Shown: positions 1 to 64,000 of the stretch, piece after piece
Layout of the letters: the number at the start of each line of letters is the position of its first letter
How positions within the stretch are numbered: the stretch's first letter is position 1
Source of the DNA: Gammaproteobacteria bacterium
GTDB lineage: Bacteria > Pseudomonadota > Gammaproteobacteria > DSM-16500
Assembly (NCBI GenBank): GCA_019634835.1
Contig: JAHCAO010000009.1
Span: 26,931-90,930, forward strand
DNA length: 64,000 bases
Reading direction: 5' to 3'
The notes under the pieces: model-generated
The model's input: only the letters and a program-made list of their open reading frames with translations
Databases searched by the model: none
What the model was told of the DNA's origin: nothing
Made by a program: the position numbers and the translations under genes

Positions 1-618
1 AGCATCTGCTCCCTCAATGACAACGCCCTGGACAAATGTACCTGCTGGAACATACGTATCAGGATTTTTAGGCGGACGACGTTTTGCCAGTTCTTCCGAC
101 GTCGGTGAAAGTGAGAGTCGGTCTTCTCTCATGCCTGCTGCTTCACCGTTCTCCTCATGGTTTAGATTTGATGCAGAACGGGGCAACACTCTACCTTGAT
201 ATTGTTGGCTTCCCACTAACTGAGAGGAAGGACCATCAGAAAAATTTTGATTATTATTCTTATTTGCGCTTAATTTAGCCTCTAAAGCTTTAAGGCGATT
301 TTCTAATTCCTTTTGTTTACCTTCATCCATGGATAAATTTGAACTTAGTTTTTCATCAAACTGCTTTTTTAATTTTTCTGTTTGCGCTCTTGCCTCACTC
401 ACACTTCGTTGCACTCGTTCAAGTACCACTGTCTCAGAATCAGCATGATCTAATGGATTTGAAAAATTGGTTTTTTCAACAATCTTCTCATCATTATTTT
501 TTTGATTTGCTAACATGAATACAAATATTCCGAAGATAGCCATGATAGCAACGACAAATATCATCAAATTTCTAAATTGATCTGATTTTGCTTTATTTGT
601 TGCAGTATTATCATTCAT
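1..618 (-). CDS. traB: TraB, F-type conjugation core protein (partial)
   Basis: N-terminal about 206 residues of a TraB/TrbI-family protein, the inner-membrane-anchored part of the F-type type IV secretion core that spans to the outer membrane. Visible features are a short cytoplasmic N-terminus, one transmembrane segment at about residues 17-36, a charged stretch rich in E/K/Q (about residues 65-100) typical of the coiled-coil region, a Pro/Ser-rich linker, and the family motif VPAGTFVQGVVIEGADA at the truncated edge. The gene runs off the left end of the window. I chose the ATG at 618, which overlaps the end of traK by 8 bases, because its frame stays open to the edge. It is last in the visible traA-L-E-K-B run. 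Confidence 0.9.
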   Translation of the reverse strand, partial: MNDNTATNKAKSDQFRNLMIFVVAIMAIFGIFVFMLANQKNNDEKIVEKTNFSNPLDHADSETVVLERVQRSVSEARAQTEKLKKQFDEKLSSNLSMDEGKQKELENRLKALEAKLSANKNNNQNFSDGPSSQLVGSQQYQGRVLPRSASNLNHEENGEAAGMREDRLSLSPTSEELAKRRPPKNPDTYVPAGTFVQGVVIEGADA

Positions 619-1330
619 GACTAACTACCCTATACAATAGTGTTTCATCACCACAGTTAAGCGTTTCATCAACTAATGAAGCAGCACGAGTATTCGCCTG
701 ATAAAATTCTTGTGGAAGAAGATTCATACGATGATTTGAATTATTTTTTAATCGCCAAATTTCTCCCTCTAAATAACTGCCACGATAAATTATCAATAAT
801 TGCATGGTGAGACTAGAAGAAAGCCTCTTTGGTTTAACTTCACCTAATGGTATGACTGCATAACCTTCAGGATGTTGTTCCTTAACCATTTGACGCATTA
901 ATTCAATAATCAATTGTGTATACGACTGGTTTGTTTCCCACGCAGAAGCTACTCGTTTTGAAGCGGATATCGGTTTGATCGAAACATTTTCAGCGGGTAC
1001 ATCAATTGGATTTAAAAACAGCGTGTAAGTATGACCTTGCTCAGTGGTAATAAAAATTGAAAATGGCCTTCTTTGATAATAAAAACTAGGTTTAAGATAT
1101 AAAATCCCTTGATCATACTTACCATTAAACTCTTTTATTTCATAAGTATTATCTTTTCCTTTGACAGATATAATCCGATCACCTGTCACAAAAATTCTTG
1201 TGAATTCTCTTGCTGATATTTTAAAGAAAAGTGTTTCATTATCTTTTGCCGCTTTTGCTTGCAAAGCAAATGAGTTAGTAAACCCAGATAGACTTATTAA
1301 TAATAAAAATATTTTTATGGTTTTACACAT
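611..1330 (-). CDS. traK: TraK, conjugative pilus assembly (secretin-like) protein
   Basis: A 239-residue periplasmic protein with an N-terminal signal peptide (hydrophobic run at about residues 5-22). Its position and length fit TraK, the VirB9/secretin-like component that works with TraV and TraB in the outer part of the F-type transfer channel. The beta-rich central region contains 'FSIFITTEQGHTYTLFLNP', which fits the family. The start overlaps the traE stop by 8 bases and the end overlaps traB, which is typical of a tightly coupled transfer operon. The identification rests on the order traL-E-K-B together with the sequence pattern. Confidence 0.88.
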   Translation of the reverse strand: MCKTIKIFLLLISLSGFTNSFALQAKAAKDNETLFFKISAREFTRIFVTGDRIISVKGKDNTYEIKEFNGKYDQGILYLKPSFYYQRRPFSIFITTEQGHTYTLFLNPIDVPAENVSIKPISASKRVASAWETNQSYTQLIIELMRQMVKEQHPEGYAVIPLGEVKPKRLSSSLTMQLLIIYRGSYLEGEIWRLKNNSNHRMNLLPQEFYQANTRAASLVDETLNCGDETLLYRVVSHE

Positions 1331-1886
1331 GAGGTTTTACCTCTTCAAAAGATTTAACCTGTAGAAGCCCCAAATGGTAAGTAAATCTCATTTCATAGGT
1401 GAGATGCTTAATGGGTAGTTGTGTTTCACCAACTGTGTATTGAACATCGCCAGAAATTTTTGCAATAAATTTAGATGAATCTACTTGTAGGTCAGTTAAC
1501 TGAAAACTCATTGTCATATGTTCTTTTTTAAGGCGAACTTCTTGTGAAATAAGATCAGTTTTAAATTTATCGTAATAGCGTGAATCCACATATCGAAGAA
1601 ATAATTGATGTTTCATCGCTGCATTGCTTGGAGTGATATTTAACAATAGATCACTTAAAAACAGATTCATTCCTGATAAATATTCTGCTGAAACCTCTTT
1701 AGCTGAAATCCAAAATGGTTTATCAACTACAGGTGGTATAAAATGTATCTTTTCATTATTACTCACTGTATTGATGTAAATTCCGAAAAGAATATTCACA
1801 GCAATGGAGCCCATAGCAATCATCAAATAACTATTACGTTTTTCAGTCAGATGTTTAATTCTTGCTTTCTGTAATATTCTTTTCAT
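1323..1886 (-). CDS. traE: TraE, conjugative transfer inner-membrane protein
   Basis: A 187-residue protein with an N-terminal transmembrane anchor (about residues 20-40) and a periplasmic domain. It fits TraE, the VirB8-like component of F-type secretion. The 'YLSGMNLFLSDLLLNITPSN' stretch (about residues 70-90) and the length match the family. It lies between traL and traK with overlap or a few bases of spacing, so it is almost certainly co-transcribed with them. Confidence 0.9.
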   Translation of the reverse strand: MKRILQKARIKHLTEKRNSYLMIAMGSIAVNILFGIYINTVSNNEKIHFIPPVVDKPFWISAKEVSAEYLSGMNLFLSDLLLNITPSNAAMKHQLFLRYVDSRYYDKFKTDLISQEVRLKKEHMTMSFQLTDLQVDSSKFIAKISGDVQYTVGETQLPIKHLTYEMRFTYHLGLLQVKSFEEVKPHV

Positions 1887-1890
1887 GGCA

Positions 1891-2181
1891 TCAACCTAAT
1901 ATTTCACGCATGTGTGATGGTGGCGTTGAACGGAAATTAATGAATTTTGGGAAATACCAATATGCCATGTGATATATGAAATAATGTCCTTCTTGTCCCT
2001 TTAGCTTCTTGATTAAGGCTACAGAACAAGCGCCTATTACTAGCCCATATAAAGGAGAATTAAATATCAGTAACGCTAGAAGAAATGCACCAACTAGAGC
2101 GATGACTTCATCTATAGTGAAATAGGCTATTTTATAAGATTCATCTAAATATCGGGGCATATAGGTTTTATCTATTTGCAT
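1891..2181 (-). CDS. traL: TraL, conjugative pilus assembly membrane protein
   Basis: A 96-residue protein with a central hydrophobic double-spanning region (about residues 25-60) and an amphipathic C-terminus ending in a 'YWYFPKFINFRSTPPSHMREI' type tail. This is the pattern of TraL, a small VirB3-like inner-membrane protein required for F-pilus assembly. The start codon shares its last bases with the traA stop, and traE follows 4 bases downstream. Confidence 0.88.
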   Translation of the reverse strand: MQIDKTYMPRYLDESYKIAYFTIDEVIALVGAFLLALLIFNSPLYGLVIGACSVALIKKLKGQEGHYFIYHMAYWYFPKFINFRSTPPSHMREILG

Positions 2182-2486
2182 TAGATAATTCCCCCGATTT
2201 TAAGGATGATGTTTGCACCTACAGCTAAAATGATGACACCAAAAAATGCTTTCACTGTACGCTGACTAACCCAGGCTAAACACGCTACGACAAATTCAGC
2301 GATATACAGATACTTTTTCCCCGTTCCATTAATCATATCGATTAGATTTGTTTCAGTGCCTTTTAGAAGGTCTTCTGCAAAGACATGCATACAAGTGAAC
2401 ATCAACGATATAAACAAAACTGAACGCGCAACAGATTTCATATTTATTTTCTTACTTTTGTACTTACTGATTAACAAACTACTCAT
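2181..2486 (-). CDS. traA: TraA-like F-type pilin precursor
   Basis: A 101-residue pilin-like protein. It has a long leader with a hydrophobic segment and a probable cleavage site after 'VFA' (about residues 35-37), followed by a mature region of about 64 residues with two hydrophobic segments (about residues 60-72 and 79-100). F-type pilins have this build: long leader and a short, mostly hydrophobic mature peptide with two membrane helices. The position immediately ahead of traL supports the call. A later methionine (residue 16) is an equally plausible start. An SD-like AAGGAGAATG lies immediately upstream of the ATG at 2486. Confidence 0.8.
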   Translation of the reverse strand: MSSLLISKYKSKKINMKSVARSVLFISLMFTCMHVFAEDLLKGTETNLIDMINGTGKKYLYIAEFVVACLAWVSQRTVKAFFGVIILAVGANIILKIGGII

Positions 2487-2487
2487 G

Positions 2488-2823
2488 TCATTCTCCTTTG
2501 AAATTAAAATGATTAGTCATTTTGGATTTATTTACTTCAAGAAAATTTATCTGTTTCCCAATGTTTGCTTTGTATGGACAGGGGTTCATTTGACCACATG
2601 TGTAATAAGCCGAAGGTTTATGGATATTTCCAAATATTTGATGAAATGCTCTGTGTGGCGGTGAAGATAAATTTAATGCTACATCTTGAATCATCTCAGA
2701 TGAATTTTGTTTACAACAACCAGAAATTGCGCATATCAAAAGGCATAGGCTAAGTACTTTTGATTTATCATAAAAAAAGATATTCCCATTTTGTTGTTGC
2801 CAACTACAGGTTTTATAATACAT
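2488..2823 (-). CDS. Putative small lipoprotein
   Basis: The open frame continues upstream to 2961, but that part runs through the origin iterons (they translate as repeated 'TLK.SCL' units) and is unlikely to be coding. From the ATG at 2823 the product is 111 residues: a polar start, a hydrophobic segment at about residues 23-34, then a lipobox-like AISG-C with the acceptor cysteine at 36. The rest is Cys-rich and unfamiliar. It sits between the origin and traA, one base from traA, so it may head the transfer operon and serve as an outer-membrane component. No Shine-Dalgarno is evident at 2823, so the exact start is unsure. I do not recognise the family. Confidence 0.5.
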   Translation of the reverse strand: MYYKTCSWQQQNGNIFFYDKSKVLSLCLLICAISGCCKQNSSEMIQDVALNLSSPPHRAFHQIFGNIHKPSAYYTCGQMNPCPYKANIGKQINFLEVNKSKMTNHFNFKGE

Positions 2824-2839
2824 GTGAATATAGGTATAT

Positions 2840-2957
2840 ATAGAGAACAAGAGTGTTTCAGCGTAAAGGCAAGAGCGTTTCAGCGTAAAATCTGTCAATA
2901 AGCAAGAGTGTTTCAGCGTGAATAACTTTTGTATCCACAGTTTTTTGGGGATAACTT
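2840..2957. other. Iteron-type plasmid origin (oriV candidate)
   Basis: Three copies of CAAGAGTGTTTCAGCGT start at 2848, 2870 (one mismatch) and 2903. Their spacings of 22 and 33 bp are near-whole helical turns. Immediately next to them is a DnaA-box-like TGTATCCACA (2929-2939), and a second TTATCC-like sequence lies on the opposite strand at 2947-2955. The block abuts the stop codon of the RepA-type initiator gene. Iterons plus DnaA box next to a rep gene is the classic layout of a theta-replicating plasmid origin. Confidence 0.72.
2848..2919 (+). repeat. Three 17-bp iterons (RepA set)
   Basis: Direct repeats CAAGAGYGTTTCAGCGT at 2848-2864, 2870-2886 and 2903-2919. All three have the same orientation and helical-phase spacing. 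They are the likely binding sites of the neighbouring RepA_C-family initiator. Confidence 0.85.
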
Positions 2958-3854
2958 TCATGCCAAATCACCTCTGTTTTTTTTGCTTAGAATATGCGTC
3001 CTGCTCTTTTTGAGAACGATTCCCTCATCCTGTATTTCGATATTTGCCTCCTTGTACATGACAGTGACAATACGGAGCGATCTTAAAAATTCTCGTTTAA
3101 AATCTCTCAATCCTTGTGCATTATTTGCGTAGTTCGAACCAAACTGATTGCTCAAAAGATTCCAGGGTATAAGCGTTGATTTTTTAAGGTATGAAAAGCG
3201 ATATGTCAGCCAACCATAAATATCCATTTGAAGCGGTGAACGTCGCAATGCCTGGAACATACGCAGGTCAATGGGCACTGGACGATTAATAAGTTCGTCG
3301 AAGAAGTCCTTTGCTAAAATAATGGTTGATTGTTTCGATATTTCGCCATTTTCATGTTGAATGGGACTCCACCATAGCTCAAAAGAACGGGTAATCATAA
3401 ACTGATCAGTCTTGCACACGCCTTGCTTTCTATTTTCATAAATGCAAGAAACTTGCGTCGAGAACAATTTAAGCATTTGTTCACGCAGCCGCGTGGCATC
3501 ACCTCTTGTGCCCCCACTTTGCGATAACTTCAATGTAGAAAGGAACGCTGAAAAACTCTTGCCCAGTTCCAGAACTGGCGATTTCTTTACTTTCGCTTCA
3601 CGTGTCATCCACGCCAATAATATGCGTGGGTAAGAGCCATATGGCAGCCCAAATTTAGGATTGCCAATCATGGTTAGCGTAAAATCACCATTTACACGTT
3701 GAAATACATTACCGTCCGGTTTGCTATGTGGTAGCGTCGCCATCACCATGGCACGCGCCATATAAGCTAGCATGCCAGCTTCCTTAGCACTTTCTGCTTC
3801 AATGGCTAAGCATTCAGAAACAAGTTTATTGATTCTCGAAGATGACTTAATCAT
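2958..3854 (-). CDS. repA: Plasmid replication initiator, RepA_C family
   Basis: A 298-residue protein. The central part 'GNPKFGLPYGSYPRILLAWMTREA' is the recognisable RepA_C signature, followed by 'GGTRGDATRLREQMLKLF' and a C-terminal segment with aromatic-rich 'RSPLQMDIYGWLTYRF'. Proteins of this family bind iterons and open plasmid origins. The iteron array lies just beyond its 3' end. The ATG at 3854 is preceded by AGGGA at suitable distance. This is the first of two unrelated initiators in the window. Confidence 0.88.
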   Translation of the reverse strand: MIKSSSRINKLVSECLAIEAESAKEAGMLAYMARAMVMATLPHSKPDGNVFQRVNGDFTLTMIGNPKFGLPYGSYPRILLAWMTREAKVKKSPVLELGKSFSAFLSTLKLSQSGGTRGDATRLREQMLKLFSTQVSCIYENRKQGVCKTDQFMITRSFELWWSPIQHENGEISKQSTIILAKDFFDELINRPVPIDLRMFQALRRSPLQMDIYGWLTYRFSYLKKSTLIPWNLLSNQFGSNYANNAQGLRDFKREFLRSLRIVTVMYKEANIEIQDEGIVLKKSRTHILSKKNRGDLA

Positions 3855-3986
3855 TATTCCCTGCTCTACTTTATCTATGAATACAAATCATGATAAATTT
3901 AATCATTGATGACCCATATTTAATATTATAAAATTAATATGATATTTTATGGTTGTTTTTGTATGTATTAATCGTGCACAGGTGGG

Positions 3987-5360
3987 ATGATGCTTACATT
4001 CAATGATGAAAGAACTGGATTAGTAAAAACAAATTGGGACAGCGTAAGAAACCGTGTACATAAGGTTGCCCCTGAGTTTGCAAAGTTAATTGATAAACTT
4101 TCTCCTGATAAGAGCTTTAACTTATATTTAGCTTATTTCCCTTACGGTGAATTGATTGGAGATACTGTTAGTCCTTTTCTTCCTATGGTAGATGGAGGTA
4201 ATTATCGTTTATCAGATCCCAATGCTCCTAAAGATGTTATAAAAAATTTAGGTTATGGACAGAATAGCTCTCCATTAGGCATGTTATTAGAAAAATCGCT
4301 AGAATATTATATTGACCTTAAAAAGTTAGATATTTCCATCCCATGGCAAGTCTATTCGCCAGGTTCTTTTTATCCATTAGCCAGATTTCTTACAAATAAA
4401 TCCGGAAGAATCTATAGTCCAAATGGTTTATTAACAGTGGTATCAGGAACACGTTCCGCATTTATGCTGCCTAAAATTGGCAGCAGCCCAAACCATTTAA
4501 TGCTAAGAAGGCACTATAATAATGTTCGACCCAAACCGCCCAAAGACCTTTCTGAGCATTGGCAAGTCTTTAAAGATATAGTAAATAGTAATCATAGTAA
4601 AAATGATTGGCGCTCTTGTGTTCTATATTTCTCCCAGAAATGGGTTGATAAAATCCATCATGACAATGAGTGGGCACCTGTTAAAAATTTCTTTCTGGAA
4701 TTAGCGAGCCATAAATTTGAGTATGAAAAAAATCAGATTTATTACAACATTGCGTATTCTTTAATTCAATATTCAAACAATCTTAAACCTAACCCATATC
4801 TTATAGATACTGCCTGTCATTTATTCGCTATTGGAGCAGGCGCAGTTCCAGGTTACTCCCCAGCAATTGACGATCATTCGCTTCCTTTAGATTTATTGCA
4901 AAACGCCTTTGTTGAGAGCTATGGTTTAAAAAAGTATATCCCTACAATCATGCAGCCTCACCATTTCAATTTTGAAGATATTCTCACTAAACCAATTTAT
5001 TATTCCTTAAATCATCCAAGTACTTTGTCTTTTTCTCCTAAATCAAGGAAGGATTCAAGTACATTATTTGAAATGGATGAACTCATGCATATTGTCAATA
5101 TTTTTCAAAAGGAATTATCTCACGATAACAATATATTATCTGATACAGTGATTTCTCAAATCGCGAAAAATGTAGACTTTAATTTTTTTCATAACAGAAC
5201 CTCAACTCACGATAATATTCTGGATTCTGAAACTATTATTAATTTTGATCCGCGCTTCTCACAAAAGAATACTAAATGTTCTGCACCTGAATCCATATTC
5301 TCAAGCGATGCGCCATTTTTACGGGGATGTATTGGGATAAAAGTAATATCAAAAAAATAA
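3987..5360 (+). CDS. Unknown 457-residue protein convergent with the borosin cluster
   Basis: A long intact reading frame, ATG at 3987, ending two bases from the stop of the convergent methyltransferase gene. I do not recognise the family. There is no signal peptide or membrane segment, and the composition is that of a soluble, aromatic- and His-containing protein. Noticeable stretches are 'NSSPLGMLLEKSLEYYIDLKKL' (about residues 93-114, hydrophobic/amphipathic) and 'ACHLFAIGAGAVPGYSPA' (about 278-295). It has its own AT-rich upstream region, shared divergently with repA. Its place beside the RiPP genes makes a role there possible, for example tailoring or self-protection, but nothing in the sequence proves it. 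Confidence 0.7.
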   Translation: MMLTFNDERTGLVKTNWDSVRNRVHKVAPEFAKLIDKLSPDKSFNLYLAYFPYGELIGDTVSPFLPMVDGGNYRLSDPNAPKDVIKNLGYGQNSSPLGMLLEKSLEYYIDLKKLDISIPWQVYSPGSFYPLARFLTNKSGRIYSPNGLLTVVSGTRSAFMLPKIGSSPNHLMLRRHYNNVRPKPPKDLSEHWQVFKDIVNSNHSKNDWRSCVLYFSQKWVDKIHHDNEWAPVKNFFLELASHKFEYEKNQIYYNIAYSLIQYSNNLKPNPYLIDTACHLFAIGAGAVPGYSPAIDDHSLPLDLLQNAFVESYGLKKYIPTIMQPHHFNFEDILTKPIYYSLNHPSTLSFSPKSRKDSSTLFEMDELMHIVNIFQKELSHDNNILSDTVISQIAKNVDFNFFHNRTSTHDNILDSETIINFDPRFSQKNTKCSAPESIFSSDAPFLRGCIGIKVISKK

Positions 5361-5362
5361 AA

Positions 5363-6154
5363 TTATGAATTAATATTGTTTAGCTTATTAACATAAAATT
5401 CATTTGGTTCTTTTACTTTGTTAGGTGGGATATATAAAGTCGTTAGTGAAGATACCGGAGATTGAGGTAAATCAGCTAACACAACTTCTTCTATGCTGGG
5501 CTTGCATGAAGGGTATTGGGCAGCTTCATATAAAAATACTGGGTGTTGCTCGGAATATTTTTTTAATAAATGTTCTGTAAGTATTTCAAGACCATTTTTT
5601 GGATCCTGCTCTTGATAATTGGTTTTTATTCCAATCATACCAGCCTGCCATAAAATTAAATGACAGCTTGTATCGTACTCCCTATCATAGATTAAAAAAT
5701 CCGTAGCCTCATACGATTGACAGCCACATGAACTAGGATCAATCAACAAATCAGCAAGCATACAATCTTCGGATGATATGCCAGGCAATACGTATGTATT
5801 ATGCCCGTTCTTGGTAGCTAAATTGACGGAATAGATACTCGGTTCAGCTAAAAATGTTGGATGTCCATACATCACTAAACATAGAACTTTGGTTTTTTCT
5901 AATGCCTTAAGAACATATTCTGAGATTAAAAGATAATTTTGGTTTCTTGGAAGATTGGTATCGTAAAGAAAATCTAAGGATTCGCTATTCGGGTTTGCAG
6001 TCTCAATCCATTCTTTCATAGCCGGTTCATTTACTAAGTAAAGAACATAATCGGCTTTCTCAATACTTACTTTTGCCTCAGTAGTAAGATGAGATAGAAA
6101 TTTAATTCCTGCTCCCACCACTATCAGAGTATTTTTCATTACAAACGCATTCAT
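5363..6154 (-). CDS. Borosin-type peptide backbone alpha-N-methyltransferase (split form)
   Basis: A 263-residue SAM-dependent enzyme of the tetrapyrrole-methylase fold. It is far closer to borosin methyltransferases (OphMA and the bacterial split enzyme SonM) than to CobA/RsmI. It shows the SAM-site start 'IVVGAGI', then LYD...LPR...NQNY, MYGHP, 'LPGISSEDCMLADLLIDPS', SYEATDFLI, and a final TLYIPP. Tyr64, Arg70, Tyr74 and Tyr96 line up with the catalytic Tyr66, Arg72, Tyr76 and Tyr98 of OphMA as I recall them, at a constant offset of two. The known reaction is iterative methylation of backbone amides in a precursor peptide. The enzyme carries no fused core peptide, as expected for the split class. 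Its ATG follows the precursor stop codon directly (TAA-ATG), implying translational coupling. Confidence 0.92.
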   Translation of the reverse strand: MNAFVMKNTLIVVGAGIKFLSHLTTEAKVSIEKADYVLYLVNEPAMKEWIETANPNSESLDFLYDTNLPRNQNYLLISEYVLKALEKTKVLCLVMYGHPTFLAEPSIYSVNLATKNGHNTYVLPGISSEDCMLADLLIDPSSCGCQSYEATDFLIYDREYDTSCHLILWQAGMIGIKTNYQEQDPKNGLEILTEHLLKKYSEQHPVFLYEAAQYPSCKPSIEEVVLADLPQSPVSSLTTLYIPPNKVKEPNEFYVNKLNNINS

Positions 6155-6334
6155 TTAATAAGTGGTTACTCTTGTCATATCAGCGTTCAATTTGTCATTA
6201 GATAAAAATTCTTTTATTTTATTGCCATCACCATTAGAGAGCGCCTCTTGTACTGAGCTTGGTAAATTATCTATTTTCTTTTGTTCGCATGGAAGTGAGT
6301 TGGCTATTTCTTGTAACGAATTAATGATGTTCAT
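6155..6334 (-). CDS. Candidate borosin precursor peptide, 59 residues
   Basis: A small gene squeezed between the transporter and the methyltransferase. Its ATG overlaps the transporter stop (ATGA) and is preceded by a near-perfect Shine-Dalgarno, GGAGGT. Its TAA touches the methyltransferase ATG. The peptide has a helical N-terminal part, then the segment LPSSVQEALSNGDGNKIKEF (residues 25-44). The 'L...Q.A...GD...K.K' pattern matches the small helical recognition domain of bacterial split-borosin precursors such as SonA. The last about 14 residues (NDKLNADMTRVTTY) are the likely core, rich in beta-branched and Thr residues. Position, spacing and motif agree. Which residues are methylated cannot be read from the sequence. 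Confidence 0.85.
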   Translation of the reverse strand: MNIINSLQEIANSLPCEQKKIDNLPSSVQEALSNGDGNKIKEFLSNDKLNADMTRVTTY

Positions 6335-7812
6335 ATTTTAACCTCCGATTTGCTTTTGCCAGAACCTAATTTAAAATTATTTCGTACAATAACCAATTGA
6401 TTATATATGAAAATACTTAGGGTAAGAATAAATAGTCCTGTGCATATAATAGTTATATTTTGCTGTATATTTACTAGATTTTGATCAATAAGTCCATTTT
6501 TATTGATATAGGGTAGCAGTAAAGTATTAGAGATCGATGTTGCCAGTAAGGCTCCAATACCAATATTCATGCTCCAATAACCCGTCATCATTGCTCGCAT
6601 CGATGAGGGAATTAATTCTCCAATTAACGAGTCACCAATTGGGCTAACAAAAATTTCTCCTATTGCGAGCATTACTAGACACCCTAACATAGACCAGGCG
6701 GGAATTTTTAAATTTGAAATTTGTGAAAAACCACCTAATAAAATCAAAAGAGCAAATATGCAGAATGTAAAAGCTAATACAAAATAGCTGATATTATTCA
6801 TCCCACTTTTTGTCTTGGATTTACTTTTATTCATTAGTATTGCTAAAACAGGAGCTATCATTAATATTATGATGGCATCTGCATTCATAAACCATTGTGG
6901 GGCTAATGTTATACCGACAATATTTCTTTCAACATCATGATCGATTAATTGCATAAATGCGATTGGTGTCAGCATATACAGTGACCAAAAGAGTATAGTC
7001 AATGTCGAATAACTTATAAATTTAAGGTATTTAATTCTCTCATCGATGTTAATTTTACTGTATCCATAACAAACAAGACATAACATTCCTGATATTGTTA
7101 TCCATGTTATATATTTCTCTGTCACTGCTGCGAATTTAAGCAGAAAATTAATAAGTAATACAACTAATGTAAGTAATAACGATGTACTCAGTAACTGATT
7201 TATATTAGATTTTTTATACTTGATACTTTGATTATCGGTAATGAAAAGTAACGTCAGGCCTATTGATATGGCAAGAAGCACTCCCATAAACATGAATAGA
7301 TTAGTGTAGCTATTATGGTTGGTAGAGTAACCAGATATAAAATAGCCCATTAAAAACCCAGCATTCATGCCTGCGTAACTCCACATAAACGCTGCTCTTC
7401 TTTCCTTTACTTGACTCTCGTCAAAAAGGTCCGTTATGAACATTTTCAAGCAAACGTTTGTGACTAAACTACTCATCAAAAACAGAGATAACCCAAGATA
7501 AAGATTATTTCCAAATGCTAATATCGAACATCCTGCCAAACTTAATAATGTTCCTAAACAATATAATTTTTTACACGAAATTAGAGTATTTGCTATTGAA
7601 CCGCCAATGAACGGTAAAAAATAATTCAGTGATAAAAACAATCCTGTTATTAGGGTTGCTGAATATTCAGAATGAATCTCTTTTTGAGTCAAATATAAAG
7701 ATAGCCCTGAAAAGAAAACAGCAAATGCAGCTGATGAGCTTATTTCAATAAAGAAAATTGCTATAATTTGACCAATAATACTATTTTTAGTACTACTTAT
7801 ATATTTGCTCAT
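6331..7812 (-). CDS. POT-family-like MFS peptide transporter of the borosin cluster
   Basis: A multi-pass membrane protein of roughly 490 residues with about 12-14 hydrophobic segments. Near its N-terminus it has the proton-dependent oligopeptide transporter pattern 'FLPFIGGSIANTLI..KKLYCLGTLLSLAG' and near its C-terminus 'GEIFVSPIGDSLIGELIPSSMRAMMTGYW', both typical of POT/PTR symporters. The frame is open to a TTG at 7881, which lies inside a replication iteron. The ATG at 7812, preceded by AAAGGA and followed by the first membrane helix, is the better start. Its stop overlaps the start of the RiPP precursor by 4 bases, so it is the first gene of that operon. It may export or re-import the modified peptide; the direction is not visible. 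Confidence 0.85.
   Translation of the reverse strand: MSKYISSTKNSIIGQIIAIFFIEISSSAAFAVFFSGLSLYLTQKEIHSEYSATLITGLFLSLNYFLPFIGGSIANTLISCKKLYCLGTLLSLAGCSILAFGNNLYLGLSLFLMSSLVTNVCLKMFITDLFDESQVKERRAAFMWSYAGMNAGFLMGYFISGYSTNHNSYTNLFMFMGVLLAISIGLTLLFITDNQSIKYKKSNINQLLSTSLLLTLVVLLINFLLKFAAVTEKYITWITISGMLCLVCYGYSKINIDERIKYLKFISYSTLTILFWSLYMLTPIAFMQLIDHDVERNIVGITLAPQWFMNADAIIILMIAPVLAILMNKSKSKTKSGMNNISYFVLAFTFCIFALLILLGGFSQISNLKIPAWSMLGCLVMLAIGEIFVSPIGDSLIGELIPSSMRAMMTGYWSMNIGIGALLATSISNTLLLPYINKNGLIDQNLVNIQQNITIICTGLFILTLSIFIYNQLVIVRNNFKLGSGKSKSEVKI
6341..6346 (-). promoter_or_regulatory. Strong ribosome binding site of the borosin precursor
   Basis: GGAGGT on the minus strand, 7 bases before the ATG at 6334 and inside the end of the transporter gene. 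It is markedly stronger than the sites of the neighbouring genes, as expected for a substrate peptide needed in excess of its enzyme. Confidence 0.85.
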
Positions 7813-7874
7813 ATAAGAACCATATCCTTTCAAACTTTCGGTGTAACCGACTAGAAAATAAAATATTCTCATAT

Positions 7875-7923
7875 CCCGCAAACGTCCGAGATATTAAGTG
7901 GAAATTTCTATCCTGTAAACGTC
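7875..7923 (-). repeat. Two iterons of the Rep_3 set, downstream of rep
   Basis: On the minus strand, GACGTTTGCGGG (7886-7875) and the variant GACGTTTACAGG (7923-7912). These are the same 12-mers as the array at 11744-11873, here in the opposite orientation and on the far side of the rep-parB-parA block. Confidence 0.8.
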
Positions 7924-7936
7924 CGTTTTTGACAGA

Positions 7937-9211
7937 TTAGTTATATTCATATAAATACTCATCAAAACTTAAAATGTTTAGCTTGTTGCTTGCTTCCGTG
8001 TTTTTAATAAACATATTGAAAATAGCTTTAACAGCTGCATGAGCTAATCCATGCTTTTTATACTTAGTCAATGCATATGAATCACACACTTGCTCAAATT
8101 CACTAAGCAGTCGATTTTTTTCATCGTCCGCCAAAGATGAAACATAGTTTTCTATCAGATCACTCACATACTTGTTATATTTATTTTTCTGCTTTTCTTG
8201 AACTAACTTTTCCTGCTTTTCACTTTCCAAACGAGTATCACGTAATTCTGTTATAACTGCTTTGCTTGATCTACTCTTTTTATAATCTCTTTTTAGAGCG
8301 TCAACAAAATAAGCAGCAAGATCACGAATTTTCCCACTTTTAAAATTCTCTGAATTTTTAATTAGATCAATCTTTCCTTGAATATAGTCATGTTCATATT
8401 TTGCTAAAACATCTTTAACAGATTCGGGTGACAATCCAAATATTTCTGTTAATATTTTAATCAGTTCAAGATCATTTGCTTCGTTAAAATGTTCTACATG
8501 AAACGTTGCGCTTTGTTTTGTAGACAACTTGAACCTAATACTTGTGACTTTCTTGTTTACACGCTGCATCTCAGGGGAAACATTCAAATGCGAATACAGG
8601 TTAACTTCTCTTAATGCAATATCCAAAACTCGTTTTTTAAAATCACAAAATTCAGGATAGCGTCCATCGGGAATACCCATTAGTTTCCTAAAAATCGCTA
8701 ATGACAACCATCCAGTTGTAGATAGCCCTTGAAATCGAATGCAATTTTCATAAAGTGCCAGACCATATGCAGATTTGAATTTCGTCATTAAATTCATATC
8801 AATCTTGCCGTACATTTCAGGATGGTAAAGCAACTCTCTCATAACTGAACTAAACTCATAAGTGCAAATCCCTTTCTCTATTTTTGCAGATGCAATAATA
8901 GAGCTTGCTCTCCACTTAGATGAATCGCTATCTGTGCTATCAAGAACATTCCATTCAATTGCTGTTGTTATAAGCCCTATCAATGAGTTCTTTAATTTTT
9001 TTTGGTCATTGCTGTCGTAGCCAATTAATTCAGCTAATAATTTAACAGAAATCTCGTACTGTGATTTTTTAGGTAAATCATGATAAGCATTGTATAGAAG
9101 GGCATTAAATACCTTACGCTGGACAAGCGATATATTGTTTGATGAATGTATCGCATTGACATGTTTTTTAATCTCTACAACATCGCTATCTTGCTTTTTA
9201 GGTAATGCCAT
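7937..9211 (-). CDS. Plasmid replication initiator, Rep_3 (winged-helix) family
   Basis: A 424-residue protein. Its N-terminal part has the Rep_3 pattern: 'SLVQRKVFNALLYNAY', 'ELIGYDSND', 'FKSAYGLALYENCIRF' and 'LMGIPDGRYPEFCDFKKRVLDIALREVN', i.e. two winged-helix domains up to about residue 240. A Lys/Glu-rich C-terminal extension follows. Such proteins bind iterons and initiate theta replication. Iteron arrays lie on both sides of the rep-parB-parA block. AAGGA precedes the ATG at 9211. It is unrelated in sequence to the RepA_C protein at 2958, so the molecule carries two replicons. Confidence 0.88.
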   Translation of the reverse strand: MALPKKQDSDVVEIKKHVNAIHSSNNISLVQRKVFNALLYNAYHDLPKKSQYEISVKLLAELIGYDSNDQKKLKNSLIGLITTAIEWNVLDSTDSDSSKWRASSIIASAKIEKGICTYEFSSVMRELLYHPEMYGKIDMNLMTKFKSAYGLALYENCIRFQGLSTTGWLSLAIFRKLMGIPDGRYPEFCDFKKRVLDIALREVNLYSHLNVSPEMQRVNKKVTSIRFKLSTKQSATFHVEHFNEANDLELIKILTEIFGLSPESVKDVLAKYEHDYIQGKIDLIKNSENFKSGKIRDLAAYFVDALKRDYKKSRSSKAVITELRDTRLESEKQEKLVQEKQKNKYNKYVSDLIENYVSSLADDEKNRLLSEFEQVCDSYALTKYKKHGLAHAAVKAIFNMFIKNTEASNKLNILSFDEYLYEYN

Positions 9212-9239
9212 GACAAATTCCTTGTCCCTATAATAGGTA

Positions 9240-9291
9240 ATTCGGATATCCGAATTTGACTATTTATTGACCGAATTCGGATATCCGAATT
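9240..9291. promoter_or_regulatory. Paired 16-bp palindromes, rep operator or parS candidate
   Basis: Two identical perfect palindromes, ATTCGGATATCCGAAT, at 9240-9255 and 9275-9290 (the second extends to 18 bp), with centres 35 bp apart. They lie between the parB stop and the rep start, and the second overlaps the last parB codons. They are either an autoregulatory operator for the Rep_3 gene or the centromere site bound by ParB. The sequence alone does not decide. Confidence 0.75.
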
Positions 9292-10327
9292 TAGAGTTTT
9301 GACCTTCTATTTCCTCATCTAAATAACGTCTTATTTGATCGCAGACTTTATTAAAATCTATTAGCTTTACGATATCTTTATGAAAGACGATGCAAGGCAT
9401 TCCCTTTTGGTCTGCTTTAAACGTAAACATTTTTTTGCCTGCGCTAGACAAGATAACTGCTGTTGTTGATGCAGATTCTTCTTGTTGATTATTTGAATCT
9501 TTTTTAAAAAAACTCGATAACATCCTTTCAAGCTTTGCGGGAGACGTTATGCTCTTACCAATTTCCGGGGCTATAGATAATAACAGTTTATTTGCGCTCT
9601 TGTTGGAATTAAGTAATTGCACAATTTTTAAAGCCATATTGACAGATAAAGCATGAATATCGGGGATTGCACGCAAAATTTCTTGAGGAATCTTTACATA
9701 TGACATCAATTCATTTAATGAGGATGATGCAACGCCCAATTTTTCTGCTAACTCTTTCTCGGTTTTAAAAGTGCCATCATTAAGAAGCTTTTTATAAAGT
9801 AGGGCGTTTGAGTAATTACTAACATTTTTCCTAAACTTATTTTCTGCATCCTGACAAGCAATCGCCTCTTGTTTCGTTAAGGAATCTTTTTTGATAACAA
9901 GGAATGGTATACCCAAACTCAAACATGCAGCATGTCTTCTTCTGCCAAAGATAATTTGATATTTGATACCATCATGAGGATTTGGATGCGATCGAAGAAG
10001 CGCTGGCTGTAGTTGAGTATTTTCTTGTATAGAACGAATCAATTCGTCCATGTCTCCCATTTCATCTTCTGATCGATTTGCATATTCCCAAGGTTCGCAT
10101 TCTTTAGGGTTCATGAAAACCAATTCATTTTCTCTAAATTCAATGCCAGATTGAGTACGGAAGTATGGGGCTGTAGGAGATGTTGTTGCTTTTAAACGAT
10201 CGAGACCAACATGGTTCAATCCACCATGATCAGATTCTTCATTTGAATCAATCTTTTTAATTTGCCCTGTTTTGACTAGCATTCCCAATGGGCCAGAACT
10301 ATGAACATTTTTTTTGCTGTTATCCAT
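9260..10327 (-). CDS. parB: ParB-family plasmid partition protein
   Basis: A 355-residue protein with a long N-terminal region, the ParB nuclease-like core including 'YQIIFGRRRHAACLSLGIPFLV' (about residues 122-143), and a helix-turn-helix part 'KTEKELAEKLGVASSSLNELMSYV' (about 193-216). It would bind parS and load the plasmid onto the ParA system. Its ATG overlaps the parA stop by 8 bases, so the two are translationally coupled. Confidence 0.9.
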   Translation of the reverse strand: MDNSKKNVHSSGPLGMLVKTGQIKKIDSNEESDHGGLNHVGLDRLKATTSPTAPYFRTQSGIEFRENELVFMNPKECEPWEYANRSEDEMGDMDELIRSIQENTQLQPALLRSHPNPHDGIKYQIIFGRRRHAACLSLGIPFLVIKKDSLTKQEAIACQDAENKFRKNVSNYSNALLYKKLLNDGTFKTEKELAEKLGVASSSLNELMSYVKIPQEILRAIPDIHALSVNMALKIVQLLNSNKSANKLLLSIAPEIGKSITSPAKLERMLSSFFKKDSNNQQEESASTTAVILSSAGKKMFTFKADQKGMPCIVFHKDIVKLIDFNKVCDQIRRYLDEEIEGQNSKFGYPNSVNK

Positions 10328-11546
10328 TTACGACTTCCTCCAATTCCGTAGTTGTGTTCTTTTGAGCTTGCCGTCCCCAAATATCTTTAAAGTGGTTTAT
10401 TATTTCCATGTTTACATCATCTAAATGCTGAACAGCACGCCTGTAAGCTTCCCGACTTCCTCTTGGCTTTGAAACATCATAGATTGTTCCAATTTCGTTA
10501 GCTGCTTTGGATACTTCAATTGTGTCGCACATATGGTTTGATAATATGTAGCGGCCAAATTGTTCACGCATCATATTTTCCATCTGCATAGCTTCGTTAT
10601 TCCCACTATGCTTAGAAATCAAAATTCGTAGATACTCTAGTTTTTTATCCTTCAATTCTTTGAACAAGTTTTTCAGCGAAGCTGTATACATAATAAAACT
10701 TGAATAATCACCCATGCTTGGTGGTATTGGGATAATCATTCCATCGCAAGCAATGATCGCGTTGAGGGTTAATATGCCTAGATTTGGTCCACAATCTATC
10801 AAAATCACATCATAATTATCTTTGATATTCTTCAAAGCCTTACTAAGTCTAATGAAAGGCGACCCGAGAGTGTCTTGATTATTTTCATTACCATTTGGAA
10901 GCAATAAATCGCAGTCCTGAATAGCAAGATTGGCAGGAATAATGTCAAAGCCATCAAAGTGCGTTTTGAGAATGATATCTCTTATTTTGTCTGGGTCAGA
11001 AACAAGAGAATTTGTAATGGTATCTTCGTAACATAATTCTAAATCAGGAATAAGACCTGAACTCAGTAAAGTTGCAGTGCCCTGCCCATCAAAGTCTAAT
11101 AATAGAGCTTTTAAACCAGTAATGGCGATTTTTTTTCCTAAATCAACTGCTGTTTGTGTTTTTCCCACGCCACCTTTTAAATTTGATACTGCAATGACTA
11201 ACGGTTTTGAGCCAGTTGGTCTAGTATATTTAGTGTTAGCGTATTCTCTGAGTATGTTGATCGCTTGCAACGAAAATTTTTTAACTCGACGATTTCCTTC
11301 GTTTGTTTCGGTAACAATTCCTGGGATATCGGAATGTGTTTCTAAGAGTTTTCGAAAGGTTGGATTAGATACACCCACCATTTGTGCCGCTTCTATTGAA
11401 CCCCATGTGCGTGCTTTTTTTCTATTATCAGGATTCGTGATATAGTTTCTGAGGGTAAGAAGCATTTCATTGCCAGCTTTATAGAATTTCTCCATAAGCT
11501 TTTCTGGGTCATCTGTTCCATAGGGAGCAATTTTTTGATCAAACAT
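10320..11546 (-). CDS. parA: ParA-family partition ATPase
   Basis: A deviant Walker-A ATPase (SNLKGGVGKTQTAVDLG, about residue 121 on) with an N-terminal helix-turn-helix region ('AQMVGVSNPTFRKLLET'), i.e. a P1/F-type ParA that also represses its own promoter. The motifs 'LLLDFDGQG' and 'VILIDCGPNLG' are the Walker A' and B elements. The open frame extends to 11654. The ATG at 11546 has a good AAGGA seven bases upstream and starts the conserved part, giving 408 residues. It is followed by parB and rep on the same strand. Confidence 0.92.
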   Translation of the reverse strand: MFDQKIAPYGTDDPEKLMEKFYKAGNEMLLTLRNYITNPDNRKKARTWGSIEAAQMVGVSNPTFRKLLETHSDIPGIVTETNEGNRRVKKFSLQAINILREYANTKYTRPTGSKPLVIAVSNLKGGVGKTQTAVDLGKKIAITGLKALLLDFDGQGTATLLSSGLIPDLELCYEDTITNSLVSDPDKIRDIILKTHFDGFDIIPANLAIQDCDLLLPNGNENNQDTLGSPFIRLSKALKNIKDNYDVILIDCGPNLGILTLNAIIACDGMIIPIPPSMGDYSSFIMYTASLKNLFKELKDKKLEYLRILISKHSGNNEAMQMENMMREQFGRYILSNHMCDTIEVSKAANEIGTIYDVSKPRGSREAYRRAVQHLDDVNMEIINHFKDIWGRQAQKNTTTELEEVVNG

Positions 11547-11743
11547 ACGTATTCCTTTTCGATCAATTAATGTAATTTCACTTAAATTGGAATTTAACCC
11601 TATTTTTGTGAAAATGCAATTCTTAATTGTTTTTTTAGTAATCCAATAAAACACAACTAGTGTTTCTTATTTTAATTTAGTTTATATTGTTGTTTATCAC
11701 CTATTAATTACTGTGAAAACAGCTAAATAGGTAAGTGAGGTCG

Positions 11744-11873
11744 GACGTTTGCAGGGTAATGCAAGACGTCTGCGGGATTTTCTCAGACGTCTGCGGGGTG
11801 AGAACAGGACGTTTGCGGGGAATGAAATTTTGTTTGGCAAGACGTTTGCGGGATCATGTAAGACGTTTGCAGG
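11744..11873 (+). repeat. Six iterons (Rep_3 origin)
   Basis: Six copies of GACGTYTGCRGG start at 11744, 11765, 11786, 11808, 11841 and 11862. Spacings are 21, 21, 22, 33 and 21 bp, so every copy faces the same side of the helix. This is a textbook iteron origin and fills most of the 349 bases between parA and the second parB. The last copies lie within the promoter region of the parB at 11896. Confidence 0.9.
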
Positions 11874-11895
11874 ATAGTCATCATACGGAGATATT

Positions 11896-12771
11896 ATGTC
11901 GAGTGTGGAATTGAGAGGACTAAAAGGCTTGCAAGGTCTTGACCTAGATGGTTTGTTACATGATTCAAAAAAGCCTACATCCACGCATAATATTTCTAAC
12001 TTATCTGTTGAGATGCTCACAACAGGAAAGTATCAACCTAGAACGGTAATCAGTGATGACTCTCTATTTGATTTGGCGTCATCCATTAAAGCTCAAGGAA
12101 TTATTCAACCGCTCATTGTTAGAAACATAGGTGCGGATAGATACGAAATCATTGCTGGCGAGCGTCGATGGCGCGCGGCAAAAATAGCAGGCTTATCAGA
12201 TGTACCCGCAATTATTAGAAACGTTACAGATGAAACCGCGCTCGCGTTTGCGTTGATTGAAAATATCCAAAGAGAATCGCTTAATCCCATTGATGAAGCA
12301 GTATCTTTAGTTCGTCTAAAGGATGAATTTTCAATGACACACGAGGAAATTGCGGAAAGAGTGGGACGGTCACGCTCCGCTGTCACGAACTTGATGCGAT
12401 TACTTTCTTTGCATCACGATGTGCAGGGATGGTTGAGAACCAATGAGATTGAAATGGGTCACGCTAGAGCATTGTTATCCTTGGATGCGCAGTTGCAATT
12501 AAAGGTGGCGCAGAGAGTAATCGAAAAAGGTATGTCGGTGCGAGAAACCGAAAAAATGGTACAGAGCATTATTAAATTACCGCATCATATTCAAGAATCT
12601 ATACCAAGTAAGTTCGATGCAAAGATCAATGACTGGACTAAACAATTGTCTAAAAAATTATCATCTAACGTGAAAATTCATCTTAATGCTAAAGGCGAAG
12701 GTAAGATCACCATTAGCGTGCAGTCACCAGAAGAAATTGAATGGTTAATAAAAAGCATTAATTGTGATTAA
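11896..12771 (+). CDS. Second ParB (chromosomal Spo0J type), no ParA partner here
   Basis: A 291-residue canonical ParB: 'YQPRTVISDDSLFDLASSIKAQGIIQPLIV', then 'YEIIAGERRWRAAKIAGLSDVPAII' (the CTP-binding GERRW motif, about residues 90-94), 'ALIENIQRESLNPIDEA', and the HTH 'THEEIAERVGRSRSAVTNLMRLLSL'. It is much closer to chromosomal ParB than to the ParB at 9260. GGAGATATT precedes the ATG. It is divergent from parA across the iteron array. It may act in segregation with the parA at 10320 or in a separate regulatory or silencing role. Confidence 0.92.
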   Translation: MSSVELRGLKGLQGLDLDGLLHDSKKPTSTHNISNLSVEMLTTGKYQPRTVISDDSLFDLASSIKAQGIIQPLIVRNIGADRYEIIAGERRWRAAKIAGLSDVPAIIRNVTDETALAFALIENIQRESLNPIDEAVSLVRLKDEFSMTHEEIAERVGRSRSAVTNLMRLLSLHHDVQGWLRTNEIEMGHARALLSLDAQLQLKVAQRVIEKGMSVRETEKMVQSIIKLPHHIQESIPSKFDAKINDWTKQLSKKLSSNVKIHLNAKGEGKITISVQSPEEIEWLIKSINCD

Positions 12772-12820
12772 TAGTAGTGCTGTTTCTCATATTTATTACA
12801 ACTAATATTGTATATATTTT

Positions 12821-12855
12821 AGCTTTAAAATCTAGTATAACTAGATTTTAAAGCT
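12821..12855. promoter_or_regulatory. 35-bp perfect inverted repeat upstream of abiE
   Basis: Two 16-bp arms, AGCTTTAAAATCTAGT and its exact complement, around the 3-base centre ATA. The core TCTAGTATAACTAGA recurs over the abiEi start codon (12903-12917). AbiEi antitoxins repress their own promoter by binding inverted repeats, so this is the upstream operator. It could also stop transcription from the preceding parB. Confidence 0.75.
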
Positions 12856-12873
12856 GTATCGCGAACTATATTT

Positions 12874-12917
12874 TTGTATAACTTTATAATATATGTTATA
12901 ATTCTAGTATGACTAGA
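12874..12917 (+). promoter_or_regulatory. abiE promoter and start-codon operator
   Basis: A -35-like TTGTAT (12874-12879), exactly 17 bp, then a perfect TATAAT (12897-12902). The expected transcription start falls at or beside the abiEi ATG (12909). The ATG itself is the centre of the inverted repeat TCTAGT-ATG-ACTAGA (12903-12917). No Shine-Dalgarno is present. The transcript is therefore probably leaderless and the repressor site covers promoter and start codon together. A second TATAAT at 12885-12890 would give only a slightly longer leader. Confidence 0.65.
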
Positions 12918-13688
12918 TTTAAAAGAAATAAATTAAACGAAGTAATAACACAGATGCCGCAAGGTCTAGTGCTAACGCTAGGCTGGCTAAAAGAGCATGG
13001 AGTGTCATCTAAGCTCGCTTGGTGGTATGTACAATCTCGCTGGTTGGAAAGGGTGGGGAATGAGGCTTATAAGAAATATGGCGATAAAGTTAGCTGGGTG
13101 GGAGCGTTATCGGCAGTACAGAACCAATTGCATTTACCATTACATGTAGGTGCAAAAACGGCGCTAGAGTTACTAGGACAAGCGCATTTTATACCTATGC
13201 AGGGGATAAAACGCGTTGCTCTTTTTCATAGCTCTGTGGTTAAAGTACCATTGTGGTTCCGTAAGGCGAAAGCTTGGGATGTTGAATTCAATATATATCA
13301 AGTATCACTATTTCAAGAAGATGATTCACCATTAGGAGTGGTAAACAGAGCGGTAGATGGTGTAGAAGTTTATCTTTCGAGTCCAGAGCGTGCTGCCTTA
13401 GAAATATTATATTTAGTTCCCAACAAACAATCTTTTGAAGAGGCATCTAAGCTAATAGAGACTTTAACCCAGCTTCGCCCCAATCTTGTCCAGAGTTTAT
13501 TGGAAAAATGTAAATCAATAAAAGCGAAACGCTTATTTTTGTATTTGGCAGATAAGTTTCAGCATCCGTGGTTGTCCAAAGTTGATTTAAGTAAGGTGAG
13601 CTTAGGGCACGGGAACCGAGTAATAGGAGAGGGGGGAGATTATCATCCGAAATATCAATTATCTTTGCCAAAAATAGTGGAGGAGTAA
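12909..13688 (+). CDS. abiEi: AbiEi-type antitoxin/autorepressor (type IV TA)
   Basis: A 259-residue protein with an N-terminal winged-helix part ('GLVLTLGWLKEHGVSSKLAWWYVQSRWLERVG') followed by the AbiEi C-terminal antitoxin region ('LGVVNRAVDGVEVYLSSPERAALEILYLVP'). In this phage-defence/toxin-antitoxin family the antitoxin neutralises the partner toxin and represses the operon through inverted repeats, two of which lie upstream. The toxin gene begins immediately after its stop. Confidence 0.88.
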   Translation: MTRFKRNKLNEVITQMPQGLVLTLGWLKEHGVSSKLAWWYVQSRWLERVGNEAYKKYGDKVSWVGALSAVQNQLHLPLHVGAKTALELLGQAHFIPMQGIKRVALFHSSVVKVPLWFRKAKAWDVEFNIYQVSLFQEDDSPLGVVNRAVDGVEVYLSSPERAALEILYLVPNKQSFEEASKLIETLTQLRPNLVQSLLEKCKSIKAKRLFLYLADKFQHPWLSKVDLSKVSLGHGNRVIGEGGDYHPKYQLSLPKIVEE

Positions 13689-14618
13689 GTGGGGTATTCA
13701 CGCGGGTATATAACACAGGTTGAACTTTTATTACAGATATTGCCAGTTATTAATAGGCAGGACTGTTTTGCATTAAAAGGTGGTACGGCTATTAATTTAT
13801 TTTTCCGCAATATGCCCAGATTAAGCGTGGATATTGATTTGACTTACTTACCTATTGAACCACGGGAACAATTCTTAAAAAATATCACCCTAGCTTTAAA
13901 TACATTGGCTCAGAATATAAAAGAGATAGGAAATAATAAATATCAAGTTGAAGAAGTATTTACAAAAGAACCTAGACAATTATCAAAATTGATTATATCG
14001 AATAACACAACAAAAATTATCATAGAACCTAATTTTGTATTAAGAAGCGCGGTTTTTGACTGCGAAACAAGAGAATTATGTCAGCGCGCGCAAAACGAAT
14101 TTTTAACTTATTTCACGATAAAAACGCTTTCATTTGCTGATTTATATGGTGGTAAAATTTGCGCTACACTTGCACGTCAGCACCCACGTGATTTATTTGA
14201 TATAAAAATTTTGTTAGAAAACGAAGGTCTGACAGAGTCAGTCCGGCAAGCTTTTGTTATCTACCTGGCGAGCAATTCTAGACCTATGCATGAGTTATTA
14301 AATCCAAAACCAAACTTGCAGAATACAAGAAAAATTTATGAGGAATCTTTTATAGGGATGACTACTGAAGAGGTTTCTTACGAACAACTAGTTGAAGTAC
14401 GATACAAATTAATTGAATTAATATTAAAATCACTAACAGTAAATGAACGGAAATTTTTATTGTCAATTAAAGCCGGCAATCCTGACTGGCAGTTAATTCC
14501 TATTACTGGTTTAGATAAATTGCCAGGTCTTAAATGGAAAAGTTTGAATATAGAAAAAATGGATACTGAAAAGCAAAAAATCGCTTTGGATAAATTAAAA
14601 AAGGTATTAGAGCTTTAA
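13689..14618 (+). CDS. abiEii: AbiEii-type nucleotidyltransferase toxin
   Basis: A 309-residue protein with the nucleotidyltransferase signature: LKGGTAINLFF (Gly31-Gly32) and SVDIDLTYL (Asp48 and Asp50), then 'SFADLYGGKICATLARQHPRDLFDIKIL'. These are the conserved motifs of AbiEii/MenT toxins, which modify RNA with nucleotides. It starts with GTG directly after the antitoxin TAA and has AGGAG just upstream, so the pair is translationally coupled. Confidence 0.9.
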   Translation: MGYSRGYITQVELLLQILPVINRQDCFALKGGTAINLFFRNMPRLSVDIDLTYLPIEPREQFLKNITLALNTLAQNIKEIGNNKYQVEEVFTKEPRQLSKLIISNNTTKIIIEPNFVLRSAVFDCETRELCQRAQNEFLTYFTIKTLSFADLYGGKICATLARQHPRDLFDIKILLENEGLTESVRQAFVIYLASNSRPMHELLNPKPNLQNTRKIYEESFIGMTTEEVSYEQLVEVRYKLIELILKSLTVNERKFLLSIKAGNPDWQLIPITGLDKLPGLKWKSLNIEKMDTEKQKIALDKLKKVLEL

Positions 14619-14750
14619 ATGAAAAACTATTCAATTTAGTTTGATGGTAGTCTAGGTTTTAAAATTGTAGGAAAATTTTTAGCGCCTTGGCATCCAGTTC
14701 CTCTTCATATCATGAAGCTCAATATGAGCAATCTCATTAATAATTAAAAA

Positions 14751-15042
14751 TTACTTCATACCAATAAATAATAAATTTGGGCTCAAAATTAGGGTTTCCT
14801 TTAGTGCGCGCGATAATTTTTTTATGTATTTTTCTATTTTCATCGCGAGCGATTTTTCACCGATAATTTTCCAGGATTGTGCAATGCAGACAGGTTTGAA
14901 GCTACAGGTATATTTTCTCGCAGTTCTATCTAGATGCGGCTGCATATCTTTTTTCTAGATCAATAGTATAACCAGTATAATAGCTATTATTATTGCACCG
15001 GAGAATGTATACCCAATAATTACTAATTGATTTTTTTGTCAT
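14751..15042 (-). pseudogene. Frameshifted GIY-YIG endonuclease-domain gene (UPF0213/YhbQ-like)
   Basis: Reading minus from the ATG at 15042 gives MTKKSISNYWVYILRCNNN, then YYTGYTIDLEKRYAA, the GIY-YIG start of small YhbQ-type proteins. That frame ends at 14926. The rest of the family continues in another frame from 14945: 'KYTCSFKPVCIAQSWKIIGE..LAMKIEKYIKKLSRALKE'. A single extra base near 14930-14940 separates the halves, so this is a one-frameshift gene, either a recent pseudogene or an assembly error. It sits just downstream of the TIR-like gene on the same strand. Confidence 0.78.
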
Positions 15043-15057
15043 ATATAATTACGACAT

Positions 15058-16464
15058 TTATACAGCATACAATTTAGTATTGCTTCTCAACATATCCAAT
15101 GCCTGAATAATATTTTCAAAATTACTGTCAAACAGACAAGATGTTATTAATGGATGTTTATTTTTCAACTGTAAAACTTCCTTTCTAAATTCATCAACTG
15201 CATTATGCGATTTTAAGGAACGAAATGACATAGAACAAAATATATGGATATTCTGATTTCCTTCCCGTTTTCGTTTATGAATAAATATAAGGTTGTATAT
15301 TAGCTCAAAAAGACAAAATAGATAATCGTATTCACGATTATCTGGAATAAGTTGAAGAAAATGTTTTCTTAATGATTCATGAAGATGCTGACTTCCATAA
15401 TTAGGAAAATTAAATCCTTGATGCTTTTTAACTAATGGTAAATAAGCTGAAGAAAGTGTTGTTATTATTTCATCATTATATTTCTTAGGTGTTTTTATAT
15501 AAATACCGAATAACATAAATAATGTACTGTATTTATTATTTTTCAAAGCAGCTATCCCACACGCGTAAAATAAAAAGAGCGAAGGGAATATAGCTAATTC
15601 TTCCCAATGAGAATAAAAGCTACCAGGTGTGTAATATGAGTTATGACTTATGTGCCCAATGGCATTTTGCCAGAGCGAAGTATGTCTTTCATCGCCCCAG
15701 TAGCATCCAATAATTAGCATATTCACAAGTGGTGTTAATACATTTTCATATCGATTGACTCGGGCCCACATCGATTCATTTGTCCTATCTGGATTGTCCA
15801 GACTGAATTCATCAGTTTGTAAAATTTTACAAATATTATTAACTTCCTTATTTAAAACATCATGCACTTTAATTATTTGCTGTGGATTGTGTATATTATC
15901 TTTGATAATTTCAACCGGAGTGACCCCAACTGTGGAGATGATATTGCTATCAATAATAGTACGAATGGCATCTTTAAGTTGATTAATTAAAATTATTTCT
16001 TGTTCCTTGCGTTTTTCCTTTGTATCAGATGGATGAAGACAATATCTAATTGGCCAGCGCAGTGTTTTTAAATCAAAAGGTAACATATCAGGTGCTCCGT
16101 AAGCCTCATTCATTATCGCAAGCATCCGTTCATGTCGTATTGATTTTAAAGCATAGCCTCTTTCAGTTAATACATTGGGATTGGATACACCATGTTTATT
16201 AGGTACGTGCGCAACATAGGTTAAGTCAGCGAGAAATATCCCACATTGATCAATTTTCTTTAGAATAGTGTCTGTTATTGGAGGGCTTCCAGGCACATTT
16301 TTTGTATCGTGATCTAGTGATATATCGTCTCTTTCTGAATCTTCAACACGCAATTCTTGATTCAAGGATACAATAGCCTTTTGTATAGCGGATTTTATAA
16401 AGAACCGATTTGATTTTTCGTCAGTATCGCTTTGCCAAGAATAGAAGATCGTGACCTGAGACAT
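15058..16464 (-). CDS. TIR-like/nucleotide-binding fold protein, probable defence gene
   Basis: A 468-residue protein. The first about 160 residues follow a pattern I associate with bacterial TIR-related domains: 'VTIFYSWQSDTDEKSNRFFI', then 'DHDTKNVPGSPPITDTILKKIDQCGIFLADLTYV', then 'NPNVLTERGYALKSI'. This is an alternating beta/alpha fold with a Glu in the third motif. The C-terminal 300 residues are helical and unfamiliar. Proteins built this way occur in defence islands, where TIR domains may consume NAD+. Here it follows abiE and a GIY-YIG remnant. The TIR assignment is by pattern only. Confidence 0.6.
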   Translation of the reverse strand: MSQVTIFYSWQSDTDEKSNRFFIKSAIQKAIVSLNQELRVEDSERDDISLDHDTKNVPGSPPITDTILKKIDQCGIFLADLTYVAHVPNKHGVSNPNVLTERGYALKSIRHERMLAIMNEAYGAPDMLPFDLKTLRWPIRYCLHPSDTKEKRKEQEIILINQLKDAIRTIIDSNIISTVGVTPVEIIKDNIHNPQQIIKVHDVLNKEVNNICKILQTDEFSLDNPDRTNESMWARVNRYENVLTPLVNMLIIGCYWGDERHTSLWQNAIGHISHNSYYTPGSFYSHWEELAIFPSLFLFYACGIAALKNNKYSTLFMLFGIYIKTPKKYNDEIITTLSSAYLPLVKKHQGFNFPNYGSQHLHESLRKHFLQLIPDNREYDYLFCLFELIYNLIFIHKRKREGNQNIHIFCSMSFRSLKSHNAVDEFRKEVLQLKNKHPLITSCLFDSNFENIIQALDMLRSNTKLYAV

Positions 16465-16503
16465 TCAAAAATTCCTTCTAAATATAGTATGCTCAATTAA
16501 TTA

Positions 16504-16546
16504 TTTACTGGGCTAGATATAATGAAATTATATCTAGCCCAGTAAA
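16504..16546. terminator. 43-bp perfect hairpin
   Basis: Two exactly complementary 20-base arms (16504-16523 and 16527-16546) around a GAA loop. It lies between kfrA and the TIR-like gene, both on the minus strand. It is most likely a terminator protecting the TIR-like gene from kfrA transcription, or an operator, since the perfection of the arms exceeds what a terminator needs. There is no clear T-run. Confidence 0.6.
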
Positions 16547-16557
16547 TACTGTTTCGA

Positions 16558-17601
16558 TTAAGAAATATTATGCTGTTTCAATAATCCTTCAAGCTGTGTT
16601 TTCTCTTGTATTAAAAATAATTTTTCATCATGTAATATTTCAATTTTATCTTCGGCAACCTGCAATGCTTGTGTAAGTCGTTCAATCTGATCAGATAAAA
16701 CAGCAATGTTTTTTTCATATATTATGGTTGAGGAGGATAACTTTTCAATTGCGGATTGGTGGTGGTTGCACAGCTGTTGTAAGTCGTGGTAACGATGCTG
16801 TAGCGTTGTTTCAGTAATAGTTTTATCTTGTAATTGTTGTTGTAAGCTACTTTTTTCAGCGGTTATTGAGTCGCATTGTTTAGTTTTATGATCAAGCTGA
16901 TTTGCTAATTGATCACGCTCACGTTGAAATTGATTAGCCTTATCTGAAAGATGAACAATCTCTTGTTTTAATTCGGCAATATTCCGTTCATACATAGTTT
17001 TTTGTTTTTCAGCTTCTAATGTCTGCTCTTCGCGTAATTTCTGCATGGCAGTTTGATAATGTTCGAGATTGGATTGCACGTGATTAAGTAATTGGTGCAA
17101 ACGTGTTGCTTCATCTTTTTGTTCATCACGCTGCTGGGCGAGCGCCTCATAACTAACCTTCAATTTCTCATGTGTCAGTTTTTCAGCATCAAAGGCTTGC
17201 TGCGATTGTTCGGTTTGTCTCACCTGATGATGGAATTTTTCACCCAGCTGATGATGTGATGATAGTAATTCGAGATAATTTTTTTCGCTAACATTCAATT
17301 GTTGCCTCAGCTGCTCAATTTCTTGCTGAGCATCCAGCTCTACTTTTTCGATGCGTTGATCGCCTTTAGCAATTACCTGATTCCATAATTCTTTTAAAGG
17401 GGTGATAAGTTCGTGTGGAATGTCTTCCGAATTGCTCGCCTCTCCATGCTTTGATTTCCAAGCTCTAAAATGTCTCGCAATGGTGCTTTTACTGCCCGTC
17501 CCTAAAAATTCACGGATACGGTCAAGGGTGGGATGTTGTTTCTGTTCCAAAAGTCCGATTGCGGCATTGGCCACGTCTTGATAAGTGATGCCTTGGGTCA
17601 T
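16558..17601 (-). CDS. kfrA: KfrA-type plasmid DNA-binding coiled-coil protein
   Basis: A 347-residue protein with the KfrA N-terminal DNA-binding domain ('ITYQDVANAAIGLLEQKQHPTLDRIREFLGTGSKSTIARHFRAWK', residues 5-49) and then a very long coiled coil rich in Glu, Gln and Lys to the C-terminus. KfrA proteins bind repeats in their own promoter and help plasmid maintenance or nucleoid-like organisation. An upstream palindrome at 17635-17646 is the likely site. Confidence 0.88.
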   Translation of the reverse strand: MTQGITYQDVANAAIGLLEQKQHPTLDRIREFLGTGSKSTIARHFRAWKSKHGEASNSEDIPHELITPLKELWNQVIAKGDQRIEKVELDAQQEIEQLRQQLNVSEKNYLELLSSHHQLGEKFHHQVRQTEQSQQAFDAEKLTHEKLKVSYEALAQQRDEQKDEATRLHQLLNHVQSNLEHYQTAMQKLREEQTLEAEKQKTMYERNIAELKQEIVHLSDKANQFQRERDQLANQLDHKTKQCDSITAEKSSLQQQLQDKTITETTLQHRYHDLQQLCNHHQSAIEKLSSSTIIYEKNIAVLSDQIERLTQALQVAEDKIEILHDEKLFLIQEKTQLEGLLKQHNIS

Positions 17602-17634
17602 TTTATTTCCTTTTCTTCATCAGCAATTTTTAAC

Positions 17635-17671
17635 CATACTAGTATGTACACCATACTAATACATACTATTA
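17635..17671. promoter_or_regulatory. KfrA operator candidate
   Basis: The perfect palindrome CATACTAGTATG (17635-17646) is followed by two further CATACT half-sites at 17652 and 17662. All lie just upstream of the kfrA start. KfrA-family proteins are known autoregulators. Confidence 0.65.
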
Positions 17672-17789
17672 GGTTTTAAAAGTGTTTGTTATTTTACTTT
17701 TTATAGATAGCGATAACCGAGTTTATCACTAGTTATATTTTAAAATGTATAATACTATGTTGTAATGAGTGTAATTTGTATGACTCACG

Positions 17790-17945
17790 CCGATTTGCGA
17801 TTTAAGCATGAAAGGCTCGTAAGCGATGAATAAAGACGTTGTAATGACAACATGGATGGCAGGTTATGAAGAAGTAACGAAGTTTTTCTAGTGTAGGAAG
17901 TTAGGTTGCACCGCTTAATTCCTGGTTACTAAATTCTATTCAAGG
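17790..17945 (+). ncRNA. Structured 5' leader of mgtC (riboswitch-like candidate)
   Basis: Between the kfrA promoter and mgtC lies a stretch with several complementary pairs: GTTGT-AATG-ACAAC (17838-17851), an outer stem AGTAAC (17873-17878) with GTTACT (17925-17930), and inside it AGGAA-g-TTA (17895-17903) with TAATTCCT (17916-17923) carrying GGT/ACC in the loop. Leaders of mgtC/mgtA genes often sense Mg2+ or related signals. The sequence does not match the M-box consensus as I know it, so the class is open. Confidence 0.4.
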
Positions 17946-17953
17946 ATAGATGA

Positions 17954-18631
17954 ATGATACCTTATTCGGAACTTATTTTGCGTCTTTTACTGGCGGCTTT
18001 ATTAGGGAGCGCCATTGGTTTAGAGAGAGAACGATTATTATGGGCAGCGGGTCTGCGTACGCATATGCTCGTATGCACTGGGTCATGCCTTATCATGATT
18101 GTATCTGCCTTCGGTTTCTCGGATATTTTGGGAACAGCAGATGTCCAGCTTGATCCTTCACGGATTGCTGCGCAAGTTGTTTCCGGCATAGGGTTTCTTG
18201 GAGCTGGAGCTATTTTATTACGTGGCGATATCGTACGCGGTTTAACGACGGCGGCAAGCGTATGGGCTGTTGCAGGTATCGGATTGGCCGTTGGTGGTGG
18301 TCTTTATGCTGCAGCGGTTTCAGCGACGGTTATTATTCTCATTATCTTAGCGGGCATTAAGCCACTCGAAGAAAAATTTAAAACAAGAAGAAATAATACT
18401 TGGGTTTTAATGCTGAGTGTCAAACATGGTCAAATGTCTATGGATTTGCTTCAACAAACCATTAAAAGCAGAACTTCATATGTCCGACAGTTTATTGTTC
18501 AACCAACAGATAAGCCCGAGATTGATCAGGTTACGATTGTCTTAACGCGAATTAGCCGATTAATCGCGCTAGAAATAGTCGCTCAGCTGAAAAATTTATC
18601 ATGTGTAATAGATGTAAAAGAAAACAATTGA
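17954..18631 (+). CDS. MgtC/SapB family membrane protein
   Basis: A 225-residue protein: five hydrophobic segments in the first about 140 residues with the MgtC signatures 'LLGSAIGLERE', 'GLRTHMLVCTGSCLIM', 'QVVSGIGFLGAGAILL' and 'GLTTAASVWAVAGIGLAVGGG', then a soluble ACT-like C-terminal domain. Family members support growth in low Mg2+ and survival inside phagocytes, in part by acting on the F1Fo ATPase. AAGGA lies 7 bases before the ATG. It stands alone behind a structured leader. Confidence 0.9.
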   Translation: MIPYSELILRLLLAALLGSAIGLERERLLWAAGLRTHMLVCTGSCLIMIVSAFGFSDILGTADVQLDPSRIAAQVVSGIGFLGAGAILLRGDIVRGLTTAASVWAVAGIGLAVGGGLYAAAVSATVIILIILAGIKPLEEKFKTRRNNTWVLMLSVKHGQMSMDLLQQTIKSRTSYVRQFIVQPTDKPEIDQVTIVLTRISRLIALEIVAQLKNLSCVIDVKENN

Positions 18632-18716
18632 AGCTGGTATTGCAGCATGGATGAAGTTTTGTGCGATACCTTAATATCTTCTAACCCAAGTTATACTGTG
18701 TTAAGGAACAAACGGG

Positions 18717-19712
18717 ATGAGCGATCCAAAGAAGAATGAACCAGAGAAGGTGCCAACATTACGAGTATCAACGCACATTATTCATCAACCATTAGAACCA
18801 ATGATAAATCATGACATCAATATTTATATCCACGCTGCAACCAGTGACAATACCCGCCGTGCTTATCGTCAGGATATTCGTCACTTCATCACCTGGGGTG
18901 GCAAGCTGCCTACTACAACCGATGTAATCGTTACCTATCTGCATACACATGCAGCAAAATTAAATGCGCGTACACTCGCACGTCGCTTAATTGCACTGAA
19001 AAATTGGCATGTTCTGCAAGGCTTCTCGGATCCAACGAACCATCCCTTGGTTAAAAAAACACTCACTGGCATCAAACATCTGCATGGGAAACCCAAAGAA
19101 AAGGCACGGGCTTTGGCTATGGAAGAGCTGTCACAAATGGTCGGTTATCTTAAGTCTCTAGATACTTTGATTGCGATGCGAAATATGGCTTTACTATTAG
19201 TCGGGTTTTTTGGCGCATTTCGTCGCAGTGAGCTCGTCAACATTAAATGGGAACATATTACTTTTATGCCCGAAGGCATTGAAATTATCATTCCACGCTC
19301 TAAGACCGATCAAAGTGGAGAGGGGCAAGTATGTGCTATTCCCTATGGCGAGGATAGCCTTTGCCCAGTGACGGCATTAAAAAATTGGTGTGAAAAGACA
19401 GATATCCAATCTGGATTTATCTTTTGTGCCATTGATCGTCATGACAAGATAAGTTCTTTACCTTTGAGCATGCAAAGTGTCAATCTTGTTATCAAATCAA
19501 TTGCAAAAGCATGTCAACTAACGCATGCAAATCAATTTAGCAGCCATAGTTTACGTCGTGGGTTTGCCACAACCGCTAGTAGGAAAGGAGCGCCTTTTGT
19601 TTCTATCATGCGTCATGGCCGCTGGCGCCACGAAGGGACGGTATTAGGCTACATTGAAGAGGGACAGCGCTTTCTCGAAAATGCAGCAAAAATGATTTTA
19701 ATCAAACAGTAG
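18717..19712 (+). CDS. Tyrosine recombinase/integrase
   Basis: A 331-residue phage-integrase-family protein with a SAM-like core-binding domain (about residues 36-120) and a catalytic domain. Catalytic residues are visible: Arg169 in FRRSEL, His277 and Arg280 in HSLRR, His300 in HGRW, and the nucleophile Tyr312 in LGYIEEG. It likely resolves plasmid multimers or integrates the cargo region. No attachment site could be identified. Confidence 0.92.
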   Translation: MSDPKKNEPEKVPTLRVSTHIIHQPLEPMINHDINIYIHAATSDNTRRAYRQDIRHFITWGGKLPTTTDVIVTYLHTHAAKLNARTLARRLIALKNWHVLQGFSDPTNHPLVKKTLTGIKHLHGKPKEKARALAMEELSQMVGYLKSLDTLIAMRNMALLLVGFFGAFRRSELVNIKWEHITFMPEGIEIIIPRSKTDQSGEGQVCAIPYGEDSLCPVTALKNWCEKTDIQSGFIFCAIDRHDKISSLPLSMQSVNLVIKSIAKACQLTHANQFSSHSLRRGFATTASRKGAPFVSIMRHGRWRHEGTVLGYIEEGQRFLENAAKMILIKQ

Positions 19713-19902
19713 AAGTTTTATTACAGCAATGATCCTTTATAAGATATTGGTCCGCAAATATATATATTCTATTTTCCTAAATAAGGTTCTTTTGTTCAAC
19801 ATGAGAATCAAATGAATTTGCATGTTGCATAGTTCAATCGATGTCCAGCAAACTAATGTTGCTGTCAAATCGTTATGGATAAATGAATTAAAATTGTTTT
19901 GT

Positions 19903-20319
19903 TCAAAACGTCAAAATAATACCTGAAACACAGAGAAGAATAAATTTTGCTATTTCAACCATTCCATAAAACGCATGTACAAAAGATGGAGGAGACTGAT
20001 CTCCAGCAATGATGATGCTCACTCGCTCATTTAATCGCGGTAACAACCAGATTGATTGAATGCAAAGAATGAGTATTAATCCGCCCAACATTAAATAAAT
20101 TTCGAATGAAACGCTAGCAAATATAATTAGGGCAATAACAAGCAAAGCCAAAACAGTTTGTACTTTATGAAAATAATTAAAAACAGTTCTTCCCACATCT
20201 AAGCCAATAGGTCTAGTAAGGCTGGGTGCGTGAAATTTTGCCCAGCTTTCTAAAAAAGAAATGCCAAGAATCATTCCTGCCCATAAAAATACGATGATAA
20301 CAATTAGCTGTGTGAGCAC
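19903..20319 (-). CDS. Small membrane protein of the NsrR-linked operon
   Basis: A 138-residue protein with four hydrophobic segments (about residues 4-20, 51-70, 74-92 and 115-137) and one conserved-looking loop. Family not recognised. It overlaps the cupin gene by 16 bases and is divergent from nsrR, so it shares the NsrR-controlled promoter region. Its role may be in NO or redox stress; that is inferred only from context. Confidence 0.75.
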   Translation of the reverse strand: MLTQLIVIIVFLWAGMILGISFLESWAKFHAPSLTRPIGLDVGRTVFNYFHKVQTVLALLVIALIIFASVSFEIYLMLGGLILILCIQSIWLLPRLNERVSIIIAGDQSPPSFVHAFYGMVEIAKFILLCVSGIILTF

Positions 20320-20636
20320 GGCTCACTACCACAGCCAATTTCCGGATCATCTAATTTAAGCTGCATATGTGTAACCATCAATTCTAGATTGCTCTTTGCA
20401 TCAATGGAATGAGGAACACCAGGTGTCAAATCGAGCACATCACCTTGTGTTATGTGATGAGGAGATTTGTTTATGTAAAATATGCCTTCTCCTTTAGTCA
20501 CGACGACAACGAGATCGGCATTCGTCGAGTGTTCTGGTATTGACTCATCTGCAGACAGTGTTAGTCTAACGACTTTTAAGCCTTTACGATTTATTAAGAG
20601 TTTTTTGGGTTTAGAAGAAATAGTTGTATTGGTCAT
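20304..20636 (-). CDS. Small cupin-domain protein
   Basis: A 110-residue single-domain cupin: 'SIPEHSTNADLVVVVTKGEGIFYINKSPHHITQGDVLDLTPGVPHSIDA' carries both cupin motifs with His and Glu/Asp ligands. It has an unusual Cys-containing tail, 'GCGSEPCSHS'. It is divergent from nsrR, with an NsrR-like palindrome between them. Its likely role is metal-dependent NO or oxidant handling; the substrate is unknown. Confidence 0.85.
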   Translation of the reverse strand: MTNTTISSKPKKLLINRKGLKVVRLTLSADESIPEHSTNADLVVVVTKGEGIFYINKSPHHITQGDVLDLTPGVPHSIDAKSNLELMVTHMQLKLDDPEIGCGSEPCSHS

Positions 20637-20660
20637 TTTTGTTACCTTTGCTCGTTGTTT

Positions 20661-20687
20661 ATAACATATATTTTAAATGAATGTTAT
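20661..20687. promoter_or_regulatory. NsrR-like operator 1 (nsrR/cupin)
   Basis: Near-palindrome whose inner 17-mer, ATATATTTTAAATGAAT, agrees with the gammaproteobacterial NsrR pattern (ATGYATTTNAAATRCAT) at 15 of 17 positions by eye. It sits between the divergent nsrR and cupin genes. Confidence 0.7.
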
Positions 20688-20737
20688 AATGCGTGACAAT
20701 AGATGTTGAGTCAAGCAAATAAACTTAGAGGTATAAC

Positions 20738-21181
20738 ATGCAATTGACATTTTATTCTGATTATTCATTTAGGGTGCTATTCTATTTGGCCAATATGAAA
20801 AAAGAAACGGCAACAATCGCAGAAATATCAGATTTTTATCATATTTCTAAAAATCATTTAGTAAAAGTTGTTCATCGACTATCCCAGCAAGGATTCATTA
20901 TTAGTCTGCGTGGCAAAGGCGGTGGGATCAAACTCGCTAAAAAACCTAATGAAATTAAACTCAGTGATGTTGCCCGCAAAACTGAACCTAATTTTACATT
21001 AGTCGAATGTTTTGATGCGAAAACCAATCAATGCGTAATCACTGGTGCATGCCGATTAAAAGGTATTTTAAATGAAGCATTAATGGCTTTTTTTCACGTG
21101 TTGGAGAATTATACGATTGCAGATACACTCAATAATAAGCTAACAAAACAAATTACTCTCTCACTATTAAATCAGAAATAA
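20738..21181 (+). CDS. nsrR: NsrR, Rrf2-family nitric-oxide-sensing repressor
   Basis: A 147-residue Rrf2 protein with an N-terminal winged helix ('ATIAEISDFYHISKNHLVKVVHRLSQQGFIISLRGKGGGIKLA') and the three Fe-S cysteines in 'ECFDAKTNQCVITGACRL' (C-x7-C-x5-C). This is the NsrR pattern, where NO damages the cluster and relieves repression. Neighbouring genes (NO reductase remnant, truncated haemoglobin, cytochrome bd) are classical NsrR targets, and palindromes resembling its operator occur at several promoters here. Confidence 0.9.
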   Translation: MQLTFYSDYSFRVLFYLANMKKETATIAEISDFYHISKNHLVKVVHRLSQQGFIISLRGKGGGIKLAKKPNEIKLSDVARKTEPNFTLVECFDAKTNQCVITGACRLKGILNEALMAFFHVLENYTIADTLNNKLTKQITLSLLNQK

Positions 21182-21252
21182 TGGTTTAGTTATTATCAAT
21201 TAAATCGTTTGAGTCAATTACGTCCTTGACAGTAGAAAATACGAGCATTAAC

Positions 21253-21269
21253 ATGCATATAAAATACAT
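21253..21269. promoter_or_regulatory. NsrR-like operator 2 (in front of the nor remnant)
   Basis: ATGCATATAAAATACAT matches the NsrR pattern at 16 of 17 positions by eye, the best site in the window, and is flanked by AAC and GTT. It lies about 25 bases before the start of the truncated NO reductase remnant, so it survived the deletion of that gene. Confidence 0.75.
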
Positions 21270-21293
21270 GTTAAGAAGATCACTCCAGCTAAT

Positions 21294-21446
21294 TTATTTA
21301 AATTGTGGATGCGCTTACCTGGCGATGTTGTTTTCGCACTAGGAGCACTCATGATGGCTTTTGATTTCATTATGAAAACTAAACCATTTTTTCCAAAATT
21401 ATCTCTTAAGACATCAAAAAATAATATGTTAGAAGAACTGATATAG
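21294..21446 (+). pseudogene. 3' remnant of a quinol NO reductase gene
   Basis: Fifty codons in one frame ending in TAG. The encoded 'LWMRLPGDVVFALGALMMAF' and 'KPFFPK' match the C-terminus of the intact qNOR at 51589 ('LWQWLRLPGDVVFALGALLM...KPFFPR'). The DNA of the two copies differs at many third positions, so this is an old paralogue and not a fresh duplicate. The rest of the gene is missing, with the NsrR-like operator directly upstream. Confidence 0.88.
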
Positions 21447-21565
21447 CTACATAAAATTAAAAGTAGGGTGGATAAGAACGGAGCTATTCACCCTAAGTAA
21501 TAATAATTTGCAAATTGAAATTAATGCCATATGCATTGATCTATTGAATGAGGTAAATTCCCACA

Positions 21566-21949
21566 TCATTTTTTTGAAATAGCACCTATTTTTAAAGACT
21601 CCGCAATTAAATTAGCTTTTTCTACTATTACATAAGCTTCTTGAGTGGGTAGATGTTTCAATGATTCTTCTTTAAATAACAGAAGCCAGCGAGAGAAATG
21701 TTTTTCCGTTAGCTGGGTTTTTTCACCTAAAATGACATGTTTTCTATAAGCATTGCCATGATATTCATTTGTCTTCAACATTATGCTATTCCAAAATTGG
21801 CAAATCAAAGGTATATGATGATCCCAATCTACTTTAGCAACATCATTGAAAATTGGATCTAAAATTTCATCGTGTTGAACTCTTTGATAAAAATGGGCGA
21901 CCAAATTTTTTATGTGCTCAGTAGTAAGTAGGCTCATGTTGTTTCTCAT
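21566..21949 (-). CDS. Group III truncated haemoglobin
   Basis: A 127-residue globin with the group III pattern: 'VAHFYQRVQHDEILDPIFND', 'DWDHHIPLICQFWNSIMLKT', the 'YHGNAYRKHV' segment carrying the proximal-helix region, and 'HFSRWLLLFKEE'. Such globins bind O2/NO and accompany NO detoxification and cytochrome bd genes. A start at Met5 is also possible. Confidence 0.9.
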   Translation of the reverse strand: MRNNMSLLTTEHIKNLVAHFYQRVQHDEILDPIFNDVAKVDWDHHIPLICQFWNSIMLKTNEYHGNAYRKHVILGEKTQLTEKHFSRWLLLFKEESLKHLPTQEAYVIVEKANLIAESLKIGAISKK

Positions 21950-22079
21950 TTTAATAGTTGATTAGTTTTTTACTAAAAAAATTTTAATTCGTTTGTCAGG
22001 ATTTTAATCATCCGATTTAATATTCATTTTTGGCGACACACATTTGTAACAGTTATCGATTTATTTTTTATTAAAAACA

Positions 22080-22358
22080 TTAAATCAAACAGAAACTAAC
22101 TTTCAATTTATGCATAACCTCTCCAATTGAAATTTTACTTGGGGTTTTTGCTAATTTAATACCATGACTTTTTTCCTTAACATTAATGATGAATCCGAGT
22201 TGTGTTAGGCTTTGTACGACTTTAGTCAGATGGTTTTTAGGAATCTGATAATACTCCGAAATTTCAGTGATTGTGGCAAATTTATTTGGCGCTCGACTCA
22301 AATAAAGTAGAACGAGCAAAGAGTAATCAACATAAGGCGGTAGTTGCATGTTTAACAT
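22080..22358 (-). pseudogene. Truncated Rrf2-family regulator lacking the Fe-S cysteines
   Basis: Ninety-two residues closely resembling the first 90 of the NsrR at 20738 (winged helix 'TEISEYYQIPKNHLTKVVQSLTQLGFI'). It stops at 'KVSFCLI', precisely where the cysteine cluster would start. The DNA downstream shows no continuation in any frame. It is either a decayed second regulator or an HTH-only protein. The strong palindrome at 22384 lies just upstream of its start. Confidence 0.75.
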
Positions 22359-22383
22359 CTCTTGACAATATAATTAACCAATT

Positions 22384-22410
22384 ATAACATGTATACTATA
22401 TACATGTTAT
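22384..22410. promoter_or_regulatory. NsrR-like operator 3 (cioAB)
   Basis: A perfect inverted repeat, ATAACATGTATA-CTA-TATACATGTTAT. Its inner 17-mer agrees with the NsrR pattern at about 14 of 17 positions. It lies between the truncated rrf2 and cioA, so cytochrome bd is probably under NO-responsive control. Confidence 0.7.
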
Positions 22411-22499
22411 CATCTAGTGATGCAATGGATACATATTTAATGGCTTAAAATAGGCGTATTTTAAAATTTTTAGTTAATAATAATTACAGAGTAAAATAT

Positions 22500-23882
22500 A
22501 TGCATCTTGAGCCACTGCTTTTATCACGTTTACAATTTGCATGGGTTATTGCGTTTCATATTCTCTTGCCTGCATTCACAGTCGGCCTTGCCTCTTTTAT
22601 TGCTGTACTAGAAGGCATTCATTTTTTTACTAAAAACGAAATATATTTTCGCATCTCAGTGTTCTGGACGAAAATATTTTCGATTTCGTTTGGCATGGGT
22701 GTTGTCTCAGGCATCGTCATGCCATTTCAGTTTGGTACAAACTGGAGCCGTTATGCTGATGCAACGGCAAATGTTCTTTCACCTCTTTTTGCGTATGAAG
22801 GCATAACAGCCTTCTTTCTAGAAGCATCTTTCCTTGGTGTACTTTTATTCGGACGCAACCTTGTTCCCCGCTGGGCACATTTTTTTTCAGCATCGATGGT
22901 GGCATTAGGTACTTTACTATCTACTTTCTGGATTTTATCTGCTAACAGTTGGATGCAAACACCCGCTGGATTCAAGATTGTGAATGATCTTTTCTTTCCG
23001 ACGAATTGGCTAGATATTATTTTCAATCCTTCCTTTCCCTATCGATTTGGGCATAATGTCATTGCATTTTATATCACAACTGGCTTTGTCGTTGTTGCTG
23101 TTGCTGCTTATTTCATTCGCCGAAATATTTTTATCAAAGAAAGTCGAATCATGTTTTCAATGACACTTTGGCTTTTGACTGTACTCGTTCCACTGCAAAT
23201 ATTCCTAGGTGATTTGCATGGATTGAATACGCTTAAATATCAACCTGCTAAACTCGCTGCAATTGAGGCGCATTGGAATTCTGAGAAACGCGCGCCACTC
23301 ATTTTATTTGCGACGCCTGATGAAAAAAATGAAACAAATCACAATGTCATTGAAATTCCTTTGCTTGGTAGTTTAATTCTAACCCATGAATTAAACGGTG
23401 AAATTCCTGGCTTAAAACAATGGCCTGCTGATCAACGCGCTCCTGTTGCTATCACTTTCTTTGCTTTTCGCATCATGGTTGGATTGGGGCTCATGATGTT
23501 GTGTGTCATTATTTTAAGTTTATGGTTACGATTCCATCGCCGTTTGCATGCGGAATGGTTTTTACGTATATGTCAGTATGCCGGTCCGATTGGATTCCTT
23601 ACTGTACTTGCAGGTTGGGTAACAACAGAAGTAGGACGTCAACCCTGGACGGTGTATGGATTATTACGCACAGCTCATTCAATTAGTCCGTCACTGACTG
23701 GTATTGATGTTTTGCTTTCTTTTGTAGGTTATATACTGGTCTATCTCATTATTTTCCCAGTTGGATTCACTTTAATGGCAAAAATCATTCGCAAAGGACC
23801 TGCTGAAACTGGTTCAAACGAGCCTATCGAAGGGGGGCAGCCAAGCAGTCCTGTCATTACACCACCGGAGTACAAAACATGA
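22500..23882 (+). CDS. cioA: Cytochrome bd quinol oxidase subunit I (CioA type)
   Basis: A 460-residue membrane protein with the CydA signatures: 'SRLQFAWVIAFHILLPAFTVG' containing the haem-ligand His20, 'FGMGVVSGIVMPFQFGTNW', 'GLNTLKYQPAKLAAIEA' and 'GRQPWTVYG'. The Q-loop is short, which points to the cyanide-insensitive CioA subfamily. Cytochrome bd reduces O2 with quinol, resists NO, and supports respiration at low oxygen. Its stop overlaps cioB by four bases. A conspicuous palindrome precedes it. Confidence 0.93.
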   Translation: MHLEPLLLSRLQFAWVIAFHILLPAFTVGLASFIAVLEGIHFFTKNEIYFRISVFWTKIFSISFGMGVVSGIVMPFQFGTNWSRYADATANVLSPLFAYEGITAFFLEASFLGVLLFGRNLVPRWAHFFSASMVALGTLLSTFWILSANSWMQTPAGFKIVNDLFFPTNWLDIIFNPSFPYRFGHNVIAFYITTGFVVVAVAAYFIRRNIFIKESRIMFSMTLWLLTVLVPLQIFLGDLHGLNTLKYQPAKLAAIEAHWNSEKRAPLILFATPDEKNETNHNVIEIPLLGSLILTHELNGEIPGLKQWPADQRAPVAITFFAFRIMVGLGLMMLCVIILSLWLRFHRRLHAEWFLRICQYAGPIGFLTVLAGWVTTEVGRQPWTVYGLLRTAHSISPSLTGIDVLLSFVGYILVYLIIFPVGFTLMAKIIRKGPAETGSNEPIEGGQPSSPVITPPEYKT

Positions 23883-24883
23883 TAATTGATTTGGTGCCGT
23901 TATGGACAATCATTCTTGGAGCAGCGGTCTTTTTTTATGTATTACTGGATGGATTTGACCTTGGCGTTGGCATACTTTATGGATTTGCTATGAATCGTAA
24001 TGATCGTAATCTAATTATGAATTCAATTGCTCCGGTTTGGGATGGAAATGAAACTTGGTTAATATTAGGCAGCATTGGTTTGCTTGCAGCATTTCCACTT
24101 GCTTTCGCAATTGTGATCCCTGCTGTGTATTTTCCCGTTTTAATCATGTTATTGGCATTAATCTTCAGGGGCGTTGCTTTCGAATTTCATTACAGAGATA
24201 CGGAGCATGTAACATTTTGGGATCATGCTTTTTGTATTGGATCACTTGTTGCAACATTTGCACAAGGAATCATTGCTGGTGCTTTTATTCAGGGATTTGC
24301 TGTTGAAGGACGTAAATTCGTTGGCACCTCTTTTGATTGTTTTACGTCGTTTTCTTTGTTTACCGGCTTTGCGCTTGTTTTTGGGTATGCCTTACTTGGT
24401 GCCGGCTGGTTAATACTTAAGACAAATGGAGAATTACAACAAACTGTACGTCGTCAAGGCCGTTGGTGCTTTCTCGCTGTTCTCATTGCAATTGGAATAG
24501 TTTCTCTTTGGACCCCACTGATGGACAATCATATTGCTCATCGATGGTTTTCTTGGCCTAATATAGCCTACCTCTCCATTATTCCAATCATTACAGTAGT
24601 CATTGCTCTTTTTGAATGGCGAGCACTAAATAATAATTCTGAAATTGTACCTTTCATTGGAGCAGTAGGATTATTCTTGATTTCATATTTAGGCATTGCA
24701 ATTAGCCTTTTCCCAATGATTGTTCCTCATCATTTTACATTATGGCAAGCGGCGTCTTCTCCTGATACTCAAGCATTTTTGATTATCGGAACGTTATTTT
24801 TATTACCAATAATCCTTATGTATAGCGCATGGTCTTATTGGGTATTTCGCGGGAAGGTACGAGCTGATGTTGGCTACCATTAA
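23879..24883 (+). CDS. cioB: Cytochrome bd quinol oxidase subunit II
   Basis: A 334-residue CydB-family protein with about nine transmembrane segments, beginning 'LVPLWTIILGAAVFFYVLLDGFDLGVGIL' and containing 'APVWDGNETWLIL', both diagnostic. It pairs with the preceding subunit I; the start overlaps its stop (ATGA). A CydX-like small subunit was not seen. Confidence 0.93.
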   Translation: MIIDLVPLWTIILGAAVFFYVLLDGFDLGVGILYGFAMNRNDRNLIMNSIAPVWDGNETWLILGSIGLLAAFPLAFAIVIPAVYFPVLIMLLALIFRGVAFEFHYRDTEHVTFWDHAFCIGSLVATFAQGIIAGAFIQGFAVEGRKFVGTSFDCFTSFSLFTGFALVFGYALLGAGWLILKTNGELQQTVRRQGRWCFLAVLIAIGIVSLWTPLMDNHIAHRWFSWPNIAYLSIIPIITVVIALFEWRALNNNSEIVPFIGAVGLFLISYLGIAISLFPMIVPHHFTLWQAASSPDTQAFLIIGTLFLLPIILMYSAWSYWVFRGKVRADVGYH

Positions 24884-24967
24884 AGTTTGTACTACTGCTT
24901 CTTTGGGTTGCGAACATTTTCTTATTGCCAGCCAACTTAATTGACAAGAAAAATGATGGATTATAAC

Positions 24968-24984
24968 ATGCATTCAATATGTAT
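24968..24984. promoter_or_regulatory. NsrR-like operator 4 (haem o synthase)
   Basis: ATGCATTCAATATGTAT agrees with the NsrR pattern at about 14 of 17 positions. It lies about 140 bases upstream of the haem o synthase gene and downstream of cioB. Confidence 0.5.
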
Positions 24985-25107
24985 CTTTATGCTAATATAT
25001 TCAAATTCAATTAATTGCATCAATTTTGTCATCTATAAATGATCATCTTGATGACAGAGTATTTTTATAGAACACTTATCTGATCAAATCATTTAATGGA
25101 AACTATT

Positions 25108-25980
25108 ATGATTTCTTGTCTGCGTCAATATCTCATACTCTGTAAAGCACGAGTTGTTTTGCTTATGTTATTGACGACATGGGCTGGAATGTATCTTAGT
25201 ACTCATGAATCTATTTCATTGTGGTTATGGATTAATACCACTCTTGGTATCGCGTTTATGTCTGGGTCAGCAGCAACAATTAATCACATTATTGACCAAC
25301 ATATTGATGCAATAATGGAGCGTACGAAACGTCGTCCTCTTCCTACCGGTAACTTGTCCTTATATTCTGCTAGTGTATTTGCGACATTATTGGGTTCCAG
25401 TGGATTTCTAATTCTCTTTTTTGGTGTCAATATACTTACTGCGATTCTTACTCTATTAGCAGCTATCGGATATTCTATCGTCTATTCAGCCTATTTAAAA
25501 CATGCAACTTCACAAAATATAGTGATTGGTGGATTATCTGGTGCAATGCCGCCGTTGCTTGGTTGGGTTGCTGTGACAGGACAAATAGACCCGCAAGCAT
25601 GGTTACTAGTCTTAATTATTTTCAGCTGGACGCCAGCCCATGTCTGGGCGCTTAGTCTGCATCGATTAGAGGATTATAAAAGAGCCGGGGTTCCCATGCT
25701 ACCCATAACTCATGGTGTTTCATTTACAAAACTCAACATCATATTCTATAGTCTCTTGACGATTGCTTGCAGCTTGCTGCCGTACGCTATTGGCATGAGC
25801 GGTAAACCATATTTTGTTTGTGCATTATTATTGGGCATGGGTTTGCTTGGGTATGCTTTAAAATTACAACTTTCAAGGACATATCATCGAATTGCATTAA
25901 AAACTTTTCACTATTCATTGATTTATTTGACGGGGTTATTCTTTGCAATCTTATTAGATCATCATTTATTGCTAAATTAG
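25108..25980 (+). CDS. cyoE: Protohaem IX farnesyltransferase (haem o synthase)
   Basis: A UbiA-family prenyltransferase of about 290 residues with the Asp-rich sites 'NHIIDQHIDAIMERTKRRPLPTG' and the second site around 'WALSLHRLEDYKRAGVPMLP'. It makes haem o for heme-copper oxidases, which fits the oxidase genes at 34126-36123. The ATG at 25108 has GGAAAC upstream and is preferred to the in-frame ATG at 25096. Confidence 0.92.
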   Translation: MISCLRQYLILCKARVVLLMLLTTWAGMYLSTHESISLWLWINTTLGIAFMSGSAATINHIIDQHIDAIMERTKRRPLPTGNLSLYSASVFATLLGSSGFLILFFGVNILTAILTLLAAIGYSIVYSAYLKHATSQNIVIGGLSGAMPPLLGWVAVTGQIDPQAWLLVLIIFSWTPAHVWALSLHRLEDYKRAGVPMLPITHGVSFTKLNIIFYSLLTIACSLLPYAIGMSGKPYFVCALLLGMGLLGYALKLQLSRTYHRIALKTFHYSLIYLTGLFFAILLDHHLLLN

Positions 25981-26268
25981 CTATCTCTTAAACTAGTTAT
26001 GTCACGAAATTATGCTTTTATAATATGAGATTTGGCTCTCATTCGAGTCAAAAAGAAACAAATATTCACATACTTCAAATGTACGATTAATATGACTACA
26101 TGAGTCGCTATTGCTTTTTTCTCAAAATTATACATCATACTGTATAATAATGGTAAGTTTAATTAAATATGTTTAAATATTGTTACTAATAAACAATATT
26201 ACATGAATATCACAATAGAATATAATCTTTATCTAGCCAAGAGAAATTGCATAAGGATACGTGCGATC

Positions 26269-26610
26269 ATGCCTCATTTAGAATTGCAAAATAATTGCGA
26301 CAATTTTTTAAAATTGATCAAAGAATATTCTATTTCAGAGGATAAAAATAGCAACTTTCTGCATCAAAACTATATTCGACAAAATATTGCCTTACTTAAT
26401 GACATACTTTTGGTTAGTTTAAACCACTTAAAAAAACTACAAGAAGTAAACTCTGCAAACGATGTTATCTGCACTCAGGCGCGATTTAGTAATGAAATAA
26501 ACAAAAAAATTTCATTTATGTCACAAAATTTCCTGACTAATTCATTGAGAAACGTTACAACAGATTATGACGAATGGCTTCGTGCTCATTGTGATTTAGC
26601 AACAGACTAA
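26269..26610 (+). CDS. Phasin-like protein
   Basis: About 113 residues, almost entirely helical, with the phasin-like run 'LLNDILLVSLNHLKKLQEVNSANDVICTQARFSNEINKKISFMSQNF' (amphipathic helix, alternating hydrophobics). Phasins coat PHB granules. A second phasin lies at 47606. The frame is open to 26203, but the ATG at 26269 follows an AAGGA and is more likely. The assignment is by pattern. Confidence 0.6.
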   Translation: MPHLELQNNCDNFLKLIKEYSISEDKNSNFLHQNYIRQNIALLNDILLVSLNHLKKLQEVNSANDVICTQARFSNEINKKISFMSQNFLTNSLRNVTTDYDEWLRAHCDLATD

Positions 26611-26649
26611 AACAATCATTTGATTATTTGAGAAATTCAAGGAGGGAAT

Positions 26650-27372
26650 ATGACTATTTACGACGTCAAGTTAATTGATCGAAAAGAAGTCGCTGAAAAT
26701 ACCATGGCATTCTATTTTGAAAAACCAGACGGATTTACTTATAAGGCTGGTCAATTTGCCGATTTTACGTTAATTGATCCAAAAGAAACCGATGCGGAAG
26801 GTAATATTCGTGGATTCTCACTCTCTAATCCTCCCTATGCAAAAGAATTAATGATTACAACTCGTTTGCGTGATACAGCATTTAAACGTGTGTTAAAAAC
26901 ACTTCCGTTTGGAACCGTGCTTAAGTTTGATGCAGCATACGGTTCATTTACGTTGCATAACAATAAAGATATTCCTGCTGTTTACCTCACTGGCGGCATA
27001 GGGATTACGCCCGTCAGAAGTATTGTTATGCAAGCAGCAAAAGATAAACTATCCCATCAAATTTTTCTTTTTTATTCTAACCACCGACCTGAAGATACCG
27101 CTTTTCTTGATGAATTAAAGGCACTTGAGAGTGAAAATCCTAATTATCACTTTATTCCAACCATGACAGATATGGATAAATCCAAGAAAAAATGGCACGA
27201 TGAAAAAGGATATATCAATAAAGCAATGCTTGAGAAATACATTAAAGATTTAACTAAACCTATTTACTACATATCTGGTCCAGCAGCAATGGTGACTGCG
27301 ATGCGTAAAACGTTAAATGAAGCAGGTGTTAATGATGACAATATTCGTACAGAAGAATTTTCTGGTTATTAA
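26650..27372 (+). CDS. FAD-dependent ferredoxin/flavodoxin reductase-like oxidoreductase
   Basis: A 240-residue FNR-superfamily protein: FAD domain with 'RGFSLSNPP' (R-x-[FYS]-S-[LI] motif), NAD(P) domain with 'VYLTGGIGITPVRSI', and the terminal 'EEFSGY' aromatic. It resembles the reductase half of flavohaemoglobins, without the globin. It may serve the truncated haemoglobin or another NO-related acceptor. A strong AAGGAGGG precedes the ATG. Confidence 0.85.
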   Translation: MTIYDVKLIDRKEVAENTMAFYFEKPDGFTYKAGQFADFTLIDPKETDAEGNIRGFSLSNPPYAKELMITTRLRDTAFKRVLKTLPFGTVLKFDAAYGSFTLHNNKDIPAVYLTGGIGITPVRSIVMQAAKDKLSHQIFLFYSNHRPEDTAFLDELKALESENPNYHFIPTMTDMDKSKKKWHDEKGYINKAMLEKYIKDLTKPIYYISGPAAMVTAMRKTLNEAGVNDDNIRTEEFSGY

Positions 27373-27426
27373 TTTATGTTAGAGCGTTAATTTTATTCGC
27401 GATTGAGATGAAGTCAGGAGGTCACC

Positions 27427-28125
27427 ATGCAGTTCTCTATATATCGATATAATCCAGAGAGCGATTCTGCACCGTATATGAAGGATTATGAATTAGATGT
27501 TTCATCTAAACCTGATATGATGGTATTAGATGCTTTGCAGTTAATCAAAGAAAAAGATGAAACACTTTCTTTTCGTGCTTCATGCCGTGAAGGTGTATGC
27601 GGATCGGATGGCATGAATATTAATGGTTTAAATCGATTAGCTTGTATCACTCCCCTTTCTTCTCTAAAGCCGCCTATTGTCATTAGGCCTTTGGTCAATA
27701 TGCAGGTCATACGCGATTTGGTGGTTGATTTCACCTTGTTCTTTAAGCAATACGAACGTGTCAAACCCTACTTACAAAATCATTCAGAAGCGCCTGAAAA
27801 AGAGCGGCTTCAATCGCCAGAAGAACGTGCGAAATTAGATGGATTATATGAATGTATTCTATGTGCATGCTGCACAAGTTTTTGTCCTTCCTCTTGGTGG
27901 AATCCAGAAAAATTTATTGGCCCTGCAGGATTATTATGGGCTGATCGCTTTCTTGAAGACAGTCGCGATACAGCAACAGAAGAACGCTTAGCAGATCTTC
28001 AAGATCCGTTTAGTGTTTATCGTTGCCGCACCATTATGAATTGTACCGTTGTCTGTCCAAAACATCTTAATCCCGCTGCTGCGATTGCAGATATACGTCG
28101 ATTGATGACAAAAGAAGGATCTTAG
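27427..28125 (+). CDS. sdhB: Succinate dehydrogenase iron-sulfur subunit
   Basis: A 232-residue protein with the 2Fe-2S ligands in 'SCREGVCGSDGMNING..RLAC' and the 4Fe-4S/3Fe-4S motifs 'CILCACCTSFCPS' and 'CRTIMNCTVVCPKHLNP'. It moves electrons from SdhA FAD to quinone in complex II. It comes first, ahead of sdhC-D-A, whereas gammaproteobacteria normally have sdhCDAB. Confidence 0.95.
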   Translation: MQFSIYRYNPESDSAPYMKDYELDVSSKPDMMVLDALQLIKEKDETLSFRASCREGVCGSDGMNINGLNRLACITPLSSLKPPIVIRPLVNMQVIRDLVVDFTLFFKQYERVKPYLQNHSEAPEKERLQSPEERAKLDGLYECILCACCTSFCPSSWWNPEKFIGPAGLLWADRFLEDSRDTATEERLADLQDPFSVYRCRTIMNCTVVCPKHLNPAAAIADIRRLMTKEGS

Positions 28126-28148
28126 CATTATCTTGATAGAGGTCTCCG

Positions 28149-28523
28149 ATGAATAAAAGACAATTTCGTCATTTCGATTTATTCACCATTCGTTATCCTT
28201 TTACAGCGATCATTTCAATATTGCATCGATTATCCGGTGTATTTATCTTTTTATTAATTCCCTTTTTATTGTGGCTTCTAACAATAGCAGCTGACTCAAA
28301 AGATGGATTTGAATCCATACGAAGTATTCTTGCAAATCCTATTCAAAAATTTATTTTATGGTTGGTTTGGACTGCTTTATGGTATCACCTGATTGCGGGT
28401 ATTCGTCATTTATTGATGGATATCGGATACGGTGAAAGTCTTAAAGTGGCAAGAATAAGCGGCGGATTGACGATCATCATTACCATTCTATTAGCAATAT
28501 TAACAGGGATTTGGCTATGGTAA
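28149..28523 (+). CDS. sdhC: Succinate dehydrogenase cytochrome b556 subunit
   Basis: A 124-residue, three-helix membrane anchor with 'SILHRLSGVFIF' (quinone site) and 'WYHLIAGIRHLLMDIGYG' (haem b His). A GAGGT ribosome site precedes the ATG. It is followed by the overlapping sdhD. Confidence 0.93.
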   Translation: MNKRQFRHFDLFTIRYPFTAIISILHRLSGVFIFLLIPFLLWLLTIAADSKDGFESIRSILANPIQKFILWLVWTALWYHLIAGIRHLLMDIGYGESLKVARISGGLTIIITILLAILTGIWLW

Positions 28524-28876
28524 ACAAACTAACGACTGACATGAGTTTAACAGGAAATGGTTTGCGCGATTGGCTAGTACAACGTTTTTCTTCACTTATT
28601 ATAGGAATATATTTTATCGTACTATCCATGTTTTTTTTCACTCATCCAACTCTCAATTATCTGGATTTACAAAATTTCTTTGCATCGAAAAGTATGCAAA
28701 TATTTACACTCATCACACTAATCAGTGTATTTTTACATGCCTGGGTTGGCGTTTGGACTGTCATTACAGATTATGTGAAACCGATAACGCTTAGGTTGAT
28801 TATCCAAGTCTTGGCCATTTTAGCATTGGCGATTTATTTCTTCTGGGGCATCACCATTTTATGGAAATTAACATAG
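28517..28876 (+). CDS. sdhD: Succinate dehydrogenase membrane anchor subunit
   Basis: About 119 residues with three transmembrane helices and the '[16 protein letters not shown]' haem/quinone segment of SdhD. The ATG at 28517 overlaps the sdhC stop (ATGGTAA); a TTG two codons earlier is less likely. Confidence 0.9.
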
Positions 28877-28886
28877 GATAGAATCA

Positions 28887-30650
28887 ATGAAACTGACGAA
28901 TTATATGTTTGATGCAGTCATTGTTGGTGCAGGCGGTGCAGGGATGACCGCATCATTACAACTTGCACAATCTGGGTTAAATGTTGCTGTTTTATCCAAG
29001 GTTTATCCAACACGTTCTCATACCGTTTCCGCACAAGGTGGTATTGCAGCGGCACTAGGCAATGTGCATGAAGATGATTGGCGCTGGCATATGTATGACA
29101 CTGTTAAAGGATCTGATTACTTAGGTGATCAAGGTAGTATTGAGTATATGTGTAAAATGGCGCCACAAGTCATGTATGAACTTGAACATATGGGCATGCC
29201 TTTTTCACGACTTGAAAATGGAAAAATTTATCAACGTGCCTTTGGCGGGCAAACGATTAATTATGGGAAAGACATGGCACATCGTAGTTGTGCCGTAGCA
29301 GATCGTACCGGACATGCCTTATTACATACTCTGTTTCAAAATAACATTAAAGCCAAAACACATTTTTTTAACGAGTGGTTTACCATCGATTTAGTCAAGA
29401 ATACGCAAGGCAATATAGCGGGTATTATTGCCATGTGTATCGAAACGGGTGAGATAGCTTTTTTTAATGCTAAAGCAACTATTTTTGCGACAGGAGGAGC
29501 TGGGCGCATCTATGCTACTTCAACAAATGCATTAATTAATACGGGTGATGGATTAGGTATGACATTACGGGCTGGTTTGCCATTACAAGATATGGAGATG
29601 TGGCAATTTCATCCAACCGGTATTCCAAAAGTAGGTGTATTGATTACAGAAGGTGTTCGCGGTGAAGGTGGTTATCTTCTCAATAAGAAAGGTGAACGCT
29701 TTATGGAGCGATACGCACCGCATGCCAAAGACCTTGCCTCACGCGATGTGGTTTCGCGGGCCATCGCAATGGAAATTCGTGCTGGAAATGGCTTTAATGC
29801 GGATGGTATTGATTATGTCAAATTAAAGTTAGATCACTTGGGCGCTGATGTCATCAATTCACGTCTTCCAGGAATAAGAGAGCTCGCTATTACATTTGCG
29901 CATACCGATCCACTGGTTGAAGCTATTCCTGTGACACCAACGTGTCATTATATGATGGGCGGTATTCCAACTAATATACATGGTCAGGTTATTACGTTAG
30001 GGTCCGATAACAAAGATAGAATTGTTGAAGGGCTCTATGCCATTGGAGAGTGTGCGAATGTATCTGTACACGGTGCAAATCGTTTAGGCACGAATTCATT
30101 GCTTGATCTTGTGGTATTTGGACGTGCATCAGGTCTGCATGCCGAGAATGCGATTCAAGAAGGATTATCATTGCATACTGCTACTGAAAGTGATATCGAA
30201 CAAGCTTTGCAGCGTATGAACCGCTGGGATAGTACGCAAAAAGGCGAAGATTTCAATCTCATTCGTCACGATATGCAAAAAGCCATGCAAAATGATTTTG
30301 GTGTTTTTCGACAAGAAGAACAAATGGTAGAAGGACTTAAAAAATTAGAAAAATTGCGTGAACGATTAAAGCACGCAGCATTAACAGACAGAAGTAATGT
30401 GTTTAATACAGCTCGTATTCAAGCACTCGAATTGGATAACCTCATGGATGTCGCCTATGTTACTGCTGTTTCTGCACTCACCCGTAAAGAAAGCCGCGGT
30501 GCGCACAGCCGCGAAGATTATCCTAAACGGGATGATAAAAATTGGCTCAAGCATTTATTATGTTTTTCAGACGGGGAAATTAATTATCGTCCAGTAAATA
30601 TGAAACCACAAACGGTTAATCCATTTGAACCCACTGAGCGAGTATATTGA
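28887..30650 (+). CDS. sdhA: Succinate dehydrogenase flavoprotein subunit
   Basis: A 587-residue protein with the dinucleotide fold '[18 protein letters not shown]', the covalent-FAD histidine His45 in 'SHTVSAQGG', 'QFHPTGI', and '[19 protein letters not shown]'. It oxidises succinate to fumarate. It is last in the sdhB-C-D-A operon. The length is normal and no lesions were seen. Confidence 0.96.
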
Positions 30651-30659
30651 TTTTATCTT

Positions 30660-31571
30660 ATGACTAATTCATTTATTCTTTATCCTACCCCACCATTTAG
30701 ATTGGATTATACCGTTTGGGCTTTAAGACGCAGGGATAAAAATATTGTTGATCGATGGGATGGTAAATCTTACACACGATTATTTATGATTGATAATACC
30801 TTAATTAAGGTAATGCTTGAACAGAAAACTTTTCTTGATGATCCACAGATTCATGTGACAACCAATAAAAAAATATCAAATAAAATTCAAACTCATTTAA
30901 CCAGTCAATTAGAAATCATGCTGGGACTAAAAACCGATTTAAAAAAATTCTATGCGATGGCTAAAAAAAAATCCCCACTCAATTCATTAGCAAATCAGTT
31001 TATGGGACTCAAACCACCACGTTTTCCTTCAGTTTTTGAAGCGCTTGTTAATGCAATTTCTTGTCAGCAAATTTCATTGGATGCGGGATTACAAATACAA
31101 AATCGTTTAGTCCAATACATTAATTTAAGTCTGAATGATAAAGGTTTGCTATATGCTTTTCCAAGACCTGCGGATATTGCGAATTGCACGGTTGCTAATC
31201 TGAAAAAGATAGGTTATAGCAGAAATAAAAGTCATACACTCATTCAATTAGCATCCAAACTCGTTGAAGATGAATCTATTTTTAATAACATAGAAGAACA
31301 ATCAAATAAAGAAATTATCGATTTTTTGTGTCAATTTAAGGGTATTGGTCGATGGTCAGCAGAGTATGTTTTACTACGTGGATTAGGGAAAATTGACACA
31401 TTTCCTGGCGATGATGTTGGAGCGCAAAAAAATTTACAACAATTGCTTCACCTCAATAACAAATTAGATTATAAGAAAATTTCAAAAATAACACAAAAAT
31501 GGTATCCGTATGCAGGATTGATTTATTTTCACTTGTTACTTTACAAATTAAAACAAAAAGGTATGTTTTAA
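30660..31571 (+). CDS. alkA: DNA-3-methyladenine glycosylase II (AlkA family)
   Basis: A 303-residue HhH-GPD glycosylase: 'FLCQFKGIGRWSAEYVLLRGLG' helix-hairpin-helix followed by 'DTFPGDDVG' with the catalytic Asp at about residue 250, and 'NAISCQQISLDAG'. It removes alkylated bases. It starts 9 bases after sdhA on the same strand. Confidence 0.9.
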   Translation: MTNSFILYPTPPFRLDYTVWALRRRDKNIVDRWDGKSYTRLFMIDNTLIKVMLEQKTFLDDPQIHVTTNKKISNKIQTHLTSQLEIMLGLKTDLKKFYAMAKKKSPLNSLANQFMGLKPPRFPSVFEALVNAISCQQISLDAGLQIQNRLVQYINLSLNDKGLLYAFPRPADIANCTVANLKKIGYSRNKSHTLIQLASKLVEDESIFNNIEEQSNKEIIDFLCQFKGIGRWSAEYVLLRGLGKIDTFPGDDVGAQKNLQQLLHLNNKLDYKKISKITQKWYPYAGLIYFHLLLYKLKQKGMF

Positions 31572-31665
31572 TGCTCCAAATATTAATTAATTTGACAATA
31601 GCTTTTTTTATGCAACTTTATAAATATTGAATGACATTTTAAACCTGATCCCTTATGACGACAAA

Positions 31666-32211
31666 TCAGGATGTTGTCTTGATTTTTGGATAATAGATTT
31701 GAATAGGTCTTTTTTTCCTGTTCACCACAGCAAAAGAGGTGAGTTTATGTCGACGAATAGAAGTTTTACTTATAATTTCCCAAACAACAAAATGTCTCAC
31801 TACCTCTGCATCCGAGATAAGTGAGCGATGACATCGCCATGGCAAGGCTTCTGCACACATAATTGCAACTTTGTTATTCTTTCTTATTATCAAATTTAAT
31901 TCTTTTAATCCCATGTAAAATTCTGTAGTTTGCATGTAATCTGCAAAACCACGAAAACTTGCATTATACCATCCTACATTAATTGAATTTTTCACAGTGC
32001 GTCGTAATCCACCGAGGCGTGGCATATGTGTGTATGAAATTTTTTCTTTACGAAGTGATGTTTTAAGTTTCTCTTTGTTAAACCAGGGTACCCTATGAGA
32101 TTTTGGTATGGTTCTTATATCGACAATATGTTTGATTTGATGTGCATGTAGAATATCTACAAATTCTCGTAGGGAATGTGTAGAGTGTCCAACCGTATAA
32201 AGTACAGGCAT
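31666..32211 (-). CDS. DUF488 family protein (HhH-GPD/nitrosative-stress neighbour)
   Basis: A protein of about 181 residues starting 'MPVLYTVGHSTHSLREFVDIL', then 'VDIRTIPKSHRVPWFNKEKL', 'LGGLRRT', 'MCAEALPWRCHRSLISD'. This is the DUF488 pattern with the Cys-x-E...C-H-R motif. Function unknown. The ATG at 32211 has AAGGA nine bases upstream and is chosen over the two codons before it. It is convergent with alkA. Confidence 0.88.
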   Translation of the reverse strand: MPVLYTVGHSTHSLREFVDILHAHQIKHIVDIRTIPKSHRVPWFNKEKLKTSLRKEKISYTHMPRLGGLRRTVKNSINVGWYNASFRGFADYMQTTEFYMGLKELNLIIRKNNKVAIMCAEALPWRCHRSLISDAEVVRHFVVWEIISKTSIRRHKLTSFAVVNRKKRPIQIYYPKIKTTS

Positions 32212-32237
32212 ACACATCATTCCTTGACTGATTTATA

Positions 32238-32720
32238 TCATTTACACTTGTCTTGATTTTGCTCATCAAACCCTATTTTATAACGAAAAACTAAATCTCC
32301 TCCCAGATAGTTTGAGAAAATAAGGCCAGCAACACTCACAAAAGAAATGATGATTTCGGTTAAATTTGGTAATTGAATAACTGGAAAATATTTCAGTTTT
32401 AATCCAAAAACAATTCCAAAAAGAATAAACCATGTAACATTTAGTAATGCATGCAATGAAGCTTTATTCCATGCGGGATGAGTTGAGGGTAAATTTGAAT
32501 AATCAATTGCACCAGCACACATCGCTGCAAAGCCTAAACATAATCCTGCTGCAATACAATAAAAAGCTGCACACGCCAAGCATTGATTTTTCAAACATAA
32601 AGAAATCACATCAAACAATAAACTCATTGGGAACAGTGCCGAAGGAAAATGCACTAACATTGAATGAATCGGATGAATACCAATCCTTGCTCGCATAAGT
32701 TGAGATATAAATTTTTTCAT
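32238..32720 (-). CDS. DUF2231 family membrane protein
   Basis: A 160-residue protein with four hydrophobic segments and the DUF2231 start 'GIHPIHSMLVHFPSALFPMSLLFD'. Later it has 'AGAIDYSNLPSTHPAWNKASLHALLN' with conserved His. Such proteins often accompany oxidases and may bind haem or metals. It lies in a minus-strand group with DUF488 and OsmC genes. Confidence 0.85.
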   Translation of the reverse strand: MKKFISQLMRARIGIHPIHSMLVHFPSALFPMSLLFDVISLCLKNQCLACAAFYCIAAGLCLGFAAMCAGAIDYSNLPSTHPAWNKASLHALLNVTWFILFGIVFGLKLKYFPVIQLPNLTEIIISFVSVAGLIFSNYLGGDLVFRYKIGFDEQNQDKCK

Positions 32721-32725
32721 AATTT

Positions 32726-33067
32726 TTATTGCAAAATGTAGATAATCAAAATGATGAGTGCAATTACTGCCACAATCGGATGAATAACAGCTAATAGCTT
32801 AGGTATAGGTTTTTTTCTCATGTCGATTGTAAATAATGTTAATCCACCTAAAGCAGCAAGGATAAATAAGATTATGCTTGTTATCAGTAAAGTTTCAGTA
32901 TGTCCCATAACAGAATAAATAATAGCAATGATAAGCGCGATAGCAGCAATAGGACCATGTAAGAAGACAGCTAATTTAGGCGTGGATTGATTTTTAAGAA
33001 TTGCTGTTAATATAATCAATCCAAAAATTGCCGCGATAATGAATAAAACAATTGCAGTAATTACCAT
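32726..33067 (-). CDS. Small four-helix membrane protein
   Basis: About 113 residues, nearly all hydrophobic, with two repeated halves ('..FGLIILTAILKNQSTPKLAVFLHGPIAAIALIIAII' and '..LGGLTLFTIDMRKKPIPKLLAVIHPIVAVIALIILII'). This indicates an internal duplication of a two-helix unit with a conserved His. The ATG at 33067 has GGAGGT eight bases upstream and is preferred over the frame start at 33082. Function unknown. Confidence 0.8.
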   Translation of the reverse strand: MVITAIVLFIIAAIFGLIILTAILKNQSTPKLAVFLHGPIAAIALIIAIIYSVMGHTETLLITSIILFILAALGGLTLFTIDMRKKPIPKLLAVIHPIVAVIALIILIIYILQ

Positions 33068-33103
33068 AATAATAACCTCCATGTATTTAACAAAATAGTC
33101 TAC

Positions 33104-33556
33104 TTACTCTTGTATATTAATGGTCAAACTCGAATTGATTGTGTTAGAAATAAAGCAATATTCATGTGCTTTATCTCGCATTTTATTTAATGCTGTTGAA
33201 TCTGGTTTATGCGTACCACTAAATGTAACTTTTATGTTTAGGTTAATTTCAGTAATACAATTCTTGCCTTTTTCATTTTTACCCGTTTTTCCTGTTGCTT
33301 TATCAAGATAATTATCAATAATAAATCCATGTTTGCAAGCAACTGCAAGAAAAGTTTGCATATAACAACTCGATAATGCTGAGACTAACAATTCCTCCGG
33401 ATTGGGAAATTCAACCTTACCAAAATACTCGGGAGGATTTGAAGCTTGGATGGTTTTACCGCCACTGTAAGTGATGGCATAAGTTCGATCATATGTTTCA
33501 TAAACAAAATCGCGTGTGTTCCGTTTCCACTCAATAGCAACTTTATGCTCGGCCAT
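33104..33556 (-). CDS. OsmC family peroxide-detoxifying protein
   Basis: A 150-residue OsmC-fold protein with the two redox cysteines in 'LVSALSSCYMQTFLAVA' and 'AHEYCFISNTIN'. OsmC/Ohr proteins reduce organic hydroperoxides. It is next to an Ohr gene on the same strand, about 40 bases apart. Confidence 0.88.
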   Translation of the reverse strand: MAEHKVAIEWKRNTRDFVYETYDRTYAITYSGGKTIQASNPPEYFGKVEFPNPEELLVSALSSCYMQTFLAVACKHGFIIDNYLDKATGKTGKNEKGKNCITEINLNIKVTFSGTHKPDSTALNKMRDKAHEYCFISNTINSSLTINIQE

Positions 33557-33595
33557 TTGATTCTTCCTCTATCAAACACAATGCATGAGATATGG

Positions 33596-34033
33596 TTATG
33601 TGCCCACAATTTCAAATGTAACATCGATATTGCCACGTGTAGCATGGGAATAAGGACAAATTTTTTCGTGTGCCTCTTTAACCAGTGCTTCAAGATCGGC
33701 TTTCGAAAAATTTTTGTCTTCAATTTTCATCTTAACTGCTAATGCAAAACCACCTTTATCTCGTGTTCCGATTGAAACACTGCATGTTACCTTTGCATTG
33801 ATGGCATCCTTTCGGTGTTGTTTGGCGATGAGATCAAGTGCACCACCAAAGCAGGCGGCATATCCTGTAGCGAAAAGATGCTCTGGCGTGACTGTATTTG
33901 GCTTACCCGGGCCACCCATTTCCTTAGGTACAGACAAATCGACATTTACAGCATGATCACTGGTTTCACTATGTCCATTACGACCACCAATAGACGTCGC
34001 CGTTGCGGTAAAAATTGGGTTTATTTTGTCCAT
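33596..34033 (-). CDS. ohr: Organic hydroperoxide resistance protein Ohr
   Basis: About 145 residues with the Ohr signatures 'TPEHLFATGYAACFGGALD' (first Cys) and 'AHEKICPYSHATRGNIDV' (second Cys). It uses lipoylated partners to reduce organic peroxides and peroxynitrite. The ATG at 34033, seven bases after AAGGA, is preferred to 34039. Confidence 0.93.
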   Translation of the reverse strand: MDKINPIFTATATSIGGRNGHSETSDHAVNVDLSVPKEMGGPGKPNTVTPEHLFATGYAACFGGALDLIAKQHRKDAINAKVTCSVSIGTRDKGGFALAVKMKIEDKNFSKADLEALVKEAHEKICPYSHATRGNIDVTFEIVGT

Positions 34034-34125
34034 TGTCATTTCCTTATGTTGTTTTATACTTTAACAAGTTATTCTCCCTAATAGGAAGATTTTAAATCTG
34101 CCATAGAAAATAAGGAAGCTTAGGC

Positions 34126-34686
34126 ATGGTAGTTTGGTATGCTGGTTTTATCACGCTTATCGGAGCGATCACGGCTATTATCATCATGATGTGGATAGCA
34201 TCTCAGCATAGGCCAAAGAAGCAAGCAAAAGAAATCAAGAAAAAGATTTACGGCGTGAGACTTTGGTATATTTTATCCTTATTATCAGTTTTTGCAATAT
34301 TATTGATCTTTACGCTTTCTTTTTTACCCTATTATCAAAATCAAAAAAAGACACCTGATTTGGCTGTCTCTGTCATAGGAAGAATGTGGGATTGGCAATT
34401 TTCTTCTAGTGATAACGCTAGCAATTCAATCAAACGAGATAGTAATGGAACCATCATACTCCCTCTTCACAAAACCATTGAATTTCAGGTGACATCAAAA
34501 GATGTGAATCATGGCTTTGGCATATACCACTCAGATGGTCATTTATTAGCTCAAACCCAAGCGATGCCAGGCTATATCAATCGTTTGGTTTATACATTTG
34601 ATGAACCTGGTGAATATACTGTTCTCTGTCTTGAATATTGTGGATTAGCTCATCATATGATGCATACACGCTTTAAAGTGGAGTAA
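34126..34686 (+). CDS. Heme-copper oxidoreductase subunit II with CuA site
   Basis: A 186-residue protein with two N-terminal transmembrane helices (about residues 3-25 and 45-66) and a cupredoxin domain. Intact CuA ligands: His in 'DVNHGFGIY' and 'CLEYCGLAHHMM' (Cys-x3-Cys-x3-His-x2-Met). It accepts electrons, probably from a cytochrome c, and passes them to subunit I four bases downstream. The short length suits ba3-like (B-type) enzymes. Confidence 0.88.
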   Translation: MVVWYAGFITLIGAITAIIIMMWIASQHRPKKQAKEIKKKIYGVRLWYILSLLSVFAILLIFTLSFLPYYQNQKKTPDLAVSVIGRMWDWQFSSSDNASNSIKRDSNGTIILPLHKTIEFQVTSKDVNHGFGIYHSDGHLLAQTQAMPGYINRLVYTFDEPGEYTVLCLEYCGLAHHMMHTRFKVE

Positions 34687-34689
34687 TCA

Positions 34690-36123
34690 ATGATAAAAAC
34701 TGAAACTTATACACAGCAAATGAAATCAATCATAAGCATGCATATCCATACCGTTTTGCTTTTATTTGTGATCTTTATTTCTTTAGGCATGTTAATGCGA
34801 TTTAATCAAGCAGTTGATGGGGTTATTACGCCTCTTTCATTTTATGGTGTCATTACCATGCATGGTTTGGGTATGACAGGAATATTTTTTATAGGCGGTT
34901 TAACTGCTGTTACATACCTTCTTGCGAAATATATCCATCCAAGCATAGCAGTATTAAAGCTTGTTTATTGGTTAATCGCTTTAGCGGTAGCAGGTTTATT
35001 TATATCTACACTATATGGACAATTCGGGCCGGGATGGTATCTTTTATATCCTCTCCCTTTTATCCATACCTGGCCATCCTGGTCAATTGGATTAGCGATC
35101 ATTTCATTGATGATCCTTGGTGCAGCGTGGTTGATCTGGCAACTTGAGCTTTTAAGAGCCATGGCTGTGCAATATGGATTATCCAATCTTTTAGGATGGC
35201 AATATTTTAAAAAGGAAAAGTATACTGAAATTCCTGCAATAGTCTTAATTACTACTATTTGTGTTCTATCAGGAATTCTTGCGCTTATATCCGATGCAAT
35301 TGTTTTAATGGTTTTTATCTATCAATGGTTAGAACCTTCTCTCAACTTTGATGCACTTTTTTTAAAAAATGCAGGTCTTTTCTTTGGGCACACGTTAGTC
35401 AACATCACGATGTACTTAGGTATAGCTATTGTTTACGACATGATGCCATCATTTTCAGGAAGATCTTGGCATACTGATAAAGTGATCGTCGCCGCATGGA
35501 ATGCGACCTTTATTTATATATTACTTGCATATTTTCATCATCTTTATATGGATTTCGCTCAACCCATTGGAGTTCAATATCTTGGTCAGATTATGTCATA
35601 TCTAAGCACAGTCCCTGCGACTGGAATTACGGTCTTTGGCGCCTTCACACAAGTTTATCGTTCCGGGATCAAGTGGACTTTTGTACCTTTATGTTTTTAT
35701 TTTGGATTTATGGGATGGGTTATCGGTGGAATTGCCGCTCTGATTGATTCAACTATTATGGTCAATTTTCATTTTCATAATACACTTTGGATACCTGCTC
35801 ATTTTCATACTTATTATCTCTTGGGATATGTCCTAATATTATTAGGCTTTATCTATCATTTTAAAAATTCAAAAACAGAATTATTTGCAAAGCTAAGTTT
35901 ATTTATGATGATGTTGGGTGGTTATGGATTTGTACTTATGTTTTATATTGCAGGTGTCTCAGGTGTCCCAAGACGATATGCAATTTATTCAGCTATTCCG
36001 ATTCATTCTGTTGCTGACATAGGAAGAGATACTGCGACATTTGCTTTTTTCTTTTTGTTTGCCTTTATCATGGGCCTGTTAATGTATTATTCATCCATAT
36101 TTCTTAAACAAAAAAATAGCTAA
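34690..36123 (+). CDS. Heme-copper oxidoreductase subunit I lacking the active-site tyrosine
   Basis: A 477-residue, roughly 12-helix protein. The haem and CuB histidines are visible: His58 (HGLGM), His234 (GHTLVN), His283-His284 (YFHHLYMD), His371 and His373 (IPAHFHTYY). The canonical GHPxVY, whose Tyr is covalently linked to a CuB histidine in oxidases, reads GHTLVN, so the Tyr is Asn238. Loss of this Tyr is characteristic of nitric-oxide-reducing members of the superfamily. The gene is followed by a Sco gene. It may therefore be a CuA-containing NO reductase or an unusual oxidase. The choice between them is an inference. Confidence 0.85.
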   Translation: MIKTETYTQQMKSIISMHIHTVLLLFVIFISLGMLMRFNQAVDGVITPLSFYGVITMHGLGMTGIFFIGGLTAVTYLLAKYIHPSIAVLKLVYWLIALAVAGLFISTLYGQFGPGWYLLYPLPFIHTWPSWSIGLAIISLMILGAAWLIWQLELLRAMAVQYGLSNLLGWQYFKKEKYTEIPAIVLITTICVLSGILALISDAIVLMVFIYQWLEPSLNFDALFLKNAGLFFGHTLVNITMYLGIAIVYDMMPSFSGRSWHTDKVIVAAWNATFIYILLAYFHHLYMDFAQPIGVQYLGQIMSYLSTVPATGITVFGAFTQVYRSGIKWTFVPLCFYFGFMGWVIGGIAALIDSTIMVNFHFHNTLWIPAHFHTYYLLGYVLILLGFIYHFKNSKTELFAKLSLFMMMLGGYGFVLMFYIAGVSGVPRRYAIYSAIPIHSVADIGRDTATFAFFFLFAFIMGLLMYYSSIFLKQKNS

Positions 36124-36124
36124 T

Positions 36125-36751
36125 ATGAAAAACGATAGAATTGTTCAAATTCTTATTCCAATAATTCTATTCATCTCTTTCGTTTGTCTATTTTACAAAT
36201 GGACATTTGGTTTCACATCATTTACCACTGCCGCATATGTATTAAATTCAGCAGGCTCATCTCCGCGCAAAACGCCAGAATTAAAAATTCTAGATCAGAA
36301 TGGACAGCAATTAAGTACAAATGAGCTATTTAAAAATAAATATGTATTACTTAATTTTATGTATTTCCACTGTCCTTATGTTTGCTCCAGCATAATGGCT
36401 AAATTAACAACTATTCATAATCATTTAACCAACAACCAATTAAAGAAGCTGATCATAGTAAGCATAAGTATTGATCCGAATCATGATACATCTGAAATAC
36501 TTAATCAGGTTTGGAAAACTCACGATCAGCCTAAAATATGGCATTTTGTCTCTCTTGCAGACGAAATCAATAAAGATTCTTCAAATAATCTCAGTCGCTT
36601 TGGAGTTTGGATTTATCAACGACCCGATGGCTTTTTTAACCATTCAACTTATTTATTTTTGCTTGATCCTAACGGCAACATTATTCATATTTTTAATGCA
36701 GAGCAGAACAATGATGAAATTATTCGAACAATGGAAGAAATCATAACATGA
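36125..36751 (+). CDS. SCO1/SenC family copper chaperone
   Basis: A 208-residue, membrane-anchored thioredoxin-fold protein with the CPYVC copper/redox motif in 'LLNFMYFHCPYVCSSIM', 'SIDPNHDTSEIL' and a C-terminal His in 'FFNHSTYLFLLD'. Sco proteins deliver copper to CuA. It is coupled to the oxidoreductase genes just upstream and overlaps the next gene by 4 bases. Confidence 0.92.
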   Translation: MKNDRIVQILIPIILFISFVCLFYKWTFGFTSFTTAAYVLNSAGSSPRKTPELKILDQNGQQLSTNELFKNKYVLLNFMYFHCPYVCSSIMAKLTTIHNHLTNNQLKKLIIVSISIDPNHDTSEILNQVWKTHDQPKIWHFVSLADEINKDSSNNLSRFGVWIYQRPDGFFNHSTYLFLLDPNGNIIHIFNAEQNNDEIIRTMEEIIT

Positions 36752-37311
36752 AAATAATATGGGTAATAATCACATTCATTGTCATTTCACCACCACTAGA
36801 AATGTATTTTCAAGCGACTATGTCGCGACTCATGTTAATTCAAATACCATTACTCATTTTATTGGGTTTCATCGCTGGTAAAAATATAAAATATAGAAAA
36901 AATTTCTGGAATTATTTAGGCTTAAATGGATTAATTTTTTTTATGGGATCATTATCTTTTTGGATGTTACCATCTTCATTTGATGAAATTATATTTAATA
37001 ATTTTATTAAATATACAATGTACATTGATATGATATTTGCTGGCTTTATGTTAGAAAAAAGTTTATTACATATGAATTTCATTACAAAAATCAGTTTTTG
37101 TAGTTATCTTTTAGCCATGTTGGCTTCAATGGGGATTTTATATCTCAATGCAAGATTCTTAATCTGTGGCGCATTTACCATCGATCAACAACAGATATTG
37201 GGACGCAATTTAATTATTGCTAGTTTTATTTTATTTATATTTATGTTGTATTGGTCTGTTTCATTATTAAATAAAAATAACCGAACAGAATATCTGAACA
37301 GATCAATATAA
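36748..37311 (+). CDS. Hydrophobic membrane protein of the oxidoreductase operon
   Basis: A 187-residue protein with about six membrane segments, not recognised. It overlaps the sco gene (ATGA) and ends in a 9-base overlap with the convergent monooxygenase gene. It may assist oxidase assembly; this is context only. Candidate relatives are CtaG/caa3-assembly-type proteins, but no motif proves it. Confidence 0.75.
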   Translation: MKIIWVIITFIVISPPLEMYFQATMSRLMLIQIPLLILLGFIAGKNIKYRKNFWNYLGLNGLIFFMGSLSFWMLPSSFDEIIFNNFIKYTMYIDMIFAGFMLEKSLLHMNFITKISFCSYLLAMLASMGILYLNARFLICGAFTIDQQQILGRNLIIASFILFIFMLYWSVSLLNKNNRTEYLNRSI

Positions 37312-38910
37312 ATATTGCTTAAAGAAATTTTTTATTGAAGTAAGGTTAATATTTTTTGAAAAATATGCTATATAATTATCTGGTCTTATGATATAGGTTG
37401 CCAATTTTTTGATATCATAACGATCATGAATAGAGCCATTTTTGTCAAAGATTATGCCGTCTGCTTTATCTATAATATCTGATTTTGCTATAATGTGAAC
37501 CTTAATAAGGTCCGAATAAGATTGATGAATCCATTGTTGAATTGCATTAATTTTGTTAATTTGATTTTTTTCTAGTTCATCGCCAATAAAAAATAAAATG
37601 TTATGCTGCGTATTCAATAAGTGATCATAAAGAAAATCATTCTTATCAATAATCACATTTGGTGCACGTACGCCAGGACGAGGTGATTGTATGTCACTAG
37701 CGCTATAATCAATGATCAAGCTATTTTGATATTGAATATCTAACTGTGTAAGTTGCATTCCCATTTTCTTTGAAACGCTGATTTGATTACATGCAATCCG
37801 ATTACAATATTTACGTAGTTTAGGCAAAAATGATTTTTCATATAAAGCCATTTTTGTTAATTTTTCAGTTTGATTAACGATGTTTTTCACGATAGGAAAA
37901 CGCTCAGTTTGATAACTATCAAGTAAGGATGGATTAGCCTTTCCTTTAATCACGAGCGCCAGTTTCCATGCAAGATTATACGCATCTTGTAATCCTGTAT
38001 TCATACCCTGCCCACCTAATGGGGAATGAATATGAGCAGCATCACCTGCTAAAAATACTAAACCATAATGCATGTGTTTGACTAAATTACTATGAATCCA
38101 AAAAGGTGAAATCCATGAAACTGATTTTGCGTAATATTCTCCATGTGCTCGCTCTTGCACTATTTCTATAACTTCTCTTTCAGTAAAAAATTTTCTAGGA
38201 TTATTTAAATGTAAATTGGCGGTGATTCGATATTTATTTGAACCTAGCGGAAATGCAGAAAATATTTTTTCTTTATCAAAAAATACATGAATTTCATCTT
38301 TTGAAAGATAAGATTCTAACTCCGCATCTGCAACAATAAATTGCTCAGGTAGATCTTTGCCAGGAAATAAAAATTGACCTTTTTCTCTAACCGTACTATG
38401 CGCTCCACCACAGCCGATTAGAAAATCACTGGTTATCGTTTCAGTGTCGCCATTTTGGTGGCGGACAGTAGAAATTACCTTTTTACCATCTTGCTTAAAA
38501 TCCATGAACTCTAATGGTCGCTCTACATGGCCACCTAATTCATTTAATCTTTCATTTAATATTCTTTCTGTTTCACTTTGAGGGAGCATGAGTACAAATG
38601 GATAGATTGAATCGATATAATTCAATGGCATGGTGACTAATAGGCTACCTTTGATGTAAAAATTAATTGCATTACATGGATGACCAATATTAATAAAACG
38701 ATCAGCAATTCCTATTTTGGCAAATATTTCAATTGTACGTGTTTGTATCCATGTAGCATTTGATACTAAAGTGCGTTCTGGTTTTTTATCAATGATACGA
38801 AATGAAACACCATGGCGGGCTAACTCACAGCCCATCATAAGTCCTGTAGGGCCTGCTCCAATAATTAATACTGATATATGATTGTCCATAATAGATATTT
38901 TATCGCCCAT
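37303..38910 (-). CDS. FAD-dependent aromatic-type monooxygenase
   Basis: A 535-residue group A flavin monooxygenase: 'VLIIGAGPTGLMMGCELARHG' (FAD), 'DFLIGCGGAHSTVRE' (DG-like motif) and 'VFLAGDAAHIHSPLGGQGMNTGLQDAYNLAWKLA' (GD motif), plus a C-terminal thioredoxin-like part. It resembles phenol/3-HPP hydroxylases (TfdB/MhpA type). The substrate is unknown. Met8 is an alternative start. It is alone on its strand, followed upstream by a small Cys-rich gene. Confidence 0.88.
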   Translation of the reverse strand: MGDKISIMDNHISVLIIGAGPTGLMMGCELARHGVSFRIIDKKPERTLVSNATWIQTRTIEIFAKIGIADRFINIGHPCNAINFYIKGSLLVTMPLNYIDSIYPFVLMLPQSETERILNERLNELGGHVERPLEFMDFKQDGKKVISTVRHQNGDTETITSDFLIGCGGAHSTVREKGQFLFPGKDLPEQFIVADAELESYLSKDEIHVFFDKEKIFSAFPLGSNKYRITANLHLNNPRKFFTEREVIEIVQERAHGEYYAKSVSWISPFWIHSNLVKHMHYGLVFLAGDAAHIHSPLGGQGMNTGLQDAYNLAWKLALVIKGKANPSLLDSYQTERFPIVKNIVNQTEKLTKMALYEKSFLPKLRKYCNRIACNQISVSKKMGMQLTQLDIQYQNSLIIDYSASDIQSPRPGVRAPNVIIDKNDFLYDHLLNTQHNILFFIGDELEKNQINKINAIQQWIHQSYSDLIKVHIIAKSDIIDKADGIIFDKNGSIHDRYDIKKLATYIIRPDNYIAYFSKNINLTSIKNFFKQYLY

Positions 38911-38916
38911 AATAAC

Positions 38917-39054
38917 TTAATGATAACAAAATAAGATTGATGATTGATTATGGATAACTGCATTTTCAGCAGAATGAATCATAGAAGATGTAATCATTTT
39001 ACTGCATTTAGCACATTTTTTGCAGTGTATAGGTTCCTTTTCTTTATTATCCAT
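38917..39054 (-). CDS. Small cysteine-rich protein, 45 residues
   Basis: An ATG at 39054 with a strong AGAGGT seven bases upstream. The product starts MDNKEKEPIHCKKCAKCSKM and ends ILFCYH. Three cysteines (C11, C14, C17) in CxxCxxC and C43 could bind a metal. There is no known homologue that I can name. It is too short for most gene finders. It lies just upstream of the monooxygenase on the same strand, with 6 bases between stop and that start. Confidence 0.6.
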   Translation of the reverse strand: MDNKEKEPIHCKKCAKCSKMITSSMIHSAENAVIHNQSSILFCYH

Positions 39055-39262
39055 AATTAAACCTCTTCACTGATTTTCCAAATAGAACATTTATCTATCA
39101 ATTTCATGTTTATTGTTTTAAACAAAGCCTTAATATTGGATCATGTAGAGTCGTTATATCGTAATATATCCTTTTAATAGTATTATACTATGACAGACTT
39201 AGTTAAATGGTTTAAGCAAAATATTTTATATATTTCATGCATTGATATATGAGGTAAATAAA

Positions 39263-39613
39263 ATGGCTATTAAGGTTAAACGGATTTATGAAGAACCAAA
39301 AAAAGCAGATGGATTTCGCATTCTTGTTGATAGACTTTGGCCTCGTGGAATTAAAAAAGAAGAGACAGAAATTGATCTCTGGCTAAAGGAAATTGGTCCC
39401 AGTGATTCTTTACGTAAATGGTTTAATCATGACGCTAAGAAATGGATTGAATTTCAAAAGCGCTATTCAAAAGAATTAGTTAATAAAGAAGAATTAATCA
39501 GTATCATTAAAAAAGAAGCTAAAAAAGGAACGGTAACGTTATTGTTTGGTACTAAAGAAACTGAACATAATAATGCTATTGCATTGCAAAATTTTTTATT
39601 GAAAAAAACATAA
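39263..39613 (+). CDS. DUF488 family protein
   Basis: A 116-residue protein with '[13 protein letters not shown]', '[18 protein letters not shown]' and '[18 protein letters not shown]', the short DUF488/YeaO-type pattern. Function unknown. ATG at 39263 with GAGGT before it; the upstream in-frame ATG at 39242 lacks one. A decayed copy is at 48033. Confidence 0.88.
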
Positions 39614-39668
39614 TTACAGAATGGGAAAATGGAAATTTAAATAGATTTTTTTAAAAGGAAGAAAAGAA

Positions 39669-42521
39669 ATGAAAAAATCTACAAGAAACAACGAATCCGA
39701 TGAAACAACTTCTTCTTCAAAATTATCTAATGATCCAATTGAAGTAACCTCAAATGACTCATTTCCAGCAAGCGATCCACCCGCATGGGCATCGCAACAT
39801 AATAGTACAACACATATAAAACCACGTAAAAATGTTACCCTGCCATTAGTATTTCATGAACAAACAAAAGAAACGCTTTCTGTAAACGGAATTGAATATC
39901 ATTATTTCAGTTTAATTATTGCAGAAAAGATGGGGTTAACAGGATTATCACAATTACCATTTACTCTAAAAATTTTATTAGAAAATTTAATCCGCCACGA
40001 AGATGGAGTTACGTCACATTCAGAAGATATAAAAGCGATTATTGATTGGTTAAAACAAAAAAAATCAGATCGTGAAATTTTATATCGTCCTGCTCGTGTT
40101 TTAATGCAAGATTTTACCGGTGTTCCTGCAATAGTCGATTTAGCAGCCATGCGTAGCGCTATTCAAAAATTAGGCGGAAATCCAGAAAAAATTAATCCAT
40201 TATCTCCAGTTGATTTGATCATTGATCATTCAATTCAAGTAGATGAATTTCTTACTCCAAACGCATTTATAGTTAATGCCAAAATAGAAATGGAGCGTAA
40301 CTATGAGCGTTATGAATTTTTGCGTTGGGGACAAAAAGCATTTCAAAATTTTCGTGTTGTTCCGCCTGATACCGGCATCTGCCATCAAATTAATTTAGAA
40401 TACCTTGCAAAAGTAGCATGGTCAGATGAAAAAGATCATAAAACATATGTCTATCCAGATACATTGGTCGGCACTGACAGTCATACAACAATGATAAATG
40501 GATTAGGCGTATTAGGATGGGGAGTTGGTGGCATTGAAGCTGAAGCTGCTATGTTAGGGCAACCTATTTCGATGTTAATTCCTGAAGTCATTGGTGTTAA
40601 ATTATTTGGCAAACTCCGTGAAGGAATCACAGCAACTGATTTGGTATTGACCGTGACACATCGATTACGACAAAAAGGTGTCGTAGGAAAGTTTGTCGAA
40701 TTTTTTGGGCCAGGTTTGCAAGATCTATCTATCGCGGATCGTGCCACTATTGGTAATATGTCACCGGAATATGGCGCAACGTGTGGATTTTTTCCTGTTG
40801 ATGAAACGACTCTTGATTATTTGCGTTTAAGTGGTCGTGACCCACAAACTATCGCTTTAGTAGAAAAATATGCAAAAACACAAGGATTATGGCACGATAC
40901 AAAACAACCTGATCCTGAATTTACAGAAGTAATCGAATTAGATTTATCAAGCATTAAACCCTGTATTGCTGGTCCTAAACGCCCACAAGATCAAGTCGAA
41001 TTATCTCAGTTAAAAGACAATTTTAATAAAATACTCTCAGAAAATCATCGTGATCATGAAAAAAGTCAATCGTTCAAAACCGAAGGTGAAGACAATTTTT
41101 CTTTACATCACGGCGATGTTGTTATTGCAGCTATCACCAGTTGTACCAATACTTCTAACCCTAATGTACTAATTGGTGCAGGATTATTAGCCAAAAAAGC
41201 TGTCGAAAAAGGATTAACTCGTAAACCATGGGTTAAAACTTCACTTGCGCCAGGGTCACAAGTTGTCACGCATTATTTAGTAAAAACAAATTTACAAAAA
41301 TACCTAGACCAACTGGGTTTTAATTTAGTGGGTTACGGATGCACAACCTGCATTGGTAATTCAGGTCCGTTACCTGAAACCATTGCTAAAACAATAGCAG
41401 AAAACGATTTAATTGTTTCTGCCGTTTTATCAGGAAATCGAAATTTTGAAGGACGTATTCATCCTCAAACGAAAGCCAATTGGCTTGCTTCTCCTCCACT
41501 TGTTGTAGCATTTGCATTGACAGGTACAACATTAATTGATTTATCAAAAGACCCTATAGGAAACGATTCATCAGGTACACCGGTTTATTTAAAGGATATA
41601 TGGCCTACCAATACTGAAATAGCTCGTGAAGTTAACACAATAACAGAAGCAATGTTTCAAAAAATATATTCATGTATTTTTGAAGGTTCTGAAGCGTGGC
41701 AAGCAATGAACATTTCGGATTCTAAAACTTATCAATGGAAAAATGATTCTACTTACATTCAACACCCTCCATTTTTTGACAATATGAAAGTTGCACCTGA
41801 CAAAATTAATGACATCATTGGCGCTCGAATTTTAGCCTTATTTGGCGATAGCATTACAACAGATCATATTTCGCCGGCAGGGTCGATCAAAGCGGACAGC
41901 CCTGCTGGAAAATATCTCATATCCAAAGGCATTGCAGTAAAAGATTTTAATTCATACGGCTCAAGACGTGGTAATCATGAAGTTATGATGCGTGGTACAT
42001 TTGCTAATGTTCGTATTAAAAACGAGATGGTTCCGGATACAGAAGGTGGCTTCACTAAGTATTTTCCAAACGATGAAGTGCTTTCTATTTATGATGCTGC
42101 GATGAGATATAAAAATGAGAGTGTTCCTTTGATTATCATTGCAGGTCAAGAATATGGAACAGGTTCTTCGCGTGACTGGGCTGCAAAAGGGCCAAAATTA
42201 TTAGGTGTTACAGCTGTCATTGCGGAAAGTTTTGAACGTATCCATCGTTCTAATTTAATCGGCATGGGAATTTTGCCTTTAGAATTTCCAGTTGGTGTGA
42301 CTCGTAAAACACTGGGTATTACTGGTTCAGAAATTATCGATTTAATAGGGTTAACAGATAACCTTAAACCCAGAATGTTAATTAAGGCTGTCATACAGCG
42401 CAAAGATAATTCACAAACTGTAGTCGATCTTCACACACGCATTGATACATTAAATGAATTAGATTATTACAAGCATGGTGGCATCCTTCAGTATGTAATA
42501 AGAGGCATGCTAAAAAAGTAA
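39669..42521 (+). CDS. acnA: Aconitate hydratase A with an N-terminal extension
   Basis: A 950-residue aconitase with Fe-S cysteines in 'AITSCTNTSNPNVLIGAGLLA' (about residue 489) and 'GYGCTTCIGNSGPL' (about 556-559), the 'GTDSHTTMINGLGVLGWGVGGIEAEAAMLGQP' stretch, and the swivel-domain 'GQEYGTGSSRDWAAKGP'. It interconverts citrate and isocitrate. The first about 55 residues are an added, low-complexity segment with the motif 'SFPASDPPAWA', which is otherwise seen in unrelated small bacterial proteins. An AAGGAAG precedes the ATG. Confidence 0.93.
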   Translation: MKKSTRNNESDETTSSSKLSNDPIEVTSNDSFPASDPPAWASQHNSTTHIKPRKNVTLPLVFHEQTKETLSVNGIEYHYFSLIIAEKMGLTGLSQLPFTLKILLENLIRHEDGVTSHSEDIKAIIDWLKQKKSDREILYRPARVLMQDFTGVPAIVDLAAMRSAIQKLGGNPEKINPLSPVDLIIDHSIQVDEFLTPNAFIVNAKIEMERNYERYEFLRWGQKAFQNFRVVPPDTGICHQINLEYLAKVAWSDEKDHKTYVYPDTLVGTDSHTTMINGLGVLGWGVGGIEAEAAMLGQPISMLIPEVIGVKLFGKLREGITATDLVLTVTHRLRQKGVVGKFVEFFGPGLQDLSIADRATIGNMSPEYGATCGFFPVDETTLDYLRLSGRDPQTIALVEKYAKTQGLWHDTKQPDPEFTEVIELDLSSIKPCIAGPKRPQDQVELSQLKDNFNKILSENHRDHEKSQSFKTEGEDNFSLHHGDVVIAAITSCTNTSNPNVLIGAGLLAKKAVEKGLTRKPWVKTSLAPGSQVVTHYLVKTNLQKYLDQLGFNLVGYGCTTCIGNSGPLPETIAKTIAENDLIVSAVLSGNRNFEGRIHPQTKANWLASPPLVVAFALTGTTLIDLSKDPIGNDSSGTPVYLKDIWPTNTEIAREVNTITEAMFQKIYSCIFEGSEAWQAMNISDSKTYQWKNDSTYIQHPPFFDNMKVAPDKINDIIGARILALFGDSITTDHISPAGSIKADSPAGKYLISKGIAVKDFNSYGSRRGNHEVMMRGTFANVRIKNEMVPDTEGGFTKYFPNDEVLSIYDAAMRYKNESVPLIIIAGQEYGTGSSRDWAAKGPKLLGVTAVIAESFERIHRSNLIGMGILPLEFPVGVTRKTLGITGSEIIDLIGLTDNLKPRMLIKAVIQRKDNSQTVVDLHTRIDTLNELDYYKHGGILQYVIRGMLKK

Positions 42522-42535
42522 CGATTGTTAATCTA

Positions 42536-43012
42536 ATGACAACAATGGAAGAACTCATCATGGTGCAGGCAAGGACAGCAATTATTTGTGGCACTACTGA
42601 ATCCTATGTAAAATCATTTATTTTAAGAGTTGTAGACCCGATAAAACAATCAGAAGATAATGCGGAGCTTAATCGTGGCGAATATCATGAAATTAAGATT
42701 GATCGATTAGGAAATATTACAAAAAGTGAAGCACCAGCTTTTAGTCTTCGTTTAACAAAAATGTGCGATCAAAACTGCAAATTAGAAAATTTGAAGTTGT
42801 TACATACACGTGTTTTGATTTTTTTATTAACCCCTAACATTATTCTAAATAATCCCAATATCGAATCATTTGAAAATTCAAAAAAAGATGAAGATCTAGT
42901 ACACCAAAAACAATTTTACGAAAAATTTCTATCGGAAAACCAAGATCGGGGCCGCACCTCGGTATGGGAAAATTCGGCATTAATGTCATCCATATCGAAT
43001 AGATCTGTATAA
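42536..43012 (+). CDS. Unknown protein with a non-native C-terminus
   Basis: A 158-residue reading frame following aconitase by 15 bases. The N-terminal about 135 residues look like a real coding region ('MVQARTAIICGTTESYVKSFILRVVDPIKQ'). From about residue 138 the frame runs antisense over a remnant of pntB, so the native C-terminus was probably lost. A start at the ATG 24 bases on (M9) has a better Shine-Dalgarno. Function unknown. Confidence 0.45.
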   Translation: MTTMEELIMVQARTAIICGTTESYVKSFILRVVDPIKQSEDNAELNRGEYHEIKIDRLGNITKSEAPAFSLRLTKMCDQNCKLENLKLLHTRVLIFLLTPNIILNNPNIESFENSKKDEDLVHQKQFYEKFLSENQDRGRTSVWENSALMSSISNRSV

Positions 43013-43090
43013 GGGACATTTGCTTCTGCTAAAAGGACATTCATGTGTCCTGGCATTCTGCCTGCTACGGTATGAATGGCATATTGGTGC
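42952..43090 (-). pseudogene. Fragment of NAD(P) transhydrogenase subunit beta (pntB)
   Basis: On the minus strand the translation reads '[20 protein letters not shown]' and 'DLFDMDDINAEFSHTEV', the highly conserved C-terminal part of PntB, where the NADP-binding domain contains '[23 protein letters not shown]'. The match stops abruptly at 'TEV' on one side and just before 'YAIH' on the other. About 45 codons survive, without the rest of the gene. Confidence 0.85.
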
Positions 43091-43183
43091 TGCGTGGAAG
43101 AACCTTGAAGGAATAAAAAATGTACTGAATTATGTAGTAATGACAGGAAAAACAATGACTTTGAAAAGGAGAACGAAGTTACC

Positions 43184-43930
43184 ATGAAAAATAGAGTCGC
43201 ATTAGTCACTGGAGGCATGGGTGGGATCGGTTCAGCTATTTGTCAACATCTTGCTCAACAAGGTGCAAACGTCATAGCAAGTTATAATCGCGGTGGTGAC
43301 CATGAGGCAGCTAGAATATGGCGCGAAGAGCAATTCAAGCTAGGATTTGACATTGCTATTCGCTATGTAGATGTGATCGATTTTCATTCTTGCGAAAAGA
43401 TGATTAAAGATATTGAATCGGAATTTCATGGTATTCATATCTTAGTCAATAATGCTGGGATTACACGGGATGTTCAATTATACAAAATGGATTTAGAACA
43501 ATGGCAAGTGGTTTTAAAAACCAACTTGGATAGTATTTTTAATGTTACACGACATGCTATCAATGGCATGATTGCACGTGGATATGGACGTATTATTAAT
43601 ATTTCCTCTATTAATGGTCAAAAAGGCCAATTTGGTCAAACAAATTACTCTTCTGCCAAAGCCGGCATTCATGGGTTTACTAAAAGCCTAGCACAAGAAG
43701 TAGCACGCAAAGGCATCACCGTTAACACCATCTCACCAGGCTATATTGCAACTTCCATGGTGATGTCGATAGCAGATGAAATTCGAGAAAAAATCATCGC
43801 GCAGATCCCAGTGGGGCGACTCGGAAAGCCAGAAGAAATCGCACAGGCAGTCGTCTTTCTTGCAGCAGAATCAAGTGGGTTTATCACAGGCTCAAATCTT
43901 ACTATTAACGGTGGTCAATATTTATTTTAA
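43184..43930 (+). CDS. phbB: Acetoacetyl-CoA reductase (PhaB/PhbB)
   Basis: A 248-residue SDR with 'ALVTGGMGGIGSAICQHLA' (cofactor), 'NNAGITRD', the Ser-Tyr-Lys triad in 'INISSINGQKGQFGQTNYSSAKAG' and a C-terminal 'FITGSNLTINGGQY'. It is typical of the NADPH-dependent step of PHB synthesis. It sits ahead of PHB-related remnants and on the same strand. The ATG has an AAGGAGAACG-like site upstream. Confidence 0.92.
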   Translation: MKNRVALVTGGMGGIGSAICQHLAQQGANVIASYNRGGDHEAARIWREEQFKLGFDIAIRYVDVIDFHSCEKMIKDIESEFHGIHILVNNAGITRDVQLYKMDLEQWQVVLKTNLDSIFNVTRHAINGMIARGYGRIINISSINGQKGQFGQTNYSSAKAGIHGFTKSLAQEVARKGITVNTISPGYIATSMVMSIADEIREKIIAQIPVGRLGKPEEIAQAVVFLAAESSGFITGSNLTINGGQYLF

Positions 43931-44071
43931 TTAATTAATTTTTTTCTAAATTTAATCGAATGAAATAGATATATCATCATTACAAAAGAGAACATGAAAG
44001 TTGATAGTAAATCAATTCAACAGTCATGACGCTTGTTTGGCTTTCAATTGGATAGGGACGATCAATTACGC

Positions 44072-44464
44072 ATGAATCAAAAAAAGCTCAGACAATATGC
44101 TTTCGAAATATTACAATTTGCTGGAATTCAATTAAATGGTAGTCATCCTTGGGATATCCAAATTTATAATCAAGAGTTTTATCCGCGTGTTTTAAAATAT
44201 GGATCATTAGGACTGGGTGAATCTTATATGGATCAATGGTGGGATTGTCAGCAACTCGATCAATTTTTTGAACGCGTCATTAAAGCGGATATCGAAAGTA
44301 AGATTAAATCCAATACGGGGATGCTTATTAAATTATTTTTATTAAAAATGATTAACCTTCAAACAAAACATCATTCCTTATAAGTGGGTAGAAAACATTA
44401 TGATCTTGGTAATAATCTGTTTGAGACCATGCTTGATCGACGGATGAATTATACGTGTATTGGA
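44072..44464 (+). pseudogene. 5' part of a cyclopropane-fatty-acid synthase gene with nonsense codon
   Basis: Begins 'MNQKKLRQYAFEILQFAGIQ' and 'RVLKYGSLGLGESYMDQWWD', the N-terminus of Cfa. An in-frame TAA at 44381 interrupts it, but the same frame continues as 'VGRKHYDLGNNLFETMLDRR' and 'MNYTC', which is also Cfa. Homology ends at about 44458, where the phaC remnant begins in another frame. Confidence 0.85.
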
Positions 44465-44685
44465 TAAATGGTAAAAATCCTACAGATCCCGAAAAGTATC
44501 TATCTTCAGCAAATTTCATTCAAGGTTCATGGTGGAATGATTGGATAGAATGGTTCAAAAACTATTCGGGAAAGCTACAAGTACAATCAGCTGCTTGTTT
44601 AAAAGCCAACAAATTGAAGATTATTGAAAAGGCCCCTGGTACTTATGTGAAAGTCAGGTTAATAAAAGAAGACATTAATCTTTGA
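44455..44685 (+). pseudogene. 3' remnant of a PHA synthase gene (phaC)
   Basis: Reads 'YWINGKNPTDPEKYLSSANF' and 'GSWWNDWIEWFKNYSGKLQV' then 'APGTYVKVR', the very C-terminal part of class I PHA synthase. It is joined to the Cfa fragment at about 44455. The rest of phaC is absent in this window, although the other PHB genes remain. The end overlaps the convergent acetoacetate decarboxylase. Confidence 0.82.
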
Positions 44686-45415
44686 GATAATCAAAGATCA
44701 CTTTACCATAGGGTAATGTTAAGTCAGTCATCATATGTACGCCTGAAATCACTTTACGTACAGGTAAATTTGCAACGGGCGCCAATGCATGGGGTGTTAA
44801 ATATAATTCAGCAGGACCGCTCCATGCTCCTTTAACGATTACATTTTCTAGATGATATTCAATGAGCTCACAAATTTGTGGTGTCCCATCTACACTCGGA
44901 ATAATTTTAAGCAAATAATTGGGTACCATCAGTGGCTTAAACACTTCATCGATGTTTAGCTCCTGATATTTATAACCCATGGTTGCCATGGCTACCTGGC
45001 AAGTTTCATAATCAAGTTTTCCTATCATCGTTTCATTTATCACTTGTAAACTGGGATTGGCTAATTTTTTTGGAAATCCCCAGATTTCTCTTCCCGCAGC
45101 AATAGGTGCTTCATCGTCAAGATACATGGCATGAACGTAGACACCTTTTTTATCTTGATAACTAACAGGTATTACCTGACCAGATTCTGTATAATCACCA
45201 AAGCCTGTTGAATCTGGCATGCGAATAAATTCGAATTTCACAATGGGTTCTGTTACTTCCAAAGGTTCCGGTACAATCTGTTTTAATTTATCAAGATCGC
45301 TTTCATAAGTAATGACAAAATATTCGCGATTAACAAATCGATAAGGGCCGCGTGGATAGGCTGGGTTATTCAAAGGCATGGCAAATGCGGTCTGCTTTAC
45401 TTCATGTATCTTCAT
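44675..45415 (-). CDS. adc: Acetoacetate decarboxylase
   Basis: A 246-residue ADC-family protein with the Schiff-base region '[15 protein letters not shown]' (catalytic Lys) and 'YLDDEAPIA'. It converts acetoacetate to acetone and CO2. With the patatin and 3-hydroxybutyrate dehydrogenase genes on the same strand it forms a ketone-body/PHB degradation operon. Confidence 0.92.
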
Positions 45416-45437
45416 CCCTTATTATCCTTTTTAATGA

Positions 45438-46544
45438 TCAAAACTCATGTATCGTTGTACCAGTATCGTCAACAACTGTATCAAGCCATGTCGGCTGACT
45501 CAATGCTTTACTGGCATCATGATATCCAACTTTCCAATGTTCTTTAATTGCTTGCATAGAAAAATTAAAATCTTTGCTCCATAAACTACTGCGTTGATCT
45601 CGATAGTGAAATCGAACAATATTTAATGAAGTGGGATGACCGGATTGTTCAATCTTCTTTAAAGCCTGATCAAGATCGTGATTATTTGTCACTGTTTTAG
45701 ACAAAAGATTAAGTGTATGTTGAAGGTAATGTAATTCACAAAAATAATGTAATATTTCTTGGTGACGGCTTGCAAATTCAATTTCTTTTTTACTTTTTAA
45801 GACATCCATTAATGAAGTAGGAATATGTTCGGGATACGAAAATAAATTCACAATAAAACATAATAATTTTTGTGGAATTTTTTCTTCTAAGACAACAGCA
45901 AATGGAGTATTTGAACTCAAACCTCCATCCCAATAGTATTCATCATCAATTTTAATTGCCGGAAACCCAGGCGGTAATGCACTACTTGCCATGACATGCT
46001 CGGGACCTATCGTTTGATGTGTATTATCAAAACGAACCGTTTTACCACCTTTTATACGCACAGCGCCTAATGTAAGTCTAACTGGGCATTTATTAATTAA
46101 ATCAAAATCAATTACATTTTGTAATGTTTCGCGTAATGCGCTCGTATCATAAAAACTAATTTTATCTGGTGTATCCGCTGAAAAAAGCAATGGATTAATT
46201 ATTCGTGGTTTAAAAAAGTTAGGTTGGCCAGTTAAGACAATTAATGATGAATTAAAATAATTTTGGAATTCTTGCAATAAAATATTGTCTTCTAACCCAA
46301 TTAAACTTGGCAATGGATAAGAGATGGTATTCCAGAATTCATTTAATTTTGCAATGCGGTGTTGCGGTTTATTCCCTGCAATAATGGCAGCATTAATGGC
46401 ACCAATGGATGTTCCCACGACCCAGTCTGGAGCGCAATCCTGCTCTAATAAAGCCTGAGAAACACCTGCTTGATATGAACCTAATGCACCGCCACCTTGT
46501 AATAAATAAACAACTTGATCATATGAATGGGTTTTACTGGCCAT
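45438..46544 (-). CDS. Patatin-like phospholipase
   Basis: A 368-residue patatin: 'QGGGALGSYQAGVSQALLE' (oxyanion hole), 'GTSIGAINAAIIAGN' (Ser nucleophile in GxSxG), and 'YYWDGGLSSNTPF' (catalytic Asp). It has a C-terminal DUF3734-type extension. It hydrolyses lipids or depolymerised esters. It sits between bdhA and adc, 22 and 27 bases apart, in one operon. Confidence 0.92.
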   Translation of the reverse strand: MASKTHSYDQVVYLLQGGGALGSYQAGVSQALLEQDCAPDWVVGTSIGAINAAIIAGNKPQHRIAKLNEFWNTISYPLPSLIGLEDNILLQEFQNYFNSSLIVLTGQPNFFKPRIINPLLFSADTPDKISFYDTSALRETLQNVIDFDLINKCPVRLTLGAVRIKGGKTVRFDNTHQTIGPEHVMASSALPPGFPAIKIDDEYYWDGGLSSNTPFAVVLEEKIPQKLLCFIVNLFSYPEHIPTSLMDVLKSKKEIEFASRHQEILHYFCELHYLQHTLNLLSKTVTNNHDLDQALKKIEQSGHPTSLNIVRFHYRDQRSSLWSKDFNFSMQAIKEHWKVGYHDASKALSQPTWLDTVVDDTGTTIHEF

Positions 46545-46571
46545 GATTAAATTTCCTGATTGAGAAAATAT

Positions 46572-47354
46572 TTACTGCATGAACCAGCCATGACTCACAA
46601 CAATAGATTGGCCTGTTAAAGCATTATCCTCAAATGATGCAAAAAATAATGCGACATTGGCCACATCTTCTGTGGTGGTAAATTCACCATCTACCGTGTC
46701 TTTTAACATCACTTTTTTAATCACATCTTCTTCGCTAATACCCAGATCTTTTGCTTGCTCAGGAATTTGTTTTTTTACCAGAGGGGTTTCAACATAGCCA
46801 GGACAGATAACATTAGCTCGTACCTTATGGCTGGCACCTTCTTTAGCAACCACTTTACATAAACCAATCAATCCGTGTTTAGCCGTTACATAGGGTGCTT
46901 TAAGAGGCGACGCTTCTTTGGAATGCACCGAACCCATATAGATTATGCTGCCCCCACGGCCAGATTGATACATGGAGCGTATGCAACTACGCGTGGTTAG
47001 AAAAGCGCCATCCAGATGAATAGCTAAGAGCTTTTTCCAATCTTGTAAAGACAACTTATCGATAGTATCAATATGTTGAATGCCGGCATTGCTCACCAAA
47101 ATATCAATATCGCCAAATTGTTTGATGACTTCCGCGACACCATCATCAACTTCAGATTCACTGGTGACATCCATCTTAACCCACATGGCCTTCCTGCCTT
47201 GAGCAGAAATAGCATCGGCTGCCTTTTTTGCTACATCAGTATTTAAATCAGCAATGACGACTTTTGCGCCTTCTCTTGCAAATGTTTCTGCAATGGCATT
47301 ACCTATACCACTTGCAGCTCCTGTCACAATAGCAACCTTGTCCTTTAGTCGCAT
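46572..47354 (-). CDS. bdhA: 3-hydroxybutyrate dehydrogenase
   Basis: About 260 residues, SDR family: '[19 protein letters not shown]', '[13 protein letters not shown]', '[27 protein letters not shown]' (Ser-Tyr-Lys) and a C-terminal '[13 protein letters not shown]'. It oxidises 3-hydroxybutyrate to acetoacetate. It is first in the bdhA-patatin-adc operon. The ATG at 47354 lies seven bases after GGGAG and is preferred to the one at 47360. Confidence 0.92.
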
Positions 47355-47499
47355 GACCATCTCCCTTTGTTATGAACAACTTACTTCTATAATACACCCC
47401 AGCCAATAAATTTAGCGACAATCACATAATTATAGAGCAATTTATTTCGCTAAAATTAAATCATTACCGTTAAGAAGATTATTAAGCTATGTTATAACT

Positions 47500-47541
47500 T
47501 GCTGTTGCCTCTTCGAAGAGTAGCCAGAAGAGGCAACAGCA
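47500..47541. terminator. Hairpin between phasin and bdhA
   Basis: Perfect 15-base arms, TGCTGTTGCCTCTTC and its complement, around a 12-base loop. It is a likely stop for phasin transcription. No T-run follows in either direction, so it could be another structural element. Confidence 0.6.
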
Positions 47542-47605
47542 CATACATATAGTAGAAAAGATGTAAATTCTTCATCGTAAGCGCGAAATATAGTAGTTCT
47601 GAATG

Positions 47606-47947
47606 CTACTCTTTACTTTTGTGCGCAGATTTGATTACTTCTGAAGCCTTCTGTGTTGTTTCGCGAGCAATATCATCACAAATGTCATTAATTTGCTCGA
47701 TTGCTTTTATCCAGATGTCACTAGATTTTTTAACATATGACATCATTTCAAGCTGTCCTATGTTTGCTAATTTTATTTGCGCCAAGAAAAAATCTTCTGG
47801 TTTTTTGACTTGTGTCAGCTCTTCAAAATGTCCTGTATTTTTTGACCAATTTTGTAGTGTATTCATATTTAGTTCTGTTAGGTCAGAGAGAGGCCTGGTA
47901 ACGCATTGGTAAAGTTTGTTCCAATTTTCAGTATATTGTCTTTGCAT
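47606..47947 (-). CDS. Phasin family protein
   Basis: About 113 residues of amphipathic helix: 'YTENWNKLYQCVTRPLSDLTELNMNTLQNW' and 'FFLAQIKLANIGQLEMMSYVKKSSDIWIKAIE', the phasin_2 pattern of granule-coat proteins. AAAGGAGGT precedes the ATG at 47947, so the longer frame to 48007 is not needed. It lies near other PHB genes. Confidence 0.85.
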   Translation of the reverse strand: MQRQYTENWNKLYQCVTRPLSDLTELNMNTLQNWSKNTGHFEELTQVKKPEDFFLAQIKLANIGQLEMMSYVKKSSDIWIKAIEQINDICDDIARETTQKASEVIKSAHKSKE

Positions 47948-48032
47948 TGTGACCTCCTTTGCAATTATGCTGCGGTGCAACATATACATAAAAAGTTTAA
48001 TAGCCATGAATAGTCATGATATGAGGAGTCAA

Positions 48033-48327
48033 GCTACCTGATAGACTTTGGTCGCGCGGTGTGAAAAAAGAGAAAGCAGCTATCGATATTTATGGCTAAA
48101 AGATATTGCACCTAGTGACTCTTTACGTAAATGGCTCAATCACAATCCCAAAAAGTGGATAGAATTCAAAAAACGTTATGCAAAAGAATTAGCTAATAAG
48201 CAAAAATTGATCGATTTTTTTTAAAAAAGAAGCGAAAAACAGTAACTTTGTTGTTTAGTGCTAAAGAAATTGAACACAATAATGCTATTACATTACTCAA
48301 TTTTATAGCATCAAAGAAAATTGTCGC
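48033..48327 (+). pseudogene. Decayed DUF488 gene copy
   Basis: Broken frames spell out the DUF488 protein of 39263: '[18 protein letters not shown]', '[35 protein letters not shown]' and 'TVTLLFSAKEIEHNNAITLLNF'. At least two frameshifts (near 48094 and 48222, the latter in a T/A run) and a missing start identify it as a pseudogene. Confidence 0.85.
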
Positions 48328-48348
48328 CATCCTTACACAACACGATCT

Positions 48349-49425
48349 TTGATAAATATATCTGGAATGAGTTATGGGTCAATTTCAAAAAATGCCATAT
48401 TAGCTTTAGGAAGTGGCGCAAAAATGGCGGGTTGCTGGCTAAATACAGGCGAGGATGGTTTATCTACTTATCACTTAGAAAGTGGTTGTGACCTAGTTGC
48501 TCAAATCGGTACGGCTAAATTTGGTTATCGCGATAAAGAAGGTCATTTATCTGACACACGATTAAAAGAAGTAGCGGCTTTAAAACAAGTAAAAATGTTT
48601 GAAATAAAGTTGAGTCAGGGAGCAAAACCCGGCACCGGTGGGATATTACCCGCTGTGAAAGTGACAGAAGAAATTGCGCAAATTAGAGAAATTCTGCCTC
48701 ATCAAGATGCTATTAGTCCTAATCGTTTTACTGAAGTTTCTAACTCGGCAGAGTTACTGGATTTGATTCATCATATTCGTGAAGTAACAGGTAAACCGAC
48801 AGGGTTCAAAGTCGTGTTAGGTGATTATAAGTGGTTGCATGATTTATGTAATGAAATAATTAAGCGTGGTTTAGATCATGCACCCGATTTTATTACTTTA
48901 GATGGAGCAGAAGGACGAACCGGCGCTGCTCCAATGAGTTTAGCTGATTACATGGGACTTCCTCTAGCTGAAAGTCTTCCTGTGTTGGTAGATACATTAA
49001 CTGAATATGGATTACGTAAACGTATTAAAGTGATTGCTTCTGGGAAATTAATAACACCAGGTATGGTTACGTGAGTTTTTTGCGTCGGCGCTGATTTCGT
49101 TAATTCTGCCCGAGGATTTATGTTTTCACTGGGTTGTATTCAAGCACTAAGATGCCATAAAAATACCTGTCCAACAGGTATCACCACACATAACCGCTGG
49201 TTAGAACGAGGATTAGATCCGAAAAACAAAGCTGTACGTGTCTACCATTATGTTAAAAATATTGAACGTGAAGTTGGTGTGATTTGTCATTCTTGCGGCG
49301 TACGGGAACCAAGAGAATTAAAGCGACGTCATGCTCGTATAGTTTCAGAGCATGGCACATCTGTTTCTTTGGCCGATGTTTATCCCGATAAACAGGAGGG
49401 TATAAAACTAAAACAAACAGATTAA
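48349..49425 (+). pseudogene. Glutamate-synthase-like FMN-binding protein gene with nonsense codon and truncated start
   Basis: The frame reads 'ISGMSYGSISKNAILALGSGA', 'GAKPGTGGILPAVKV', 'FITLDGAEGRTGAAP' and 'KVIASGKLITPGMVT', the GltS-type FMN barrel. It meets an in-frame TGA at 49072. Without a shift it continues 'VFCVGADFVNSARGFMFSLG' and 'CIQALRCHKNTCPTGITTH' to 49425. The TGA most likely replaces a Trp codon (TGG). The N-terminal half of the family is missing, so it is a pseudogene. Confidence 0.85.
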
Positions 49426-49498
49426 CTGACACTTTATCAAATGGAACATTCTAAGAAGGTAGCAAACGATGGATAACAGTCAATTTCAAAGAAGCGTT

Positions 49499-51274
49499 TC
49501 AAGATGTTACGTTTTTATTCTTCAAACAGTTTAATGTTTCACAATAACCCAATTCTATTAAGTGATCTGGTTTCATGTTTTTTAAAAACAAGAGTGATTC
49601 TCTTTCAAATTTTACCTTTATTAAAACATCCGCCATCGTTATCGTTTGCTGTTCTTTTAATGATGATCCCATCAATAGGGATCCCAAAAATGTATCCAAA
49701 AATGGCGGGATGACATAGTCCCTGTGAGCAAGATTTAATTTTTTCAATATAGCTTGAGTACACGTCAAAATGGGTGGAAAATTATATCTCTGTTCATCAG
49801 GCTCTAATGATGAAAGAGAACTTACAATAACCTTTCCCTTGTGGCCCAACAAATCTCTCATGCGGTCTGTAGGTATGTTATTCACTAGTCCGCCGTCAAA
49901 ATGAAGCTGGCCATTCAGCACCATAGGCGGCACGATGCCTGGAATAGAGTTGCTAGCTCGAAGCATTTCCCAGAGCGATCCGGTAGTGTGCATCACATCT
50001 TCGCGGGTTGATAAATTAGCTGAAACACAAAAATAGGGGATATCCAGGTCTTCAATTTTCATTTCTTGAAATATTTTTTGTAATGCTTTTGTTGGATGTT
50101 TCCCAGTGAAAAATGAAATCATAGGCCATGTCATTTCTTTAAGAAAAGTAGTGCGGGATATAATTTTTGTCAACTCTTCAAACATATCGCGAACATCAGA
50201 GTATTTTTTGCTTTTTACATAACATGCAGCAATCAAGGCACCGACACTGGATCCTCCAATTGCATCGATTGTAATATTCATTTCCTCTAAAGCTTTAATG
50301 ACCCCAATGTGTGCCCAACCTCTGACACCTCCCCCACCCAACACCAAACCTGTCATCGAACCTGTTATACCCCTAATCAACCTATGATAATGGCCAACAT
50401 TATTAATAGTGGCGTGATGATGACAAGCGAAATGACACAATTTCAACCATCGCATCGTATCGTTAATCTTTGAGGTTGCCTCATGTAAAAGAATTATCTC
50501 ATATCTGATTTTCAATCCAGGCTCTATATTGATCATTTGACTTTTTATCGTCTCATCTATCACTACATCTGATAATTCATGTGCAACCACACATACTTTA
50601 TTCACTTTATCTAGCAACTGTGGATGGTTATACAATTGATAATTGGAAGACAAAACTACAATAAGATCATGCGAATCTTCAAGCTGGCTGCATTGATTTA
50701 AAAATTCAGGAAATGTTTTGCCAGAGTCAGAAATGAATAATATTTTTTCATTATTTGTATTTATACTCTGTATTTGATTATAAAACTCTTCTGTCTTAAC
50801 AGATAAATTAGCGGGAAAAACCAGCGTATATTTGCAGATATTTTTGCCGGACATTACCTGAATCGCTTTTTGAACGCGTTTTAATATGGGAGGCATAATT
50901 GAATGTAAAACGCTAGGATATTTGTCACAAATATTGCCAAAAACCGTATTGGGAATTCTAATAAGATTGGCATTTGTCTCTGCCATCATTGTCAACCCTC
51001 GCGGCTCACCCGATAACACACCTAATTCGCCTACAAGAATACCTGGACTTAAAGTTTCAATATTGACTAATTTATCATTCGCTGTTTTAGCCAAAGCAAC
51101 TAGTTTTCCACTTATTAACACATAAATAAAATCTGATGGGTCATTTTGACGATATAAGAATTCATTCTTAAGCAATTCGATATGTTGCGCATAAGATGAT
51201 AAATATTTTAACTCTTTTTTGGGAATTGATGAAAAATATACACATCTTTCCAATAGATCGATAATATCTTCCAT
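49499..51274 (-). CDS. NTE-type patatin phospholipase with cyclic-nucleotide-binding domain
   Basis: A 591-residue protein. Residues about 10-130 form a cNMP-binding-like domain ('FLYRQNDPSDFIYVLISGKLVAL...GILVGELGVLSGEPR'); a middle region follows; residues about 305 onward form a patatin domain with 'GLVLGGGGVRGWAHIGVIKAL', 'GGSSVGALIAACYV' (Ser nucleophile) and 'HFDGGLVNNIPTDRMR' (catalytic Asp). It matches the neuropathy-target-esterase/RssA-like family. It probably acts on lysophospholipids under nucleotide control. Confidence 0.9.
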   Translation of the reverse strand: MEDIIDLLERCVYFSSIPKKELKYLSSYAQHIELLKNEFLYRQNDPSDFIYVLISGKLVALAKTANDKLVNIETLSPGILVGELGVLSGEPRGLTMMAETNANLIRIPNTVFGNICDKYPSVLHSIMPPILKRVQKAIQVMSGKNICKYTLVFPANLSVKTEEFYNQIQSINTNNEKILFISDSGKTFPEFLNQCSQLEDSHDLIVVLSSNYQLYNHPQLLDKVNKVCVVAHELSDVVIDETIKSQMINIEPGLKIRYEIILLHEATSKINDTMRWLKLCHFACHHHATINNVGHYHRLIRGITGSMTGLVLGGGGVRGWAHIGVIKALEEMNITIDAIGGSSVGALIAACYVKSKKYSDVRDMFEELTKIISRTTFLKEMTWPMISFFTGKHPTKALQKIFQEMKIEDLDIPYFCVSANLSTREDVMHTTGSLWEMLRASNSIPGIVPPMVLNGQLHFDGGLVNNIPTDRMRDLLGHKGKVIVSSLSSLEPDEQRYNFPPILTCTQAILKKLNLAHRDYVIPPFLDTFLGSLLMGSSLKEQQTITMADVLIKVKFERESLLFLKNMKPDHLIELGYCETLNCLKNKNVTS

Positions 51275-51588
51275 TTATGCATTCCCAAATGATCAATACT
51301 CTGGATAAAACAATCCTATCACTTCTATGGCATTTCGTGTTATTTTTTTATACAATAAGGTGATTCCATTTTCATGGTTAAGGATTAGCATGAGAAATGT
51401 AATATGTTCTTATTCTATCTCGAGGTTAGTTACCTGATGCTAGTTTGTAAATGCCAAACCTATTCCTGCTTATAAGATATTGTCGTACACCTTTGTTGAT
51501 AAAATCGAGATAATTTCTTGAAATGATTTTTATATAAAATCATAATCTAATTCATAAATATGTTTTTATAGCATAGGGAATGTGCTGC
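51275..51588. other. Intergenic region before norZ
   Basis: A 314-base AT-rich interval with no recognisable gene. It contains the 21-bp inverted repeat ATGATTTT-TATAT-AAAATCAT (51523-51543) about 45 bases before norZ, a plausible regulator site, although it only partly resembles the NsrR pattern. Confidence 0.5.
51523..51543. promoter_or_regulatory. Inverted repeat upstream of norZ
   Basis: ATGATTTT and AAAATCAT, perfect 8-base arms with a TATAT centre, about 45 bases upstream of the NO reductase start. It could bind NorR, NsrR or FNR-like regulators; the match to any of them is not specific. Confidence 0.45.
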
Positions 51589-53937
51589 ATGAGTAAGACT
51601 GTTCAAAATACAATCGGATCAGATGCTATCTCAGATCAAGTTGCAAATGTTCTGAAATGGGTTCTTTTAATCACAGCAATTCTCTGTTTTGCTGTGGTTG
51701 GTTGGGGCACCTATAAAACCTACCAACTTGCACCGCCATTACCCCAACAATTTTTCACGCCATCTGGGCAAATCATCATGACAGACCATGATATTGTCGC
51801 TGGTAAAGCTGGTTTTCAGCGTGCGGATCTCATGGATTATGGAAGTCTGTATGGTATGGGCTCCTATTTTGGCGAAGATTACACAGCAAAATATCTCGTA
51901 CGATTGGGTCGCATCACGGAGGAAGAAATAGCACAGCAACGTTTTGGAAAGTCATTTGAGAATCTATCTGAGGGTGATCAATATGTGGTTCGTAAAGCGA
52001 TGCAACAATCATTGCAACAAATTGATCTAAGCCAGCAAACTACAACATTACCACAATCCGTCACAAAAGCAGTGCAACAACTGCAATCTGAGATTTCGCA
52101 ATTTTTACTCAATCATAACTTTGATGCTGGCTGGACAAAAGCATATAGCTTAGATGATCAAAGTGCTTTGCAAACAGCTGATTTCCTCATTTATTCCTCT
52201 CTCACTACTATTGTTCATAGGCCAGGAAAGAATTTTTCTTATACCAACAATTGGCCTTACGAACCCACCATGGGAAATGCCCCGACGGCGAATACTTTTT
52301 ACTGGACATGGGTATCATTTTGTTTTGTATTTTTTGGCTTTGGCGCGGTGTTATATATTTATCATCGTTATCTCAGTGGACCTGATGATGCGCCAAGATC
52401 ACCCATACTATTGGGCTTCAAGCCATTAACACCCAGTCAGAGAAAAGTCGGTCAATATTTTGTTATTGTTGTACTCGTATTATTGGCCCAGATTGGTGTT
52501 GGCTCAATTATGGCGCATTACTATTCGGAACGTGCCGGATTTTATGGGATTAAAATTGGTGCATTTCTGCCTTTTAATTTCTTGCGCGATGTTCACACCC
52601 AAACCCCAATTGTCTGGATAGGACTTTCCTGGATCAGCTCAGCTATTTTCCTTGCCCCCATTATCAGTGGTAAAGAGGCCAAATGGCAGGGCTTTTTGGT
52701 GGATGTATTATTTTGGGTCACTTTATTTATCGTTGCTGGTGCAATCATCGGTGATTATTTGGGAATTATGGGATTGGTTAACGGCGTATGGTTTTGGATA
52801 GGTAACCAAGGATTATCCTATATTCAGCTTGGGCGATTATGGCAGATCGGATTTTGTATAGGATTATTTCTTTGGAGTTTTATTGTATTTAGGGGAATGT
52901 GGCCTACATGGGATAGATTAAAAACAGCCACCGTAGAATTTTGGACGGGCCGCATTCGTTTAGAGCATCTTTTCTGGGCGAGTACCATTAACGTTGCCGT
53001 ACTTTATTGTTTTGGGATGATCCCATTAACGGGTATTGAAAAATCATTTACCATCACGGATTTTTGGCGTTGGTGGGTCGTTCACCTTTGGGTAGAACAA
53101 TCGTTTGAATTCTTTGCGGCTTGTTCAACAGCTTATTTATTAATGGGCGTTGGATTAGTATCCAGACGCCTTGCTGAACGCACCGTATTTTTCGAATCCA
53201 TACTTATTTTTTTAGGCGGTGTGATTGGAACAGGACATCATTGGTATTGGACGGGTGGACCAGATATCTGGGTGCCGCTTGGAACGATGTTTTCCTTCAT
53301 TGAGGTTCTCCCGTTGGTTCTTCTTATTATTGATGCAATTGAAGAGCACCAACTGATCAAGAAACAAGATGGCTTTACCTATCATTTAGCCTATCTTTAC
53401 GTGTTGGGCGCTGCATTTTGGAACTTTGTCGGTGCAGGCGTATTTGGTGGCGGGACATTAAATGCGCCACTAATTAATTATTATGAGCACGGCACTTTTT
53501 TAAGCTTAAATCACGCACATACCGCGTTATTTGGCGCGTTCGGATTACTTGCATTGGGATTAATCTATTTTTGCTTACGCTATGCAGCTGGCGATAAAAT
53601 ACCTTGGAGTGATCGCTTAGGCACCTGGGCATTTTGGCTCTATAACGTTGGTGTTGTATTGTGGATTGCTTTAAATTTCTTCCCCATTGGCTGGCCACAA
53701 TTAATGGACGTTTATGAACATGGTGTGGCGCATGCGCGCAGTCTTGAATTTTATAATACAACGCTGTTGTGGCAATGGTTGCGATTACCTGGAGATGTCG
53801 TATTTGCACTCGGTGCATTATTAATGGCATATGACTTTATCAAAAAATTAAAGCCATTTTTTCCTCGATGGGTAGGAATAAAAATTCATGAAGATTTGCC
53901 AGTGATACCTAATACATCAATATCTGAGACAAAATAA
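51589..53937 (+). CDS. norZ: Quinol-dependent nitric oxide reductase (qNOR)
   Basis: A single-chain NorB of about 782 residues with the N-terminal extension typical of quinol-fed enzymes, and about 14 transmembrane helices. The active-site His/Glu region 'HLWVEQSFEFFAA' is at about residue 500, 'GTGHHWYWTG' at about 547 and 'HTALFGAFG' near 642. It reduces NO to N2O with quinol. I chose the ATG at 51589, nine bases from AGGGA, over the one at 51580. A remnant of a second nor gene lies at 21294. Confidence 0.95.
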   Translation: MSKTVQNTIGSDAISDQVANVLKWVLLITAILCFAVVGWGTYKTYQLAPPLPQQFFTPSGQIIMTDHDIVAGKAGFQRADLMDYGSLYGMGSYFGEDYTAKYLVRLGRITEEEIAQQRFGKSFENLSEGDQYVVRKAMQQSLQQIDLSQQTTTLPQSVTKAVQQLQSEISQFLLNHNFDAGWTKAYSLDDQSALQTADFLIYSSLTTIVHRPGKNFSYTNNWPYEPTMGNAPTANTFYWTWVSFCFVFFGFGAVLYIYHRYLSGPDDAPRSPILLGFKPLTPSQRKVGQYFVIVVLVLLAQIGVGSIMAHYYSERAGFYGIKIGAFLPFNFLRDVHTQTPIVWIGLSWISSAIFLAPIISGKEAKWQGFLVDVLFWVTLFIVAGAIIGDYLGIMGLVNGVWFWIGNQGLSYIQLGRLWQIGFCIGLFLWSFIVFRGMWPTWDRLKTATVEFWTGRIRLEHLFWASTINVAVLYCFGMIPLTGIEKSFTITDFWRWWVVHLWVEQSFEFFAACSTAYLLMGVGLVSRRLAERTVFFESILIFLGGVIGTGHHWYWTGGPDIWVPLGTMFSFIEVLPLVLLIIDAIEEHQLIKKQDGFTYHLAYLYVLGAAFWNFVGAGVFGGGTLNAPLINYYEHGTFLSLNHAHTALFGAFGLLALGLIYFCLRYAAGDKIPWSDRLGTWAFWLYNVGVVLWIALNFFPIGWPQLMDVYEHGVAHARSLEFYNTTLLWQWLRLPGDVVFALGALLMAYDFIKKLKPFFPRWVGIKIHEDLPVIPNTSISETK

Positions 53938-53969
53938 TGGTCATAGTAACATGAATATGGGAGTTGAAT

Positions 53970-54404
53970 ATGTATCATAATATATTATTCGCCGTTGAAT
54001 TTACTGAAACAGCACATTTAGCAGGAAAAAAAATTAAAAAAATTGCTGAAGTTTTTCATGCACAACTGCATCTCATTCATATAGTGGAATTACCCCAAAT
54101 AAATATTTTTCCTGATATTCCAAATAAAGAAAAACTATATATAGATGAAGCTAAAAATAGATTAGCTGGGATTGGTAAAAATTTAAATGTGCCACTGTCT
54201 CATCAACATGTTGATACGGGCAACCCTAGAATCGTTATTCCGGAGTTCATTGAACAACACCGCGTTGATCTTTTGATAGTAGGACATAATGAGCGACATG
54301 GTATTGATCGTATTTTAGGTTCTACTACCTATGCCATATTAGAGCGCACTAAATGTGAGGTATTGGTGATGCCATATCGTTTCCAATCCACATCCAATAG
54401 GTAA
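53970..54404 (+). CDS. Universal stress protein A family
   Basis: A 144-residue UspA: 'YHNILFAVEFTE' N-terminus, alpha/beta pattern, and the ATP-loop-like 'LLIVGHNERHGIDRILGSTTYAILERTKCEVLVM'. It comes 32 bases after norZ on the same strand, and a terminator follows at 54517. The ATG at 53970 has GGGAG upstream. Confidence 0.9.
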   Translation: MYHNILFAVEFTETAHLAGKKIKKIAEVFHAQLHLIHIVELPQINIFPDIPNKEKLYIDEAKNRLAGIGKNLNVPLSHQHVDTGNPRIVIPEFIEQHRVDLLIVGHNERHGIDRILGSTTYAILERTKCEVLVMPYRFQSTSNR

Positions 54405-54516
54405 CTCTTGAATATTATCTCTAGCAACGGATATCAGTATTCAAGCAGTATGATAGACATATCAATCTCAAATTCTGCTATATATTTTTTTATTCTTCTT
54501 ATTTTCTCTGAAATAA

Positions 54517-54546
54517 TGCGCCGGCATATCAAACCGGCGCATTTTT
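54517..54546 (+). terminator. Intrinsic terminator of norZ-usp
   Basis: TGCGCCGG (54517-54524), loop CATATCAAA, CCGGCGCA (54534-54541), then TTTTT. This is a textbook rho-independent terminator. It lies inside the open frame that extends to 54408 upstream of the next gene, which shows that part of the frame is not coding. Confidence 0.92.
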
Positions 54547-54569
54547 CGACTTCAAGAGGAAGTATCATT

Positions 54570-55526
54570 ATGGCAGTTGGGATATTCTCCCAAGACGCTT
54601 TACGGAGATTGCCATTTGTTACGGATTTAGTAATACAATTAATTGCTTTAGAGCTCTTAATAATATGGATATACTTTGTTCGTTTTTATATTCAGAGTTA
54701 TTTAGATGAAAATTTCAATATTCAAATTAAATCGATGGCGAATCAATATGGTATTGGGACTTGGGTAGCAAGCAGTTCAGTATTAGCTATATTATTTTCA
54801 ACAGAATTACCATCATGGAATATCGTCATTTGGTTTCTAGCATTATTCGCCTTTATTATTTGGTTAATTTATTTAAAATGGTTATTTATCGATTTTTTCC
54901 TTGTTCTACTAAAGTATAAAAATATACATACGGGTATTATATTATTATCCACCGTGAGTATCCAATCTATTGTACTATTGGCTCATTCGTTATTGACACA
55001 TCAATTCCCCATTTTGATCAATCAAATGTTGATTATATTAGGTTGTCTCTTTTATCTAATAGGAATATTTATTATCGTGAGATATCACATCAATATTAAA
55101 TTTAAATATTTAATATTGAATTGGAGTAATACAAACAGCATTATTCATGGTGCTTTATCCATTACAGGACTTGCGAGTGTATTAACTAATTCCATTGATC
55201 ATGGATTCATTATCTTCATATGGATATTGGCTACATGCTTATTTTTTCTTATTGAAGGGATCAGTCTAGTTAAAATGACATATCGGATTAAATTGTATGG
55301 CTGTTTAAATGGTATAGTTCGTTATGATCTATCCCAATGGGCACGCATTTTCACATATGGCATGTATTATGCTTTTACGTTATCAATTTTTAACATTAAT
55401 TTAATTCAAAATATAATTGTTATCAAAGTGGTAAATTACGGTCAATATATTGTATTTGGGATTTTATTAGCTGAAATCATTCTTTTTTATAAAGATAGAT
55501 TCAGGGCGGTTCTTAATATACGTTAA
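54570..55526 (+). CDS. Polytopic membrane protein (TDT/SLAC1-like build)
   Basis: From the ATG at 54570 (AGAGGAAG eight bases upstream) 318 residues with about ten hydrophobic segments. It starts 'MAVGIFSQDALRRLPFVTDL' and contains 'YGIGTWVASSSVLAILFS'. The size and spacing resemble the tellurite-resistance/dicarboxylate transporter family, but no signature residue proves it. The longer frame to 54408 crosses the terminator above and is rejected as start. The IS21 element is inserted just after it. Confidence 0.75.
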   Translation: MAVGIFSQDALRRLPFVTDLVIQLIALELLIIWIYFVRFYIQSYLDENFNIQIKSMANQYGIGTWVASSSVLAILFSTELPSWNIVIWFLALFAFIIWLIYLKWLFIDFFLVLLKYKNIHTGIILLSTVSIQSIVLLAHSLLTHQFPILINQMLIILGCLFYLIGIFIIVRYHINIKFKYLILNWSNTNSIIHGALSITGLASVLTNSIDHGFIIFIWILATCLFFLIEGISLVKMTYRIKLYGCLNGIVRYDLSQWARIFTYGMYYAFTLSIFNINLIQNIIVIKVVNYGQYIVFGILLAEIILFYKDRFRAVLNIR

Positions 55527-55576
55527 AGAGAAAATTTCGCTCTCGGTGTCAGATGGCTGTGTATTCCGGCCGCTAC

Positions 55577-55704
55577 CGAACACCGATTCCGATGCTAGTC
55601 GAACGCTGATTCCGATTTCTCCCGAACACCGATTCCAGTTTTAACCGAACACTAATTCCGGCCTACTCGAACACCCATTCCGGAGCATTCGAACGCTGAT
55701 TCCG
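55577..55704 (+). repeat. IS21 left-end multiple repeats
   Basis: Six 15-bp repeats of the form CGAACRCYNATTCCG starting at 55577, 55600, 55623, 55646, 55668 and 55690, spaced 22-23 bp. These are IstA binding sites typical of IS21 ends. Confidence 0.88.
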
Positions 55705-55786
55705 GCCTGCCCGAACGCCTAGCCAAGCCATTATTGAGTATTTTTTGGCTAACATGTCCCTCTAAATACAAACGAGGGGCGCAGCA

Positions 55787-57316
55787 ATGGGCAGACTTTC
55801 TATGCGTAAAATTAGTGAGGTTTTTAGACAACGTTTTGAACTTAAACGCAGCTACCGTGATGTGGCGCGAAGCTTAAATATCAGCATCAGTACCGTATCA
55901 GACTATCTGGCGCGAGCAAGAGCAGCAGGATTATCGTGGCCATTTTCCGATGGACTCACAGAACAGGCACTCTATGACAAACTCTTTTTGCCAGTAGGCA
56001 AATCCAAGGTCGATAGGCACCATCCAGACTGGGAAGTGATTCATCGTGAGCTGCGCAAGAAAGGTATGACACTACGATTGTTGTGGCGTGAATATCGCGA
56101 TCAGCATCAACGCGGCTTAGGTTATTCGCAATTTTGCAATTATTACCAACGTTACGTAAAGAATATCACGCCAGTGATGAGGCAGACGCACAAGGCGGGT
56201 GAAAAATCATTTGTTGATTATGCGGGTATGAAAATGCCTTGGCTTGATCCAGTGACAGGCGAAATTCATGAGGCTGAAATTTTTGTTGGATGTTTAGGTG
56301 CATCACAATTTATTTTTACTGAAGCAACAGCCACGCAGCAATTGCCTGATTGGATACAATCACACATTCATATGTTTGAATATTTTGGTGGGGTGAGTGA
56401 AATTGTGGTGCCCGATAATTTGAAATCGGGCGTTACTTCAGCCCATCGTTATGATCCTGATATTAATACAAATTACCAGCATCTTGGTGAGCATTATGGT
56501 ATTGCTATTATCCCGGCACGTGCTGCTGAACCAAAAGACAAGGCAAAAGTGGAAAGTGCGGTCAGCATTGTTGAACGACAAATTCTAGCACCATTACGTC
56601 ATTATACATTTACGAGTATTGGTGAAATGAACGCAGCCATCGCAAAACGGCTTGTTAAACTAAATGACCAACCATTTCAAAAAATGAAAACATCACGTCG
56701 TGAATTGTTTGAAAGTATAGACAAACCGGCATTAAAGCCATTACCACCCACACGTTACCAATATGCTGAATGGAAACGCGCGAAAATACACGTTGATTAT
56801 CATTTTGTCTTTGATGACCATTATTACAGCGTTCCTTATCAACATTCTCGCCACGTCGTTGAGTTACGCGCCACCGCTAAAACGATTGAATGTTTTTATC
56901 AAAGCCAGCGAATAACAACACATACTCGCAGTTATAAAAAATATGGGTTTACCACGTTGTCTGAACACATGCCAAAAGCACATCAGGAACAGGCTAAATA
57001 CTCATTGTCACATATTGAAAGTTGGGCGAAGAAAATCGGTCAGCAAACAGTGAGCTTTATCGAGCACATGATGGCATCACGTGCATTCCCACAACAAGCT
57101 TATCGTGCATGTTATGGGTTATTACGCTTGAGCCAACGTTATGGTGAGGACCGTCTTGAAAAAGCATGCGCAAAAGCACTGGTGATCCGAGCAACACGTT
57201 ATCAGCAAGTTGAATCCATTTTAAAGAACCAATTAGAGGAGGTGCCTGTACATCAAGCAACAGCTATTCAATTATCCGCGCACGATAATATTCGTGGTGC
57301 TAAATACTATAAATAA
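55787..57316 (+). CDS. istA: IS21-family transposase IstA
   Basis: A 509-residue transposase with an N-terminal HTH ('RSYRDVARSLNISISTVSDYLARARAAG') and an rve integrase core: Asp in 'KSFVDYAGMKMPW', Asp in 'VVPDNLKSGV' and Glu in 'PKDKAKVESAV', the DDE triad. Intact length. Stop 17 bases before istB. Confidence 0.95.
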   Translation: MGRLSMRKISEVFRQRFELKRSYRDVARSLNISISTVSDYLARARAAGLSWPFSDGLTEQALYDKLFLPVGKSKVDRHHPDWEVIHRELRKKGMTLRLLWREYRDQHQRGLGYSQFCNYYQRYVKNITPVMRQTHKAGEKSFVDYAGMKMPWLDPVTGEIHEAEIFVGCLGASQFIFTEATATQQLPDWIQSHIHMFEYFGGVSEIVVPDNLKSGVTSAHRYDPDINTNYQHLGEHYGIAIIPARAAEPKDKAKVESAVSIVERQILAPLRHYTFTSIGEMNAAIAKRLVKLNDQPFQKMKTSRRELFESIDKPALKPLPPTRYQYAEWKRAKIHVDYHFVFDDHYYSVPYQHSRHVVELRATAKTIECFYQSQRITTHTRSYKKYGFTTLSEHMPKAHQEQAKYSLSHIESWAKKIGQQTVSFIEHMMASRAFPQQAYRACYGLLRLSQRYGEDRLEKACAKALVIRATRYQQVESILKNQLEEVPVHQATAIQLSAHDNIRGAKYYK

Positions 57317-57333
57317 TTTATGGAGTTTACTCA

Positions 57334-58080
57334 GTGTTAAATCAACCTACGTTAGAAAAATTGCGTGCATTGAAATTAACTGGCATGGCAAATGCATTGC
57401 AAGAACAGTTGCAAAAACCATTGCCCGATTTAGATTTTGAAACACGACTAGGAATACTTGTCGATCAAGAATGGTTAATACGCGAAAACCGCAAACTACA
57501 GCGGCGATTAAGTCAAGCTAAATTACAGCAATCAGCGTGTATTGAAGATATTGATTATGAAAAGCCACGTGGTCTTGCGAAAGCAAAAATACTTGAGTTA
57601 TCACGTAGTCAATGGCTACAACAACGATTAAATTTACTGATTACTGGTCCAACAGGATGTGGAAAAACATACGTTGCTTGTGCACTTGCACATCGTGCTT
57701 GTCTAGATGGATTTACTAGTCGCTATTATCGATTACCGCGACTATGGGAAGAGTTGAAAATTGCTAAAGCAAATGGCACATATAGTTATTGGCTTGTACA
57801 ACTTGCAAAAATCGATTTGCTCATACTGGATGACTGGGGATTAGTGACACCTGATATTGAGCGCCGACAAGATTTACTTGAAATCTTAGATGATCGTTAT
57901 CAAAAAAAATCAACTATCGTCACTAGTCAAATCCCAACAACACATTGGCATGAGCACTTAAATGACGCGACACTCGCTGACGCGATATTAGATCGATTGT
58001 TACATAACTCCATACGATTAGAGTTAAAAGGTGATTCCATGCGGAAAAATCAAAAGAGTTTACAAAAAGCTACTGAATAG
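57334..58080 (+). CDS. istB: IS21-family helper ATPase IstB
   Basis: A 248-residue AAA+ protein: Walker A in 'LITGPTGCGKTYVACALAH', Walker B in 'IDLLILDDWG', sensor 'STIVTSQIP'. It stimulates and regulates IstA. It starts at GTG with GGAG upstream. Confidence 0.95.
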   Translation: MLNQPTLEKLRALKLTGMANALQEQLQKPLPDLDFETRLGILVDQEWLIRENRKLQRRLSQAKLQQSACIEDIDYEKPRGLAKAKILELSRSQWLQQRLNLLITGPTGCGKTYVACALAHRACLDGFTSRYYRLPRLWEELKIAKANGTYSYWLVQLAKIDLLILDDWGLVTPDIERRQDLLEILDDRYQKKSTIVTSQIPTTHWHEHLNDATLADAILDRLLHNSIRLELKGDSMRKNQKSLQKATE

Positions 58081-58121
58081 GAAATAATCAACACCAGCTT
58101 GCGCTACCGTTCGCCCAGAAC

Positions 58122-58183
58122 CGGAAACTGCGTTCGAGTAAATCCGGAATTAGTGTTCGACTTCATACTGGAACAAGCGTTCG
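58122..58183 (-). repeat. IS21 right-end multiple repeats
   Basis: Three inverted copies of the left-end repeat starting at 58122, 58145 and 58169, spaced 23-24 bp. Confidence 0.85.
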
Positions 58184-58274
58184 TTCCGATCGGAATACAC
58201 AAGATGGCGATAGTCGCTTTATAGCGTATATTGAACGAGTACAAACGCATATAACTTAGTGTGAGGATTTAAAC

Positions 58275-58740
58275 ATGATTAGATTATCAATAATTTTCAT
58301 CATATTACTTATTTCATCTCAAACAGCATTATCAAAAAGTGATCTTCCAAAATTAACTGTACTGGATATAAGAGATATATGTACTTCTGCTTTGGGCATA
58401 ATAGAAAAAGGGTGATATGCCAAACACTCAAAATAATATTATAAAATCTGCAAATGATCTCGCAGAATGTTCGAGTTATATAACCGCGGTAACTACTACT
58501 AATTATTTTTTAACTGGCATGTCATTAGGCGCGATATATAAAAAAAATGAAAAAATAAAAATGCCTTATTGTGTACCTGATAACAAAAAGGTAATTAATA
58601 ATATTAAATTAGTTGTAAAATATATTAATGAAAATCCATCAACACTATCAGAAGTTGCGACCATAGTAATAGGGGTTCTGTGGAGGAATCTCCAGAAGTG
58701 GTCGGTTTTTAAAAATTTTGGCTATAGGTTTAGTTGTTAA
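58275..58740 (+). pseudogene. Frameshifted secreted Rap1a/Tai-like protein
   Basis: ATG at 58275 with GAGGA upstream gives a 46-residue frame with a signal peptide ('MIRLSIIFIILLISSQTALS') ending in a TGA at 58413. A second frame starts at 58417 and carries 'ECSSYITAVTTTNYFLTG', 'MPYCVPDNKKVINNIKLV' and 'STLSEVATIVIGVLW', which is the Cys-x..YI..G...YC.P pattern of Rap1a/Tai immunity-like proteins. One base lost from the AAAAAGGG run at 58405-58412 would join them. It is a pseudogene or sequencing error. Confidence 0.6.
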
Positions 58741-58744
58741 TAAC

Positions 58745-58770
58745 TCGGCACCCAATTATTTGAGTGCCGA
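58745..58770. terminator. Hairpin between convergent genes
   Basis: Arms TCGGCAC-c-CAA and TTG-a-GTGCCGA (one mismatch) around TTAT, between the secreted-protein remnant and the convergent 282-residue gene. A plausible bidirectional terminator without a strong T-run. Confidence 0.6.
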
Positions 58771-58778
58771 CATTTAAA

Positions 58779-59627
58779 TTAGAGCTTAGCAACAGATATT
58801 TTTTTTGATTCTATCTGTAAATCGCATAAGACGTCAGATAATGTTTTTTCATTTTTCATCCATAAAATAGTATCTACAAAAAATCCTTCTGCTTTTTTTC
58901 CTACTTCTTGATTTGTTTTATCAAGGTCTTCTTTTAAAATCAGGTCATTTATTCCATTTACACAACGAATATACTTAATATCAAGCGGTTCTGATTCTTT
59001 AGCCTGCTCAAAGCTTAACACGTTGTTTATACTATTCGCTAACATACTTTGACTTGCGAATTTTGAATTTAATCTCTTGGTTGTAGCTTCAATCAATTCA
59101 GCTTTAGTTTGTTTTGCGGCATACGTTGTATACAACTGAATACCGCTAATTTCAACCAATTGGCCATTATCCACTTTATAATTTTGCTTATTCCTTTCTA
59201 ATTCATTTATTAAACATTTGATATCTTTTGGATTCGTATAACTAATAAAAATAACTCGTTGTGATGGATGGTTATTATATTCGATAGCCTGTTTTAGTAA
59301 GGATTCGAATTGCTCAAACTTGGGATTCATTGTATTCCAAGCTTGATCGAATTCTTCTGTTGTTAACTGGATACCTGTTGCATTTTCCAGATAACCAATC
59401 ATTTGTTGTGTGAAGTCTGTTTCATTTACTGCTCCAAGTTTGAAATCATTAATTAGCTTCATTTTTTGCTGAAGAACAAGGCCAATAGATTTTCCAATAT
59501 CAACTGGATTAGCTGTTTGTTTTTTCTTGGCGATTAAAGCTGTAAAAGCTTGGATTGTTTTCATAACATCAGGTGTGACAATTTCACCAAGACTTATAAT
59601 TTTTACCTGTTTTCTAGCTGATAACAT
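58779..59627 (-). CDS. Unknown protein, HAD-like pattern
   Basis: A 282-residue soluble protein. Residues about 45-130 ('NDFKLGAVNETDFTQQMIGYLENATGIQLTTEEFDQAWNTMNPKFE...RVIFISYTNPKDI') resemble the cap and second motif (S/T-N) of HAD hydrolases. The catalytic DxD motif is not visible, so an enzyme is doubtful. It is followed by a small unknown gene on the same strand. Confidence 0.6.
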   Translation of the reverse strand: MLSARKQVKIISLGEIVTPDVMKTIQAFTALIAKKKQTANPVDIGKSIGLVLQQKMKLINDFKLGAVNETDFTQQMIGYLENATGIQLTTEEFDQAWNTMNPKFEQFESLLKQAIEYNNHPSQRVIFISYTNPKDIKCLINELERNKQNYKVDNGQLVEISGIQLYTTYAAKQTKAELIEATTKRLNSKFASQSMLANSINNVLSFEQAKESEPLDIKYIRCVNGINDLILKEDLDKTNQEVGKKAEGFFVDTILWMKNEKTLSDVLCDLQIESKKISVAKL

Positions 59628-59637
59628 TCTTAACTCC

Positions 59638-59880
59638 TCAAAATAAGTAATTATTTTTTTTGGGTCTGGCGTAAACCTCGAAATTTCCGTCAGCCCCTAA
59701 TTCATATCTATCAGTACATTTACCGAGAAACAATTTAGCTAAATTGAATTTTTGAAGGACTATATTTAACTTGAGATTCGTAAGCTTTAAACGTTTCATC
59801 TCCATCAAGAGATCTTTTTCTGGTCTTATTCGTAACAAGTTATATCTAACAACAGCGTCAAATTCAATATGGTTGGCCAA
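59638..59880 (-). CDS. Small unknown protein
   Basis: An 80-residue, Lys/Leu-rich frame (ATG at 59880), 10 bases upstream of the 282-residue gene and on the same strand. No recognisable motif. It could be a regulator or antitoxin-like partner. Low confidence that it is expressed. Confidence 0.35.
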   Translation of the reverse strand: MANHIEFDAVVRYNLLRIRPEKDLLMEMKRLKLTNLKLNIVLQKFNLAKLFLGKCTDRYELGADGNFEVYARPKKNNYLF

Positions 59881-60130
59881 TGTTCAATGACTACGCCAAA
59901 AAATTAAAATTGTGCCCAAATAATGTGGATGATGAAAAATTTTATAATCGCCTTGTGTTGCTAAGCGTTTTTCTCGGTTTGCCGTATAGATTTCCTGCCA
60001 TCCCATCACGAGAAACTAATCTTATATCAAATGTTGCAAAACGAGCTTGAAATTACTGAACAAAAATTGCCGGTTCAGTTAGATAAAATATTACAAGAAA
60101 TTATTAAAAGCCATCAAAAAACTCATTAAC
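59881..60130 (+). other. Gene remnant with a frameshift
   Basis: Two overlapping plus-strand frames look protein-like: 'NNVDDEKFYNRLVLLSVFLG' and 'LYQMLQNELEITEQKLPVQLDKILQEIIKSHQKTH' (the latter ends TAA at about 60127). A shift near 60020 separates them. Origin unknown. There is no start codon. Confidence 0.35.
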
Positions 60131-60155
60131 ACATCTACTAATAATACTTCGAAAA

Positions 60156-62279
60156 TCAGGCATCGAGCTTATCTCGCAGCAGTTCAAGTCGTTTCTTGAT
60201 CTCATCAAATGACAACTTTTCTGTAGAGGCTGCAATTAAACTTTGTGAGGAGGCAATTACAAATCGATCCATATTTGAAATATTCATTCCTGCAGCTTCC
60301 AACTTAGTTGCAAGCGTATTTGTACGTTCGATAATTGTCTGCTCATCTAGTAATTTTTTAAGTCGCTGACATTTCTTCTTACAAACAAGAATTGCATCGA
60401 GGCTAATAGGATTTTTTGTAGAGGTCTTAGGACTAGCTGCCCGCAGCTCGGCATGAACAGGATGAGCAGCAACAACTGACAGACCCGCTTTATTTATGGC
60501 CTCATATATCGCAGCCCAACCTTCTGCTCGTGAGTGGTGAAAGCTGAATGCCAAAATGCCACTATCTCTGAGAACTCGCCGACTCTCAGAAAATACGAAA
60601 GTAAGCTGTTTGGCAAATACGCGGGGATCTTTGTGCTGGACCTCACCAGTATCGGAAGAGTCCGGACGGTTGAACCATGGATAACGTGATTTGAGTGCAG
60701 GATTCAGCCACGCAAAGAAAAAATCACTTAACTCACTATAATGAATAAAATCGAAATAAGGTGGGTCAGTGATAACAGCATCAATTGAAGCATCAGGAAT
60801 TGGAAGAATGGAGCTATCGCCATTAAGAATCAATAAACCACGATCAGCTGCAATAAGGTCTTTCCAAGATTCAACCCGATTTGCGCAAATAGGATCACTG
60901 GCTATTACTTTGATCGACCCAATTTTTTGGCCTTTATGATTACGCTCGAAATTAACTTCAAAAGGTTCATCGAGATAACGTTTTGCACGAATTAAGCGTG
61001 ATTCAAAAAGTGTGCAAAAAGTTCCGCTACTCTTACCTGTTCCCCATACTGAATTTTCGAGAGGCGCACGTTCTGGTTTTAGAATGTGATTTGAAAACAT
61101 GTGTCTGACAGCTCCAGTTCCTTCCCCTTTATAACTACAAAATAGGTTGTTAAATTCAAGGGTGCTTGAAAATAAGCAAAGAAACTGTTCTTGAATAGCT
61201 TCATTTTCAATCTTAAGAATTGCTGTTAGTAATAGTCCAAGACATAGCAACTGCCGACTATTAAAAAAATCTCGCCATTCAGTATAATTATAACCACGTG
61301 CTTGGTCAGTGTTGTGACCAGGTCGAACTGACAAGGTTGGCAATGGTAATGTCTCTGTTTTCAGGCGCTCTTCAGCCTCTGCAAACAATGCTAAATCCTC
61401 TTCTTTTGCAGGGAGATATATTTTTTCACCGTTAGGTCGCAGAGCGAGCATTGCATAGAGACGATGAGAAGGTGGCGATTTGTCTGGTGACAGAAGTTCT
61501 TTAATTCGGTAACGATTCCCTGCCTTAGTGGTTACGTACTGCCCTGCTGCTGGCCCTTTTTGTGGGTTAAATTGATGCGTACAATGTGAACAGATAATAT
61601 GGATCATGTCGTATTGACCCTCAATTATATTCCAGCATTGTGGACATACGATTTGTGCTTTTGGCTTTTTCTTAGGATAAGCATCTTGAGCGAAAACATA
61701 ACGAGAGAATAAATGTACAGTATCGCCATCTGGCGTAACTAAAATTTTTACCCAAAAAAAGTATAGTACAGGTATTAGCGCACCAGTATGAGGATCACGT
61801 GTCTGATAATAGCGACGAATTTGTGGTGCGATATCATTTTCAAGTTGCGCAAAGACATTCCTAAGTTCTACTTCTGACACTCGTGTAAATGCTTGTCGAA
61901 CAAGAAAACTGCTCACAGGGTTGATGTCGCACCCTACGGCCTTTGCGCCAAGCTTTATAGCTTCACCTAATGTCGTTCCACTTCCCATGAAAGGATCAAG
62001 AACAATCTTCCCGGTCAGGTTGTGCTGCTTATAAAATGTTTTCCAAATATCTGTCTTTGGTTTACTCAATGCAGCAAGTGTAATAGCACGAAAGACTGAA
62101 CCAAGCCGTGTTGCCCACCATTTGTGAATATGGTAAATCGGACGGTTAATTTCTTTACGCCAACTTTCTTGTTCTGCGATTTGGCTTATTTCCACGATGG
62201 GAAAGTCTTGTTCAAGCGCAGTTGATATATTTTCTTCTATGAATTGTGTGAGAATGATTTTTTTAGCGAGGTTATTCAT
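60156..62279 (-). CDS. DUF1156-type adenine-specific DNA methyltransferase
   Basis: A 707-residue protein. 'LDPFMGSGTTLGEAIKLGAKAVGCDINP' is the SAM-binding motif and 'VITDPPYFDFIHYSELSDFF' the catalytic DPPY motif of an N6-adenine methylase. A zinc-ribbon-like 'CPQCWNII...CSHCTH' lies at about residues 213-237. The N-terminal 'EINRPIYHIHKWWATRLGSVFRAITLAAL' is the DUF1156 start. It ends the operon of ATPase, nuclease and methylase, a restriction-modification-like defence set. Confidence 0.9.
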   Translation of the reverse strand: MNNLAKKIILTQFIEENISTALEQDFPIVEISQIAEQESWRKEINRPIYHIHKWWATRLGSVFRAITLAALSKPKTDIWKTFYKQHNLTGKIVLDPFMGSGTTLGEAIKLGAKAVGCDINPVSSFLVRQAFTRVSEVELRNVFAQLENDIAPQIRRYYQTRDPHTGALIPVLYFFWVKILVTPDGDTVHLFSRYVFAQDAYPKKKPKAQIVCPQCWNIIEGQYDMIHIICSHCTHQFNPQKGPAAGQYVTTKAGNRYRIKELLSPDKSPPSHRLYAMLALRPNGEKIYLPAKEEDLALFAEAEERLKTETLPLPTLSVRPGHNTDQARGYNYTEWRDFFNSRQLLCLGLLLTAILKIENEAIQEQFLCLFSSTLEFNNLFCSYKGEGTGAVRHMFSNHILKPERAPLENSVWGTGKSSGTFCTLFESRLIRAKRYLDEPFEVNFERNHKGQKIGSIKVIASDPICANRVESWKDLIAADRGLLILNGDSSILPIPDASIDAVITDPPYFDFIHYSELSDFFFAWLNPALKSRYPWFNRPDSSDTGEVQHKDPRVFAKQLTFVFSESRRVLRDSGILAFSFHHSRAEGWAAIYEAINKAGLSVVAAHPVHAELRAASPKTSTKNPISLDAILVCKKKCQRLKKLLDEQTIIERTNTLATKLEAAGMNISNMDRFVIASSQSLIAASTEKLSFDEIKKRLELLRDKLDA

Positions 62280-62281
62280 TC

Positions 62282-63094
62282 CTAGTCGACTCCGTTCTTT
62301 TCTTTAATGATCGGTGTTTTGTTTACCATTGAAACTTCTTTAGAAGTTTGACTGATAAGTCGATAAGCAACAAAACGATGTTCAGACCCAGCGTTTGGGT
62401 TAGGTACCCTCTCTGCTTTGAGTTCGTTTGTGCGTAGGTCAAACGTGTAACCAACAACAAGTGATTCAGTTTCAACTCGAGTAAGTCGTCCAACTTCTTG
62501 ATAACGAGTGTCAGAGCTCATATTTTCTGGAAGTATGAGTGTCATGAGTCCGGTTGTTCCCTCAGTGAGTGCGAATGGCGTCGGGGCTACGTACATTTTT
62601 CGATCTCGAATCATAATATCACCATAAGTGCCGAATCCTTTTACACTCTTATTTTTATGGACATAGTTATGATCGGCATTAAGAAAATCGCCGTGGCATA
62701 TTACCAAATCAACGACGGGGTACTGCCTTCGCCCACCGCCGCGATCATCGAACTGTGTTAAATCAGCTGGATAACGGCCGAACACATAAAAAATTTGACG
62801 CCCATTATGATATCCGGTTGGAACTTGGCTATTCGAATCGTAATCTTTCTCACGTCCTGGCCAAGCAAGTCCCTTTATTTCATAACCTTCTGTATATTCA
62901 ACCAAACAAAAATCTGGGTAGGTATTTCGGCCTGATCCCTCATAGTGAATAGTTAGCTTTTGTAGACGTTTTTGAAACCAATTTTGGAAATGAAATTCTT
63001 TGTCTTTAGAGCTGATTGACTCAATCAATTCACCAGATTGGACAGCTAGTACGCATTGTTCGAATACATCAAAACAGCTAGTTCTTGTCATCAA
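62282..63094 (-). CDS. Restriction endonuclease-like protein
   Basis: A 270-residue protein with the PD-(D/E)xK-type pattern 'YPDFCLVEYTEGYEIKGLAWPGRE' (Asp, then Glu-x-Lys, about residues 58-81) and a conserved-looking 'GRRQYPVVDLVICHGDFL'. It lies 2 bases upstream of the methylase start on the same strand, so they are coupled. It is the cleaving partner by position; the cut site is unknown. Confidence 0.78.
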   Translation of the reverse strand: MMTRTSCFDVFEQCVLAVQSGELIESISSKDKEFHFQNWFQKRLQKLTIHYEGSGRNTYPDFCLVEYTEGYEIKGLAWPGREKDYDSNSQVPTGYHNGRQIFYVFGRYPADLTQFDDRGGGRRQYPVVDLVICHGDFLNADHNYVHKNKSVKGFGTYGDIMIRDRKMYVAPTPFALTEGTTGLMTLILPENMSSDTRYQEVGRLTRVETESLVVGYTFDLRTNELKAERVPNPNAGSEHRFVAYRLISQTSKEVSMVNKTPIIKEKNGVD

Positions 63095-63137
63095 TAATTA
63101 CCTATAAAAAGTTAATCTACTAAAATTTTTTGTATAT

Positions 63138-64000
63138 TTAATGTTTCTTTTTCAAATTTAAATTAACGTTTCCGCAATCACATCTAATCAATTCCACGAC
63201 TCCTTTGATGGGGGATGCATATATCCAATTGTTACAAGATTCGCATCTTAATTGCTTTAATAGGTTAGAGAATTCATTCTTTACGGGGTTGAAATCGTTT
63301 TTGGTAAAATTGGCCCATGCATTATAATGGACTAATGGATTAATGCTCCATTGTTCAGCGTTCGTCCGTTTATAAATCTCGCCAAAGGTTTTATCAAGCT
63401 CTTCTAACTTATGTACTTGGTCTCTTTGATTCCAGGAATTAGCAGTCTCTTTTGCCTTCCTTAAATATTCTTTATATTGAGCGACGACAGCTGGTAGAAT
63501 TTCGCCAAGATCATAAGAAGTAGAAGCTCGAGCTTCTAATTTTACTCTTAATTTATATGCTAATTCACCGAGAATATATTCAAGGTATCGTCTTAAATTA
63601 TGAGCAGCTTCAGTCATTTGATTATTTGTAAGCAAATTATCTATTTCATCCCAAACTTCTTTCGCATCCCAAACCAATGGGCCATCATTTACAGTCCATT
63701 TCCTAAAATGAAGCATTTGTTTTGACGATTTAACAACACCCTCAGTATTTAAATTTTTTGCCCAAATTTCATCATGCGTAGTAATAACAAATTGGGTATG
63801 AGGGAATTCAGATTTTAGAAAGCGACAAAACTCCCGACGATGGTTAATATCTACTGACACTAGAACATCATCAAGTAAGCAAAAGGTAAAATCATTCCCC
63901 ATTAATCTTTTTGCAAGAGCAAAATACAGACAAAGACCCATTCCATCTTGATGTCCCTCGCTATGTAATGCATTGGGAGGAAAAAATCCTCTATTATAAA
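63138..64000 (-). CDS. SMC/RecF-like ATPase of the defence operon (partial)
   Basis: The C-terminal about 287 residues of a longer ATPase that continues past the right edge. Visible: the ABC-type signature 'HSEGHQDGMGLCLYFALAKRL', the Walker B 'FCLLDDVLVSVDINHRREF' and the switch His in 'FVITTHDEIWAKNL'. The C-terminus carries a zinc ribbon ('CESC...CDCGN'). It is first in the visible operon and probably powers or senses DNA for the nuclease/methylase pair. Confidence 0.85.
   Translation of the reverse strand, partial: YNRGFFPPNALHSEGHQDGMGLCLYFALAKRLMGNDFTFCLLDDVLVSVDINHRREFCRFLKSEFPHTQFVITTHDEIWAKNLNTEGVVKSSKQMLHFRKWTVNDGPLVWDAKEVWDEIDNLLTNNQMTEAAHNLRRYLEYILGELAYKLRVKLEARASTSYDLGEILPAVVAQYKEYLRKAKETANSWNQRDQVHKLEELDKTFGEIYKRTNAEQWSINPLVHYNAWANFTKNDFNPVKNEFSNLLKQLRCESCNNWIYASPIKGVVELIRCDCGNVNLNLKKKH

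What the first reader, a model, noticed from the sequence alone, without database searches (positions are those of the whole stretch)
5363..6334. Split borosin (backbone N-methylated RiPP) pathway on a plasmid
The methyltransferase has the borosin-specific sequence set, and its Tyr64, Arg70, Tyr74 and Tyr96 sit at a constant offset of two from the catalytic residues of fungal OphMA. A 59-residue gene with the split-borosin recognition pattern abuts it (TAA-ATG). Known split borosins are few, and I know of none on a Legionellales-like conjugative plasmid. The core region (NDKLNADMTRVTTY) is new to me. This is the strongest candidate for an undescribed system here.
Basis: partly seen in the sequence, partly recalled or inferred. 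Interest (0 to 1): 0.94.

Follow-up and report, generated by a model that had tools for sequence, protein, structure and literature searches.

The report
Plasmid-borne peptide backbone-methylation gene cassette
A bacterium that is likely an Aquicella (order Legionellales) carries, on DNA that also encodes plasmid-transfer genes, a small gene set predicted to add methyl groups to the backbone of a 59-residue peptide, together with an unnamed partner protein that some Legionella plasmids pair with a different set of predicted peptide-modifying enzymes, so the partner is likely part of a shared kit for making or sensing modified peptides.

Summary
The observation largely holds. Window 5363-6154(-) is a borosin-family peptide backbone N-methyltransferase: the 25 PDB sequences matched are constructs of four borosin enzymes, and SonM Y58/R67/Y71/Y93 align with Y64/R70/Y74/Y96. 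A 59-codon gene abuts it and has four metagenomic relatives. The claimed recognition domain could not be shown. The unit is larger than reported: POT transporter, peptide gene, methyltransferase, and a convergent 457-residue protein ('p457') that no Pfam or NCBIfam family covers. In 24 of 69 p457 genes compared, a borosin methyltransferase lies within 7 kb. These 24 fall in one supported clade of 28, and 23 of the 24 pairs face tail to tail. A public Legionella israelensis plasmid has the same gene order between par and tra genes. Seven other Legionella plasmids carry p457 beside a YcaO-TfuA cassette upstream of tra genes. So p457 accompanies two predicted peptide chemistries in one plasmid position. 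Best reading: a split-borosin variant with a shared peptide-handling partner. Methylation, product and p457's role are untested.

The parts
5363..6154 (-). Borosin-family peptide backbone N-methyltransferase, 263 aa (258 aa in the public protein set)
   Evidence: PF00590 3e-12; 25 PDB sequences matched, constructs of four borosin enzymes; SonM Y58/R67/Y71/Y93 align with Y64/R70/Y74/Y96
6155..6334 (-). Candidate precursor peptide, 59 aa; predicted core near residues 49-59 (LNADMTRVTTY)
   Evidence: Abuts the methyltransferase; relatives P0122-P0125; C-terminal motif in 12 of 14 representatives
6331..7881 (-). POT/MFS transporter; its TGA overlaps the ATG of the precursor; the listed start is TTG, a later in-frame ATG is possible
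   Evidence: PF00854 8.3e-17 and PF07690 2.1e-16
3987..5360 (+). p457: unannotated 457-aa partner, convergent with the methyltransferase
   Evidence: No Pfam or NCBIfam family (weak scattered matches over 35 members); 421 homologues; conserved linkage; AF2 model pLDDT 86
2958..3854 (-). RepA_C replication protein (plasmid backbone flanking the cassette)
   Evidence: PF04796 3.2e-23
7937..9211 (-). Rep3-type replication initiator (plasmid backbone on the other flank)
   Evidence: PF01051 5.9e-20, PF21205 1.4e-13
9260..11654 (-). ParB (9260-10327) and ParA-type ATPase (10320-11654)
   Evidence: PF02195 2.3e-06; PF13614 5e-34
611..2181 (-). traK, traE, traL of an F-type transfer operon (611-1330, 1323-1886, 1891-2181)
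   Evidence: PF23536 and PF06586, PF05309 3e-36, PF07178 4.4e-24

Best explanation
Window 3987-7881 encodes a POT-family transporter, a 59-residue peptide, a borosin-family methyltransferase and a convergent unannotated 457-residue protein (p457) beside plasmid replication, partition and transfer genes; the methyltransferase is predicted to N-methylate backbone amides in the peptide's C-terminal core, the transporter would move the product across the membrane, and p457 likely binds or helps mature the modified peptide. Shown by the calls: enzyme family, catalytic residues, gene order, conservation of the linkage, and reuse of p457 beside YcaO-TfuA cassettes at the same plasmid position. Inferred: that the 59-mer is the substrate, that methylation falls near M53-V56 (SonA L63 and I65 would map to M53 and R55 if the weak register is right), direction of transport, and p457's role as a peptide-handling partner common to two chemistries.
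For: Enzyme: all 25 PDB sequences at E<=1 are constructs of four borosin enzymes; R70 and Y74 in 26 of 26 rows that I chose, SonM and OphMA among them; Y64 in 25, Y96 in 22. Peptide:: by eye, 19 of 23 p457-methyltransferase loci have a similar short ORF just upstream of the methyltransferase; of the other four L095 has a dissimilar one, L036 an unrelated one, L030 none found, L023 is cut by the contig end. Motif [DE]x(0,2)[RHK][VTA][VTIFL] in the last 25 residues of 12 of 14 representatives, shuffles mean 1.15 and maximum 6 in 5000 (written after seeing the set, but the L022 peptide, printed by that same call, also fits). p457 linkage: 16 of 33 p457 loci from genome contigs hold a borosin methyltransferase, in L023 only a piece; 24 of 69 in the tree, all within one 28-row clade, support 100/99; 23 of 24 pairs tail to tail. 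Distance matrices of p457 and methyltransferase agree (r 0.88, 0 of 2000 permutations as high, n 22), though shared host descent contributes. Reuse: 7 Legionella plasmids with p457, YcaO, TfuA, ThiF, ThiS, an ATP-grasp or 'glutathione synthetase' gene and an oligopeptide symporter.
Confidence: 0.72

Rival explanations
1. Peptide signalling: the modified peptide is a signal that the POT symporter would import and p457, through its CNB/CRP-like part, would sense, tuning plasmid transfer or another response.
For: POT proteins are proton-coupled peptide importers (established knowledge; 'oligopeptide:H+ symporter' in the seven YcaO-type plasmids). The cassette lies next to tra genes in 8 of 8 p457 plasmid records. 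CRP/CNB-like fold match of p457. HTH-type genes accompany the YcaO version on pLLO, one just above and one below the Pfam cut-off. On one of three p457-less Legionella F-type plasmids read, the position holds a histidine kinase and a response regulator; a second shares its hydrolase and substrate-binding protein but no kinase is annotated as such.
Against: Chromosome-like contigs carry cassettes too (for example L018 on a 2.15-Mb contig). p457 overlaps and is co-oriented with the next gene, annotated glutathione synthetase, on pLLO, which suits an enzyme partner. No DNA-binding family above its cut-off for p457. In the Legionella israelensis cassette the transporter is annotated only as MFS.
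Confidence: 0.2
2. Bacteriocin-like cassette: the methylated peptide would act on competitors, the transporter would export it, and p457 would give immunity or processing.
For: Plasmid location, transporter, variable peptides.
Against: No peptidase or immunity family found in the four genes; p457 recurs with unrelated chemistries and is well conserved (mean column identity 64% over 35 sequences), unlike most immunity proteins (established knowledge).
Confidence: 0.15
3. The methyltransferase is an ordinary tetrapyrrole/RsmI-type methylase and the short ORF is spurious.
For: Pfam places it in TP_methylase; JGI names some relatives 'tetrapyrrole methylase family protein/MazG family protein'.
Against: All PDB matches are borosin enzymes, peptide-binding residues conserved, conserved short gene.
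Confidence: 0.02

Closest known systems
Type IV split borosin SonM-SonA of Shewanella oneidensis (PMC8429565)
   Same: Discrete borosin methyltransferase with the same Tyr/Arg/Tyr/Tyr set and a separate short peptide gene beside it
   Different: Peptide 59 rather than 71 residues, no detectable LigA-like binding domain; C-terminal acidic-basic-Val/Thr motif; adjacent transporter and p457; plasmid position
Fused borosin OphMA (types I-III)
   Same: Methyltransferase domain, closest PDB match
   Different: There the core is fused to the enzyme; here it is a separate gene
Borosin cassette of Legionella israelensis plasmid NZ_CP041669.1
   Same: MFS transporter, 64-aa ORF, methyltransferase (38.5% identity), convergent p457 (39.6%), between parAB and tra
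   Different: Its peptide does not fit the motif; no rep gene between par and transporter; annotated only as hypothetical proteins, MFS transporter and SAM-dependent methyltransferase
YcaO-TfuA cassettes of Legionella F-type plasmids (pLLO and others)
   Same: p457 homologue (26.4-27.1% identity), oligopeptide symporter, position upstream of traL or TraT; ycaO and tfu genes at these F-type regions were drawn in PMC3218107 (figure legend seen)
   Different: YcaO, TfuA, ThiF, ThiS and an ATP-grasp gene in place of methyltransferase and peptide

Membership tests
Split (type IV-like) borosin | Discrete alpha-N-methyltransferase of the borosin family, not fused to a core | tested here: met
   263 aa, the length given for SonM in PMC8429565; all 25 PDB matches are constructs of borosin enzymes
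Split (type IV-like) borosin | Conserved catalytic residues (SonM Y58, R67, Y71, Y93) | tested here: met
   Y64, R70, Y74, Y96
Split (type IV-like) borosin | Separately encoded precursor peptide next to the enzyme | tested here: met
   abutting 59-aa gene with relatives; that it is the substrate is inferred
Split (type IV-like) borosin | Borosin binding domain (LigA-like five-helix bundle) in the precursor, as in SonA | tested here: inconclusive
   no sequence or fold match; weak profile match only
Split (type IV-like) borosin | Backbone N-methylation of the core | not testable with these tools
   Needs co-expression and LC-MS/MS
Tetrapyrrole methylase / RsmI / YabN | Scores above the curated cut-off of such an NCBIfam model, or nearest PDB relatives are such enzymes | tested here: not met
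   YabN model 50.8 bits against cut-off 525; no such enzyme among the PDB matches at E<=1. It does pass the broad Pfam superfamily TP_methylase
YcaO-TfuA peptide cassette | YcaO and TfuA genes in the cassette | tested here: not met
   None among the six window proteins scanned; present beside p457 on other plasmids
Cyclic-nucleotide-binding / CRP fold (p457) | CNB-type beta roll | tested here: inconclusive

The most novel reading that the evidence does not exclude
Conjugative plasmids of Legionellales carry an interchangeable modified-peptide module between partition and transfer genes: the peptide is backbone-methylated in one version and YcaO-TfuA modified in another, while a peptide-type transporter and the new protein p457 stay. 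p457 reads the imported peptide, so that the plasmid senses its neighbours by a modified-peptide pheromone, a kind of system that I do not know for Gram-negative conjugation (from memory; no literature search was made on that point).
Probability: 0.15. Interest if true: 0.92.

Novelty: new variant of a known kind. Interest (0 to 1): 0.72.

Why it matters
It puts borosin chemistry beside transfer genes on a plasmid of a Legionellales bacterium and shows that the unit recurs in Aquicella, Legionella and other Gammaproteobacteria. It also exposes an unnamed protein family, p457, that travels with two different predicted peptide chemistries and a transporter. If p457 is a general maturation or sensing partner, it is a handle for finding unannotated modified-peptide clusters and for asking what these peptides do on plasmids.

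Tried and rejected
Tetrapyrrole-methylase reading rejected. Binding-domain homology of the peptide to SonA tried by PDB search, Pfam, profile comparison with five SonA-like sequences, AF2 and Foldseek (one search had no chains to compare): left undecided. p457 by PDB profile (none at E<=10), Pfam over 35 members and NCBIfam over 35 members, both with weak scattered matches only, Foldseek in the PDB and viral libraries (none at E<=0.001). The first genome-contig scan with the single methyltransferase found no relative. The plasmid search with the 59-mer found nothing. Circularity of the contig not found by end overlap. In the residue table the distant methyltransferases of L099, L102 and L103, the partial one of L023 and near-duplicates were left out.

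Literature: 'borosin' with 'Legionella' gave 0 papers; 'backbone N-methyl' with 'Legionella' gave 2, neither on this by title; of 32 papers holding 'borosin' 30 were listed; (Legionella with RiPP or YcaO words) gave no paper on this unit by title among the rows listed. The library does not hold the split-borosin survey by Imani et al.; that by Cho et al. was not looked up; they may already list Legionella enzymes. Seen of papers: PMC8429565 abstract, introduction, first part of results, passages; PMC11395268, PMC11285071 and PMC5126622 passages; PMC3218107 one figure-legend passage.

Full report
What is there. On the minus strand the order is POT/MFS transporter (6331-7881), 59-codon gene (6155-6334), methyltransferase (5363-6154); convergent on the plus strand is a 457-residue gene, p457 (3987-5360). 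The transporter's TGA overlaps the ATG of the short gene, whose TAA runs into the methyltransferase's ATG, and GGAGG precedes the short gene. The flanks are RepA_C and traL-traE-traK on one side, Rep3, ParB and ParA on the other; the contig outside the window adds TraC, a TrwC-type relaxase and a coupling protein. The window is bases 26931-90930 of a 90,930-base contig in a 2.46-Mb genome. That the contig is a plasmid follows from gene content; closure was not seen.

Host. The genome is in the same genus as G002, whose 2,154,315-base contig has the length listed for an Aquicella lusitana protein; Aquicella is in Legionellales, Coxiellaceae in NCBI. The genus name for the host is thus inferred.

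The enzyme. Pfam gives TP_methylase. The 25 PDB sequences at E<=1 are constructs of four borosin enzymes: OphMA (best, 7.7e-44), dbOphMA, SonM (3.2e-39) and MroMA (MroMA's class is recalled). Aligned with SonM and OphMA sequence printed, Y64, R70, Y74 and Y96 fall on SonM Y58, R67, Y71 and Y93; over the 26 rows chosen they are kept in 25, 26, 26 and 22. PMC8429565 (passages) reports 14- to 98-fold lower catalytic efficiency for Y58F, R67K and Y71F of SonM, and 1.6-fold for Y93F. A search of 5.8 billion proteins found 795 relatives, 120 listed. Of 36 genomes of the order 8 have the enzyme.

The peptide. Five proteins matched, the window's own included: P0122 and P0123 (59 aa, 83% and 81%), P0124 (70 aa, 76%) and P0125 (39 aa, 77% over 66% of the query); all end LNADMTRVT[TS]Y. 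By eye, similar short genes precede 19 of 23 p457-linked methyltransferases; the exceptions are L095, L036, L030 and L023 (cut by the contig end). A motif, acidic, then R/H/K, then V/T/A, then V/T/I/F/L, lies in the last 25 residues of 12 of 14 representatives (near-duplicates dropped), against a shuffle mean of 1.15 and maximum of 6 in 5000. The pattern was written after seeing these peptides, so the test is optimistic; the L022 peptide, first printed by the same call, fits; the Legionella israelensis and L095 peptides do not. Leaders fit in 4 of 14. The SonA-like binding domain could not be shown.

The plasmid position. Eight of 72,556 plasmid records match p457, all Legionella, 7 typed conjugative and 1 mobilizable. 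In one, Legionella israelensis NZ_CP041669.1, the order is ParA, ParB, hypothetical, MFS, 64-aa ORF, methyltransferase, convergent p457, TraY, TraT, hypothetical, TraL, TraE, TraK: the window's arrangement, without the window's two rep genes. In the other seven p457 is followed by an ATP-grasp or 'glutathione synthetase' gene, ThiS, ThiF, YcaO and TfuA, with an oligopeptide:H+ symporter before it, and traL or TraT follows; par genes are in view in six of these seven, the L. fallonii stretch ending at the record's edge. The 40 rows listed for a TraE query include 12 Legionella records, 5 of them without p457; of these five I read three. L. anisa has a hydrolase, a substrate-binding protein, a histidine kinase and a response regulator in the position; L. 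longbeachae pB1445CHC_150k shares the first two but no kinase is annotated; L. antarctica has other genes. PMC3218107 had drawn ycaO and tfu genes at Legionella F-type regions (figure legend).

How it likely works. Shown: families, residues, order, linkage. Inferred: the methyltransferase acts on the 59-mer's end, as SonM does on SonA; the transporter moves the product; p457 handles the peptide, since it and a transporter are what the two chemistries share. Maturation, sensing and immunity are open; the plasmid position makes sensing worth a test.

Other copies. The genome has a second complete cassette on C34 (L014), with Glu at the Y96 position, and a third locus on C18 whose methyltransferase is broken.

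Noticed in passing
L015/L003 (genome contig C18, about 20,000): Third borosin locus: a similar 64-aa peptide gene followed by a broken methyltransferase (open piece of 101 aa, the next matching piece holds stops).
   Followed up: partly
L014 7945-8736 (genome contig C34): Second complete cassette of the same genome; its methyltransferase and those of L018, L020 and L022 have Glu where the window has Y96.
   Followed up: partly
L017 3504-3737: Peptide with two core-like repeats (DANRVFDF, DANKVFRF), perhaps a multi-core precursor.
   Followed up: no
L039, L040, L041, L052: Legionella methyltransferase ORFs here are 223 aa by the script's start rule and lack the N-terminal part; state not resolved and not mended.
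   Followed up: no
window 2958-3854, 7937-9211, 9260-10327, 11896-12771: Two replication proteins (RepA_C and Rep3) and two ParB genes on one contig, as if two plasmids had merged.
   Followed up: partly
window 22500-53937: Respiratory and TCA-type cargo by the look of the translations (oxidase, succinate dehydrogenase, aconitase, nitric-oxide-reductase-like); not scanned.
   Followed up: no
window 55787-58080: Looks like an IS21-type transposase pair; by eye only.
   Followed up: no
L094 9997-12722: Two p457 genes in tandem next to one borosin methyltransferase.
   Followed up: no
L023: Contig labelled Myxococcales carries p457 and the end of a borosin methyltransferase; mis-binning or transfer, not resolved.
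   Followed up: no
L139 and L141: On p457-less Legionella F-type plasmids the same position holds a hydrolase and a substrate-binding protein (with a histidine kinase and response regulator in L139) next to csrA and traT.
   Followed up: partly
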